Source: a virus. Taken from it: DNA of 37,912 bases. Of this stretch, positions 1 through 37,912 are shown in pieces (position 1 is the first letter of the stretch; each line of letters begins with the position of its first letter). The stretch spans positions 1 to 37,912 of the IMG/VR virus record IMGVR_UViG_3300048833_000763; one strand, given 5' to 3'. The notes beneath the pieces are model-generated. The model searched no databases, had not been told where the DNA came from, and worked only from the letters and a program-made list of their open reading frames with translations. A program made the position numbers and the translations under genes.

Positions 1-903
1 CTACATGAGTTCACCGACCACGATCTCAGACCAGTGGTACTTGTCGCCTGTGGCCTCGGTGATCCAGCCCAGGTCGCGGAAATGCCCATACACCCCGAGC
101 CGGTGCATCACGTGCACTGACCGGTTGCCGGCTCGATTACGCGTGCGCGGGAAAATCACCACGGGCTCGGTGGTACCGACCCGGAACTGCAGCTGCTGGA
201 TGTCCAGGATGGTCGGGTCTACCTCGGACCCATACGCATACTCAAAATCGACATCGATAGCCCGGCCAACGAACACCCGGCCGCGCGTCGCACGCGATGC
301 GTAGCCCTGGCGGCCCTTCGACACCCGCATCGTCCCTGCGTCCTCGACCTGACCCTTCCAGCCTGTGGCGATACCGTGCGGCAGCCACCAGAGCGGCCCT
401 GCCCACAATCCGCCAGCCGCCATCGTCAGCGTGCCGCCCTCAGCTCCCATCGGCGCCGTGATCTCAAGCGTGACCCAATAGCCGTCGACAACACCTGCCT
501 CCAGAATGGCCCAGAGGTGATTCGGGAAATCCCCGCTCGGTCGCTCCCACTGCGTCAGTGTCTGGCTGACTACGTCTCCGGCACCACTCACACCGAGCAC
601 CGACAGGTCGACGATGATCGAGGTCGCAGCCGGGGCAGACAGCGCGTAGTTGAGCAGGCCGATCAGCTGAATCATCGACGCCCTAGACTCATCCACAAAC
701 CAGTGCAGCACGATGCTCGCGTTCGAGAACGCGCCTGCGCTAGCCGTGATCGTGACGCGGTCCGACAGCTGAGAGGTGCCGAGCGCCGACAGGCTGCCAG
801 CCGCTACCGTGCCCTCATCCAGCTGCCATGTCGCATCGGTCTCGTAGAGCACCAGGTTGCGCCACGCCAGCAGAAAATTCGCGTCCGCTACGCCCGTTGT
901 CAT
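1..903 (-). CDS. Phage tail-tip protein, 300 aa
   Basis: This is the last late gene in the window. Its TAG stop occupies the first three bases. The ATG (901-903) overlaps the TGA of the upstream 703-aa tail gene as ATGA, so the two are translationally coupled. The protein is rich in beta-strand-type sequence and aromatic residues and has no signal peptide or TM segment. I do not recognise a specific domain. Its place downstream of the tape measure and two other tail-tip candidates suggests a structural component of the distal tail or baseplate. Similar-length hypothetical tail proteins follow the DUF2163-like position in many siphoviral Mu-like phages, but this family match is unverified. Receptor-binding or fibre genes are probably further left, outside the window. 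Confidence 0.75.
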   Translation of the reverse strand: MTTGVADANFLLAWRNLVLYETDATWQLDEGTVAAGSLSALGTSQLSDRVTITASAGAFSNASIVLHWFVDESRASMIQLIGLLNYALSAPAATSIIVDLSVLGVSGAGDVVSQTLTQWERPSGDFPNHLWAILEAGVVDGYWVTLEITAPMGAEGGTLTMAAGGLWAGPLWWLPHGIATGWKGQVEDAGTMRVSKGRQGYASRATRGRVFVGRAIDVDFEYAYGSEVDPTILDIQQLQFRVGTTEPVVIFPRTRNRAGNRSVHVMHRLGVYGHFRDLGWITEATGDKYHWSEIVVGELM

Positions 904-3011
904 GCGTCTCCACTCCCCCAACAGCGCAGTACGCACGTCGTGTCGCCGACGCGCGCATCAATATTGATGAATCGCAGCGGTCGGCCGTCGTTGCAGCCAA
1001 ACCGGTTACGCACCAGCGTGAGCTTCTGGCCCGGCTTAAGCGCCGCGACCTGCGCGTCCGACATCAGCACTGGCACGCGAAAATTCTTGCGCGGCACGTC
1101 GGCGGGATACAGCACAGACAGATAGTCAGCAGCGGACTGAATGTTGGCCGGATCGTCGAGCAGCGTGGCGATGCCAGACTCGCTAGCCGCCGACACCGCC
1201 GCGCCCTGCCGGCGACGCAGATCCAGGCCCACAGGGTCAGTAGCGGTGCATCGCACGCGATAGTCGGCTGCCAGCATTGCTCGGTCCGCATCGACCACCG
1301 CGTCGACGAACTCGGACGGGCCGTAGCGATACCAATTGCGCTGCCCGGCAACCGTTGTACTCAGCCCAGGCGCCAGGTCGGCGGATACCTCAATGCCGCC
1401 GTCGAGCATCGATTCGGTGATCGTCAGTACACTGTCGTCGGCAGGATCCTCGGGCGGAACCAGGTAGCCAAACGCGAACCGCCCATCCGGGGTGATGTAG
1501 TACCAGCCGTAGATGCTGTCGAGCACCCAGCGCATCACTTCCTTCACTGTCGTCGCGCTATCTGTCCAGTAGCTGACCGGCCACGGCCGGGCCGCGCGCA
1601 GCGCCTCGATCGAGTCGGCATCGACGCGATCGGAGCTGATGCCGGCGCGCGCCAGCAGCTGCTCGATGACATCAGCGACCGTTCCGCCGGAGGCAACTCT
1701 TGAGAGGCGGACATTGTCGATCAGTGCTGCGATGTCGCCCTCGTCGCCACCGTACGCTGCCGCACCGGCACTGATGACCAGGCGCCCCGCGGCCGGCGCG
1801 GTGAACTCACCGGACAGCGCATCCGCGGTTGTCGCGACGATGAGCGCCAGCGTTACGTACTCGCCGGGCAACAGTGACGTGGGCTCGAAAAACACCTGCA
1901 GCACTTCATGACCATCGGCGTGTGCGCAGGTCGCGTCGACATCCATGCTCCACGAGTAGCGCTGCCCGGCCACCAGGGTGGTTGGGAATCGCAGGCGCGC
2001 AAACACACTTGCGCCGCCGGGGTACCCGGTCTTGCTCGCAGTCAGCTCCGCAGCGCCAGCATCCCAGACCGCAGCGGCCGCGCCACCACCGGTGATGTCT
2101 GTGATGACGTCCCAGTCGGCCAAATCAGTACCGAAGTCGCCCTCAGCAGACCCGATGATTGACTCCGATGCGGCCGAGGTGACGCTGACATCAGCCACCA
2201 CCCGGCCCTCCGGCAACTGCAGCAGCTCGATGCCGTGCACCGGTGGGTCAGCGATGCGATAGCCGTCGCCCGGGTCGGTACCCACAACCAGCACCGCGCC
2301 CGAATCCCGCACCGTGGCGATGCTGAACGCGTCACTGTCGTGGACGTCGTACTCATAGTCGACGCCATCAATCAGCGTGATCGGGCAGCTGAGCGGATTG
2401 CCGATAGCAACGGGCCGACAGCGCCCAACAACAGCGTCATCGGCATCGCCGGCCTCATAGAGCACGCTCTGCAGCGGCACATCGAGCAGCGTCTCCAGGC
2501 CGCCAGTGACGATCCTCAGCGTCTCCTCTCCGCGCCCTTCAAGATCCGTGACAATGCTCGTCGCCACTTGAATGGCCTCGCTCATCGGCGCATCGGCTGC
2601 TACGCGAAACACACGCGCAATGCCGTCACTCACCGGACCGACCGCCAGCCCATCTAGCGCGCCGTCGACATTGATGGCCTCGATGTTGCCAACACCGGCA
2701 CTCCGGCCGCCGTCGCGCTGACGCCAGAACAGGGTGTCAACCCCGCGGGAATAGGCGATGTCGCCGGTCAAGCGCGCGTCGTGCCAACGCGTGCCATTGT
2801 CCCCGTACTCAGCGTCGGCCAGGTAGAAAACCGTGCTGCCCAGCTGCAGCTGCACCACCGTGGTCATCCGCGCGTGTGATGACGCCGGCAGACCTGGCGG
2901 CACCGGCGGCAACGGCGCGAGATCGCCACCAGCATCGGTAAACGATGGCGGCGAATAGCCGGTCGTGATCGACCCGCCCGCATCGGTGTACGCCGGCGGC
3001 GTGTAGCTCAC
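900..3011 (-). CDS. Large tail-tip/baseplate protein, 703 aa
   Basis: The start is a GTG at 3009-3011 that overlaps the previous gene's TGA (GTGA). A longer reading is possible but would run through that gene. The N-terminus has two degenerate copies of a short motif, YTPPAYTDAGG and YSPPSFTDAGG, followed by a Pro-rich linker; such motifs resemble flexible connectors in tail-tip proteins. The rest is a long beta-rich region with many Asp-Gly and Gly-Asp turns. The position after the tape measure and small tail proteins, plus the size, suggests a distal tail or tail-hub protein analogous to DUF2163-type or gpJ-adjacent proteins. The exact family is not recognised. Confidence 0.75.
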   Translation of the reverse strand: MSYTPPAYTDAGGSITTGYSPPSFTDAGGDLAPLPPVPPGLPASSHARMTTVVQLQLGSTVFYLADAEYGDNGTRWHDARLTGDIAYSRGVDTLFWRQRDGGRSAGVGNIEAINVDGALDGLAVGPVSDGIARVFRVAADAPMSEAIQVATSIVTDLEGRGEETLRIVTGGLETLLDVPLQSVLYEAGDADDAVVGRCRPVAIGNPLSCPITLIDGVDYEYDVHDSDAFSIATVRDSGAVLVVGTDPGDGYRIADPPVHGIELLQLPEGRVVADVSVTSAASESIIGSAEGDFGTDLADWDVITDITGGGAAAAVWDAGAAELTASKTGYPGGASVFARLRFPTTLVAGQRYSWSMDVDATCAHADGHEVLQVFFEPTSLLPGEYVTLALIVATTADALSGEFTAPAAGRLVISAGAAAYGGDEGDIAALIDNVRLSRVASGGTVADVIEQLLARAGISSDRVDADSIEALRAARPWPVSYWTDSATTVKEVMRWVLDSIYGWYYITPDGRFAFGYLVPPEDPADDSVLTITESMLDGGIEVSADLAPGLSTTVAGQRNWYRYGPSEFVDAVVDADRAMLAADYRVRCTATDPVGLDLRRRQGAAVSAASESGIATLLDDPANIQSAADYLSVLYPADVPRKNFRVPVLMSDAQVAALKPGQKLTLVRNRFGCNDGRPLRFINIDARVGDTTCVLRCWGSGDA

Positions 3012-3367
3012 CCCGGGTGCACTCCAGGGATGAAGTAGCCCTTTTCGCCTGCAGTCGCGCCCCGAATCCACACAAGATAACCGTCAGTTCGCGCACTCAA
3101 TCCTGTGAATGCGTACGTCCCGTCGCTGCCGCTTGTTGTCGTAGCAACCAGCACCCCGGTGGCCATGTCGAGAAGCCACACCGGCCGCGCGGCCGGCGCT
3201 GAACCGACAAGCACCAGCCCGTTCGGGGAGTCGCCGCCGATGCGGAGCGCGCCGGTCGGCAACACGAAACCGGCCGCACTGAACAACGGGCGCACGGTCG
3301 CAACCTGAGTCAACGGAATCTGAACCGCAGTCCCGGGGGTCTGTGGCGGTGCAAGCACGGTGGCCAT
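3008..3367 (-). CDS. Small virion protein with carboxypeptidase-regulatory-like beta domain, 119 aa
   Basis: The ATG at 3365-3367 overlaps the preceding TGA as TGATG. In the C-terminal half, residues about 60-110 read as a transthyretin-like or CarboxypepD_reg-like beta sandwich: a hydrophobic strand, then ATTTSGSDGTYAFTGLS, then YLVWIRG. The motif DGTYxFxGL is typical of that fold. Such domains are common add-ons in phage tail and decoration proteins and may bind surface carbohydrate. The gene sits between two other tail-tip candidates, so it is probably a tail accessory protein. The domain assignment is by eye from the motif; function is inferred. Confidence 0.7.
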   Translation of the reverse strand: MATVLAPPQTPGTAVQIPLTQVATVRPLFSAAGFVLPTGALRIGGDSPNGLVLVGSAPAARPVWLLDMATGVLVATTTSGSDGTYAFTGLSARTDGYLVWIRGATAGEKGYFIPGVHPG

Positions 3368-4221
3368 CAGTCGTACTGCATAGCCAAGCGGACACCGGGC
3401 TGAGCTGTTGGCAGCGTTCCCTCAGTGCCCCCGAGTGTCAGGTAACTCCGCGACGTTGCCCCAACGGGAGTTTCTGCGAACGCCGCCTCAGAGCTAAGGT
3501 CTGAGTCCATGTACAGCAGGACCTGCGGAATGCACAGATACTCCGGCTGCAACCCATAGACGCGGACGACAGTCGCCTCGCCGCCGACAAGCATTGTCGT
3601 TCCGCCTGTTGGCAACGATGCCCAATACGTGCTGTCAGCGACGGCCGAGGAGATAAATGTCGTTCTAGTCAGGGACGTCGAAGACGAGACAAACAGGTAG
3701 AAGCCGGTCGCGGTCGGGGTTCCGCTTGCGTCAGTCGTTCTGCAGACGAGCACTGCGCCGAGGCATGAACCTGCAATTGCACCTCGGTGCAGGATCATTG
3801 CTACGTAGCCCGCGTTAGCGCAGTAAAACGACGGCGTTGTTGCGACCACAAGGTTTCCCGTCCCGCCCGTTGCATTCGCGCGGGAGAACATGACACCCGT
3901 AATCGTGCCGGCCCCATCTGATCCGGAGCCGATAGTCACGTAAAGAATGAATTTTGCGGCGAGGGCGGTGCCTGTGTACCACTCAAATTTGACGTAGCAC
4001 GGTTTTGACGCATGAAGCGAATCGTCCAAATACCTGATTTCGTAGCCTATGAACGTGCTCGTAGTGCCCGGCAACGTAACTGTCGACCAGTCAATCTGCC
4101 CCGTGTCCGTTGACCGTGGGAATCCGACCAAGTCACACGCGTCGGCGTGCGCTTGGCCCATCGCTCGGAACTCCGTGTTGTTGGCGCAGGACGCCAATAC
4201 TGTCGTGCTTGTTGCAGTCAC
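3367..4221 (-). CDS. Tail/virion protein, 284 aa, lower-GC gene
   Basis: It starts at GTG 4219-4221, with a strong GGAGGAG Shine-Dalgarno just upstream and a TAGTG overlap with the preceding small ORF. The N-terminal segment (FRAMGQAHADACDLVGFPRSTDTGQIDW) resembles a module seen at the start of various phage tail or virion proteins, where an FRxxG motif is followed by a DTGQIDW-like turn. The rest is Ser/Thr/Gly-rich and beta-like, with five or more Cys, unusual for this phage. Base composition is clearly lower in GC than in neighbouring tail genes and codon use is more relaxed, suggesting recent acquisition or diversifying exchange. Role inferred: distal tail or host-contact protein. Confidence 0.7.
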   Translation of the reverse strand: MTATSTTVLASCANNTEFRAMGQAHADACDLVGFPRSTDTGQIDWSTVTLPGTTSTFIGYEIRYLDDSLHASKPCYVKFEWYTGTALAAKFILYVTIGSGSDGAGTITGVMFSRANATGGTGNLVVATTPSFYCANAGYVAMILHRGAIAGSCLGAVLVCRTTDASGTPTATGFYLFVSSSTSLTRTTFISSAVADSTYWASLPTGGTTMLVGGEATVVRVYGLQPEYLCIPQVLLYMDSDLSSEAAFAETPVGATSRSYLTLGGTEGTLPTAQPGVRLAMQYD

Positions 4222-4391
4222 TATCTCCTCCCCGTTCTGATCGCGTCGGTCTGCCGATCAACAGCAGCCGACTGGCGCTGCGCGCTCTCGCGCGTCGCGG
4301 TCTCTAGTTGTTGCAAGCGCTGGTCCAGCCGCCGCGTGTACTCGTCGCCCTCGCGACGCTCGCGGCGCAGTTCGCGCAGCTCGGCGACCAT
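4221..4391 (-). CDS. Small coiled-coil protein or 3' half of a frameshifted gene, 56 aa
   Basis: In this frame the region encodes a charged heptad-rich protein, MVAELRELRRERREG..., that ends TGRR at a TAG overlapping the next gene's GTG. Its amino-acid character (Leu/Arg/Glu/Gln heptads) is far more protein-like than the overlapping frame, which is Arg/Ala-rich and ends in VGCC. There is no good ribosome binding site before the ATG at 4389-4391, and an in-frame TGA lies about 15 bases upstream. Either it is translated by coupling from the overlapping ORF that starts at 4479, or the two ORFs are one gene joined by a +1 shift near CCC-AAT-G. Confidence 0.5.
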   Translation of the reverse strand: MVAELRELRRERREGDEYTRRLDQRLQQLETATRESAQRQSAAVDRQTDAIRTGRR

Positions 4392-4479
4392 TGGGGCCGT
4401 TGATCAGCTCGTCGGTCCAGGCGCGAAAGTCGGCGTCGTTTGTGTTTGCCATCGAACTTGAGTAGGTCTTCGCGGTCAT
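4258..4479 (-). CDS. Small ORF after tape measure, 73 aa; likely 5' part of a frameshifted gene
   Basis: The ATG (4477-4479) has a strong AGGAG Shine-Dalgarno contained in the last codons of the tape-measure gene, so translation almost certainly begins here. The first 30 residues (MTAKTYSSSMANTNDADFRAW then TDELINGP) look like real protein and resemble the FRAW/FRAM start of the next gene. After about residue 30 this frame becomes Arg/Ala-rich, while the +1 frame opens a clean coiled coil (4221-4391). The product is therefore either a 73-aa protein or, more plausibly, an 86-aa fusion made by a +1 frameshift or split by an indel. Confidence 0.5.
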   Translation of the reverse strand: MTAKTYSSSMANTNDADFRAWTDELINGPNGRRAARTAPRASRGRRVHAAAGPALATTRDRDARERAAPVGCC

Positions 4480-4483
4480 CAAT

Positions 4484-7400
4484 TCATCTCCTAAAACTAT
4501 CAATCTGTCGATTGAGCGTGCGGTTGTGCTCGTCGCCGACGCGAGCGAGCGTCGACTCAGCCCGGTCAACTCGCTCAACGAGTTTCTCAAGCGTCGACTG
4601 CTGCTCGCGCATCGCGGTCAACACCGCACGCAGCAAAGCGTCCGGGGCCGGGTCAACACCTGCGCTACTCGTGTTTACCGGCGGCGGTACGAGAATCGGA
4701 ATGCCCTCGCGACGGAAGAAATCGCTCACCGAGGCCGGAAACACCATTTCGCCCTGGTGCAGGTACGCAATGCCGTCGCTCGGCACGTACGACGTGCCCA
4801 CCGCATAGCCCGGCGGAGGCGTGACAGTGCCGCCACCAGGCGCCAGTGGACCGCGCGGCTGCAGGGGCAGCGACCCGCCCAGCGCGAGCACCGCGGACTC
4901 GATCCCAGCCAGGCTGAACGTATGCGCCTGTAGCTCGGCGAGGCTGCTGCCAGCCGTGGCATCCAGGCTGGCCAGATGGCCCAACTCGGTGACCGGGTCA
5001 GCAGGCTCGATGCGCGCAAAAAACGGCGCCAGCATGTCGCGCAGCTCGGGCGCCATCAGTGCGATCGCAGTTTCCATGTCCGCTATGCCAGCCTCGACAC
5101 CCGCGGTATCGCCGAGCGCAGCCGCCTCCTCGACGTTGCGCAACAACGGCTCCAGCAAGTCACGCTGCCCGGCCGGCAAGCGCGCGATCTGCGACTCCAA
5201 GGCGTCATTGAGCAGGCTTTGCGCATCAGCCAGGCTGCCGAGTGAAATGCCGACGCTGGCAGCCAGGTCGGTCAGCTCAACGCCCATGGCCGAGGCAATT
5301 CCAGCCAGTTGTGTGGCCGTCGCGACCGTCATGTCGCTGAGGTTGACACCCAGCTCCGCCACGAGGTCGGACATCGAGAACCCGAGCGTCGCCTCGATCT
5401 CCGAGAGCGGCCGCTCGTTGGCACTCATCATGTCGCGGATCACCGCGGTCAGTTCCTGCGCCAGCGCCAGGCGCTCAGCAGCTGCCTGCTCGGAGAGGAT
5501 GCGCTCGCGCTCGGCCTGCAGCGCCGACAGATCTCCGGACGCGCCACCGCCGCCACCGCCGCCGCCCGTGCTGCTGTTGCCGCCGGGGTTCGGCAACGGC
5601 TGCTCGAACACCATATCGGCGAACTCACGCATGCGGTCGATGATCGAGTCGCGCAGGTCGAAGAACCCGCGACTCGATCCGTAGACATCGCGCCCGAGGC
5701 GCAGGATCTGATCTGCCAGTTGCGGCAACCGTCCAGCGGCCTCAGCGTCGCCGCCCTCGGCGGCCGCACGCTCGCGCTCGAACAGTGCCAGCGCCTCGGT
5801 CAACTGATCCTTCGGGCGCAAGCCGGACAACTCGCTCGCCATAACCCCATCGAGCCAGTCACGGATCCGTTGCTGCGCGGCAATCTGCGCCTGCACCGCC
5901 TGATCCGTCGCCTGGGTCACTTCGCTCATGCCGCCGGCAGTGTCGGATGCCCAGCCGCTGATGCCGCCGCTCATCGCGGCGATCTGCGCATCGATCTGTT
6001 CCAGCTGCGACCCAAACAACTGCCCGACGATGTCGCGACCGCGCGCCTGCAGCCGCGCCATCGCCTCAGCGGCGCGGATCGAAGCGACTTCGTGCGCCAG
6101 TGCCAGATCCTGCTCGGCCGCCGCCTGCATGCCCGCGGCCCGCGCGGCGGCGTTCAGCGCATCGGTCGTCTGGCGCGTCCAGCGGCCGATTTCCTGCATC
6201 TCGCGCTGGTACTCAGATAGCCCACCCGCGCTGGCCAGCTCGTCATTCAGACCGCGCACCAGGCCAACGTAGTCGCGGTACGCAGCCGCCTGCTCGTCGA
6301 GTACGGCGCCCATCTCCGCTGCACTCAGTGCGCGAATCTGCGCCAGCTGCGCCTCGGAGGCGCCCAGCTCGGTCGCGGTCGCGATGAGGGCATCCATCTC
6401 GGTGCCGATAGCCTGCAGGCGTTCGGCAAATGTCAGCGACGGCGCGAACTCGGCCAGGCGTTCAGTCACGCCGGCCATCAGCTCCTCAAGCGACGTACTG
6501 ACGCCGCCGATGGCGTCGCCCGCCTGCCCGGAGAGGTCGATCAGCACGCCCAGCGCCTCGGCCAGACGGAGCATCTCAACGACGCCCTCTGCGCTCAGCG
6601 TTGGCAGCATCGATTCGAACATCTCGCGGAACGCGGCCGCGCCGGTGTCGCCCGTGAAATCGGACAGATTGAGCCCAGCTTCCGTGAACATCGCCGCCGC
6701 GCGCTCGGTAGCCTGGGCGATCTGGATTTCGAGGCGCTCGGACTCTGAGTAGAACGTCTCGTAGTAGGCATTCCAGAGCCCTGCTGCCTGCTCAAGCCCG
6801 CCCGCGGCTGTGACCATGTCGGCCGCAAACGCGATCAGCTCCATGCGCGTGCCGTCGAACGCCTGCCCGGTCATCTCCAGCGCCAGCTCGTACAGCTGGG
6901 TGCCCGCCATCAGCCGGGCGTAGGTCTGCCCGAGGTCCTCCGTTCCCTGGCGATACTCCGCCATGAAGTCGGCGACCTCAGTCAACGATCCTGTGATCTC
7001 GCCCGCGTCGATGATGCGTTCGATCTGCAGGCCATCCGCGAGGCGCTGCACGCGCTCCTCCAGCGTGTCCGCGGCACCCACGAACTCCTGCACGTCTGCC
7101 GACATCTCGCTGAGGATCGCGGCGAATCGCACGTCCAGCGCTTCGGCCATTGTCGCCGAGCCATCGCGAAACGTGTCGTTGACGGCCGACAGTCGCTCGC
7201 GGACACCAGCGAGCTGTTCCTCGTCGAGGAAGCTCGCAATCAGATTGTCGAACTGCGCAATCTGATCGGCGATCTCCTGGCTTTCCGGTGCATTTCGGCC
7301 CAAGTCCTCGGTGCGGACAAAAATGTTGCCGAGCTGAGACTGCGCGCGTCCCTCGCTCAGGCGGTCGCCGGAGAACTCAGAGCTGCGAACACGCAGCAGC

Positions 7401-10400
7401 GGGTTCTTCTCAAATGCGCCGGCCAGCAGCGTGCCGACGACGGCGCCGATGATCGTGCCGATGACCGGCACGACTGAGCCGAGCTGCGCACCGAGGATCG
7501 TGCCGGATGCGCCAGCAGCGCCCGCCAGGCCGCTGCCAATGAGGCCAGCGCCAGCAGCGCTGGATGCGAAGGTGAATCCGCCAATGGCGCCGCCGAGGGC
7601 GCCCATGCCGCGATTGCCCGTCGACGCGCCGGCCAACAACGCCAGCGGGCCAAGGAACTGGCCGAAGCCGGAGATCAGGCCGGTGGCGCCGAGGCCACCG
7701 CCGGTGCTGCCGCCACCGAGCAGGCTGAGCAGGCCGCCGTTTCCGCCCTGACCCAACATCGCGCCCAGCATCGACTGCTGACCGCCAGCGCCCGCTGCAG
7801 CAGCCAGGCCGGGGAAACTCCCGCCGAAGGCACTCGCCATCATGCGCAGCACGGCGGACTGCGCCAGCTGCTGCGCGAGATCGCGCAGCGTGTCTTTGAA
7901 CAGGTCTTTGACGCCGCGCATGCCGCGACTCATCGCGTTGACCAGGTCGCCGCCGAAATCGGTCCACGCGCGCTGACTCGCTTGGGTCGACTCGCGCGCC
8001 TCATGGGCGGCGTCGATCACCTCGTACAGCCCGGCCACCTGCTTGCGAAGCGACTCCTGCATCGCCGGACTCAGCGCGAGCGACTCGTTCGTCTCTTCGT
8101 TGACACGACCCTTGGCGTCAGCGACAGCTCGCAGCACGATCTCCTCGACGCGCCGCTGCTCTGTTGTCATCGACGCCAGGCGCGCCTCTTCCTCCAAGCT
8201 CGCCAGGAGGTTGCCGACCACATCATTTGCTTGCCGCTGCGCTTCCTTCTGCCGCTCGATCGATGCGGTATTGGTGTCAAGCGCAACGGTTGCCGCGCGC
8301 ACTGCGGCATCCTGCTGCCGGAAGATTTCAACCAGCGGCTTGCCTTCCTCGCCCAGCGCCTGACTGGCTACCACCGCGGCATCCGTAGCCGCCGTGATGT
8401 CCGCCAGCGCATCCTCGTAGTCCATCCACGCGCGCTGGGCTGGCGTTGCTACATCTGCAGTGAGGCTGCGGGTGATGCGGGCGAGCTGTTCCAGCGCTCC
8501 TTCCTGCTCGCGCGCCGCCGCCGTCAGGTCGCGCACTTCCTTCTTGAGCTCGCGCGGTGCCACCTGCATGCCCTTGTACTGCCGCTCTAGCCCAGCGAGC
8601 TCGGCGATCAACCCCTCGACCCGCTTTGCCTCCTCGGGATTGACGATGCTGAGATCGGCCAGCTTCAGCCGCGCTACCGCCTCGGCACCGCCCTGCAGGT
8701 CCGCGATTCGCTCGCGCATCGAGCCGATCTGTGTCGTGAGATCAGCGACGAATGCGTCGATTCCTACCTGGTTGGCGAACGCAGCGCGAGCCTTGGCACC
8801 GGCCAGGTCAATCTCGATCCCGAAAGCGCGCAGCACAGACCCCGCCGGCACAAACCGGTCTATGGATGCGACCATGTCGGCCACATCGTTGCGGATCTGC
8901 GCCGAGGCGCTCTCCAGCGTCATGCCACGCTTGGCCAGTTCAAATTCCGCGCGAGCCTCCTGCAGCGCGGGCCGCAGTTGCGCGAGCGCGGTGGTAGCCG
9001 ATTCGATCGACACCGCGTCGAACATGTCCTGCGCTTCGCCGACCTGACCGATTCCCTGACCTGCGCGGCGCGCGCGCACGTCGATCTCGCGCTCGAGCGC
9101 CGCAATGCGCATTTCCGACGCCTGCACCTCGGCAGCGGCAGCACTGATGGCCTCATCCCGCATGGCACCGGTAGACGAACGCACCTTGTCGATCGCCGCC
9201 GCCAGAGACTCCGACGTCTTCTCGGCCTCGGTCTGCTGGGTGGCCAGGTAATACACGCCGTACGCTGTGCCCAGCGCCACGGTCACCCAGCCACCCATGA
9301 GCGCGAACAACCCGCGGCCAGCAGTGGCCACCAGCCCCATGCCTGTGGCCAGCGCGCCCATGCGGGTGGCATTGGCCGCAGTGTTCGCCGCAAGCGCTCC
9401 CTGGGCAGCCGTGCTGGCGGCCAGCGCGCCAGCCTGGCGCGCGCCAGCCGTCGTGGACGCAGTCTGTGCGGTCGCCAACGCAATCTGCGCACTGGTCTGC
9501 TGGGCCAATACGCCCGACTGAGCGCGACCCAGGGCCGCCAATTCCGTGCTGATGGCAGTCAACCGAGTCCGAGCAGCAGACAGTCGATCGGTGGCGTCCT
9601 CATTAGCACGCAACGCGGCGGATAGCGTCGCCATGCTGCTCGTGGCGGCGATTGTCCGTTGGGCCGCCGCCTGGTCAGCGGCGGCCAGGCTCAGCTTGGC
9701 CGTCTCCTGGGCACGCGCAGCCTGCACCACTTGCATGGTGCGGTTGATGTCAGCCAGCTGCGCCGCAGCACGGCTCTCGGCCGCGCGCGCGGCCTGCAAG
9801 CTGTTCGCGGCCTCCGTCGCCGCGCGAGCGCTGCTTGACGCAGCGATCCGCAGATCCGTGGTGGCCACCATCTCTGCCCACGCCGACTGAGCCGCGCGGG
9901 CTTGAATGAGGTTCGCCATGTAGGCCGCCGAACCCTGCGCCAGGCGCGAGAACACCGCGACACCAGACACAACGGCCAGCGCGCCAATTCCGGTTGCAAT
10001 GGTGTCGATCGCACCACTGGCCACCAGGTCTCGTAGCGCGGTTGTCAGACCCGTGGCGCCCTGCGCCAATGTGGTCATGAAGCCGGCATTGCCGATCGCC
10101 GCTTCCAGATCCGTTATGGCGTTGCCCAGGCGTGCAAAATCCGCCGCGGGCAATTCGGCGGCAGCACGCGCACCTGCACCGTACAGCTCGTCCAGCCGCT
10201 GCGACAGCTTCGGGAGAAGTTCCTCGGCCGTGACCTGGCCGGTGTCCAGCAGCTTGTTGAGTTCCGCCTGGGTGACGCCCATTGCCTCTGCGGCAATGCG
10301 GAACGCGCCGGGCAGGCGCTCGCCGAGCTGGCCCTTTAGCTCCTCGCTCTGGACCGTGCCCTTGCTGATCATCTGTTCCAGCGCGCGAAGCGTGCCCTCT

Positions 10401-10903
10401 GTCTGCTCGGCAGAGAGATTCAGCACACGCGCCGCTTGGGCCACGCTGGTAAAGGTGTCGCGCGTTGCTTGCCCGGCGAGATTCGTGCCTTGCGTTGCCG
10501 CTGTGAGTCGCGAGTACGCGCCGCTGGTGCTGAGCACCTCCAGTCCGAGGCGGTCGATCTCACCGCGGACGAATGCCGTCTCCTGCGCCGCACGCGCCCC
10601 AAGCGAGGCAGTCATCGCCTGCCCAAGCCCGGTGACGGTGTTTGTGGTGGTCACAATGTCACGTGCCACACCGCGCACCGCAGCAAATCCACCCAGCGCA
10701 GCGGCAACACCCAGGGCGCCGGAGCGCAACCTGTTCAGATCACCCGATAGCCCAACGCTGGCCTGACCTGTGGCGCGGAAGTCGGTTTGCACCGCGCGGG
10801 CAGATTGCCCCACGTCGCGCTGTGCGCCGGATACCCGCTGCAGCGTGGGAACCACGCCCTGGGCGGTAGCGTTGATCCGGAGTGTGACGGTCTGATCAGT
10901 CAT
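4484..10903 (-). CDS. Tail tape measure protein, 2139 aa
   Basis: This scaffold determines tail length and is expected to fill the tail tube. Residues about 75-250 match the general pattern of the tape-measure N-terminal domain found in lambda-like and Mu-like siphophages (GTVQSEELKGQLGERLPGAF and QVTAEELLPKL motifs). Long alpha-helical Ala/Gln-rich stretches follow, with an extended Gly/Ala hydrophobic region at about 1030-1160 and a polyglycine linker near 1771-1786. Near residue 2048 there is a DGIAYLHQGEMVFP motif typical of tape-measure C-termini. It lies directly after the G/T chaperone pair and before the tail-tip genes, the canonical order. At 2139 residues it is much longer than lambda gpH (853), implying an unusually long tail if no large part is removed. 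Confidence 0.95.
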   Translation of the reverse strand: MTDQTVTLRINATAQGVVPTLQRVSGAQRDVGQSARAVQTDFRATGQASVGLSGDLNRLRSGALGVAAALGGFAAVRGVARDIVTTTNTVTGLGQAMTASLGARAAQETAFVRGEIDRLGLEVLSTSGAYSRLTAATQGTNLAGQATRDTFTSVAQAARVLNLSAEQTEGTLRALEQMISKGTVQSEELKGQLGERLPGAFRIAAEAMGVTQAELNKLLDTGQVTAEELLPKLSQRLDELYGAGARAAAELPAADFARLGNAITDLEAAIGNAGFMTTLAQGATGLTTALRDLVASGAIDTIATGIGALAVVSGVAVFSRLAQGSAAYMANLIQARAAQSAWAEMVATTDLRIAASSSARAATEAANSLQAARAAESRAAAQLADINRTMQVVQAARAQETAKLSLAAADQAAAQRTIAATSSMATLSAALRANEDATDRLSAARTRLTAISTELAALGRAQSGVLAQQTSAQIALATAQTASTTAGARQAGALAASTAAQGALAANTAANATRMGALATGMGLVATAGRGLFALMGGWVTVALGTAYGVYYLATQQTEAEKTSESLAAAIDKVRSSTGAMRDEAISAAAAEVQASEMRIAALEREIDVRARRAGQGIGQVGEAQDMFDAVSIESATTALAQLRPALQEARAEFELAKRGMTLESASAQIRNDVADMVASIDRFVPAGSVLRAFGIEIDLAGAKARAAFANQVGIDAFVADLTTQIGSMRERIADLQGGAEAVARLKLADLSIVNPEEAKRVEGLIAELAGLERQYKGMQVAPRELKKEVRDLTAAAREQEGALEQLARITRSLTADVATPAQRAWMDYEDALADITAATDAAVVASQALGEEGKPLVEIFRQQDAAVRAATVALDTNTASIERQKEAQRQANDVVGNLLASLEEEARLASMTTEQRRVEEIVLRAVADAKGRVNEETNESLALSPAMQESLRKQVAGLYEVIDAAHEARESTQASQRAWTDFGGDLVNAMSRGMRGVKDLFKDTLRDLAQQLAQSAVLRMMASAFGGSFPGLAAAAGAGGQQSMLGAMLGQGGNGGLLSLLGGGSTGGGLGATGLISGFGQFLGPLALLAGASTGNRGMGALGGAIGGFTFASSAAGAGLIGSGLAGAAGASGTILGAQLGSVVPVIGTIIGAVVGTLLAGAFEKNPLLRVRSSEFSGDRLSEGRAQSQLGNIFVRTEDLGRNAPESQEIADQIAQFDNLIASFLDEEQLAGVRERLSAVNDTFRDGSATMAEALDVRFAAILSEMSADVQEFVGAADTLEERVQRLADGLQIERIIDAGEITGSLTEVADFMAEYRQGTEDLGQTYARLMAGTQLYELALEMTGQAFDGTRMELIAFAADMVTAAGGLEQAAGLWNAYYETFYSESERLEIQIAQATERAAAMFTEAGLNLSDFTGDTGAAAFREMFESMLPTLSAEGVVEMLRLAEALGVLIDLSGQAGDAIGGVSTSLEELMAGVTERLAEFAPSLTFAERLQAIGTEMDALIATATELGASEAQLAQIRALSAAEMGAVLDEQAAAYRDYVGLVRGLNDELASAGGLSEYQREMQEIGRWTRQTTDALNAAARAAGMQAAAEQDLALAHEVASIRAAEAMARLQARGRDIVGQLFGSQLEQIDAQIAAMSGGISGWASDTAGGMSEVTQATDQAVQAQIAAQQRIRDWLDGVMASELSGLRPKDQLTEALALFERERAAAEGGDAEAAGRLPQLADQILRLGRDVYGSSRGFFDLRDSIIDRMREFADMVFEQPLPNPGGNSSTGGGGGGGGASGDLSALQAERERILSEQAAAERLALAQELTAVIRDMMSANERPLSEIEATLGFSMSDLVAELGVNLSDMTVATATQLAGIASAMGVELTDLAASVGISLGSLADAQSLLNDALESQIARLPAGQRDLLEPLLRNVEEAAALGDTAGVEAGIADMETAIALMAPELRDMLAPFFARIEPADPVTELGHLASLDATAGSSLAELQAHTFSLAGIESAVLALGGSLPLQPRGPLAPGGGTVTPPPGYAVGTSYVPSDGIAYLHQGEMVFPASVSDFFRREGIPILVPPPVNTSSAGVDPAPDALLRAVLTAMREQQSTLEKLVERVDRAESTLARVGDEHNRTLNRQIDSFRR

Positions 10904-10916
10904 GACCGGCAGACCG

Positions 10917-11728
10917 TCAGCGCTGTTTCTTCGCTGCAGCAGCGGCCTTCTGATTGCGCACGTTGGCCACGCACCGGCCCATGTAGCGCACGTCCCACGT
11001 CACACCGGCCCAATTCTTTTGCGGCAGCTCCAGCAGTTCGCAGGCGCTGCGGATCTCGGCGATCTCGATGCCCTGCCACCACACGCCGCCCATGCCGGCG
11101 CCGATTCCGCGAACAGTGCAGAGCTGAAACACGCGAACAGCGGTGAGATTGCAGGTCCATACGTCTACCACCAGTTCACGTTCGTCGTCGGGTGCGTTGT
11201 CCTCATCGCCGAGGCTGGTGACGACAGTGCCGTCATCGTCGCCCTCATCCTCAGTGCCGGCGTCCTCGCGGGCGTTCGGCACACGGTCGCCGGAGAGGAT
11301 CAGCGCCGCTTCTTCGAGTTTCCCTGGCGGCCTTCGCCGATGCTGGCCAGGTAGTCTTCCCAGATGGCGTTGCGCACTACGGCGCCGTACTGGTTCTGAG
11401 CCAGCCATTGGTGCGGCGTCTGTCCAGGCTCCAGTGGCAGACCCTGAATGTCCGGTACCAGCATGGCGAATCGCTCCGCGGACGTGATTTCGCCCGCCTC
11501 GACCTGTGCGTCCAGCTTTTCGGCATCGTCTTGGCTGTGCAGCACAAACTGGCAATCCACAGTGCCGTCCAGCACCACCGGTGCGCGCTGGGCGACCGGA
11601 ATGCGGGTGTCGGGTTTGGGCCAGAGGAGCGTGACTGGGCGGGTGATGGTTTGAACTGCGTTGACCTTGAGCACTGGCGGTAGTCCTGTGTTTGCGGTGG
11701 TTTTTTGGTTAGCGGCGGTGATAGACAC
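10917..11728 (-). CDS. Tail assembly chaperone G-T fusion made by -1 frameshift, 270 aa
   Basis: The upstream ORF (11728 to stop at 11300-11302) encodes a 142-aa G-type chaperone. It contains the heptamer GGGAAAC read as G-GGA-AAC at codons 136-137. A -1 slip there continues as LEEAALILSG... to the stop at 10917, adding 133 residues: an acidic linker (EDEGDDDG) and a Cys/Trp-containing domain like DUF1799-type T extensions. This arrangement directly before the tape measure is the conserved G/GT organisation of long-tailed phages; the fusion recruits major tail protein to the tape measure. The T part has no good independent start, supporting frameshift expression. Confidence 0.85.
11300..11728 (-). 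CDS. Tail assembly chaperone G, 142 aa (unshifted product)
   Basis: This is the abundant zero-frame product. The upstream limit is a GTG at 11726-11728, which has no Shine-Dalgarno and sits against a GC hairpin (11730-11750). An alternative GTG at 11672-11674 has AGGA nine bases upstream and would give 124 aa; I cannot decide between them. The body contains a PVTLLWP strand and a helical, acidic middle (DDAEKLDAQVEAGEITSAE), typical of gpG-like chaperones that coat the tape measure before tail-tube polymerisation. The C-terminus after the slippery site is just SKKRR. Neighbours are the major tail protein upstream and the tape measure downstream. Confidence 0.8.
   Translation of the reverse strand: MSITAANQKTTANTGLPPVLKVNAVQTITRPVTLLWPKPDTRIPVAQRAPVVLDGTVDCQFVLHSQDDAEKLDAQVEAGEITSAERFAMLVPDIQGLPLEPGQTPHQWLAQNQYGAVVRNAIWEDYLASIGEGRQGNSKKRR
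11318..11324 (-). promoter_or_regulatory. Programmed -1 ribosomal frameshift slippery site GGGAAAC
   Basis: On the minus strand the heptamer GGGAAAC has the X-XXY-YYZ form and is correctly phased (G GGA AAC) at codons 136-137 of the G ORF. The zero-frame stop follows six codons later and the -1 frame stays open for 133 codons with sensible protein sequence. GGGAAAC-type sites are known at the G/T junction of other siphophages. No strong downstream pseudoknot was assessed. Confidence 0.85.
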
Positions 11729-11729
11729 C

Positions 11730-11750
11730 GGGGCCGGCGAACCGGACCCC
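11730..11750 (-). other. GC hairpin with TTCG loop before tail chaperone
   Basis: The minus strand reads GGGG-T-CCGG-TTCG-CCGG-CCCC. This forms an eight-pair stem with one bulged T and a UUCG loop. It lies in the 53-base gap between the major tail protein and the chaperone G ORF, immediately before the first possible GTG. There is no following U-run, so a standard terminator is unlikely. It may damp expression of the chaperone relative to the major tail protein or block the first GTG. Confidence 0.5.
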
Positions 11751-11781
11751 GATTGTTTGGCGCACCGCCACGCCTAACTCG

Positions 11782-13074
11782 TTATGCCGCGATGGTGAAG
11801 GTGACCTCCTTGGTGGCCACCAGCGGCGTCGGGGTCGTGTCGTCGGTGGCGGAGATCTCCACCGTGTACGAGCCCACCTCGCCATCGGCCGGCGTGCCAG
11901 TGACCGCGCCGGTACCAGCGTTGAGCGTCAGACCGGTCGGCAGCGCGCCGCTCTCGATCGCCCAGGCCAACGTGCCGACGTAGTCGCCGGAGGCGACCAG
12001 GCCACTGGTGTACGCGACCTCCTCGGTGCCGTTCGCCAGCGTGCCGCGCAACGCGAACGTGTTGTCGCCGAAGCCGACGAAAAGCTCATCGTTGCCGGCG
12101 CTCGATGCCAGGCAGCGGCCCTTGATCTCCCAGCCCTTGTCGCCGTTGATGTCGACGCGGGTGACGGTCTCGATCTTGCCGCGACAGCCGAGCACGCTGT
12201 AGAGGCCAACGCGGGTGTCGGACTCCCACAGGTACCAATCGAGCTCGATGAAGATGCCGTGCCGGCGCACGTACTCCGGGTTGAAATCGTCCGTGAGATC
12301 GGTTTCCGCGACCCTCCACGTGAACGTGCCCTTGCGGTTGACCGTGGTCTGGCTCTTGTCGGTGTATTCGTTGTAAGCGGGCGAGTTGCCCAAATCCACC
12401 TGCAGCAGCTTTGACCAGGTCGCCGTCCACGCAAGCGGCGTGTCATCCGTGCTCGCCGTGCCACCGCGAACAAGCGTGCGGACGCGACAGCGCGAGTTCT
12501 TCTTGCTCGCGACTACCGGCGTCTTCGTCGGCAGCGTGACGCTCGGCGGCGTGCTCTCTTCGACGTCGCTCGTCAGCTCGCCCAGCAACGAGGCCTGGCC
12601 GCTGAATCGCTGACCGATCTCCATCTTGAGCGAGGCGATGTCGACACGGATGTCGTTGCCCTTGATCAACTCGCGCGTGTGGCACCAGTGCCCGGTGATG
12701 ACCGGGATCGACTGGCTGATCGGGTTGTAGCGCGTCAGCGCGCCGGACACGCTCTTGGTCGGCGTCATGCCCGCCGGACGCAGCAGGATGGCCGCCCAGG
12801 CGTCGCTATTTGTCGCCTGGCCGGGCTCAGCAGGAGCCCACAACTCGAACAAGCCCGAGATCGAAACGCGACCGTTAGCCAGCGCGAAATCATCGTGGCC
12901 GAGGTAGGGCTTGTCTTCCGGGCGCTCGATCACGTCATAGTCGATCTGCGACTGACCGTCGAACAGGCGGAATCCGTCCGTCGCCGGTGAGACTGCCTCG
13001 GGCGTGCCCTCGGCAGCCTGTACCTTCAGCAGGACGGTCCGCTTCTTGAAAAAGTCCAGGTTGGGCTGGGGCAT
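11782..13074 (-). CDS. Major tail tube protein with C-terminal Ig-like domain, 430 aa
   Basis: The ATG at 13072-13074 has a good AAGGAG site upstream. The N-terminal 340 residues resemble major tail proteins of Mu-like siphophages: a short basic start, then a long beta-rich body with GVFIELDWYLWESD-like strands. Residues about 353-430 form a putative Ig/He_PIG-type domain, recognised by ALPTGLTLNAGTGAVTGTP followed by SYTVEISATDD. Such domains decorate the tail surface in many siphophages and may bind host surface sugars weakly. The gene stands in the normal place, after the tail terminator and before the G/T chaperones. Identification as tube protein is from size, order and domain add-on. 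Confidence 0.85.
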   Translation of the reverse strand: MPQPNLDFFKKRTVLLKVQAAEGTPEAVSPATDGFRLFDGQSQIDYDVIERPEDKPYLGHDDFALANGRVSISGLFELWAPAEPGQATNSDAWAAILLRPAGMTPTKSVSGALTRYNPISQSIPVITGHWCHTRELIKGNDIRVDIASLKMEIGQRFSGQASLLGELTSDVEESTPPSVTLPTKTPVVASKKNSRCRVRTLVRGGTASTDDTPLAWTATWSKLLQVDLGNSPAYNEYTDKSQTTVNRKGTFTWRVAETDLTDDFNPEYVRRHGIFIELDWYLWESDTRVGLYSVLGCRGKIETVTRVDINGDKGWEIKGRCLASSAGNDELFVGFGDNTFALRGTLANGTEEVAYTSGLVASGDYVGTLAWAIESGALPTGLTLNAGTGAVTGTPADGEVGSYTVEISATDDTTPTPLVATKEVTFTIAA

Positions 13075-13077
13075 AAC

Positions 13078-13272
13078 TTACTCCTTGCGGCTACGACGGA
13101 TGCGGCGCGGCGCCGCGGTGGGTTTGGTCTTTGTGGGTGCGGCCGGCGTTGCGGCTGGCGCGGCGATCGGCGCAACAGGCGCAGGCACATCGGGCACCAG
13201 CACGCCGCCCTCGTAGCGCCAGCCACACTGGCCGCTCGACGGGAATGGCATGTCGCGCATCGGGTCTTTCAT
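13078..13272 (-). CDS. Small Pro/Ala/Lys-rich protein, 64 aa
   Basis: The ATG (13270-13272) overlaps the stop of the tail terminator as ATGA. The N-terminus has FPSSGQCGWRYEGGVLVPDV and the C-terminal half is a low-complexity Pro/Ala/Thr/Lys tail that ends RRIRRSRKE. I do not recognise a family. Similar small, basic, proline-rich proteins often precede the major tail gene in Mu-like siphophages. Its stop is only three bases from the major tail ATG, and the AAGGAG of the latter lies in its last codons, so it is at least translated through. Confidence 0.65.
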   Translation of the reverse strand: MKDPMRDMPFPSSGQCGWRYEGGVLVPDVPAPVAPIAAPAATPAAPTKTKPTAAPRRIRRSRKE

Positions 13273-13697
13273 GACATCTCCTGGTCGCGGTAGTCGCAGC
13301 CGAAAATCACCTGGCGCGTGAGGTGGCCGCCGAGGTAGGCATCGGAGCCGCTGTTGGATACCCACAGCGGTTCAAACGGTGCCGGGGGCGACCAGTCGCG
13401 CAAGTGCGATCGCACCTGGCGTTCGAGCAGCGTCATCGCCGGCACGCCGGCACTGGCGCTGGCATCTGCGACCCAGAGGACAACGACGAGCGAAACGGAC
13501 ATCGGTTGCGCGTACGCATCGGTGTAGTCCGCGGGCCGGCGGCCGCGCTCTTGCGACACGACAAACGCGGCCGGAGTCGCGCGGGGCGGAACCTTGAGTG
13601 CCTGTTCCAACGCGGCCGAACCGTCCACCAGGCGCAGCGCGTCCAGCGTGCGCAGGCGCTCGATGGCGAGCTCTACGGGAAACGGCCCGGCGAGCAT
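13269..13697 (-). CDS. Tail terminator / Mu gp37-like protein, 142 aa
   Basis: It starts at an ATG whose last base is shared with or adjacent to the DUF1320-like gene's stop. The protein has the length and pattern of phage tail terminator or tail completion proteins (Mu gp37-like): an N-terminal helix with LRTLDALRLVDGSAALEQAL, a central strand pair AAFVVSQERG and VSLVVVLWVADASA, and a C-terminal segment ending in a CDYRDQEMS tail. It should cap the tail tube and join tail to head. Its place after DUF1320 and before the tail tube gene matches Mu order. Confidence 0.75.
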   Translation of the reverse strand: MLAGPFPVELAIERLRTLDALRLVDGSAALEQALKVPPRATPAAFVVSQERGRRPADYTDAYAQPMSVSLVVVLWVADASASAGVPAMTLLERQVRSHLRDWSPPAPFEPLWVSNSGSDAYLGGHLTRQVIFGCDYRDQEMS

Positions 13698-14218
13698 CAG
13701 TAGTCCCTCAGCGTGTCAGCCGAGAACACGCGCTCGGGCGCGCAGTACTCCGGCATGCCGCTGCTGGCGGGCGGCAGTGGATCACTGGCGCCCAGGGAGA
13801 ATTTGCCGTCGCGCGTCAGCTCCAGGAAGCGGATCGCATCCTTGTAGTCGCGCACGACTGGATCAGTTTCTTCGCGGGTGCCGACGCGGTCTTTGCTAAG
13901 CAGATAGCGCGCGATCTGCCGCGCCCACACGGTGACGATGCCGGGAACCGGCGAGAGCGGCAGCGTGTAAGGCGTCGGCTTGCGCAGCGACAGATAGCCG
14001 TCGATCACGCCATCGGCGTCAGTCAGCGCCTTGTTGACATGCGCCAGCGCTTGGTCGGCGATCGCGACGTCGGCCGGATCGAACGCGCTGCGATCGTGCG
14101 CGCGCAGCGTGGCCTCCATCAGGTCTTCCGCGACCACCGGATAGCGGTCTGGCGTGCAGAGCTGCGCCAGCTCGCGAGTGAGCTTGGATTCGGCCAGTTG
14201 GGCGGGCGTGCAGTACAT
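13697..14218 (-). CDS. DUF1320 (Mu gp36-like) neck protein, 173 aa
   Basis: The ATG at 14216-14218 overlaps the previous TGA (TGATG). The sequence MYCTPAQLAESKLTRELAQL followed by AIADQALAHVNKALTDADGVIDGYL and SPVPGIVTVWARQIARYLLS matches the well-conserved DUF1320/Mu gp36 pattern: an N-terminal three-helix segment with aspartates, a proline turn, and a helix that packs at the head-tail connection. The family is a head-tail adaptor in Mu-like and HK97-like phages. The C-terminal part is variable and ends with an ADTLRDY tail. Confidence 0.85.
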   Translation of the reverse strand: MYCTPAQLAESKLTRELAQLCTPDRYPVVAEDLMEATLRAHDRSAFDPADVAIADQALAHVNKALTDADGVIDGYLSLRKPTPYTLPLSPVPGIVTVWARQIARYLLSKDRVGTREETDPVVRDYKDAIRFLELTRDGKFSLGASDPLPPASSGMPEYCAPERVFSADTLRDY

Positions 14219-14505
14219 CAGACGGCCTCGGGGCCGACGTGCGGCAGCAGCATCCACCACTCGCCCGTGCGGGCAAGCGATGCCGCCTTGCCAAACACCT
14301 GGCGTTTGATGTCGTTGCGCCGCGATTGGGCGACAAACATCAAGGGTCCGCGGCGCTCCAGCGGCTGCAGGTAAGTGCCCTTGTCGGGGCTGCCGACAAG
14401 CACATGCGCCCCTTCGGGCGGCAGCGCCTCAGCGAACGGCCGCCACAGGAAATCCCCCTCGGCGCTGGGTTGGAACGGGCCGACAACGGGTACGGCGGTA
14501 CGCAT
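14218..14505 (-). CDS. Hypothetical late protein, 95 aa
   Basis: The ATG at 14503-14505 overlaps the stop of the two-TM protein (TGATG). It is compact and mixed alpha/beta, with a Trp-rich end (TGEWWMLLPHVGPEAV), no TM segment and no signal peptide. I do not recognise the family. It lies between a small membrane protein and the DUF1320 neck gene, in a strictly coupled structural operon, so a minor virion or assembly role is plausible but unproven. Confidence 0.65.
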   Translation of the reverse strand: MRTAVPVVGPFQPSAEGDFLWRPFAEALPPEGAHVLVGSPDKGTYLQPLERRGPLMFVAQSRRNDIKRQVFGKAASLARTGEWWMLLPHVGPEAV

Positions 14506-14696
14506 CAGATCAGCACCCGGGCGAGCCAGCAGAGCACATAGGCATACGCCCAGCACCAGACCGCCTTGAGGACACCGGGCAACAAGAGCGCGACCTGCAC
14601 AAACAACAACAGGAGCAAGAGGAACGTCGCTACTACCAATACCGACGCCCAGCCTCCGCGGTGATCCAGCCAGTCAAAGAGATTGAGCCGGTCCAT
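14505..14696 (-). CDS. Small two-TM membrane protein, 63 aa; possible holin
   Basis: The ATG at 14694-14696 overlaps the preceding TAA (TAATG). Residues about 17-40 are strongly hydrophobic (ASVLVVATFLLLLLLFVQVA) and a second hydrophobic segment spans about 43-62 with Trp, Tyr and Cys. The N-terminus (MDRLNLFDWLDHRGG) is soluble. Size and topology fit small holins or pinholins, which a SAR endolysin would need, and no obvious holin is present in the lysis cassette. Its place inside the head-tail operon is unusual for a holin. The functional idea is inference only. Confidence 0.65.
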   Translation of the reverse strand: MDRLNLFDWLDHRGGWASVLVVATFLLLLLLFVQVALLLPGVLKAVWCWAYAYVLCWLARVLI

Positions 14697-15409
14697 TACT
14701 TGCCGACCTTCTTACCGCCGCCGAACGTGCCCGGCGTCAGCGGCTGCGTCGCACGGCCGCTCGTCATGATGAAGTGCAGCAGGCTGCGCTCCGCCAGCTG
14801 GGCCATGTCGGACGCCCAATAGCCGCGGGCGAGCACCTTTTTGGCCAGGTTGACCAAGTCATCGTTGACGGCGAAAGCGTCCGGGATTTCGTCGCCCATC
14901 CGTACGCTGCCCTCGTCGTTAAGGTACACGCGGAATGCAGGCCAGGCGAAACCCTTGCGAGTGCCGCCGAGCATGCCGTTGCTGAAGCGTGCGTTGCTGC
15001 AGTTGGTGCCGATCTGCAGGCGCTGCTCTGCCGTCAGCGTGGGCACCTTCAGGGCGTCTTGGATGAAGATCCACGGTTGGGCGGACCGGGCGGCGCCCCA
15101 GCGGCGCGTCGGCTCGTCGTCCGACGCCAGCGCGGTCGCGATCGCGTCATCCCAGGCACGGATGCGCACGGCGCCATCGCTGCGCGGTGCGGTCATGCCG
15201 TCCGCCAGGTAGACGATGCCAGTGACATTGCCGCCAGCACGCTGCACCTGGTCAGGAATGGCCTGGTCGAGCTGCCAGCCGAGTTCGGTGAGGCGCAGGG
15301 CGATCATCTGCACCTGGCTCAACCGGTCATTGATGGCGCCGAGCAGATCGGCGGGCGAGTTGAAGATCGCCTGCAGCTCACGCGCCTGGGTTTGGGTGAC
15401 TTGGTCCAT
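14696..15409 (-). CDS. Hypothetical late structural-region protein, 237 aa
   Basis: The ATG at 15407-15409 shares a base with the TAA of the preceding gene (TAATG). The N-terminal 60 residues are helical (DQVTQTQARELQAIFNS, DRLSQVQMIALRLTELGW), followed by a mixed region containing ARGYWASDMAQLAERSLLHF and a Gly/Lys-rich C-terminus (FGGGKKVGK). I do not recognise a family. It stands between the Pro-rich capsid-region protein and the neck genes, so it may be a minor head or connector protein. Confidence 0.7.
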   Translation of the reverse strand: MDQVTQTQARELQAIFNSPADLLGAINDRLSQVQMIALRLTELGWQLDQAIPDQVQRAGGNVTGIVYLADGMTAPRSDGAVRIRAWDDAIATALASDDEPTRRWGAARSAQPWIFIQDALKVPTLTAEQRLQIGTNCSNARFSNGMLGGTRKGFAWPAFRVYLNDEGSVRMGDEIPDAFAVNDDLVNLAKKVLARGYWASDMAQLAERSLLHFIMTSGRATQPLTPGTFGGGKKVGK

Positions 15410-15834
15410 TACTTGGTTGCCTTTTTCGGCTTCGTGGGTTTGGCGACCGGGGCCGTGGACACAGCCTCACCAGCCGGAGGCGTCGTGCCTCCGGCCGGCT
15501 CGGTGGTGACAGCGGCGCCGCGGTCACCGGTACCGGCCTCGCTTATCGCCGGCTCGCTCTCGGGGTGATTCGTGGGCGAAGGGCTGCTCTCGCCATCGCC
15601 GGCCGGAGGCGTCGTGCCTCCGGCCGGCTCAGTCGTAGTCGCAGTGGTGTTCGTGGCCGGCGGCGTGTCGCCGTCGCCCTGGGGATTCGTCAGCACCGGC
15701 ACCGGCACCGCCTTGACGTTGCCACCGCGCTCCTGCTCGGCAGCGATAGCCGCTGGCAGCTCGATCTCGCCGCCGCGATAGACGCGCCCGGCGAACTTGA
15801 TGGGGCTTAGTACGGTGCAGCGGACGGTGGACAT
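15409..15834 (-). CDS. Capsid-region protein with low-complexity repeat tail, 141 aa
   Basis: I start it at the ATG 15832-15834, which has GGAG upstream; an upstream TTG would add ten residues. The first 50 residues (MSTVRCTVLSPIKFAGRVYR, then GGEIELPAAIAAEQERGGNVK) form a small beta-type domain seen after the major capsid gene in many tailed phages. The remainder is Pro/Thr/Gly/Ser-rich with two identical TEPAGGTTPPAG segments encoded by a 30-bp direct repeat, ending in KPTKPKKATK. The function is unknown; a virion-associated role is plausible from its position immediately downstream of the capsid gene. Confidence 0.7.
   Translation of the reverse strand: MSTVRCTVLSPIKFAGRVYRGGEIELPAAIAAEQERGGNVKAVPVPVLTNPQGDGDTPPATNTTATTTEPAGGTTPPAGDGESSPSPTNHPESEPAISEAGTGDRGAAVTTEPAGGTTPPAGEAVSTAPVAKPTKPKKATK
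15473..15503. repeat. First copy of hairpin-forming direct repeat
   Basis: This segment begins GCCGGAGGC-GTCGT-GCCTCCGGC, a perfect nine-bp inverted repeat with a five-base loop, then CGGCTC. It recurs almost identically 130 bp away (15603-15633). Both copies lie in the coding sequence and encode TEPAGGTTPPAG, so selection on the protein or slippage could explain them. Confidence 0.8.
15601..15633. repeat. Second copy of hairpin-forming direct repeat
   Basis: This copy has a perfect ten-bp stem, GGCCGGAGGC and GCCTCCGGCC, around the loop GTCGT (15611-15615). It is about 30 bp of near identity with the copy at 15473-15503. The two could recombine and delete the 130 bp between them in frame-disrupting fashion (130 is not a multiple of three). 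Confidence 0.8.
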
Positions 15835-15904
15835 CGGTGACTCCGGCGGTGGGTCGGTGATCAAGGGGCGGGCAATCCGCCCGCCCCATGGGCTTTGCGC
15901 GCGC

Positions 15905-16861
15905 TCAGGCGTGCGGCAGACCTGCGTCCTTGATCAGGTAGGCCGCGGTCATGCCGGACAGCACCGGGGTCATGTCCGACGAGACGCCGTAGACCCAGCT
16001 CTTGGTGCTGTTGTCCCAGTACGGCACCTCGACCAGGGGCATGCCCTCGATCGCGTAGGTGTAGCCGTACGCCGGCTCCTCGTTGTTGGCGCCAGCGTCG
16101 CTGCCAGCGGCGGCGTACGCCAGGACGACATCGGCGCCCCAGACATCGCTCAGGGCGTCCGCGTCATCGGCGACGGTTGCGGCGCCGACAACAATGTTGT
16201 CGACCTCGAAAACCTCGCGAAGCGTGTCGAGCGTCACTTTGCGCAGTGCCGCGTTGGACGTGCGCCCGATCAGATCGTCGTGGTTCTTGAGGCAGCGCAA
16301 CGCCTTGGCGCTGATCATCATCGTGTTCGGGTACATCCCGATGCTCGCGCGGATCGCCTCGCGGCCGGTCATCACATCGTCAACCGGATCCGATGAGGAC
16401 GGGTGCGACCAGCGGTCGGTGCTCGTCAGCGTGATCTTGTGGTCGGTGTCGTAGTTGCTCGCGTTGGTCGCGATGCCTGCGCATTCCACCTCGTGTTCCA
16501 GATCGAGCACGCGCATCACCGTGTTGACGGCGCGCGAGCCCAGGTTGATGCCTGGTACCGCTGCAGCGTCAACGCCCAGCTCACGGGGCACCACGGCCTC
16601 AAGCGCGCGGGGAACGACGGCGTAAGGGGCGCCCGAGTAGCCGAAGCGGATGCGCTTGGTGGCAGTGCCCGGCGCACGCTTCGACGAGTACTGCCGAAAC
16701 GATTCCTTGCCGAACTGGATCACCTGGCCGCCGTAGGCCGCGACGTAGGCAATGGGGAACAACATGCGGGCGATGAGGCCCGCCTGACGATAGCCGCGGG
16801 CGTGCTGCGACAGGATCGGATCGATCACACGCGCCTGAGCGGGGGTTTGCTGACCAGACAT
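15905..16861 (-). CDS. Major capsid protein, 318 aa
   Basis: The ATG at 16859-16861 follows GGAG. The protein has the size and position of the major head subunit: after protease/scaffold I and the DUF2190 cement gene, before neck genes. Features resembling a common phage capsid group are the QARVIDPILSQHARGYRQ start, GLIARMLFPIAYVAAYGGQVIQFG, and GREAIRASIGMYPNTMMISA, an HK97-fold-like capsid pattern. Internal DTDHKITLTSTDRWSH and the C-terminal DAGLPHA fit the same group. Assembly would use the upstream protease/scaffold. Identification is by order and general pattern. Confidence 0.88.
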   Translation of the reverse strand: MSGQQTPAQARVIDPILSQHARGYRQAGLIARMLFPIAYVAAYGGQVIQFGKESFRQYSSKRAPGTATKRIRFGYSGAPYAVVPRALEAVVPRELGVDAAAVPGINLGSRAVNTVMRVLDLEHEVECAGIATNASNYDTDHKITLTSTDRWSHPSSSDPVDDVMTGREAIRASIGMYPNTMMISAKALRCLKNHDDLIGRTSNAALRKVTLDTLREVFEVDNIVVGAATVADDADALSDVWGADVVLAYAAAGSDAGANNEEPAYGYTYAIEGMPLVEVPYWDNSTKSWVYGVSSDMTPVLSGMTAAYLIKDAGLPHA

Positions 16862-16895
16862 TGATTACTCCAGTTGCCGGCAATGCCGGTCAGTT

Positions 16896-17471
16896 TCAGT
16901 TGGGGTAGAGCAGCACTTCGATGAACTTGCCGGCGCCGCTGGCGGCTTGCAGCGCGCGGCCCTTGATCGGCGCGATGGACTCGTACAGCACCAGCAGCGA
17001 GTCGCCGGTGGTGTTGGTGCCGGCCGCGTTGTTGATGGTGTTGGCCGCAGTGATCGTGAACTCGGCCGTCAGCGCGGAAATGTCGACGTTGGCCGCACTG
17101 GCGTCGCGGTTGAGCCGGACGACGCCGACCAGGCGATCCGTCGTGGCGATGCCGGTCACCGTGAGGTCACCCGCGGCGCCGCCGGCAATGACCGCCGACT
17201 TGGTGCCGGTGGCCGCTGCAGTGATGGCGCGGCCGGTCGCGTCGCTCTGCACCAGTGCGCCAGCGGCGACCACGCCGCCGGACTCGACCACTGCCGTGCC
17301 GAATACGTCGACGGGCGCATAGGCGCCGATGGCGGCCGCGGAGCGCGACACACCGAGCGCATCACCCGCGAGGCCCGAATGGGCGCCTGCGTTGGTGACG
17401 AAACGGCACGCAGCAATCACCGCCGTGGCGAGGATGCTGAGCGTCAACAGACTGTGGTTCTGGGTGCCCAT
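16896..17471 (-). CDS. DUF2190-type capsid cement/decoration protein, 191 aa
   Basis: The ATG at 17469-17471 has GGAGA upstream. The Ala/Gly/Thr/Val-rich, beta-type sequence, with alternating segments such as AGALVQSDATGRAITAAATGT and LVGVVRLNRDASAANVDISAL, matches DUF2190-family proteins, which lie next to the major capsid gene and act as capsid cement or decoration in many phages. The N-terminal hydrophobic stretch (SLLTLSILATAVIAACRFV) looks signal-like but is a common start of this family rather than a true export signal. It sits between protease I and the major capsid gene. Confidence 0.82.
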   Translation of the reverse strand: MGTQNHSLLTLSILATAVIAACRFVTNAGAHSGLAGDALGVSRSAAAIGAYAPVDVFGTAVVESGGVVAAGALVQSDATGRAITAAATGTKSAVIAGGAAGDLTVTGIATTDRLVGVVRLNRDASAANVDISALTAEFTITAANTINNAAGTNTTGDSLLVLYESIAPIKGRALQAASGAGKFIEVLLYPN

Positions 17472-17486
17472 GGGTTCTCCGTTGGG

Positions 17487-18641
17487 TCAGTTGGAAACGG
17501 CCATCACGGCCTCAACGAGGCTGGATTCGGGGTGCTCGGCTTGATAGGCACGCGCACGGTTGAGCAATTCCAGACGAGCCGGATCGACATAGGTTCCAGC
17601 CGGCGCGGAAAACGACGCAGGGGCGGGCAACGGTTCGACGCGGGACTTCTCGCGGTAGTCGACGCGCACGGGCAGATCGGCCAGCAGCGCGCTGAGCGCT
17701 TCGGCCGGCGATTGCAACAGCGGCTCGCCACCATCGGGCGAGGCGAAGGCGACAGCGGGCTGCTCGTGCAGCACCACCAAAAGCTCGGTGACGACAGCTG
17801 CCTCACGCGGCAACAGGCGGCCGGCATCGACCAGGCCACTGGCGAAGGCCGCGGTGGCCGTCCGGTGTGCGGCGTGTTCTTGCGCGATGCGCGCTTGCTC
17901 GCGCTGCAGCTGCTCGGCCTCGCGTGCAGCGGTGGCCTGCTCACGTGCCGACAACTCGGCCTCGCGCTGGGCTACAGCATGCTCGCGGGCGGCGATCGCA
18001 GAGTCGATCTGCGGATCGGCCGGGGCCGAGAACGCCGGCCCGGCCATCACGGTTTCGCCGTCAGCCTGCGACGCCTCGACAAGCGAGTCGATCTGCCAGG
18101 TGGGCAACACCTTGTCGGCTTCTTCCAGGCCCTCGCGGCCGACCATCCAGTCACGCACGCGGCGCAGCATTTCGGCAACGCTGCGGAACGCCCAGCGGCG
18201 ATCGCTGGCGAACTCGGCAACGTCATCACCGGCCGCGAACTGCACATCGCGCAGACCCATGACGGCCGGCGCCTGGGCGCCGAGGAACCCGACGTGGTTG
18301 AGGTAGTACTGGCCCGGCGTGGGGTTGTTCGGTGCATCCGGCAGCAGGAATGCGGCGCTGCGCTTCTTGTAGCGCCCGGCATTGACTGCGGCGGCAAACG
18401 TGGGCTCCAGCTGCTGCACGTCGGCGAGCAGGAGATCGCCCTCGGCGCGCAGGCCCCGCACCCAGCCGTAGGCCGGCGCGTTGAGCTTGGGGTGACCGAT
18501 GACAATCGGCGCCTCATGCCGGGCCGGGTCATAGCCCTTGGCCGTCGCGGCGACGTGCTCAGCCGTGATGTTGAACTCACGGCCATGAAGGTCGACATGC
18601 CGGCCGGCGCGGAAAATCTCGGTGGTGTGATTGGCATCCAT
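17487..18641 (-). CDS. Mu gpI-like capsid protease/scaffold, 384 aa
   Basis: I start it at ATG 18639-18641 (MDANHTTEIF). The longer open frame upstream includes the promoter-like element and is not protein-like. The first 150 residues (RAGRHVDLHGREFNITAEHV, GYDPARHEAPIVIGHPK, FLLPDAPNNPTPGQYYLNHVGFLG) are a classic Mu I-type head maturation protease. Residues about 210-290 form a long charged coiled coil with repeated AREHAVAQREAELSAREQ-type heptads, the scaffold part. In Mu, scaffold Z is made from an in-frame internal start; here a Met at residue 199 (18045-18047) is a candidate but lacks a clear Shine-Dalgarno. It is preceded by a late-promoter-like repeat. Confidence 0.9.
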   Translation of the reverse strand: MDANHTTEIFRAGRHVDLHGREFNITAEHVAATAKGYDPARHEAPIVIGHPKLNAPAYGWVRGLRAEGDLLLADVQQLEPTFAAAVNAGRYKKRSAAFLLPDAPNNPTPGQYYLNHVGFLGAQAPAVMGLRDVQFAAGDDVAEFASDRRWAFRSVAEMLRRVRDWMVGREGLEEADKVLPTWQIDSLVEASQADGETVMAGPAFSAPADPQIDSAIAAREHAVAQREAELSAREQATAAREAEQLQREQARIAQEHAAHRTATAAFASGLVDAGRLLPREAAVVTELLVVLHEQPAVAFASPDGGEPLLQSPAEALSALLADLPVRVDYREKSRVEPLPAPASFSAPAGTYVDPARLELLNRARAYQAEHPESSLVEAVMAVSN

Positions 18642-18667
18642 GGGGCCATCATCTGGATGCGCCCCGC

Positions 18668-18694
18668 GCGGATCATCTGTCCGCCGTTCCACTC
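18668..18694 (-). promoter_or_regulatory. Putative late promoter/activator element upstream of protease I
   Basis: On the minus strand this reads AGTGGAAC-N6-CAGATGA followed by TCCGC. It is 25/27 identical to 26875-26901 upstream of the lysis operon. It contains the dyad GCGGA-N7-TCCGC. Mu has C-dependent late promoters at exactly these two places (Plys and PI). The element ends 27 bases before the ATG, so if the transcript starts just downstream the leader is short. A second CAGATGAT lies 23 bases further on. Confidence 0.65.
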
Positions 18695-18776
18695 CCGCGC
18701 GTTCCGCGAAAGCTGGAAATTCCGATTTGGCGGTTGCCGCCAGCAACCCGACCCACCCGCCGCCCGAGAACCCGAG

Positions 18777-18795
18777 CGTTTAACGCCGGTAAACG
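18777..18795. repeat. Small dyad CGTTTA-N7-TAAACG
   Basis: A perfect six-bp inverted repeat with a seven-base spacer lies in the 228-base gap between the 68-aa gene and protease I, which otherwise holds the late promoter-like element. The same 6-7-6 geometry occurs at 26952-26970. It could be a weak terminator for the upstream head genes or a protein-binding site. It lacks a U-run. Confidence 0.35.
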
Positions 18796-18869
18796 GCCCT
18801 GGCTGCGTTTTTCAGGCCCGGCGCCATACCATCGGGGCGGGTCCGGGGTCTGTGCGCTCAAACGCGCGC

Positions 18870-19076
18870 CTACGCGGTCGGCATATCCTGCGGGTTTTGG
18901 TGGCGTCCCTCAAGGATTGCGATCGCCTCCAGGCCATCCCGATCGGGCGCCGTCGTCAGCAGAGTGAGCACGGGCGGCGCACCTGGTGTGTCGACGTCCA
19001 GCACGTGCAACACGACGCACGTGGCACGCGGGTGCAACGGCTCGGTGCGCAGGGAGAGGCGACGTGATTCAGACAT
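18870..19076 (-). CDS. Small hypothetical protein, 68 aa
   Basis: The ATG at 19074-19076 overlaps the end of the gpG gene by eight bases. The sequence starts MSESRRLSLRTEPLHPRATC and has a central hydrophobic strand VVLHVLDVD and a helical end. It lacks TM segments. No family is recognised. It is the last gene before the gap with the late promoter-like element, so it closes the first late transcript segment. Confidence 0.55.
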   Translation of the reverse strand: MSESRRLSLRTEPLHPRATCVVLHVLDVDTPGAPPVLTLLTTAPDRDGLEAIAILEGRHQNPQDMPTA

Positions 19077-19554
19077 CGGGATCCAGCCACGCGATCGCGA
19101 GCCGATTGATCCGCGTCTCATCCTCGTCAGATAGCCCGATGAAGGGCCGCGCCGGAAGACCCGGGTGATTGACCTTGCGCCGCACCACATCGCCGAACGC
19201 CAGCGCCTTGCCATTCTTGGGCAGGATCACATAAGGATCGGTGCCCTCCTGGTGCCAGCGCGCCTGCTTTGCGCCTGCGCGAATCTCGACCCAGTCCGGG
19301 CCGCTGGTGGGCGAGATGTCGTCGCGCATGCGGCCGGTATCGAGCAATGGCCGGCGCCCGCTACCGTCACGCAGCGGCAGCCAGGGCGTGCCGTCCGGCG
19401 CGGTGCTCGTCTTGAATCGATCCTGGGTGCTCTCGGTGAGCGCCTCGCCGATATCGCGCATCAGCCCCGAGGGGTCCTGAGCGCGGCGCAGCAGCTCGCC
19501 GAACCAGCGCTGCGCCTTGGCGTCGTCAACCGCGATGACCAGCTTGTCTGTCAT
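19069..19554 (-). CDS. Phage virion morphogenesis protein (Mu gpG/gp31, Phage_tail_S), 161 aa
   Basis: The ATG at 19552-19554 overlaps the gp30 stop (ATGA). The family motifs are clear: FKTSTAPDGTPWLPLRDGS, LLDTGRMRDDISPTSGPDWVEI, and QEGTDPYVILPKNGKALAF then RPFIGLSDEDETRI. This family (Mu gpG, P2 gpS) is involved in virion morphogenesis and tail completion. The RPFIGLSDED ending is a hallmark. It lies after the F-like head protein as in Mu. Confidence 0.92.
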   Translation of the reverse strand: MTDKLVIAVDDAKAQRWFGELLRRAQDPSGLMRDIGEALTESTQDRFKTSTAPDGTPWLPLRDGSGRRPLLDTGRMRDDISPTSGPDWVEIRAGAKQARWHQEGTDPYVILPKNGKALAFGDVVRRKVNHPGLPARPFIGLSDEDETRINRLAIAWLDPDV

Positions 19555-20222
19555 GGCGTACCCCGCGGCATCGGCAGCGTCGCACGCGGCGCCTCAGCAG
19601 CCAGCCCCACGTGATACGCCCACTCCGGCGGCGGATCACCCGCACTCGGCCCCGGCGCCCGATCGGGGTTCTTGCCATCCGCACGCAGGCGCTGCGCGGA
19701 AATGCCGATCACCGTGCAGCGGCAGCCCCAGCCGTTGGGTGGGTAGTGCGTCGACCACCACGGGTCATCCTTCGCGATGACCAGGCCGTCCCACGCTCGG
19801 TGCTCCTCGCGCGGGTTGGCCACGGTGTTGTGCTTGTACTTGAGGTACTGGAACGTCTTCAGCGTCTCCCATCGCCCCGCCTGGTACGCCACGCGCAGGT
19901 TCGTGTGGTAGATGACCGACGTACGCCAGGCGACACCGCGCGCCGTGGTGCTGCCCGTCCATCCGGTCCAGCCGTTGCGCGCCACGATCTCTGCAAAACG
20001 TTTGCGGAAATCCTCCAGCGTCTCGCCCTGGCTGATCGCCGCATCCACCGCCTCGCGCAGATCACGCAGCAGCGCATCGCGCGTCGCACCGGCCACCACG
20101 AACGCCTGCGCATGCTGCCCCTGCCACAGATCATCCCAGCGCCAGGTGGGCCAGTTGAGCTTGCGGCGAAAGTAGCTCTCGGCCTCCGGCATCGAACCAA
20201 AGCGGCCGCGGATCTCAGGCAT
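19551..20222 (-). CDS. Mu F-like head morphogenesis protein (gp30), 223 aa
   Basis: The start ATG (20220-20222) overlaps the DUF4031 gene by eight bases. The pattern PEAESYFRRKLNWPTWRWDD, QAFVVAGATRDALLRDLREAVD, WRTSVIYHTNLRVAYQAGR, REEHRAWDGLVI, and NGWGCRCTV is the SPP1 gp7/Mu F minor head signature, with the H..WDG and GWGCRC motifs. It is shorter than Mu gpF (about 420 aa), so the Mu C-terminal region is absent or separate. It should sit near the portal inside the capsid. Neighbours: portal upstream, gpG downstream. Confidence 0.9.
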   Translation of the reverse strand: MPEIRGRFGSMPEAESYFRRKLNWPTWRWDDLWQGQHAQAFVVAGATRDALLRDLREAVDAAISQGETLEDFRKRFAEIVARNGWTGWTGSTTARGVAWRTSVIYHTNLRVAYQAGRWETLKTFQYLKYKHNTVANPREEHRAWDGLVIAKDDPWWSTHYPPNGWGCRCTVIGISAQRLRADGKNPDRAPGPSAGDPPPEWAYHVGLAAEAPRATLPMPRGTP

Positions 20223-20559
20223 TGGAAACCTCGCTGGCCAGTCGCACCTGCTCGGCGCGGGCTTTCAGCCACAGTTCGGAATCATCAGGCGAGCCCAACG
20301 CCCCAGTGGCGTCGCGCCGAATAGTCATGCACCCACACTGCCGTTGAGTGATTTCGACGGCGCCGGCAGCTACTGCAAGCGCGCGCTTCGAGAGCGCAAT
20401 GTCATAGTGGCTGCGGTGCTTTGGCGGCGCCTGCCACCACCTGCGCGAAACCCCGATCGCGTCGGCCATCGCATGCAGCTCAGCATCGGTGTCGGCGATC
20501 ATGTGACACATGACCAGCCGGCCGAACTTTGCGCGCATGTTGTCGACGTAGACGCTCAT
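20215..20559 (-). CDS. DUF4031 domain protein, 114 aa
   Basis: The ATG at 20557-20559 overlaps the portal stop (ATGA). The sequence MSVYVDNMRAKFGRLVMCHM, then IADTDAELHAMADAIGVSRRWW, HRSHYDIALSKRALAVAAGAVEITQRQ, matches the DUF4031 pattern, a small family of unknown function that usually reads YVDxxxxxFGRMxMCHMxADTxxELHAMA. The final 35 residues are an extension with CGCMTIRRDATG. DUF4031 proteins are mostly seen in phages and host genomes as free-standing small proteins. Its insertion between portal and minor head gene is not part of the standard Mu order. Confidence 0.85.
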   Translation of the reverse strand: MSVYVDNMRAKFGRLVMCHMIADTDAELHAMADAIGVSRRWWQAPPKHRSHYDIALSKRALAVAAGAVEITQRQCGCMTIRRDATGALGSPDDSELWLKARAEQVRLASEVSNA

Positions 20560-22028
20560 TCCTGCTCGCTGTCTTCCGCCGCATCACCCACCCCCGCCAC
20601 ATACGCCACCGACATCGCCCCGGCCATCACCTGGGCAAATTCGGCAGTCCCCAACTGCGGAGCAATTGCCTGGAGGCCGTCGCGGATAGCCTCCAGCGAC
20701 CCAGCCGACTGAACCAGTTGTTCCACGCGCTCCACCCAGCCATCCACCATCGGCTGTGCCTGGCGGGCCAGTAGGGCGGTGAGCTGATCTTCCCGATCGG
20801 GCGGGCGAGGCGCAGGGGCTGCGAATGCAGCGGCCGGATCGTCCGGCGCAACAACGGGCACTGGTGCCGGGACGCTAACCGCTTCGTAGCCCTGTCCATA
20901 GACCTCCTCAACGGTCGCCAGTTTCGGCCGATAGCCGATGTCCTTCAGATCCTTGTCGCGCTTCGCTCGCGCGGACAGGTCCTCAGCTTTCTCGGTCACT
21001 CGGTAGACGCGCGGGATTGCCGCGCCGGGAAAATTCCATTCGGTGAGCCAGCGCGCCGGGCCGTTGTTGAATGACTCGCACACCAGGTCGGCGTCCGCTT
21101 TGATGATGTCGTCGCGCACATCGCCCTGCAGGTCATCGTTGCCGAGTTTGCCGGCCGTGCCTTGCGTGCTTGCGGTCTGCCCAAGCACCACTTTCTGGAT
21201 GGTGGCATCCATGGTGTCGTGCAGCGTCTTGTAGTCGCTGGTGCCGCTGCGCGCGGCCTCCAGCAGCGTGATCTCCATGCCCTTGGGCAAGATGATGCCG
21301 GCGTCTGTCTGTACGGCCCGACACGCGGCCAGCAACCGGCTGCGCTCCTCCGTCGTGGCGTCACGGTCGTAGGTGCCGACCGCCGTGGGCGACCCGAACT
21401 TTTCGAGGAACGTCAGCCAGAACTTGATCCCGTTGCGCTTGAACAGCACCGGCCAATACAGCCAGTGCGCCAGGCCCTGTCCATACGGCTCGTCGTCGTG
21501 GTCCGCGCCGACCTGGAAATCCCAGAAATACGGCCGCTCGCACGGCACGCCCTCGGTCATGCTGTGCATCGTCAGCAGCCGCAGCCCGCCATCCTTCGCA
21601 TAGCGGAAGCGGCGACGGTTGCGCACCTTTATCGCCTCCAGACCCACGCGTGCACCGTCGCGTCGGTAGATCACCTCCGCCACGGCGAAACCGAAGAACA
21701 CGCCGTAGAGCATCTTGGTGGTGATGTTGTCCCAGGCCACGCGCTGCCCCAACTGCTCGCGCACGTACTCCGCGGCCTGCTTGTCGATGCGCTTGGTACC
21801 GCCGGCATCCACCTGCCACTCGCAGCGGGTGACGGCGAGCTGCCGCTGCCCGAACGTCGCTTTGACTTCCGGATCGCTGAGCACCTGCTCGTAGATCACA
21901 AAGTCATTGCCGCCGCGGGCACGCAGCACGCTGTCGTAGGGCGTCAGCAGCGGGCCGGTGTAGCCGCGGGTGATGTCGATGCCATCCGCCGTGGTGGCAA
22001 TCTCTCGCTGCAGTTCAGGCGTGCGCAT
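20556..22028 (-). CDS. Portal protein, DUF935 (Mu gp29-like), 490 aa
   Basis: The ATG at 22026-22028 overlaps the terminase stop (TGATG). Family features include ITRGYTGPLLTPYDSVLRARGG, PEVKATFGQRQLAVTRCEW, AVAEVIYRRDGARVGLEAIKVRNRRRFRY, and VLGQTASTQGTAG (the conserved LGQT motif). Length is typical of DUF935. The portal is the dodecameric DNA gateway at the capsid vertex, working with TerL. The C-terminal 100 residues are Pro/Ala-rich then helical, as in relatives. Confidence 0.95.
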   Translation of the reverse strand: MRTPELQREIATTADGIDITRGYTGPLLTPYDSVLRARGGNDFVIYEQVLSDPEVKATFGQRQLAVTRCEWQVDAGGTKRIDKQAAEYVREQLGQRVAWDNITTKMLYGVFFGFAVAEVIYRRDGARVGLEAIKVRNRRRFRYAKDGGLRLLTMHSMTEGVPCERPYFWDFQVGADHDDEPYGQGLAHWLYWPVLFKRNGIKFWLTFLEKFGSPTAVGTYDRDATTEERSRLLAACRAVQTDAGIILPKGMEITLLEAARSGTSDYKTLHDTMDATIQKVVLGQTASTQGTAGKLGNDDLQGDVRDDIIKADADLVCESFNNGPARWLTEWNFPGAAIPRVYRVTEKAEDLSARAKRDKDLKDIGYRPKLATVEEVYGQGYEAVSVPAPVPVVAPDDPAAAFAAPAPRPPDREDQLTALLARQAQPMVDGWVERVEQLVQSAGSLEAIRDGLQAIAPQLGTAEFAQVMAGAMSVAYVAGVGDAAEDSEQE

Positions 22029-23728
22029 CAGCCATATCCTCCAAAATCATTGCCGCCCGAAATGGTGCCGAAGCCGGTGTCGGTGTAGCCGCCGGCATTG
22101 CCAGCGAAGCGCGGGCCGGTGGACTGGAATTCGATGGGCGCGCTCGCAACGAAATTGAGCGCGGCGAACTGCATCATTGCGCCCGCGATCGCGCTGTCGC
22201 CGTGGCGCACCAGGTCCGCGTCTTTCAGATCCTTGCGCTCCAGGCGTGGCACCATCGGGATGCCGTCGACGTACTCGATCGCGCGGTGATCGTCCTCAAG
22301 GGACGCATCCCGCGGCAGGGTGATGAAGCCATCCTCGAACAGGCTGATGTACTTGCTCATCCACTGGCCGTACCAGGGCCGCGAGAGCACCACTTCGTGC
22401 ACCGGGCCACCGGAGTAGTTGCCGGTCACCTTGTCGAGCACCGCGCGCCCATACCTGTCGCCGGTGTATTCCATGAGCGTCTGGCCGGGCCCGGACGCAT
22501 CGCCGGCAAATGTCCAGCTGGTTAGGGTATCCAGCAGCGCCCAGAGGATCTGTTCCTGCTGGCGCGTCGGCGCATTGTTGAGTTCGATCACGAACGGCAC
22601 ATTGCGCCGCAGCTCCTGTGTGATGCGCGCTGGCTTGATGACCGAGAAGTGGCGATGCCTGGCGAAGTCCATACCGACAGCCCAGCGGCCCTCGTGCCCA
22701 CGCTGGGCGGCCTTGAGCACCGGCATCAGTTGCGTGGCGATCCAGCTGGCGCACCAGATATCGCGCTCGCGCTCGGGCCGACTCGGGAACTCGTCATCGA
22801 AGACGATGCGCAGCACCGGCCGGACCTCCGGCATTGCCCGCTCCAGCCACACAGATGGGATCGCCGAGCCCTCACCATCGCGCGGGATGACATCCAGCTC
22901 CTCACGCATCGCGGCCTTGCGCGGGCCGTAGGCTGATCGAATGCCGGTGTACCAGTCGCGCTTGCCCTCGGCCGTGGCCACGGTGCCGCGCATGGCGCAC
23001 ACGCGCTCGTACAGGCCGTTGGCCACGGCATCGTCGAAGGTGATGCGAATCACGCCAGCGCGCTTGCCGTAGCGGCCGGCGCGCACGTCCTGCACCAGGG
23101 CGTTGAACGGGTTCTTCTTGCCGCGGTGGCTCGACCACACGCGGATGCGCCCGCCCCAGATCAGAAGCGCAGTGGCGGACTCCAGCACGCGCGCAACATC
23201 CTTGTGCAGCGCCGCCTCATCGAGGTCGACCAGGCCCTGAAGGCCGTGGATGTTCTCTGGCCTGGACGACAGCGCCGTAACTCGGAACCCGCTGGCGAAG
23301 CGCACGCGAAACGCCTGAATCTGGCGGCTGGTGCCGTCCGGTAACTGGTCGTGAAAGATGTGCTGCTCGATGCGCGTGGCCTGGCCGCGCGCCACGATGG
23401 GCGCAAACTTGCCCACGTAGCCGATGAACTCCAGGCCCTTTTCGCGGGTGTCGGCCATGTACCAGATGTTGTCGCCACCGGCTTCCTTGGCCGTGGCGGC
23501 AGTGATCGTGTCGGTGAGCGCCTGCGCAAAGGTGATTCCGGTGCGGCGCCCCTTCTCGCAGACCGCGATATCGAGATCCTGCTGCATCCGGATCCAGGCC
23601 ACTTGCTGCGCCATGAGCACACCGGAAGCCAGCGGGTCAAAGTCGGCCGGGATCTGACGCACCGCCTCCGGCAGCTCATCCCATTCCAGGACGCGCTCGG
23701 TGTCGGGCAATGGGGCGGGCACGCCCAT
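22028..23728 (-). CDS. terL: Terminase large subunit (Mu gp28-like), 566 aa
   Basis: It starts at ATG 23726-23728, three bases after the TerS stop. An ATPase P-loop-like segment is EKGRRTGIT at 58-66, a Walker B is GLVDLDEA at 165-172, and nuclease acidic residues lie in VGMDFARHRHF near 353, FAGDASGPGQ near 406, and HGDSAIAGAM near 508. This is the standard order for Mu gp28-type headful-packaging terminases. It would package phage DNA together with flanking host DNA from transposed copies. The C-terminal Gly-rich tail is typical. Neighbours TerS and portal agree. Confidence 0.96.
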   Translation of the reverse strand: MGVPAPLPDTERVLEWDELPEAVRQIPADFDPLASGVLMAQQVAWIRMQQDLDIAVCEKGRRTGITFAQALTDTITAATAKEAGGDNIWYMADTREKGLEFIGYVGKFAPIVARGQATRIEQHIFHDQLPDGTSRQIQAFRVRFASGFRVTALSSRPENIHGLQGLVDLDEAALHKDVARVLESATALLIWGGRIRVWSSHRGKKNPFNALVQDVRAGRYGKRAGVIRITFDDAVANGLYERVCAMRGTVATAEGKRDWYTGIRSAYGPRKAAMREELDVIPRDGEGSAIPSVWLERAMPEVRPVLRIVFDDEFPSRPERERDIWCASWIATQLMPVLKAAQRGHEGRWAVGMDFARHRHFSVIKPARITQELRRNVPFVIELNNAPTRQQEQILWALLDTLTSWTFAGDASGPGQTLMEYTGDRYGRAVLDKVTGNYSGGPVHEVVLSRPWYGQWMSKYISLFEDGFITLPRDASLEDDHRAIEYVDGIPMVPRLERKDLKDADLVRHGDSAIAGAMMQFAALNFVASAPIEFQSTGPRFAGNAGGYTDTGFGTISGGNDFGGYG

Positions 23729-23731
23729 GGG

Positions 23732-24295
23732 CTACATGCCCGCCAGGACTTGCTCGCGCCAGAAGCGCGCGTCCTCTGCGGTCAGCCCGCGTGCCTGAGC
23801 CGCGGAATCAACGCGGTTTGCCGCCTCCAGCAGCGTCTTCTCGCGCACCTCTTGCGCCCACTTGTTCCGCGTCACGCTGGCGCGCGTCAGGCTTGCGATG
23901 TTCTTCGCGGCCTTGCCGTACAGCAGGATGCGCTCGCCCGGCTTCATGCCCTCTTCTTCGGAGTCCTGCGCTTCCTGGAACTCGACCAGCGCCTCAAACA
24001 GATCGCTCTGAATCAGGCTGATGATGGCGTTGCTGCGATCGTCAGCTTCATCCGGCGCAGCTGCTGCGATGAGCTTGGCGGCCTCGGTGCTGGCGGTGAC
24101 CGCAGCCAGCCGACGCTTGAGGCGCAGGTTGTGCACGCCTACCGTCGATTTGCTGATCTCGTAGCCCTGCGACGCCAACCACTCGGACAGCGCAACCGTG
24201 CCGCCAAACCCGTTGGCGATCAGCCGGCGATCGAGATCGGCTCGGACGTCGGGCGGCAACAGATCAATCTTGCTCGGTGCCGGCATCGCGCTCAC
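23732..24295 (-). CDS. Terminase small subunit-like, DUF3486 (Mu gp27), 187 aa
   Basis: It starts with GTG at 24293-24295, overlapping the previous TGA (GTGA). Sequence KIDLLPPDVRADLDRRLIANGFGG, LSEWLASQGYEISKSTVGVHNLRLKRRL matches DUF3486, with an N-terminal helix-turn-helix. The middle is a long helix and the end, ARGLTAEDARFWREQVLAGM, is the conserved tail. Family members are Mu gp27 and act as the DNA-recognition subunit of packaging. It sits next to TerL. Confidence 0.93.
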   Translation of the reverse strand: MSAMPAPSKIDLLPPDVRADLDRRLIANGFGGTVALSEWLASQGYEISKSTVGVHNLRLKRRLAAVTASTEAAKLIAAAAPDEADDRSNAIISLIQSDLFEALVEFQEAQDSEEEGMKPGERILLYGKAAKNIASLTRASVTRNKWAQEVREKTLLEAANRVDSAAQARGLTAEDARFWREQVLAGM

Positions 24296-24600
24296 CAGTA
24301 CTTTGCGGGCCGGGCAATGCCGGGCTCGCAGTCGATGGTGTACTCGGCGATGTCCACGCCGTAGCGGGTCAGCTCGGCATGCCAGGGGCCGGACGGCGAA
24401 CGCTTGATTTCGACCAGTCGGCGGCCCTCCAGGTAGTCCAGCTCGCGCCGGACTTCCAGGCCCGTGGCATCCGGATAGACGCCCTGTGCGGTGCCCAGCA
24501 TCACAACTTCTTGCGCGCCATAGGGCCGGGCGTAGTTCAGTGCCAGCAACAGCAACCAGCGCAGCTGCTCGCGGCGAAGCCTCTCTTGATCAAACTGCAC
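24292..24600 (-). CDS. Winged-helix protein upstream of terminase (Mu gp26-like position), 102 aa
   Basis: It begins at GTG 24598-24600 with GGAGAG upstream. The pattern QLRWLLLLALNYARPYGAQE, TGLEVRRELDYLEGRRLVEI, and WHAELTRYGVDIAEYT then CEPGIARPAKYW is highly characteristic of a small family found between DUF2730 and DUF3486 in Mu-like phages. It reads as a winged-helix fold: two helices, recognition helix, then beta wing (LVEIKRSPSGPWHAEL). Its role is unknown; DNA binding linked to packaging or late expression is possible. Confidence 0.85.
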   Translation of the reverse strand: MQFDQERLRREQLRWLLLLALNYARPYGAQEVVMLGTAQGVYPDATGLEVRRELDYLEGRRLVEIKRSPSGPWHAELTRYGVDIAEYTIDCEPGIARPAKYW

Positions 24601-24952
24601 GTCGTCTCTCCACCTGTAAGTCAGCCAGCCGGCCCGCCACAGAGTCCAGTTTCACCGCGAGCGCGTCCTGCTTGGCGCTCAGCGCATCCTGCTTGGACTC
24701 CAAAACCGCTTGCCCGCGGGTGTAGTCCTCGCGGCGCACATAGCGCTCCGGAAGCTCGGCGCGCAGCGCCATCAAGTCCCGCTCCACCGTGCGCCACGCC
24801 TGGCTTTCGGCAGCGAGGATCGAGAACCGGTCATCGACCCGGCGCTGAAACTGCGCCAGCAGCCAGCGACCAAGGCCGGTGATGGCGCCCAGAAACGTGA
24901 TGAACAGGCCCAACAGCCACAAGATGTGTATCGGCTCGATGATCAATGTCAT
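24590..24952 (-). CDS. DUF2730 (Mu gp25-like) membrane coiled-coil protein, 120 aa
   Basis: The ATG at 24950-24952 overlaps the o-spanin stop (ATGA). Residues about 7-32 form one TM segment (HILWLLGLFITFLGAITGLG), followed by a long coiled coil with near repeats SKQDALSAKQDALAVKLDSV. DUF2730 proteins occupy this site in Mu-like phages, between the lysis genes and packaging genes. The role is unclear; possible contributions to lysis or packaging have been suggested from position only. The gene ends 11 bases inside the next one. Confidence 0.88.
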   Translation of the reverse strand: MTLIIEPIHILWLLGLFITFLGAITGLGRWLLAQFQRRVDDRFSILAAESQAWRTVERDLMALRAELPERYVRREDYTRGQAVLESKQDALSAKQDALAVKLDSVAGRLADLQVERRRAV

Positions 24953-25278
24953 TGCGTATCTCCAGCCGGCACAGCCTTCGGCTGCAGCTGGCGAATAGCC
25001 AGTTTGTCGGCGTTGGCGAGATCCAGGGCGACGCGCCATGCCAGCAGCCAGAGCGCGATCTGCGTCTCGCAGAGCACCGGCCAGCGATCCGCGCCGACGC
25101 ACATCGGCACCGGGTCGGCCGGCGCTGGTGTGGGCTCCGTCAGATCGTCCGGTACCGGGATGTAGCGCGTCGCCCCCGGCACCCGCACGATCTGTGGATC
25201 AGCGAGCGTCACCGCCGGCCGGGTGGCCGAGCAGCTCGTCAGACAGAGCCCGACAAATAGGGCGATTGCAACTCTCAT
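24949..25278 (-). CDS. Rz1-like outer-membrane spanin lipoprotein, 109 aa
   Basis: The ATG is at 25276-25278. The signal sequence MRVAIALFVGLCLTSC carries the lipobox LTSC with the lipid-attached Cys at 16. The mature part has the Pro-rich stretch PVPDDLTEPTPAPADPVPMC expected of o-spanins. The gene begins inside the 3' end of the i-spanin gene in another frame (80-base overlap), a classical Rz/Rz1-type or P2 LysB/LysC-type arrangement. It would span the periplasm with the i-spanin and fuse inner and outer membranes at the last step of lysis. Confidence 0.85.
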   Translation of the reverse strand: MRVAIALFVGLCLTSCSATRPAVTLADPQIVRVPGATRYIPVPDDLTEPTPAPADPVPMCVGADRWPVLCETQIALWLLAWRVALDLANADKLAIRQLQPKAVPAGDTQ

Positions 25279-25684
25279 GTGTTCTCCCAATGGCCTCAAC
25301 GGCCTCTCGTCGCATACGTGCCTGACCGTCAGCCTCACGCAACGCGCGAGCACGCTGGCGCTGTGCCAGCAGCAGCGCGTCGCCGACTCGCTGTTCTTCA
25401 CCGCGGCAGGCGTGCAGCTCATCGCCGAGCACCTTGACCGTGAGGTTGACGCGCGCGTTGGTGTCGGCGCAGGCCTGCAATTCCGCGCGCCCGCGCGCTT
25501 CTGATGCGGCGAGTTTCCCGCCCATTTCCAGGGCAAACGCGGCACCTCCGCGGTGCTGGCGCACGTTCACGTAGACCGAGAGCGCAAGCAGCAGACCGAG
25601 CACCAGGCACGCCAGCGACAACGCGGCGACCAACTTGGCGGCAATGGGCAGGCCGCCCGCTGCAATGAGGCGTTGCTCGATCAC
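25199..25684 (-). CDS. Rz-like inner-membrane spanin, 161 aa
   Basis: I choose GTG 25682-25684, which overlaps the previous TGA (GTGA) and has GAGG upstream. An N-terminal TM segment (residues about 14-40, LVAALSLACLVLGLLLALSVYV) is followed by a long periplasmic alpha-helical domain with Arg/Glu/Ala heptads and several Cys. The C-terminus reads ESCNRPICRALSDELLGH. This is the expected topology of an i-spanin, and the o-spanin gene starts within its last 80 bases. It works after the endolysin has degraded the wall. Confidence 0.8.
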   Translation of the reverse strand: MIEQRLIAAGGLPIAAKLVAALSLACLVLGLLLALSVYVNVRQHRGGAAFALEMGGKLAASEARGRAELQACADTNARVNLTVKVLGDELHACRGEEQRVGDALLLAQRQRARALREADGQARMRREAVEAIGRTHESCNRPICRALSDELLGHPAGGDAR

Positions 25685-26244
25685 CAGCGCACCTCGCTGA
25701 TGGCCGGAATGCGGGTCACCCACGTGGCGGGCTGCGCCTCGCAGCGGCGGGCGAGTTCGATGCTCTCGCGGATCACCGACTGCTGCTCTTTGACCAGCGC
25801 GTCGAACTCGTGGAGGGCATCAACCAGGCCGGCGTTGGCGGATAGGCAGACGCGGATTCTCTGCTCGGCCGCCAACCGCGCATCGTCAATGTCTGCAGCC
25901 TGCTGAGAACACAGCACGGTCGGCATGTCGACAGCCATCCACACCCGAAGCGCAGCCTCGGCGGCAGTCGCGCGCTGCTCGGCTCGACGCTTGTCAGCAC
26001 GCAATTGCTGCTGCAGATCGGCCGTCTGCGCGCTCCAGACAGCGACCTGGTCGCGCTGCTGCTCGGCGCTCTGCCGCGCCTGCGTCAGCTCCATCACCGT
26101 GTCGATCACCAGCCACGTCTGCGCCGCCAGCAGCACCAGCAGTACGTAGGCCGTCACGCGCCAGCGACGCGCTTGCTCCTCGGCACGCTCAGCGCGCAGG
26201 CGCTGCTTTTCGGCATCAAGGTATTGCGGGATATGTCCGTACAT
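25681..26244 (-). CDS. Lysis-cassette membrane coiled-coil protein, 187 aa
   Basis: The ATG at 26242-26244 overlaps the endolysin TGA (TGATG). The N-terminus is charged and helical (YLDAEKQRLRAERAEEQARR), then one TM at about 31-50 (AYVLLVLLAAQTWLVIDTVM), then a long coiled coil. It resembles an i-spanin in topology, but the next gene is a better Rz because it overlaps the Rz1 lipoprotein. It may be a second membrane lysis factor or antiholin-type regulator. I cannot assign a family. Position between endolysin and spanins suggests a lysis role. Confidence 0.7.
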   Translation of the reverse strand: MYGHIPQYLDAEKQRLRAERAEEQARRWRVTAYVLLVLLAAQTWLVIDTVMELTQARQSAEQQRDQVAVWSAQTADLQQQLRADKRRAEQRATAAEAALRVWMAVDMPTVLCSQQAADIDDARLAAEQRIRVCLSANAGLVDALHEFDALVKEQQSVIRESIELARRCEAQPATWVTRIPAISEVRW

Positions 26245-26786
26245 CACGGGCCTCCAGTAAGAGCAGCCTGCACACGCCCCTCGCACAGCGCCTGTTCGGC
26301 TGCTCGGCGACGCTCCAGCCCGCGCAGGCGCTTGCCGCGCGCGGACACCCAGTACTGCAGTTGCGCGCACGCCTCGGGCCATTGGCCGGCGTTTGCGAAT
26401 TTGCGGATGCGCGGCTGTTCGCCGGTTTTGAGCCAGCACAGCCCGTCCTTGACGCCGCGCCCGCCGGGCCCGACGTTGAACGCGAATGAGGTGAGCGCAG
26501 CCGCCTGGTAATCGGTCATCGGCGCCGTGATGCAGCGCTCGACTATTTGCCACGCTTTGCCGAGATCCGAGCGCAGCAGACGCGCACACTCCTCAGGCGA
26601 GTACTCGCGCTGCTGGATGCCGCCCGTGTGGCCATAGCACACGGTCAGGATGCCCACGGCGTCGAGATACGGACGCGGCCTGTAGCCCTCCCACGGCATC
26701 ACCAGCGCCATCGCCAACAGCAACGCGCTGATCAACGATCCGCCGACGATTTGCCCGTAATGGGAAGGCTGGGCGGGCTCAGACAT
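26244..26786 (-). CDS. SAR-type endolysin, GH24 lysozyme, 180 aa
   Basis: The ATG at 26784-26786 overlaps the stop of a tiny upstream ORF. Residues 13-30 form a weakly hydrophobic signal-anchor-release segment (IVGGSLISALLLAMALVM). The GH24 catalytic triad follows with R21/T4-type spacing: E33, D42, T48 in EGYRPRPYLDAVGILTVCYGHT. The rest shows typical lysozyme features (SFAFNVGPGGRGVKDG, GLERRRAAEQALC). Cys50 near the active site resembles SAR endolysins that are controlled by thiol exchange. It would be secreted by Sec as a tethered inactive form and released when a holin depolarises the membrane. Confidence 0.93.
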   Translation of the reverse strand: MSEPAQPSHYGQIVGGSLISALLLAMALVMPWEGYRPRPYLDAVGILTVCYGHTGGIQQREYSPEECARLLRSDLGKAWQIVERCITAPMTDYQAAALTSFAFNVGPGGRGVKDGLCWLKTGEQPRIRKFANAGQWPEACAQLQYWVSARGKRLRGLERRRAAEQALCEGRVQAALTGGP

Positions 26787-26817
26787 GAGCCGCCGCCAGG
26801 GTGCTGAACTGCCGCAT
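26779..26817 (-). CDS. Mini-ORF overlapping endolysin start, 12 aa
   Basis: ATG 26815-26817 opens a 12-codon ORF (MRQFSTLAAAHV) with GGAG upstream. Its TGA overlaps the endolysin ATG region (ATGTCTGA). The endolysin itself lacks a good Shine-Dalgarno, so its translation may depend on coupling to this leader. The evidence is limited to geometry. Confidence 0.35.
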   Translation of the reverse strand: MRQFSTLAAAHV

Positions 26818-26830
26818 GACCGACTCCACT

Positions 26831-26844
26831 CCCGCATGCGCGGG
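26831..26844 (-). other. Small hairpin in lysis-operon leader
   Basis: The sequence CCCGC-ATGC-GCGGG is a five-bp stem with a four-base loop between the late promoter-like element and the lysis genes. It would lie in the 5' leader of the late transcript. It may affect translation of the mini-ORF or endolysin; there is no U-run to suggest termination. Confidence 0.4.
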
Positions 26845-26874
26845 GTACGGAGCCAGTCTCTAGTCAGGGCAGTG

Positions 26875-26901
26875 GCGGATCATCTGTCCGCGGTTCCATT
26901 C
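26875..26901 (-). promoter_or_regulatory. Putative late promoter/activator element upstream of lysis operon
   Basis: The minus strand reads GAATGGAAC-CGCGGA-CAGATGA-TCCGC, with the dyad GCGGA-N7-TCCGC. It is 25/27 identical to the element upstream of protease I (18668-18694) and resembles the plus-strand copy at 26976-27000. It lies 58 bases before the mini-ORF and about 89 before the endolysin ATG, the position of Mu Plys. There is no sigma-70 -35/-10 pair at normal spacing, as expected for an activator-dependent promoter. Confidence 0.7.
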
Positions 26902-26951
26902 GGGCGTTGTTGGACTCAAGTTGTCGCGCCTGTCCAACGGCGCCAGCGTGT

Positions 26952-26970
26952 GCTAGGCGCGAATCCTAGC
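26952..26970. repeat. Dyad GCTAGG-N7-CCTAGC between divergent late elements
   Basis: A perfect six-bp inverted repeat with a seven-base spacer sits between the two oppositely oriented late elements in the 265-base gap between endolysin and the 60-aa gene. It may be an operator for both. Nothing else is seen in the gap apart from the elements listed. Confidence 0.45.
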
Positions 26971-26975
26971 GCGGA

Positions 26976-27000
26976 AATGGAACGCGCGGCAGATGACGCG
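26976..27000 (+). promoter_or_regulatory. Plus-strand copy of the late element
   Basis: The plus strand reads AATGGAAC-GCGCGG-CAGATGA-CGCG, preserving the eight-base block, the six-base spacer and the seven-base block of the other two copies. It faces right, ending 51 bases before the ATG of the 60-aa gene at 27052. It therefore makes a divergent pair with the lysis element 75 bp away. Confidence 0.6.
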
Positions 27001-27051
27001 TGCACGGCGCGCGGTCAGGCTAATCGCCCGACAAACTCGAACGGAATTGCA

Positions 27052-27234
27052 ATGAAACAAGTCTCGATGGACGCACTCAGCGCGCCGCTGGAAGAAGCGG
27101 TCAAGGCCGCAGGCTGCGACCCGCGGAAGGCATTCAAGGCTGAACTACGCAAGGAGCCCCTGACCGACGAGGTTTGGCTGGTGCTCCTTTATGAACTACT
27201 CAAGCAGAAGGCGTCACAGACTGCAGTTGCCTGA
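27052..27234 (+). CDS. Small protein convergent to the lysogeny operon, 60 aa
   Basis: The ATG at 27052-27054 has a weak ACGGAA upstream. The product, MKQVSMDALSAPLEEAVKAAG followed by CDPRKAFKAELRKEPLTDEVW and LVLLYELLKQK, looks like a compact helical protein. No family is recognised. It lies downstream of the plus-strand late element, and its last 35 bases overlap the 3' end of the lysogeny operon's last gene on the other strand. Its expression is likely late, and its transcript would run antisense to the lysogeny operon. It could be an antirepressor or just a small late protein; neither is shown. Confidence 0.6.
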   Translation: MKQVSMDALSAPLEEAVKAAGCDPRKAFKAELRKEPLTDEVWLVLLYELLKQKASQTAVA

Positions 27235-27502
27235 TCGCAGCCTCTGCAGTCAGCAACGCAACATCCAGCCGCGCACTGCCATTGCCGCGACTGGATGGCG
27301 CGTCAGCGGCCTTGGCCCGTAGGGCCGCGATAACGGCTTCGAGCGAGACCTGTCCGGAGACCGCGACCACCTCTAGCACCACGGCGCCGATCAGTGCTGG
27401 TGCCTGCGACTCCGCTAACCTCGCCCACGTATCGGCCATCTTCGCCAATACCTTCTCCGCCTTGTCGGCCGGGTTTGATGTTTCCTTTTTCTTCGTCGGC
27501 AT
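27200..27502 (-). CDS. Lysogeny-operon small protein, 100 aa
   Basis: The ATG at 27500-27502 has a strong AGGAGGG upstream, which excludes the longer TTG start. The N-terminus is Lys-rich (MPTKKKETSNPADKAEKV), followed by a helix (MADTWARLAESQ), a hydrophobic stretch (ALIGAVVLEVVAVSGQ) and a Ser/Gly/Arg segment. It is not clearly transmembrane. No family is recognised. It is the last gene of the operon headed by the repressor, so it should be expressed in lysogens. It is overlapped at its 3' end by the convergent 60-aa gene. Confidence 0.7.
   Translation of the reverse strand: MPTKKKETSNPADKAEKVLAKMADTWARLAESQAPALIGAVVLEVVAVSGQVSLEAVIAALRAKAADAPSSRGNGSARLDVALLTAEAAIRQLQSVTPSA
27219..27251. 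terminator. Inverted repeat at convergent gene ends, possible bidirectional terminator
   Basis: GACTGCAG (27219-27226) and CTGCAGTC (27244-27251) form a perfect eight-bp stem with a 17-base loop that can pair further inside. It sits across the tail-to-tail overlap of the 60-aa plus gene and the 100-aa minus gene. There is no U-run on either side, so termination is plausible but weak; rho-dependent ends are possible. Confidence 0.4.
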
Positions 27503-27524
27503 GTTCCCTCCTAGCAAAAAGCAG

Positions 27525-27971
27525 CTACTTCCTGGTGAACCACAGGAATGCGAAAAAAAGCAGCCCAGCCATCAACGCAACAACAAACGTGCCCGCCTTG
27601 GACTCGACTTCCGCTTGCGCGTGGATCTCAGCGAATCGCTGGGCAACCTGATTTTCCGCAGCGGCCAGTCGCGCAGCTGACTCCGCTGCGATCAGGCGCG
27701 CCGTCTCCGCCTCGATCTCCAGAGCCTTCAGGTTCAAGGCCCTGGCTTCGTCCATTACGGCGCTCGCGAAGGCGGCATGCTCTTGCTCCCAGATGGCACG
27801 CAACGCCGCCTGATGCTCCGGGAACTGGGTAAAGAGCGCATTGGCGGCGTCTTCCTGGTCAAGCCCGATCTGGTAGACGTTCGCGCCAGCCTTTAGCGCG
27901 AGCCGCATAGCTTCGGCTTGCTCTTTCACGAGTTGTCGAAGCGCGTTGCGATCGGGAACAGGGGCACTCAT
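27525..27971 (-). CDS. Tail-anchored coiled-coil protein in lysogeny operon, 148 aa
   Basis: The ATG at 27969-27971 overlaps the stop of the two-TM gene (ATGA). Residues about 10-125 are long amphipathic helices (RQLVKEQAEAMRLALKAGAN, EAETARLIAAESAARLAAAE, EIHAQAEVES). Residues about 127-145 are a single C-terminal TM (TFVVALMAGLLFFAFLWF) ending TRK. The protein should be held on the inner membrane with its coiled coil in the cytoplasm, if it is tail-anchored as it looks. Expressed with the repressor, it is a candidate lysogenic-conversion or superinfection-exclusion factor. No family recognised. Confidence 0.78.
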   Translation of the reverse strand: MSAPVPDRNALRQLVKEQAEAMRLALKAGANVYQIGLDQEDAANALFTQFPEHQAALRAIWEQEHAAFASAVMDEARALNLKALEIEAETARLIAAESAARLAAAENQVAQRFAEIHAQAEVESKAGTFVVALMAGLLFFAFLWFTRK

Positions 27972-28255
27972 GCGGGCTCCCTGGGCAACGTCTTCACGCG
28001 TCGCATGAAAACGCTGTAGCCAAACAACTGCGGCAGCAACGCCGCCGGGATTGCCCAAAGCGTCAAGTCCCGCTCAATCACAGCGGGCGCGATGAGCGCA
28101 AGTGCGCAGAGCGAGGCGATCGAGCAAGCAGCAAACAGAACGGCATTGGGCGCAAGATGCCGGAACTTAGCCATCCCCGTTACCGGCCTACTGAATCCGC
28201 AGTTGATGATGTCTCCGCCAGCAACCTGGCCGACCACGTCATGGAAGTGCTGCAT
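27968..28255 (-). CDS. Two-TM protein sharing the repressor C-terminal motif, 95 aa
   Basis: The ATG at 28253-28255 lies two bases after the repressor stop, with GGGGGAAG upstream. Residues 3-26 (HFHDVVGQVAGGDIINCG, RPVT) match the repressor C-terminus, residues 143-162 (FHGPVGQAGAGDIVNHAPVT). Two TM segments follow at about 38-60 and 64-84, ending RRVKTLPREPA. The short V-G-Q-x-A-G-x-D-I-x-N motif recurs in other phage and conflict-related proteins, to my recollection, with unknown function. The shared motif suggests the two proteins interact or bind the same partner, possibly tethering the repressor to the membrane. Inference only. Confidence 0.78.
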   Translation of the reverse strand: MQHFHDVVGQVAGGDIINCGFSRPVTGMAKFRHLAPNAVLFAACSIASLCALALIAPAVIERDLTLWAIPAALLPQLFGYSVFMRRVKTLPREPA

Positions 28256-28257
28256 GG

Positions 28258-28764
28258 CTACTTCCCCCTCTGCCTGATGGTTACCGGTGCGTGGTTGACG
28301 ATATCGCCCGCGCCGGCCTGACCGACTGGGCCGTGAAAGACCTGTGTTGCCGGCTCTTCGCGCTCGCTGGGTCCCTGCTGATCTGCATCTACTTCGGGCT
28401 TGCGTCGGCGAACGTGGACCGATGAGCCGGAAGCAATGGCTTTGTGAGAAAGCCTCCGAAGGGCGTCGCATGCCGCCGCCTTTCCCTCGGGCGGCAGGTT
28501 CATGAAGTCGTCGGCGATCGCCGTAAGCATGTCTCGATCTTCGATGGCCATCCCTCGCACAAAGATGCTTCGGACACCGACGAGGACGTAGCCAATGTCC
28601 ACGCCCGCATCTGACGCGGCGAGCAGGTAGGCGCCGCCGGGAACCTGCCGATCAGTCTCGAAATAGAACTGCGCGGTCTTGGACGCGCCACAGGCATCCC
28701 GGAAGGCTGCCTGGGTCATTCCCAGTCGTTCACGCTCCTCTTTTAACCGGCCCCCGAGCGACAT
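28258..28764 (-). CDS. XRE-family phage repressor, 168 aa
   Basis: The ATG at 28762-28764 has AGAGGTG upstream; a longer upstream frame would cross the operator and is rejected. The N-terminal helix-turn-helix is RLKEERERLGMTQAAFRDAC with GASKTAQFYFETDRQVPGGA following, a common XRE form. Residues about 55-90 continue helical, with VGVRSIFVRGMAIEDRDML. There is no S24/LexA-type peptidase and no Ser-Lys pair, so induction is probably not by RecA-stimulated self-cleavage. The C-terminus carries the F-H-x-x-V-G-Q motif also present in the next gene. It should repress the early operon through the operators at 28784-28830. Confidence 0.88.
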   Translation of the reverse strand: MSLGGRLKEERERLGMTQAAFRDACGASKTAQFYFETDRQVPGGAYLLAASDAGVDIGYVLVGVRSIFVRGMAIEDRDMLTAIADDFMNLPPEGKAAACDALRRLSHKAIASGSSVHVRRRKPEVDADQQGPSEREEPATQVFHGPVGQAGAGDIVNHAPVTIRQRGK

Positions 28765-28775
28765 ACGCGCACCTC

Positions 28776-28805
28776 TTGACAGGGGTCGTTTAAGTGAACC
28801 ATCAT
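28776..28805 (+). promoter_or_regulatory. Putative early (rightward) promoter
   Basis: A consensus -35 TTGACA at 28776-28781 is followed after 18 bases by CATCAT (28800-28805), four of six matches to TATAAT. Operator site 1 fills the spacer and site 2 lies just downstream, so repressor binding would block it. The first gene starts at 28834. The -10 is weak, so the assignment is tentative. Confidence 0.45.
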
Positions 28806-28830
28806 CCACCACACGTTCACTTAAAAGACC
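28784..28830. promoter_or_regulatory. Paired inverted operator sites
   Basis: Site 1 (28784-28799) read on the minus strand is GTTCACTTAAACGACC. Site 2 (28815-28830) on the plus strand is GTTCACTTAAAAGACC. They match at 15 of 16 positions, are oppositely oriented and are separated by 15 bp. They cover the region between the divergent repressor and early genes, whose starts are at 28764 and 28834. This is the natural binding site for the XRE repressor and/or the Cro/Ner-like protein. Confidence 0.8.
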
Positions 28831-28833
28831 GTC

Positions 28834-29058
28834 ATGAACACCAAGACACCACAACAGGCACGGCAGTGGTTCATCACCCACGGCATCAGCATCAGCGCGT
28901 GGTGTCGCGAACACGGCCTTAGCCGCCACACCGTCAACGATCTCCTGCGCGGCAAACAGCAAGGCCGTTACGGCCAGGCTCACCGCGCCGCCGTGGCCCT
29001 CGGGCTCAAGGCCGCGCCGGAGGCCCCCACAAACTACCGCAAGGGAAAAGCAGCATGA
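28834..29058 (+). CDS. BcepMu gp16-family small HTH protein (Ner/Cro-like), 74 aa
   Basis: The ATG at 28834 is four bases after operator site 2 and has no good Shine-Dalgarno, so it may be a near-leaderless or weakly translated start. The protein NTKTPQQARQWFITHGISIS, AWCREHGLSRHTVNDLLRGK, QQGRYGQAHRAAVALGLK follows the BcepMu gp16 phage-associated family pattern, with a helix-turn-helix spanning residues about 20-42. As first gene of the early operon and divergent from the repressor it should act as the Ner/Cro-like switch regulator. Its stop overlaps the Rha start (ATGA). Confidence 0.85.
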   Translation: MNTKTPQQARQWFITHGISISAWCREHGLSRHTVNDLLRGKQQGRYGQAHRAAVALGLKAAPEAPTNYRKGKAA

Positions 29059-29663
29059 ACCTCGACGGCAACTTCGTCCATCCCAACCGCGACTTGTTTC
29101 CCGAGACACTGCTGACGCAGATGCTCGGGAACACGGTATTCACCAGCTCGCGCAAGTTGGCTGAGCACTTTGGCAAGCGCCACGACGACGTCCTCCGGGC
29201 AATACGGAAGCTCCTCGCGGATCTCCCGGAGCCGGGGTTCGCTGATGCCAACTTCATCGCCATGACCTACCAACAAAAGGTCGGTGTCACGCCCACAAAG
29301 GCTGCGGCTTACTCCGCAAAACTGCGGAGTAAGTCGACGCACCGAAGCGGGGCAGCTACCCGCGAAATGCCGATGTACCTCCTCACCGAGGAAGGCTTCG
29401 CGATCCTGGCGATGGGCTTCACGGGACGCGAGGCGCTGGCGTGGAAGCTCAAGTTCCTCGCTGCCTTCCGCGACATGGAGCGCCAGCTCCACGCACGCAC
29501 CGCGCGGGAATCGAGCGCGCTGTTCCACTTGCGTCCGCGCTGGCGCGTGATCCGTGACAACCCCGGCCTGCGCAACAGCCAGATGGCGCAGCTCACCGGC
29601 CACAAGTCGCCATCCAGCATCACTGCCAACCGCCGCCGCATGCGGCAAGTGGGGCTGGCATGA
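29055..29663 (+). CDS. Rha-family phage regulatory protein with internal insertion, 202 aa
   Basis: The ATG at 29055-29057 overlaps the upstream stop. Motifs NTVFTSSRKLAEHFGKRHDD, VLRAIRKL, NFIAMTYQQ, MPMYLLTEEGFAILAMGFTG, and AWKLKFLAAFRDME are the pRha regulator signature. Between the NFIAMTYQQ and MPMYLLTEEGF motifs there is a 25-30 residue insertion (about residues 75-103) that encodes an 11-bp perfect DNA hairpin (29308-29333). The C-terminal part (RPRWRVIRDNPGLRNSQMAQ, LTGHKSPSSITANRRR) is an added HTH-like module. Rha proteins are phage regulators whose expression can be toxic to some hosts. Confidence 0.88.
   Translation: MNLDGNFVHPNRDLFPETLLTQMLGNTVFTSSRKLAEHFGKRHDDVLRAIRKLLADLPEPGFADANFIAMTYQQKVGVTPTKAAAYSAKLRSKSTHRSGAATREMPMYLLTEEGFAILAMGFTGREALAWKLKFLAAFRDMERQLHARTARESSALFHLRPRWRVIRDNPGLRNSQMAQLTGHKSPSSITANRRRMRQVGLA
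29308..29333 (+). repeat. Perfect 11-bp hairpin inside rha
   Basis: CTTACTCCGCA and TGCGGAGTAAG flank the four-base loop AAAC. The stem lies within the non-conserved insertion of the Rha gene and is lower in GC than its surroundings. It could be a remnant of an inserted element, a protein-binding dyad, or an RNA structure. Confidence 0.85.
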
Positions 29664-30067
29664 ACTTCAATCCCAAATGTCGCCCCAGCGCCCTCATGCG
29701 CCTGTACGCCGCACTTGACGCGCTGGAAATGCGCATCGATTCGAACATCAACGACGTCAGGCGCACCCAGCGTGACCACCTGCACGGCGCGCTGGAGAAC
29801 ATGCGCTTCGAACTGGACACGATCGGCCATCAAATGAACGCCGCTGCGGGCGCCAATGTGACCGAGTTCACGACCTGCATGAGCCGCCACACGCAGGCAC
29901 TCAAGGACCGGGAACGTGGATTGCGCGAGGCAACCGCAGCCGCGAAGGCGCTCAGCGAAACCCCACGCACGGAAGCCCTGCTGACCGACATCAGCCGCAG
30001 CTTGCAAGACCTCGTGCTAGCAACTGTGCGGCACCGCGACGCCATCCAGCGCCGGGGTGGCGCATGA
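29660..30067 (+). CDS. Early coiled-coil protein, 135 aa
   Basis: The ATG overlaps the Rha stop (ATGA). The sequence is mostly helical with charged heptads: ALDALEMRIDSNINDVRRTQ, NMRFELDTIGHQMNAAAG, SRHTQALKDRERGLREATAA. It is soluble and basic, with an RHRDAIQRRGGA end. No family is recognised. It is co-transcribed between two DNA-binding proteins. Confidence 0.7.
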   Translation: MNFNPKCRPSALMRLYAALDALEMRIDSNINDVRRTQRDHLHGALENMRFELDTIGHQMNAAAGANVTEFTTCMSRHTQALKDRERGLREATAAAKALSETPRTEALLTDISRSLQDLVLATVRHRDAIQRRGGA

Positions 30068-30366
30068 CCACTTCCCCCGGCCTCACCCGAAGCTGGGCGC
30101 TGATTGATGCGCTGTCCGGCCACGCATTCGAGGGCCTGCGGCTGATGCAGTTGGCCACAGCCACCGGCGCCTCCGCCTCCACAACGCTGCGTGATCTGCA
30201 GGCGCTCGAATCGCTCGGCCGCGCTGAGCGCGTGCCGGGGAAGGATGACCGCTGGCGCCTGTCCCCGCGCGTGGTCCAGATCGCCATCGCTCACCAGCAC
30301 GAACTGTCAAGGCTCAACCAGCGCGTGGACGAATTCGCCCAGCGCTACAGCCGCATCCCCACGTAA
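30064..30366 (+). CDS. IclR-type winged-helix protein, 100 aa
   Basis: The ATG overlaps the previous stop. Sequence SWALIDALSGHAFEGLRLMQ, LATATGASASTTLRDLQALE, SLGRAERVPGKDDRWRLSPR is an IclR-like HTH: helix, turn, recognition helix (SASTTLRDLQALE) and a beta wing. The C-terminal 30 residues form a helix (HELSRLNQRVDEFAQRYSR) that may mediate dimerisation. Only the DNA-binding half of IclR is present. A regulatory role within the early operon is likely; the target is unknown. Confidence 0.78.
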   Translation: MTTSPGLTRSWALIDALSGHAFEGLRLMQLATATGASASTTLRDLQALESLGRAERVPGKDDRWRLSPRVVQIAIAHQHELSRLNQRVDEFAQRYSRIPT

Positions 30367-30376
30367 GGAACCCCCA

Positions 30377-31357
30377 ATGCCAGCCCCAAAACTCCAGCCG
30401 ACCGACCCCGGCACCGCAATCCAGATCGTCAGCCAGACACCGCCGGAACTCGCCGCGCAAGAGGCGACGATGCGCACAGCCGTTGAGGCGTTTGGCGATG
30501 ACCAGCGCGCCGTGACGCTGCTTATCGGACAGCGCATCGGAAGGCGCCAAGTACTCAGCTCGCTTTCCAAACTGGTAACGGTTACCGACCTCGAAGACCT
30601 CAAACGCATAAAGGAATCAAGGGATTACGTCGGGTACCAAACGAGAGACGACGCCGGAGAGCTGGTAACGGTTACCAGTTGGGCAGAGTACTGCACGCTT
30701 GTCGAGCTGCGCTCGCGCGAGTCAGTCGACCTCGACCTCAAGAGCTACGAGGCGCTCGGCGCCGAGTGCTTCAACGCCCTGCGCACTCTAGGCATTGGCC
30801 CGGCCAAAATGCGCGAACTGCGCCGCGCCGCACTGCCGGAGGCCGACAGCGCCGCGCTGATTGAGCTGGCCAAGGCGGGTGACAAGGACGCCGTCCTTGA
30901 CCTGGCCGAGGACCTTATCGCCCGACATGCCGAGGAAAAGGCGGCGGCCGCGAGAGCACTGGATGACGCACGTGGCGACATCGAGGCCAAAGAAAAGCGC
31001 GGGGACGATCGAGAGCGTGAGATTGAATCCCTCAACAAGCAGTTGAGAAAGGCGCGCCTCGAAGCCAGCCGTGCCACGCCCGACGAGACTGCCGCCAAAC
31101 TGCGCGAGAAGTGCCAAGCCGCCGCGTTTCAGTGCCGGGCGGATATCTCGTACTTGGGCGCCGACGCGGACAGCCTCCACAACCGCTTCACCCAGCTTCG
31201 CGCGCACGCCGCAGACCAGGGCAACCTCACCGCCCATGACGCCTACCTGGGCGGCCTCATCGGCGAAGTGATGGCCGCACTGCGATCGCTCCGCGACGAG
31301 ATCGGCCTACCCATCGTCGGCGACCACGGCGACCCGAACTGGTCGATGGGGGGCTGA
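30377..31357 (+). CDS. Early protein with coiled coil and palindromic DNA sites, 326 aa
   Basis: The ATG at 30377-30379 has AAGGA upstream. The N-terminal region is mixed, with two copies of a short LVTVT motif (residues about 66-70 and 96-100) encoded by palindromic DNA. The middle has an HhH-like GIGPAKMRELRRAALPEADS, and residues about 190-240 form a charged coiled coil (ARALDDARGDIEAKEKRGDD, REREIESLNKQLRKARLEAS). I do not recognise a family, but it is just upstream of the transposase and may help transposition or replication. Function is unproven. Confidence 0.72.
   Translation: MPAPKLQPTDPGTAIQIVSQTPPELAAQEATMRTAVEAFGDDQRAVTLLIGQRIGRRQVLSSLSKLVTVTDLEDLKRIKESRDYVGYQTRDDAGELVTVTSWAEYCTLVELRSRESVDLDLKSYEALGAECFNALRTLGIGPAKMRELRRAALPEADSAALIELAKAGDKDAVLDLAEDLIARHAEEKAAAARALDDARGDIEAKEKRGDDREREIESLNKQLRKARLEASRATPDETAAKLREKCQAAAFQCRADISYLGADADSLHNRFTQLRAHAADQGNLTAHDAYLGGLIGEVMAALRSLRDEIGLPIVGDHGDPNWSMGG
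30574..30586. repeat. Palindrome copy 1, GGTAACGGTTACC
   Basis: Perfect six-bp arms around a central G. It encodes VTVT in the 326-aa gene. The identical 13-mer recurs exactly 90 bp downstream. Such a pair is unlikely by chance and resembles binding sites for a dimeric DNA-binding protein. Confidence 0.85.
30662..30678. repeat. Palindrome copy 2, CTGGTAACGGTTACCAG
   Basis: Perfect eight-bp arms around a central G, containing the same 13-mer as the copy at 30574-30586. The two centres (30580 and 30670) are 90 bp apart, about eight and a half helical turns. Candidate binding site for an early phage protein or the transposase. Confidence 0.85.
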
Positions 31358-31359
31358 GC

Positions 31360-33156
31360 ATGGCTGCCGCGCTCGCACCCGCGATGTTCGAAGCATTGGC
31401 CACGGTGGCGCAAGCCGCCGAAGCCGCGGGACACGGTGGCCGCACGGCGATCTACAGCGCCGCAGCGGCCCGCATGGGCATGTCGGTGGGCACTTTGCTG
31501 GCGCGCCTCAAGCAAGTGCGTGCGACCGCTCCGCGCAAGCGACGCGCGGATGCGGGCGGCACGTCACTAACGCGAGAGGAGGCGGTGCTGATCGCCGCGA
31601 CGGTGGAGGAAACGCGACGCTTGACCAGCACTGGTGAACTGGCGCTGGACGAAGCCGTACGAGCGTTGCGCGACGCGGGCAAGATTCAGGCGGGCCGCGT
31701 GGACACTAGCACCGGCGAGTTCTTCCCGCTCTCTACGTCTGCAATCCGCCGCGCCCTGCGGCAATACCACTGCCACCCCGGACAGCTCGCCGCGCCGACC
31801 GCGTCGATGTCGCTGCGCAGTGAGCACCCCAACCATTACTGGCAGATCGACGCGTCGGTCAGCCGCCAGTTCTACCTCGCGCCCAGCGGCACCGAAGTCA
31901 TGAGCCGCGCCGAGTACTACCGCGGCAAGCCGGCCAACTTCGAGCGGATCAACGACAAGCGATTGATTCGTTACGACATCGTTGACCACACCACCGGTTA
32001 TATCCGGCTGTTCTACGTGCTGCGCGCCGAGAGCGCGCTCAACTCCGCATCGGCGCTGATCTATGCGATGACGCCGGCCGAGGGCATCGCTATGCACGGC
32101 GTGCCGCGGATGCTGGGCATGGACAAGGGCACGCTCAACGCGACGATGCAGAACCTCTGCGATGCCTTGGGCATTGAGGTGTACGCGCACGCCAAGGGCA
32201 ACCCGCGCGCCATCGGCTCTGCCGAGGGCGGCCATAACCTGATCGAGACGACGTTCGAGGCCAACCTCAAGCTGCGCGCGCCGGTGGTGTCGATCGAGGA
32301 GATCAACCGGCTGGCGGACGAGTGGTGCCGCGCCTACAACGCCACGCGCACACACTCCCGTACGGGCATGTCGCGCCGGGATGCGTGGTTGCGGATCACG
32401 CCTGCGCAACTGCGTCTGGCGCCGTCTCCGGAGGTGCTGCGCGAGCTGGCGATGGCCAACCCGAAGATCTGCACCGTGCGCGACCAGCGCATCAAGTTCG
32501 GCGGCCAGAAATGGGACGTGCGCGATCTGCCGGGCGTGTTCGAACTGCAGAAGCTGCGCGTGGCCGTCAATGCGTTCGATAGCGACAGCGTGCGCATTCT
32601 GGTCACCGGCGAAGACGGGCGGCCGGCGCATTTCCTGGCACCGCGCGTGCAGCTCGGCGAGTGGGGATTCGGGGTCAACGACGCATGTGTGGGCGAAGGT
32701 TTCCGCTCGATGCCGGACTCACCCGTCGACGCCGTGCGCAAAGAGATTTCCCGCGTGGCCATGGGTGCGCGCACCGACGCCGAAGCTGCCGCAGCCCGCA
32801 AGGCCAAGCGTGTGGCGTTCGGCGGCGAACTTGCGCCCGAGCAACGCTGGCGCGCAGCGAATGTGCCTGATGCGCTGCCACGCGCTGGTACGCCAAACGA
32901 CGTGCAGGCACCCGACCGCGTCGAGCCGCAGCGCCCGCTGCCGACGATCCGCCCCGAGTACACGCCGACCCCGCTGTCGCACCTGGAAATGGCGCGCGGC
33001 ATGAAGCGCCTCCTGGAGGCCCGCGGCGGCACCTGGAGCACGGAGCTGTACGTGCGCATGACGGCCCTGTGGCCTGACGGCCTGCCCGAGGAGCGCCTGG
33101 ACGAATCCCTGCCGGCGCTGCTGCGCGGCGGCCTGCGCGTGGCGGGTGCGGCATGA
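31360..33156 (+). CDS. DDE transposase of the Tn552/BcepMu type (TnpA), 598 aa
   Basis: The ATG at 31360 lies two bases after the previous stop, with a G-rich site upstream. It catalyses integration and replicative transposition. N-terminal 60 residues carry an HTH (YSAAAARMGMSVGTLLARLK). The rve/RNase-H core has D164 in YWQID, D255 in MLGMDKG and E289 in GNPRAIGSAEGGH, with 33 residues between D255 and E289. A Mu-C-type beta barrel is near 400-440 (VRILVTGEDGRPAHFLAPRV). The C-terminal region is charged and may bind the ATPase. Sequence and pairing with an ExeA-like ATPase fit the BcepMu-type module rather than MuA. Confidence 0.93.
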   Translation: MAAALAPAMFEALATVAQAAEAAGHGGRTAIYSAAAARMGMSVGTLLARLKQVRATAPRKRRADAGGTSLTREEAVLIAATVEETRRLTSTGELALDEAVRALRDAGKIQAGRVDTSTGEFFPLSTSAIRRALRQYHCHPGQLAAPTASMSLRSEHPNHYWQIDASVSRQFYLAPSGTEVMSRAEYYRGKPANFERINDKRLIRYDIVDHTTGYIRLFYVLRAESALNSASALIYAMTPAEGIAMHGVPRMLGMDKGTLNATMQNLCDALGIEVYAHAKGNPRAIGSAEGGHNLIETTFEANLKLRAPVVSIEEINRLADEWCRAYNATRTHSRTGMSRRDAWLRITPAQLRLAPSPEVLRELAMANPKICTVRDQRIKFGGQKWDVRDLPGVFELQKLRVAVNAFDSDSVRILVTGEDGRPAHFLAPRVQLGEWGFGVNDACVGEGFRSMPDSPVDAVRKEISRVAMGARTDAEAAAARKAKRVAFGGELAPEQRWRAANVPDALPRAGTPNDVQAPDRVEPQRPLPTIRPEYTPTPLSHLEMARGMKRLLEARGGTWSTELYVRMTALWPDGLPEERLDESLPALLRGGLRVAGAA

Positions 33157-34280
33157 GCCTCAAAGCTGCCCTGACCGAGGCGCGCATCCCGATCGCCGAG
33201 CTGGCGCGCGCCACCCGCGCATCGCGGACGGCGCTGTCCTTGTTGATCAACCGCGACGTCTGGCCGGCGAACAACCAGGCCGAACTGCGCAATCAGATTA
33301 AGTCGTTCTTCCGCGAACGCGGCCTGCCGCTGGCTGGCGTGTTCGCAAATGAAAAGCCCCGAAGCGTTCGAGCGCCTCGGGGCCGAGTTGTCAACCCCAC
33401 CACTGAGGAGACAGACGCCATGATAACCCACTGCATCAAACTCACGCCTAAAGCGCGTGCGCATTTCAATCTGACCGCTGATCCATTCGGCGAATGCCAG
33501 GAACCGGCCGACGTTTATATGTCGCCCGATATTCGCTACGTGCGCGAAACCCTGTGGAGCACCGCGCGTCACGGTGGTTTTGTGGCCATCGTCGGTGAAT
33601 CCGGCGCCGGCAAAACCACGATCCGAGAGGAACTGATCGAGCGCCTGCGCCGCGATGAACAGCCGGTGCACGTGATTCAGCCGTATGTGCTGGCGATGGA
33701 GGAAACCGACAACACCGGCAAGACGCTGCGCGCGGTGCACATCGCGGAGGCCGTCATGCGGACCATCGCGCCGCTGCAATCCATTCGCAGCAGTCCGGAA
33801 GCACGGTTTGACCAGGTGCACCAGGCGCTTTGCAACAGTTTCCGTGCTGGCATGCGCCACGTCATTTTGATTGAGGAAGCCCACTGCCTGCCGGTGGCCA
33901 CGTTGAAGCACCTGAAGCGGTTTCTGGAATTGAAAGACGGCATGAAGCGCCTGCTGGGGATCGTGCTACTAGCCCAGCCGGAACTGCTGAAGAAACTCAG
34001 CACCGCCAACGCCAGTTTGCGCGAGGTGACCCAGCGCATCGAGATCGTGCAACTGGCGCCGCTGGCTCAGGCTGGCGATTACCTCAAGCACCGATTCGCC
34101 CGCGCGGGAACCAGCCTGGACGCCGTGATTGAACCAGCCGCCGTCGACGCCCTGCGCGCGACGCTGGGCGACGTTTATCCGCAGGCCCTGCACAACCTCC
34201 TCGCGCGCTCGATGAACACCGCCGCGACGGTTGGGGCGCCGCTGGTTACGAAAGAGATGGTGCGGGAGGGCGGGCGATGA
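33153..34280 (+). CDS. AAA+ transposition ATPase with N-terminal HTH (TnpB/MuB-like), 375 aa
   Basis: The ATG overlaps the transposase stop (ATGA). Residues about 1-58 are an XRE/MuB-like helix-turn-helix (ELARATRASRTALSLLINRD). Residues 90-375 are an ExeA/TniB-type ATPase: Walker A GESGAGKTT at 148-156, Walker B VILIEEAH at 237-244, then LLAQPELLKKL and QRIEIVQLAPL. It should bind target DNA and stimulate the transposase. The linker contains a GC hairpin (33356-33383) and an internal GAGGAG plus ATG at 33421, so a shorter ATPase-only product may be made. Confidence 0.93.
   Translation: MSLKAALTEARIPIAELARATRASRTALSLLINRDVWPANNQAELRNQIKSFFRERGLPLAGVFANEKPRSVRAPRGRVVNPTTEETDAMITHCIKLTPKARAHFNLTADPFGECQEPADVYMSPDIRYVRETLWSTARHGGFVAIVGESGAGKTTIREELIERLRRDEQPVHVIQPYVLAMEETDNTGKTLRAVHIAEAVMRTIAPLQSIRSSPEARFDQVHQALCNSFRAGMRHVILIEEAHCLPVATLKHLKRFLELKDGMKRLLGIVLLAQPELLKKLSTANASLREVTQRIEIVQLAPLAQAGDYLKHRFARAGTSLDAVIEPAAVDALRATLGDVYPQALHNLLARSMNTAATVGAPLVTKEMVREGGR
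33356..33383 (+). other. Hairpin before internal start in the ATPase gene
   Basis: The stem is GCCCCGA/TCGGGGC, then one A-C mismatch, GCG/CGC, one T-G wobble and a TCGA loop. It is preceded by AAAA. It lies in the linker between the HTH and ATPase domains. Thirty-seven bases later, ATG 33421 has GAGGAG nine bases upstream. The hairpin could slow ribosomes or protect an internally started message. Confidence 0.5.
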
Positions 34281-34627
34281 GCACGCACCGCACTTTCACC
34301 ATTGAGGCGTGCGAGGACTTCCAGATCACGCTGGAGATCGACCTGCGTGTGATGCACGCGGCAACCGCCGCCGAGGTCAACAGTTTCTGGCACGAATCCG
34401 AACGCGTGCTGGCGTATGCCCAAGGCGACGCGGTGCGGGCTGTTGCGCTGCGTGCGGCCCTGTTCCTCCTGGAAAAGCTGCTCGCCGGCTGCGGCACGCA
34501 CCTGGCGCTGGAGGCGCTCAGCAAGGCGGAGGGATGGCCGATCGAACACGGCATCACGGTGCTCGAATTCGAAGTCCCGGAACTGGACCTGCACTTCCTC
34601 CAGATCCTGCAGGAGAGCGTTCGATGA
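34277..34627 (+). CDS. DUF2528-like early protein, 116 aa
   Basis: The ATG overlaps the ATPase stop. The sequence FTIEACEDFQITLEIDLRVM, TAAEVNSFWHESERVLAYAQ, GDAVRAVALRAALFLLEKLL, GWPIEHGITVLEFEVPELDL follows the DUF2528 pattern found in Xanthomonadales prophages, as I recall it: the E+D strand, NxFW and a GWP-G-I loop. Soluble, acidic, function unknown. In this operon it is between transposition genes and accessory genes. Confidence 0.72.
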   Translation: MSTHRTFTIEACEDFQITLEIDLRVMHAATAAEVNSFWHESERVLAYAQGDAVRAVALRAALFLLEKLLAGCGTHLALEALSKAEGWPIEHGITVLEFEVPELDLHFLQILQESVR

Positions 34628-35013
34628 ACACCGAAGCCCTCACCGAAGACCTCGCTGCCGTCCTGGAAAAGCACGAAACCACTGGTGCGATAAAGGCCAC
34701 GCTGGGCGGACTGATCGTGCTCGCTGCGTCACCTGCAGGGCGCTCCCTGATCGAGCGTTACATCGCGGGCGCAACGCTGTTCGCCGTCGACGACACCAGC
34801 AGCACGGTGCTCTGCCACAGATCGCCGATGTCACATAACGCCGGGTTGCTCACGGCACTACTCGTCAGCGTCACGCCGCACCAGCTGCGCGGCGTGCTGA
34901 CGGGAGTCGTCGAAGAAATCAACGAAGTGAAAGCCCAGCTCGCTACGCCAAAACCCTGCAATTGCAGCATGTGTTCGCCGCCAATCTTCGTGGACAACGG
35001 GAGCAAGTCATGA
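34624..35013 (+). CDS. Early hypothetical protein with Cys cluster, 129 aa
   Basis: The ATG overlaps the previous stop (ATGA). The N-terminal 30 residues are acidic and helical, the centre holds a hydrophobic ATLGGLIVLAASPAG and ERYIAGATLFAVD, and the C-terminus has a CNCSMC cluster followed by PPIFVDNGS. The CxCxxC pattern could bind a metal. No family recognised. Confidence 0.68.
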   Translation: MNTEALTEDLAAVLEKHETTGAIKATLGGLIVLAASPAGRSLIERYIAGATLFAVDDTSSTVLCHRSPMSHNAGLLTALLVSVTPHQLRGVLTGVVEEINEVKAQLATPKPCNCSMCSPPIFVDNGSKS

Positions 35014-35450
35014 CACGCACAATCATCACCCTGCTTTTACTCACCCTGGCGCTCCCACTGGCCGCCAAGGACACCGCGTTGACGCCTGCCTGGAATGGCA
35101 TGTGGTCCGACGCCACCGGGCAGCACCGTTGCGCCATACGCATCGCCGATGGCAAGTCCAGTCGGCTCACTGTGCTGTGTCACATGGGACCGGATGGAGT
35201 GTTTGCGGACCTCACGCCGATGCCGGATCCGGGCTGGCAGATATTCGTCGACGCCACGCTGCAGGATTTCGGCGCACCTGGTGGCGGCCACTTCCGCTGG
35301 GGCCAGATCAGCTGGCACGGGCTCTGCGATGCCTCCGGCCCGTTCATCGTGGCCAACATCTACAGCGCACCGGTAGCTCGGGACGTCACGTTCCGGCCCG
35401 TCGCGGTGACCGATCCGGCCGCCCTGTGCAGCACCGGAGCACGCCCATGA
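35010..35450 (+). CDS. Exported early protein, 146 aa
   Basis: The ATG at 35010-35012 overlaps the previous stop. A typical Sec signal peptide (MTRTIITLLLLTLALPLAAK, cleavage likely after LAA near residue 19) precedes a beta-rich mature domain with NGMWSDATGQHRC and repeated Gly/Asp turns. There are four Cys in the mature part, which may form two disulphides in the periplasm. No lipobox. The family is unknown. An exported protein in the transposition operon is unusual and could act in superinfection exclusion or envelope modification; this is inference. Confidence 0.75.
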   Translation: MTRTIITLLLLTLALPLAAKDTALTPAWNGMWSDATGQHRCAIRIADGKSSRLTVLCHMGPDGVFADLTPMPDPGWQIFVDATLQDFGAPGGGHFRWGQISWHGLCDASGPFIVANIYSAPVARDVTFRPVAVTDPAALCSTGARP

Positions 35451-35746
35451 GCCGCCCGATATCACTGCGCACACGGACCAACACGCAAATGGCTGCGGCG
35501 CTGCACCGCTGCGTTGAGGCCCTCGTGGAACTCGATCGGATGGGCTGCGAAGTCCACGCGCTGACCGTCGTAGACCAACGCCCAGCGCTGTTGATTGCGC
35601 CTCCACCGGGCGACCTGGTCGGCGCCGTGCGGATGCACGCAAACAGCCAGGGCAAGCGCGAGGCGCTGTGGATCGCCCAGGTGGCCGGCTGCCGCGTCGA
35701 GTGGAGCGCCAACCCACCGACCCTGCACGCCGTCCGCGGATCGTGA
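35447..35746 (+). CDS. Early hypothetical protein, 99 aa
   Basis: The ATG overlaps the previous stop (ATGA). The N-terminus MSRPISLRTRTNTQMAAALH then RCVEALVELDRMGCEVHALT, with a strand VVDQRPALLIAPPPG, gives a small alpha/beta protein. Similar proteins with a LHRCVEAL start are found in related prophages, to my recollection, without a known role. No motif for catalysis. Confidence 0.68.
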   Translation: MSRPISLRTRTNTQMAAALHRCVEALVELDRMGCEVHALTVVDQRPALLIAPPPGDLVGAVRMHANSQGKREALWIAQVAGCRVEWSANPPTLHAVRGS

Positions 35747-35910
35747 TCGACGACGACGATGAACTCCCGCCGGTGATCGGCGAGCGGTACCGAGACGTTC
35801 TGTTCGACATCACCGGCGTGACCACAAACCACCAAGGAAACGAAAATGGCAAAGAGCAACAAGGTGAGGATCAAGGCCGAGGCCGCAATCGGCGTGCCGC
35901 AGAGCATTGA
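35743..35910 (+). CDS. Possible small acidic ORF before gam, 55 aa
   Basis: A GTG at 35743-35745 overlaps the preceding stop (GTGA) and opens 55 codons whose first 27 (IDDDDELPPVIGERYRDVLF...) look protein-like. The last third overlaps gam out of frame and is Gln/Arg-rich. It could be a genuine small protein or a passive leader that couples gam translation. Confidence 0.35.
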   Translation: MIDDDDELPPVIGERYRDVLFDITGVTTNHQGNENGKEQQGEDQGRGRNRRAAEH

Positions 35911-36376
35911 CGAGGTGAACAACGCGATCGCTGAGATCGGCGTAGCCCAGCGCGAGCGCGACAGAATCCAGGCCGACATGAACGATTCACTGGCCGCCAC
36001 GCGCGAAGCCTGGGAGGCGCAAGCCGCGCCGTACGCAGCGCGCATCAAGGAACTGACCTCAAGCGTGCAGCTCTACTGCGAGGCCCACCGGGACGAGCTG
36101 ACGCAGCACGGCAAGACCAAGACCGCCCGCCTGGCCGCGGGCGAGGTGAGCTGGCGCAAGCGGCCGCCTTCAGTGGTCGTGCGCGGCGCTAAGTTGGTCC
36201 TGGAGGCACTCAAGCGCCTGGATCTGACGCGGTTTATCAGGACAAAGGAGGAGATCAACAAGGAAGCCGTTCTGGCCGAACCGGAGATCGCCGACCAGGT
36301 GAAAGGGCTGTCCGTCACACAGGGCGAAGATTTCGTGATCAAGCCTTGGGATACGCAGCTGGAGCAAGTGGCATGA
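35846..36376 (+). CDS. gam: Gam-like host nuclease inhibitor, 176 aa
   Basis: The ATG has AAGGAAAC upstream. The sequence SIDEVNNAIAEIGVAQRERD, PYAARIKELTSSVQLYCEAH, LAAGEVSWRKRPPSVVV, and the ending FVIKPWDTQLEQV fit the Mu Gam family, which binds DNA ends as a Ku-like dimer and protects them from host exonucleases. The long N-terminal helix and the IKELTSSVQ heptads are typical. Size (Mu Gam is 174 aa) agrees closely. Confidence 0.95.
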   Translation: MAKSNKVRIKAEAAIGVPQSIDEVNNAIAEIGVAQRERDRIQADMNDSLAATREAWEAQAAPYAARIKELTSSVQLYCEAHRDELTQHGKTKTARLAAGEVSWRKRPPSVVVRGAKLVLEALKRLDLTRFIRTKEEINKEAVLAEPEIADQVKGLSVTQGEDFVIKPWDTQLEQVA

Positions 36377-36669
36377 AGGCAATCAAAGTCACCAAGCCAG
36401 CCGCGGGTCCCGGTGAGGTTTTGCTCAATCTGACGTACGTAGAGGCATCGTACATCCGGGTCCTGCTCAGGAACGTCGGCGGGCATCGACGGGATACCTG
36501 TCGCGCGATCGGCGAGGCAATGGACACCGAGCTGCAGGAGTCGGGGGTTGTCGTGCCGCTGCATCCTGATTCATTCATGTTGAAGACCATTGAAGCGTCC
36601 GGCACTGCTGATGAGTTTGCTGGATGTGTGCTGGGGGCGTTGGCGAGCGCGAAGGGAGAGCCCGCATGA
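36373..36669 (+). CDS. Early hypothetical protein, 98 aa
   Basis: The ATG at 36373-36375 overlaps the gam stop (ATGA). The sequence has an N-terminal strand MKAIKVTKP, a helix LTYVEASYIRVLLRNVGGHR, and a C-terminal Ala/Gly-rich helix. Soluble, no recognised family. Position between gam and the DUF2786 gene. Confidence 0.65.
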   Translation: MKAIKVTKPAAGPGEVLLNLTYVEASYIRVLLRNVGGHRRDTCRAIGEAMDTELQESGVVVPLHPDSFMLKTIEASGTADEFAGCVLGALASAKGEPA

Positions 36670-37352
36670 CCCGCGCGGAAGCCCTCAAAAAGGTCAAGAA
36701 GCTCCTGCGCCTGGGCAAGTCGAACAACGTCCACGAGGCGGCCGCAGCAATGCGCCAGGCGCAGGCGCTGATGCAGCAGCACGCGATCGACGAACGGGAC
36801 GTTAAGGAACACGATCCTGACGAAGTGGGCGGCGAACGCACCGCGCCTGCACGCGGCAAGGTGCCCCCGGTCTACGCGGTTGCACTCCAGCGCGCCGTGG
36901 CTATGGCGTTCGGTTGCGAGGCCCTCATCGATCAGATTGGCTGGTCGCAACATGCCCACGAGTTCATCGGCCCGCGCAGTCGCGCGCAGATCTGCACCTA
37001 CGCGTACGCCGTGCTATTGCGCCAACTGGAGCGCGACAAGCGGGCGCACATCGCGCGCGTCCGTGTCCGGAAGAACCGCAACGCTCGCGGCGACGCGTTC
37101 GGCGTCGGCTGGGTGATTGGCGTGGAATCGGTGCTGCAGATCTGGAACCCATCGGTTGGCGAAAGAGCGCAAATCGAGGATTTCCGGACTAGGAAGTATC
37201 CGAATCTCCGGAGTTTCACGGCCAATGCACGGGAGTCGAAAGCCGTGTCATTTGGCGACCACGTGCGCGGCGTCGAGAACGGCAGGAAAGCCTCGCTGCT
37301 GCGCGGTGTCGGCGGGGACAAGAGCCAGCAACGGCAGCTGGAGGCGTCATGA
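36666..37352 (+). CDS. DUF2786 protein, 228 aa
   Basis: The ATG at 36666-36668 overlaps the previous stop. The N-terminal signature MTRAEALKKVKKLLRLGKSN, NVHEAAAAMRQAQALMQQH is DUF2786 (residues 1-42). The following domain has a conserved-looking VYAVALQRAVAMAFGCEALI, and the C-terminus is Arg/Lys-rich, suggesting nucleic-acid contact. Function of the family is unknown, but it is frequent in Mu-like early operons before gp16/GemA. Confidence 0.88.
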   Translation: MTRAEALKKVKKLLRLGKSNNVHEAAAAMRQAQALMQQHAIDERDVKEHDPDEVGGERTAPARGKVPPVYAVALQRAVAMAFGCEALIDQIGWSQHAHEFIGPRSRAQICTYAYAVLLRQLERDKRAHIARVRVRKNRNARGDAFGVGWVIGVESVLQIWNPSVGERAQIEDFRTRKYPNLRSFTANARESKAVSFGDHVRGVENGRKASLLRGVGGDKSQQRQLEAS

Positions 37353-37912
37353 GGCGCGTCTCCTCCGCTGATCAGATCCGCGCCCGCAAGCTGGCGGCGA
37401 TCCACATCGCCGCCGGTCAGCTCAAGCTCGACGACGACACCTATCGCTCAATTCTGGAGCGCGTGACGGGCAAACGTAGTGCGGCGGACCTCGAAACGCG
37501 CGAGGCCAGCGCCGTGCTCGACGAGCTGCGCCGCCTCGGCGCGGCGAACCCTCGCGCCGCCGGCAAACCGCACAACGCCGACAGACTGTCGGGCGAAATC
37601 GCCAAGATCGAGGCGCAACTGAGCGATATGCGGCTGCCGTGGTCCTATGCCGACGCGATCGGCAAGCGGATGTTCGGCATTGAGCGCGTGGCGTGGCTGC
37701 GCAAGCAGGCGCAGCTGGTGGCCGTGCTTGCGGCGCTGCATGTCGAGCAGGGAAAGCGCTCCATGCTGGCGGACATTCGCGCCCAATGCGCGGCGCTCGA
37801 TATCTCGATCGACGACCTCGAGCGCGAGCTGGGGCTGGCCGTGGGATGGCAGCGCAAGCAATCGGCACTCAAGGTTGTAACCGAGCACCTCAAAGGACGG
37901 GTGACGCAATGA
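37349..37912 (+). CDS. gemA: GemA / Mu gp16-like (DUF1018) regulatory protein, 187 aa
   Basis: The ATG overlaps the DUF2786 stop and the TGA is the last three bases of the window. The sequence RARKLAAIHIAAGQLKLDDD, TYRSILERVTGKRSAADLE, with WSYADAIGKRMFGIERVAWL in the centre, is the GemA/DUF1018 pattern. GemA is an early Mu-type protein reported to affect host gene expression and DNA topology. In Mu and relatives the late activator Mor follows shortly after, so the missing activator would be expected beyond the right edge. Confidence 0.93.
   Translation: MRRVSSADQIRARKLAAIHIAAGQLKLDDDTYRSILERVTGKRSAADLETREASAVLDELRRLGAANPRAAGKPHNADRLSGEIAKIEAQLSDMRLPWSYADAIGKRMFGIERVAWLRKQAQLVAVLAALHVEQGKRSMLADIRAQCAALDISIDDLERELGLAVGWQRKQSALKVVTEHLKGRVTQ

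Follow-up and report, generated by a model that had tools for sequence, protein, structure and literature searches.

We analysed a viral contig of 37,912 bases (IMG/VR record IMGVR_UViG_3300048833_000763), called the window below, whose gene order is that of the transposable, Mu-like phages. Early genes run rightward from about 29 kb and comprise a Rha-like regulator, the transposase, the transposition ATPase and, as the last gene of the contig, gemA (37349-37912, plus strand), at whose stop codon the contig ends. The late genes are oriented leftward, beginning with the phage lysozyme (26244-26786, minus strand; phrog_7 endolysin), which is the first lysis gene, and including gene I, the head maturation protease (17487-18641, minus strand; phrog_976). 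Repressor-like genes occupy the space between the early and the late blocks, and the repressor gene c (28258-28770) adjoins the lysis promoter.

A scan of the window for RRTGGAAC-N6-CAGATGA revealed exactly three matches, all with zero mismatches: 26880-26900 and 18673-18693 in the minus strand, and 26976-26996 in the plus strand, in agreement with the original prediction that three sites have this pattern in common. Its statement that the first two copies are identical at 25 of 27 positions was likewise confirmed, and this 27-mer pair is the best repeat of the region upstream of gene I, scoring 22 where the null segments average 13 (p 0.008, which is the floor of a test in which the observed score was above that of every random segment of the window tried). 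The copy at 26880-26900, AATGGAACCGCGGACAGATGA, is the predicted activator site of the Plys-like lysis promoter, about 90 bp upstream of the lysozyme start, and has counterparts in L004, L005, L090, Lsp-JY19, and phiSHP3. The copy at 18673-18693, AGTGGAACGGCGGACAGATGA, is the predicted site of the PI-like head-operon promoter. With the lysozyme and the phrog_976 protease directly downstream, the placement of the two copies ahead of the lysis operon and gene I proved right.

At both sites, a -10-like hexamer lies at +32 to +37 from the dyad centre of the element: GAGACT in the lysis promoter (26855-26860, minus strand), with a predicted transcript start near 26848, and GATGAT in the head promoter (18648-18653, minus strand), which ends 6 nt upstream of the gene I ATG. 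The sequence GA(G/C)ACT is found at the same distance from the dyad in Lsp-JY19, L004, L005, L090, and phiSHP3. The proposal that the sites lack a normal sigma-70 pair is correct for the -35, but the -10-like hexamers GAGACT, GATGAT and, at the third copy, CAGGCT are located at the expected distance. The repeat GCGGA-N7-TCCGC, also proposed earlier, is present in the first two copies but missing from the third, and relatives keep it partly at most (CGG...CCG); for these reasons, we discarded it as the operator or conserved dyad. Taken alone, the two sites of the window are poor inverted repeats with a GC-rich six-base spacer. The dyad of the clearest relatives is an inverted repeat with a GC-rich centre (TAATCGG-N8-CCGATTA, CGGAA-N4-TTCCG), of which the window copies show only a degenerate form.

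The third, divergent copy (AATGGAACGCGCGGCAGATGA) is on the other strand, 80 bp from Plys, and is a weak candidate for a divergent late promoter. Compared with either of the first two copies, it is identical at 16 of 21 positions, and matches of that grade are expected about 0.2 times per 38 kb, hence per window, as counted in 2.0 Mb of related phage DNA. No counterpart was found in the relatives L004, L005, Lsp-JY19, phiSHP3, and Bhz63 (no convincing one in the case of L004, L005, and Lsp-JY19). On these grounds we lean mildly towards a chance match without promoter function; against chance, both conserved blocks are exact, a possible -10, CAGGCT (27016-27021, plus strand), has the spacing of the other copies, and the proximity to Plys puts the site ahead of a small ORF (27052-27234, plus strand) of 60 amino acids and no family match. 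A functional third copy is accordingly quite possible, if short of probable. The earlier interpretation as late-activator sites stands for the lysis and gene I copies; the third is not significant by itself. The window has a second 16/21 match, at 33467-33487 (minus strand), antisense within the transposition ATPase gene and probably due to chance.

We then looked for conservation of the element upstream of lys and I in relatives. In L004 and L005, the two closest contigs, whose protease is about 55% identical to that of the window, the elements are CGGAACC(A/G)GGGCCGAT(G/T)A and CGGAACC(G/C)GGGCCGATTA; they lie ahead of both the lysozyme and gene I, at distances to the start codons (about 33 and 90-100 bases) that match those of the window. 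The position is kept, and the sequence of the element is different but matched within each phage. Among isolated phages the closest is Lsp-JY19 of Leptolyngbya, where CGGAACCAGGGCCGATGATC and CGGAACACGGACAGATTACC occupy the two sites; the Stenotrophomonas phages phiSHP3 and vB_SmaS_Bhz63 have TTGGAACGCGTGCAAATGACC and TGTGAACCCGTGCAAATGACC. Among wider Mu-like relatives, each genome has its own dyad in two to four copies, which precede gene I and the lysis genes and, in many cases, also a tail gene. Examples are four copies of TGACCGGAACCGAGTTCCGGTCA in the Rhizobium phage RR1-B, three of a TTTTCGG-N6-CGAAAAG-like sequence in B3, and likewise three of CTCTTTAAACCCGATTAAAAG in L034, of TTTGAAGC-CTTCAAATAGAA in L038 and of the dyad in L053. 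Inverted half-sites are clear in L005, L137 (Lsp-JY19), L072, and RR1-B. Compared with random segments of the same genome, the sequence upstream of gene I was repeated at p<=0.05 in 17 of 38 phages, where about two were expected; a second copy of the dyad was not seen in the examined stretch of L013, L043, L050, L058, L061, L065, and L070, among others. As a separate observation, terminator-like GC palindromes of the CCCACGCGCGCGCGTGGG type are located 10-30 bp upstream of the Plys dyad in L090, L104, L108, L137, and L091-L110.

When the sites were aligned on the dyad, a -10-like hexamer NANNNT appeared about 31 bases downstream of its centre, and 22 of the 24 sites not belonging to gene I have NANNNT at +30 to +35. 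Gene-I promoters aligned on the hexamer gave inverted-repeat peaks at -32.5 (z 6.1) and -30.5 (z 5.7) from the first base of the -10, that is, -44.5 and -42.5 in the usual -10 numbering; a second, non-overlapping set of phages peaked again at -32.5 (z 4.5), the z values being obtained by permuting the right arms among sequences. In Mu, Mor binds a 16-bp element in which a GC-rich spacer of six bases separates two inverted repeats of 5 bp; the element has its centre at -43.5 and takes the place of the -35 (PMC4390567, PMC4287176). The distance between hexamer and dyad is constant where the start codon lies elsewhere (L018, L038, L041), which ties the hexamer to the promoter and not to the gene. 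A hexamer directly after the dyad (GATGAT, TTAA, ATTAC), which would give a normal leader, was considered as the -10 and rejected because the hexamer 31 nt from the centre stays put while the start codon shifts.

Of 42 related records, 29 contain a Mor-family gene (PF08765), which usually closes the early operon, not far from gemA. There is no Mor or C gene in the window, because the contig ends after gemA. This fits the earlier suggestion that the activator is encoded outside the window, since Mor of the relatives follows gemA directly or within about 1.3 kb. A Mor gene past gemA is the layout of L127, B3, phiSHP3, and Bhz63. Mor directly after gemA, which holds in B3, phiSHP3, Bhz63, and KS10, was not retained as a universal rule, as Mor lies about 1.3 kb further on in the L004 contig. 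The gene beside Mor in Lsp-JY19 (PP438411) is not gemA, and the first CDS of this phage (L137:1-393), annotated as "hypothetical", is a Mor-family activator (PF08765, E 1e-17). We infer that the phage of the window has a Mor gene beyond gemA, with a PF08765 domain and a helix-turn-helix (HTH) like ELARKYGMTERGIRKL.

The relationship between Mor and the sites was followed in nine contigs of one phage group, in which the lysis and head promoters carry either GAAACCAGTTTCAAAGAC (type A) or TGCGGACCGCGGTCCCAA(G/T)AC (type B). Wherever both promoters are present they agree in type, and the DNA flanking the sites hardly differs between the types. The identity of Mor A to Mor B is only 49%; Mor A occurs with site A in seven contigs and Mor B with site B in two, with no mixed case (Fisher 1/36). 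The genes compared were those for terminase, portal, transposition, protease, lysozyme, and repressor; for the first five, contigs of different type are as alike as contigs of one type. The start region of the protease has diverged in G042, one of the seven A contigs, with Mor and the sites identical. Over 29 phages, the identity of the Mor HTH correlates with the similarity of the sites (r 0.64), and still does so with protease similarity removed (0.52, p 5e-4). Such co-variation points to the Mor/C protein as the factor that would set site specificity in the relatives. In the type-A contigs L098, L101, L095, and L105, an apparent decayed earlier head promoter and gene start, CCGTCCCAAxACGTGAGACGG...GGGCATGAGCCA, is found about 90-30 bp upstream of the PI dyad, and it looks like a promoter fossil from a change of specificity.

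The element could alternatively be an operator by which the phage repressor (c) silences the late promoters in the prophage, as the repressor gene adjoins the lysis promoter and such operators also differ between phages. We consider this very unlikely given that the type of repressor is independent of the type of site, the repressor of L101 (site A) being 95% identical to those of the site-B contigs L103, L106, and L107, and that a -10 at this spacing without a -35 suits an activator. A reader of host origin, either a regulator or an alternative sigma factor, was suggested by the GGAAC of the element, which is the -35 hallmark of ECF sigma factors and is common in the genus of the window and in several other groups. 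In this case the spacing is a misfit for both the sigma-54 and the ECF readings of TGGAAC...: no ECF-type -10 was found 16-17 nt past GGAAC, and the -10 is fixed at +31 from the dyad centre. GGAAC itself is missing from many related promoters. Moreover, the wholly different GAAACCAGTTTC and GGACCGCGGTCC are found in otherwise equally similar phages of similar hosts, and specificity follows a phage gene, such that a host factor seems to us a very improbable reader of the element.

The kept position with phage-specific sequence, the Mor-like spacing to the -10 and the change together with Mor/C all favor the original prediction of a late-activator site, and we think it very probable that a late activator of the Mor/C family, encoded by the phage itself, binds at the copies at 26880-26900 and 18673-18693. 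On the repeats, their position, spacing and co-variation with Mor, as read in the sequences, we base a model in which binding, activation, the transcript starts and the window's own Mor are predictions. Towards the close of the early phase, the last part of the early operon would supply a Mor-family protein. A dimer of this protein would occupy the region around -43 in both the lysis and the head promoter, substitute for a -35, and recruit or activate the host RNA polymerase at the weak -10s GAGACT (lysis) and GATGAT (head). With one activator at both promoters, the lysis and head operons would switch on together. The activator and its sites would evolve as a matched pair, which would account for an element unlike that of Mu.

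The activator family and the promoter class are already known from Mu. As in the Mor-activated Pm promoter of Mu, a dyad with a GC-rich centre near -43.5, clear in the relatives and degenerate in the window, replaces the -35 and is followed by a weak -10 (PMC4390567, PMC4287176), and the relatives encode a PF08765 activator at the end of the early operon. Unlike Pm, the dyad sequence is phage-specific and unrelated to that of Mu, and unlike Mor of Mu, the activator would itself switch on both operons, for lysis and for head, given that the annotated layouts of B3, phiSHP3, and KS10 include no separate C gene. The C-activated Plys and PI of Mu precede the same two genes, are used co-ordinately and have no proper -35 (PMC4461284), whereas their site sequence is different. 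Of the annotated phages, phiSHP3, vB_SmaS_Bhz63, and Lsp-JY19 come closest: a matching element is present at Plys and PI alike, and their early operon has a Mor gene at its far end. They differ from the window in carrying their own variants of the element and no third copy. Mor and C of Mu are textbook activators with one sequence each. Dozens of cognate activator/site pairs can now be read from genomes, near-isogenic swaps included, so that a change of specificity without loss of co-ordinated control becomes directly testable. In the literature searched, in which most subscription papers were outside coverage, we found no report of phage-specific dyads, of their joint change with Mor or of a leaderless head-operon start, nor any of leaderless transcripts or late dyads of Mu-like phages.

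The position of the -10 relative to gene I bears on how the head operon is translated. Of 60 dereplicated phages, 36 have exactly 6-7 bases between the end of the hexamer and the gene I start codon, and in a second set, retrieved with another query, the same gap was present in 27 of 34; the base rate of such a gap is 7% for all ATGs and 6% for the first ATGs of long ORFs. Gene I of the window reads GATGAT-GGCCCC-ATG, with a gap of 6 nt, and no Shine-Dalgarno sequence is found within 17 nt upstream of 18641. With the -10 at 6 nt from the ATG, the mRNA is expected to start on the start codon itself, 18641 being the predicted +1; it is rather likely, judging from this arrangement, that the head-operon mRNA is leaderless at gene I. 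A similar arrangement of -10 and start codon is found at several lysis and tail promoters (L044, L053, L054, L072). Late mRNAs of Mu, in contrast, have leaders with ribosome-binding sites, which counts against this reading. The rival is a leadered gene I, either with an internal or upstream start or transcribed from further upstream, the hexamer gap then reflecting another constraint such as the inverted repeat described below. Read-through from the lysis promoter could also provide mRNA, an SD-like purine-rich stretch is present in 4 of the 36 predicted leaderless cases, and the GenBank protease starts of B3 and KS10 are placed further upstream (PMC2628397). We hold a leadered gene I to be unlikely, given that the gap is confined to two values, 6 and 7 nt, with the hexamer in at most 8% of phages at any of the remaining gaps between 0 and 19, that hexamer and dyad stay equally far apart in L018, L038, and L041, whose start codons lie elsewhere, and that most of the predicted leaderless cases lack a Shine-Dalgarno sequence. 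In B3 (L140:19857) and KS10 (L144:18120), the deposited start precedes the ATG predicted here to be leaderless (position 19887 in B3) and coincides with the activator dyad or lies above it; the absence of a ribosome-binding site has probably misled the annotation. If true, a leaderless start of this essential head gene would explain the misplaced annotated starts and would make these phages a natural model in which to study leaderless translation during late infection.

A second inverted repeat surrounds the -10 of the head promoter of the window (18642-18665, minus strand), with the arms GGGGC (18661-18665) and GCCCC (18642-18646). Gene-I promoters have such a repeat at -18 to -1 from the start codon, with the -10 hexamer in the loop; the flanking arms are complementary and differ in sequence from phage to phage and among the promoters of a single phage, for instance GCCGCC-GATCAT-GGCGGC, GTTGCCA-CAAT-GGCAAC, and GTGCGC...GCGCAC. 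In three sets, the arms paired more than expected from permutation, at the same centre each time (z 4.7, 3.0, and 2.4), and this was the second-highest centre at the sites not belonging to gene I; it is possible that the pairing is an effect of composition. A +1 on the ATG would leave the right arm untranscribed, which suggests that the repeat plays its role at the DNA level, in promoter melting. We consider it an even question whether, in the broad Mu-like group, head transcription would begin on the protease start codon from an activator-dependent promoter whose -10 lies in the loop of an inverted repeat with conserved pairing, such that melting would be coupled to leaderless translation and the activator and its sites would be exchanged as a matched specificity module.

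Finally, in the immunity region, adjacent small proteins (window 28258-28471 and the small ORFs next to it; L005:1076-1465) have in common a short motif like (H/F)GPVGQVAGGDI at one end, as exemplified by VFHGPVGQAGAGDIVN, MQHFHDVVGQVAGGDIIN, and MSMQNFFGPVGQVAGRDIT.
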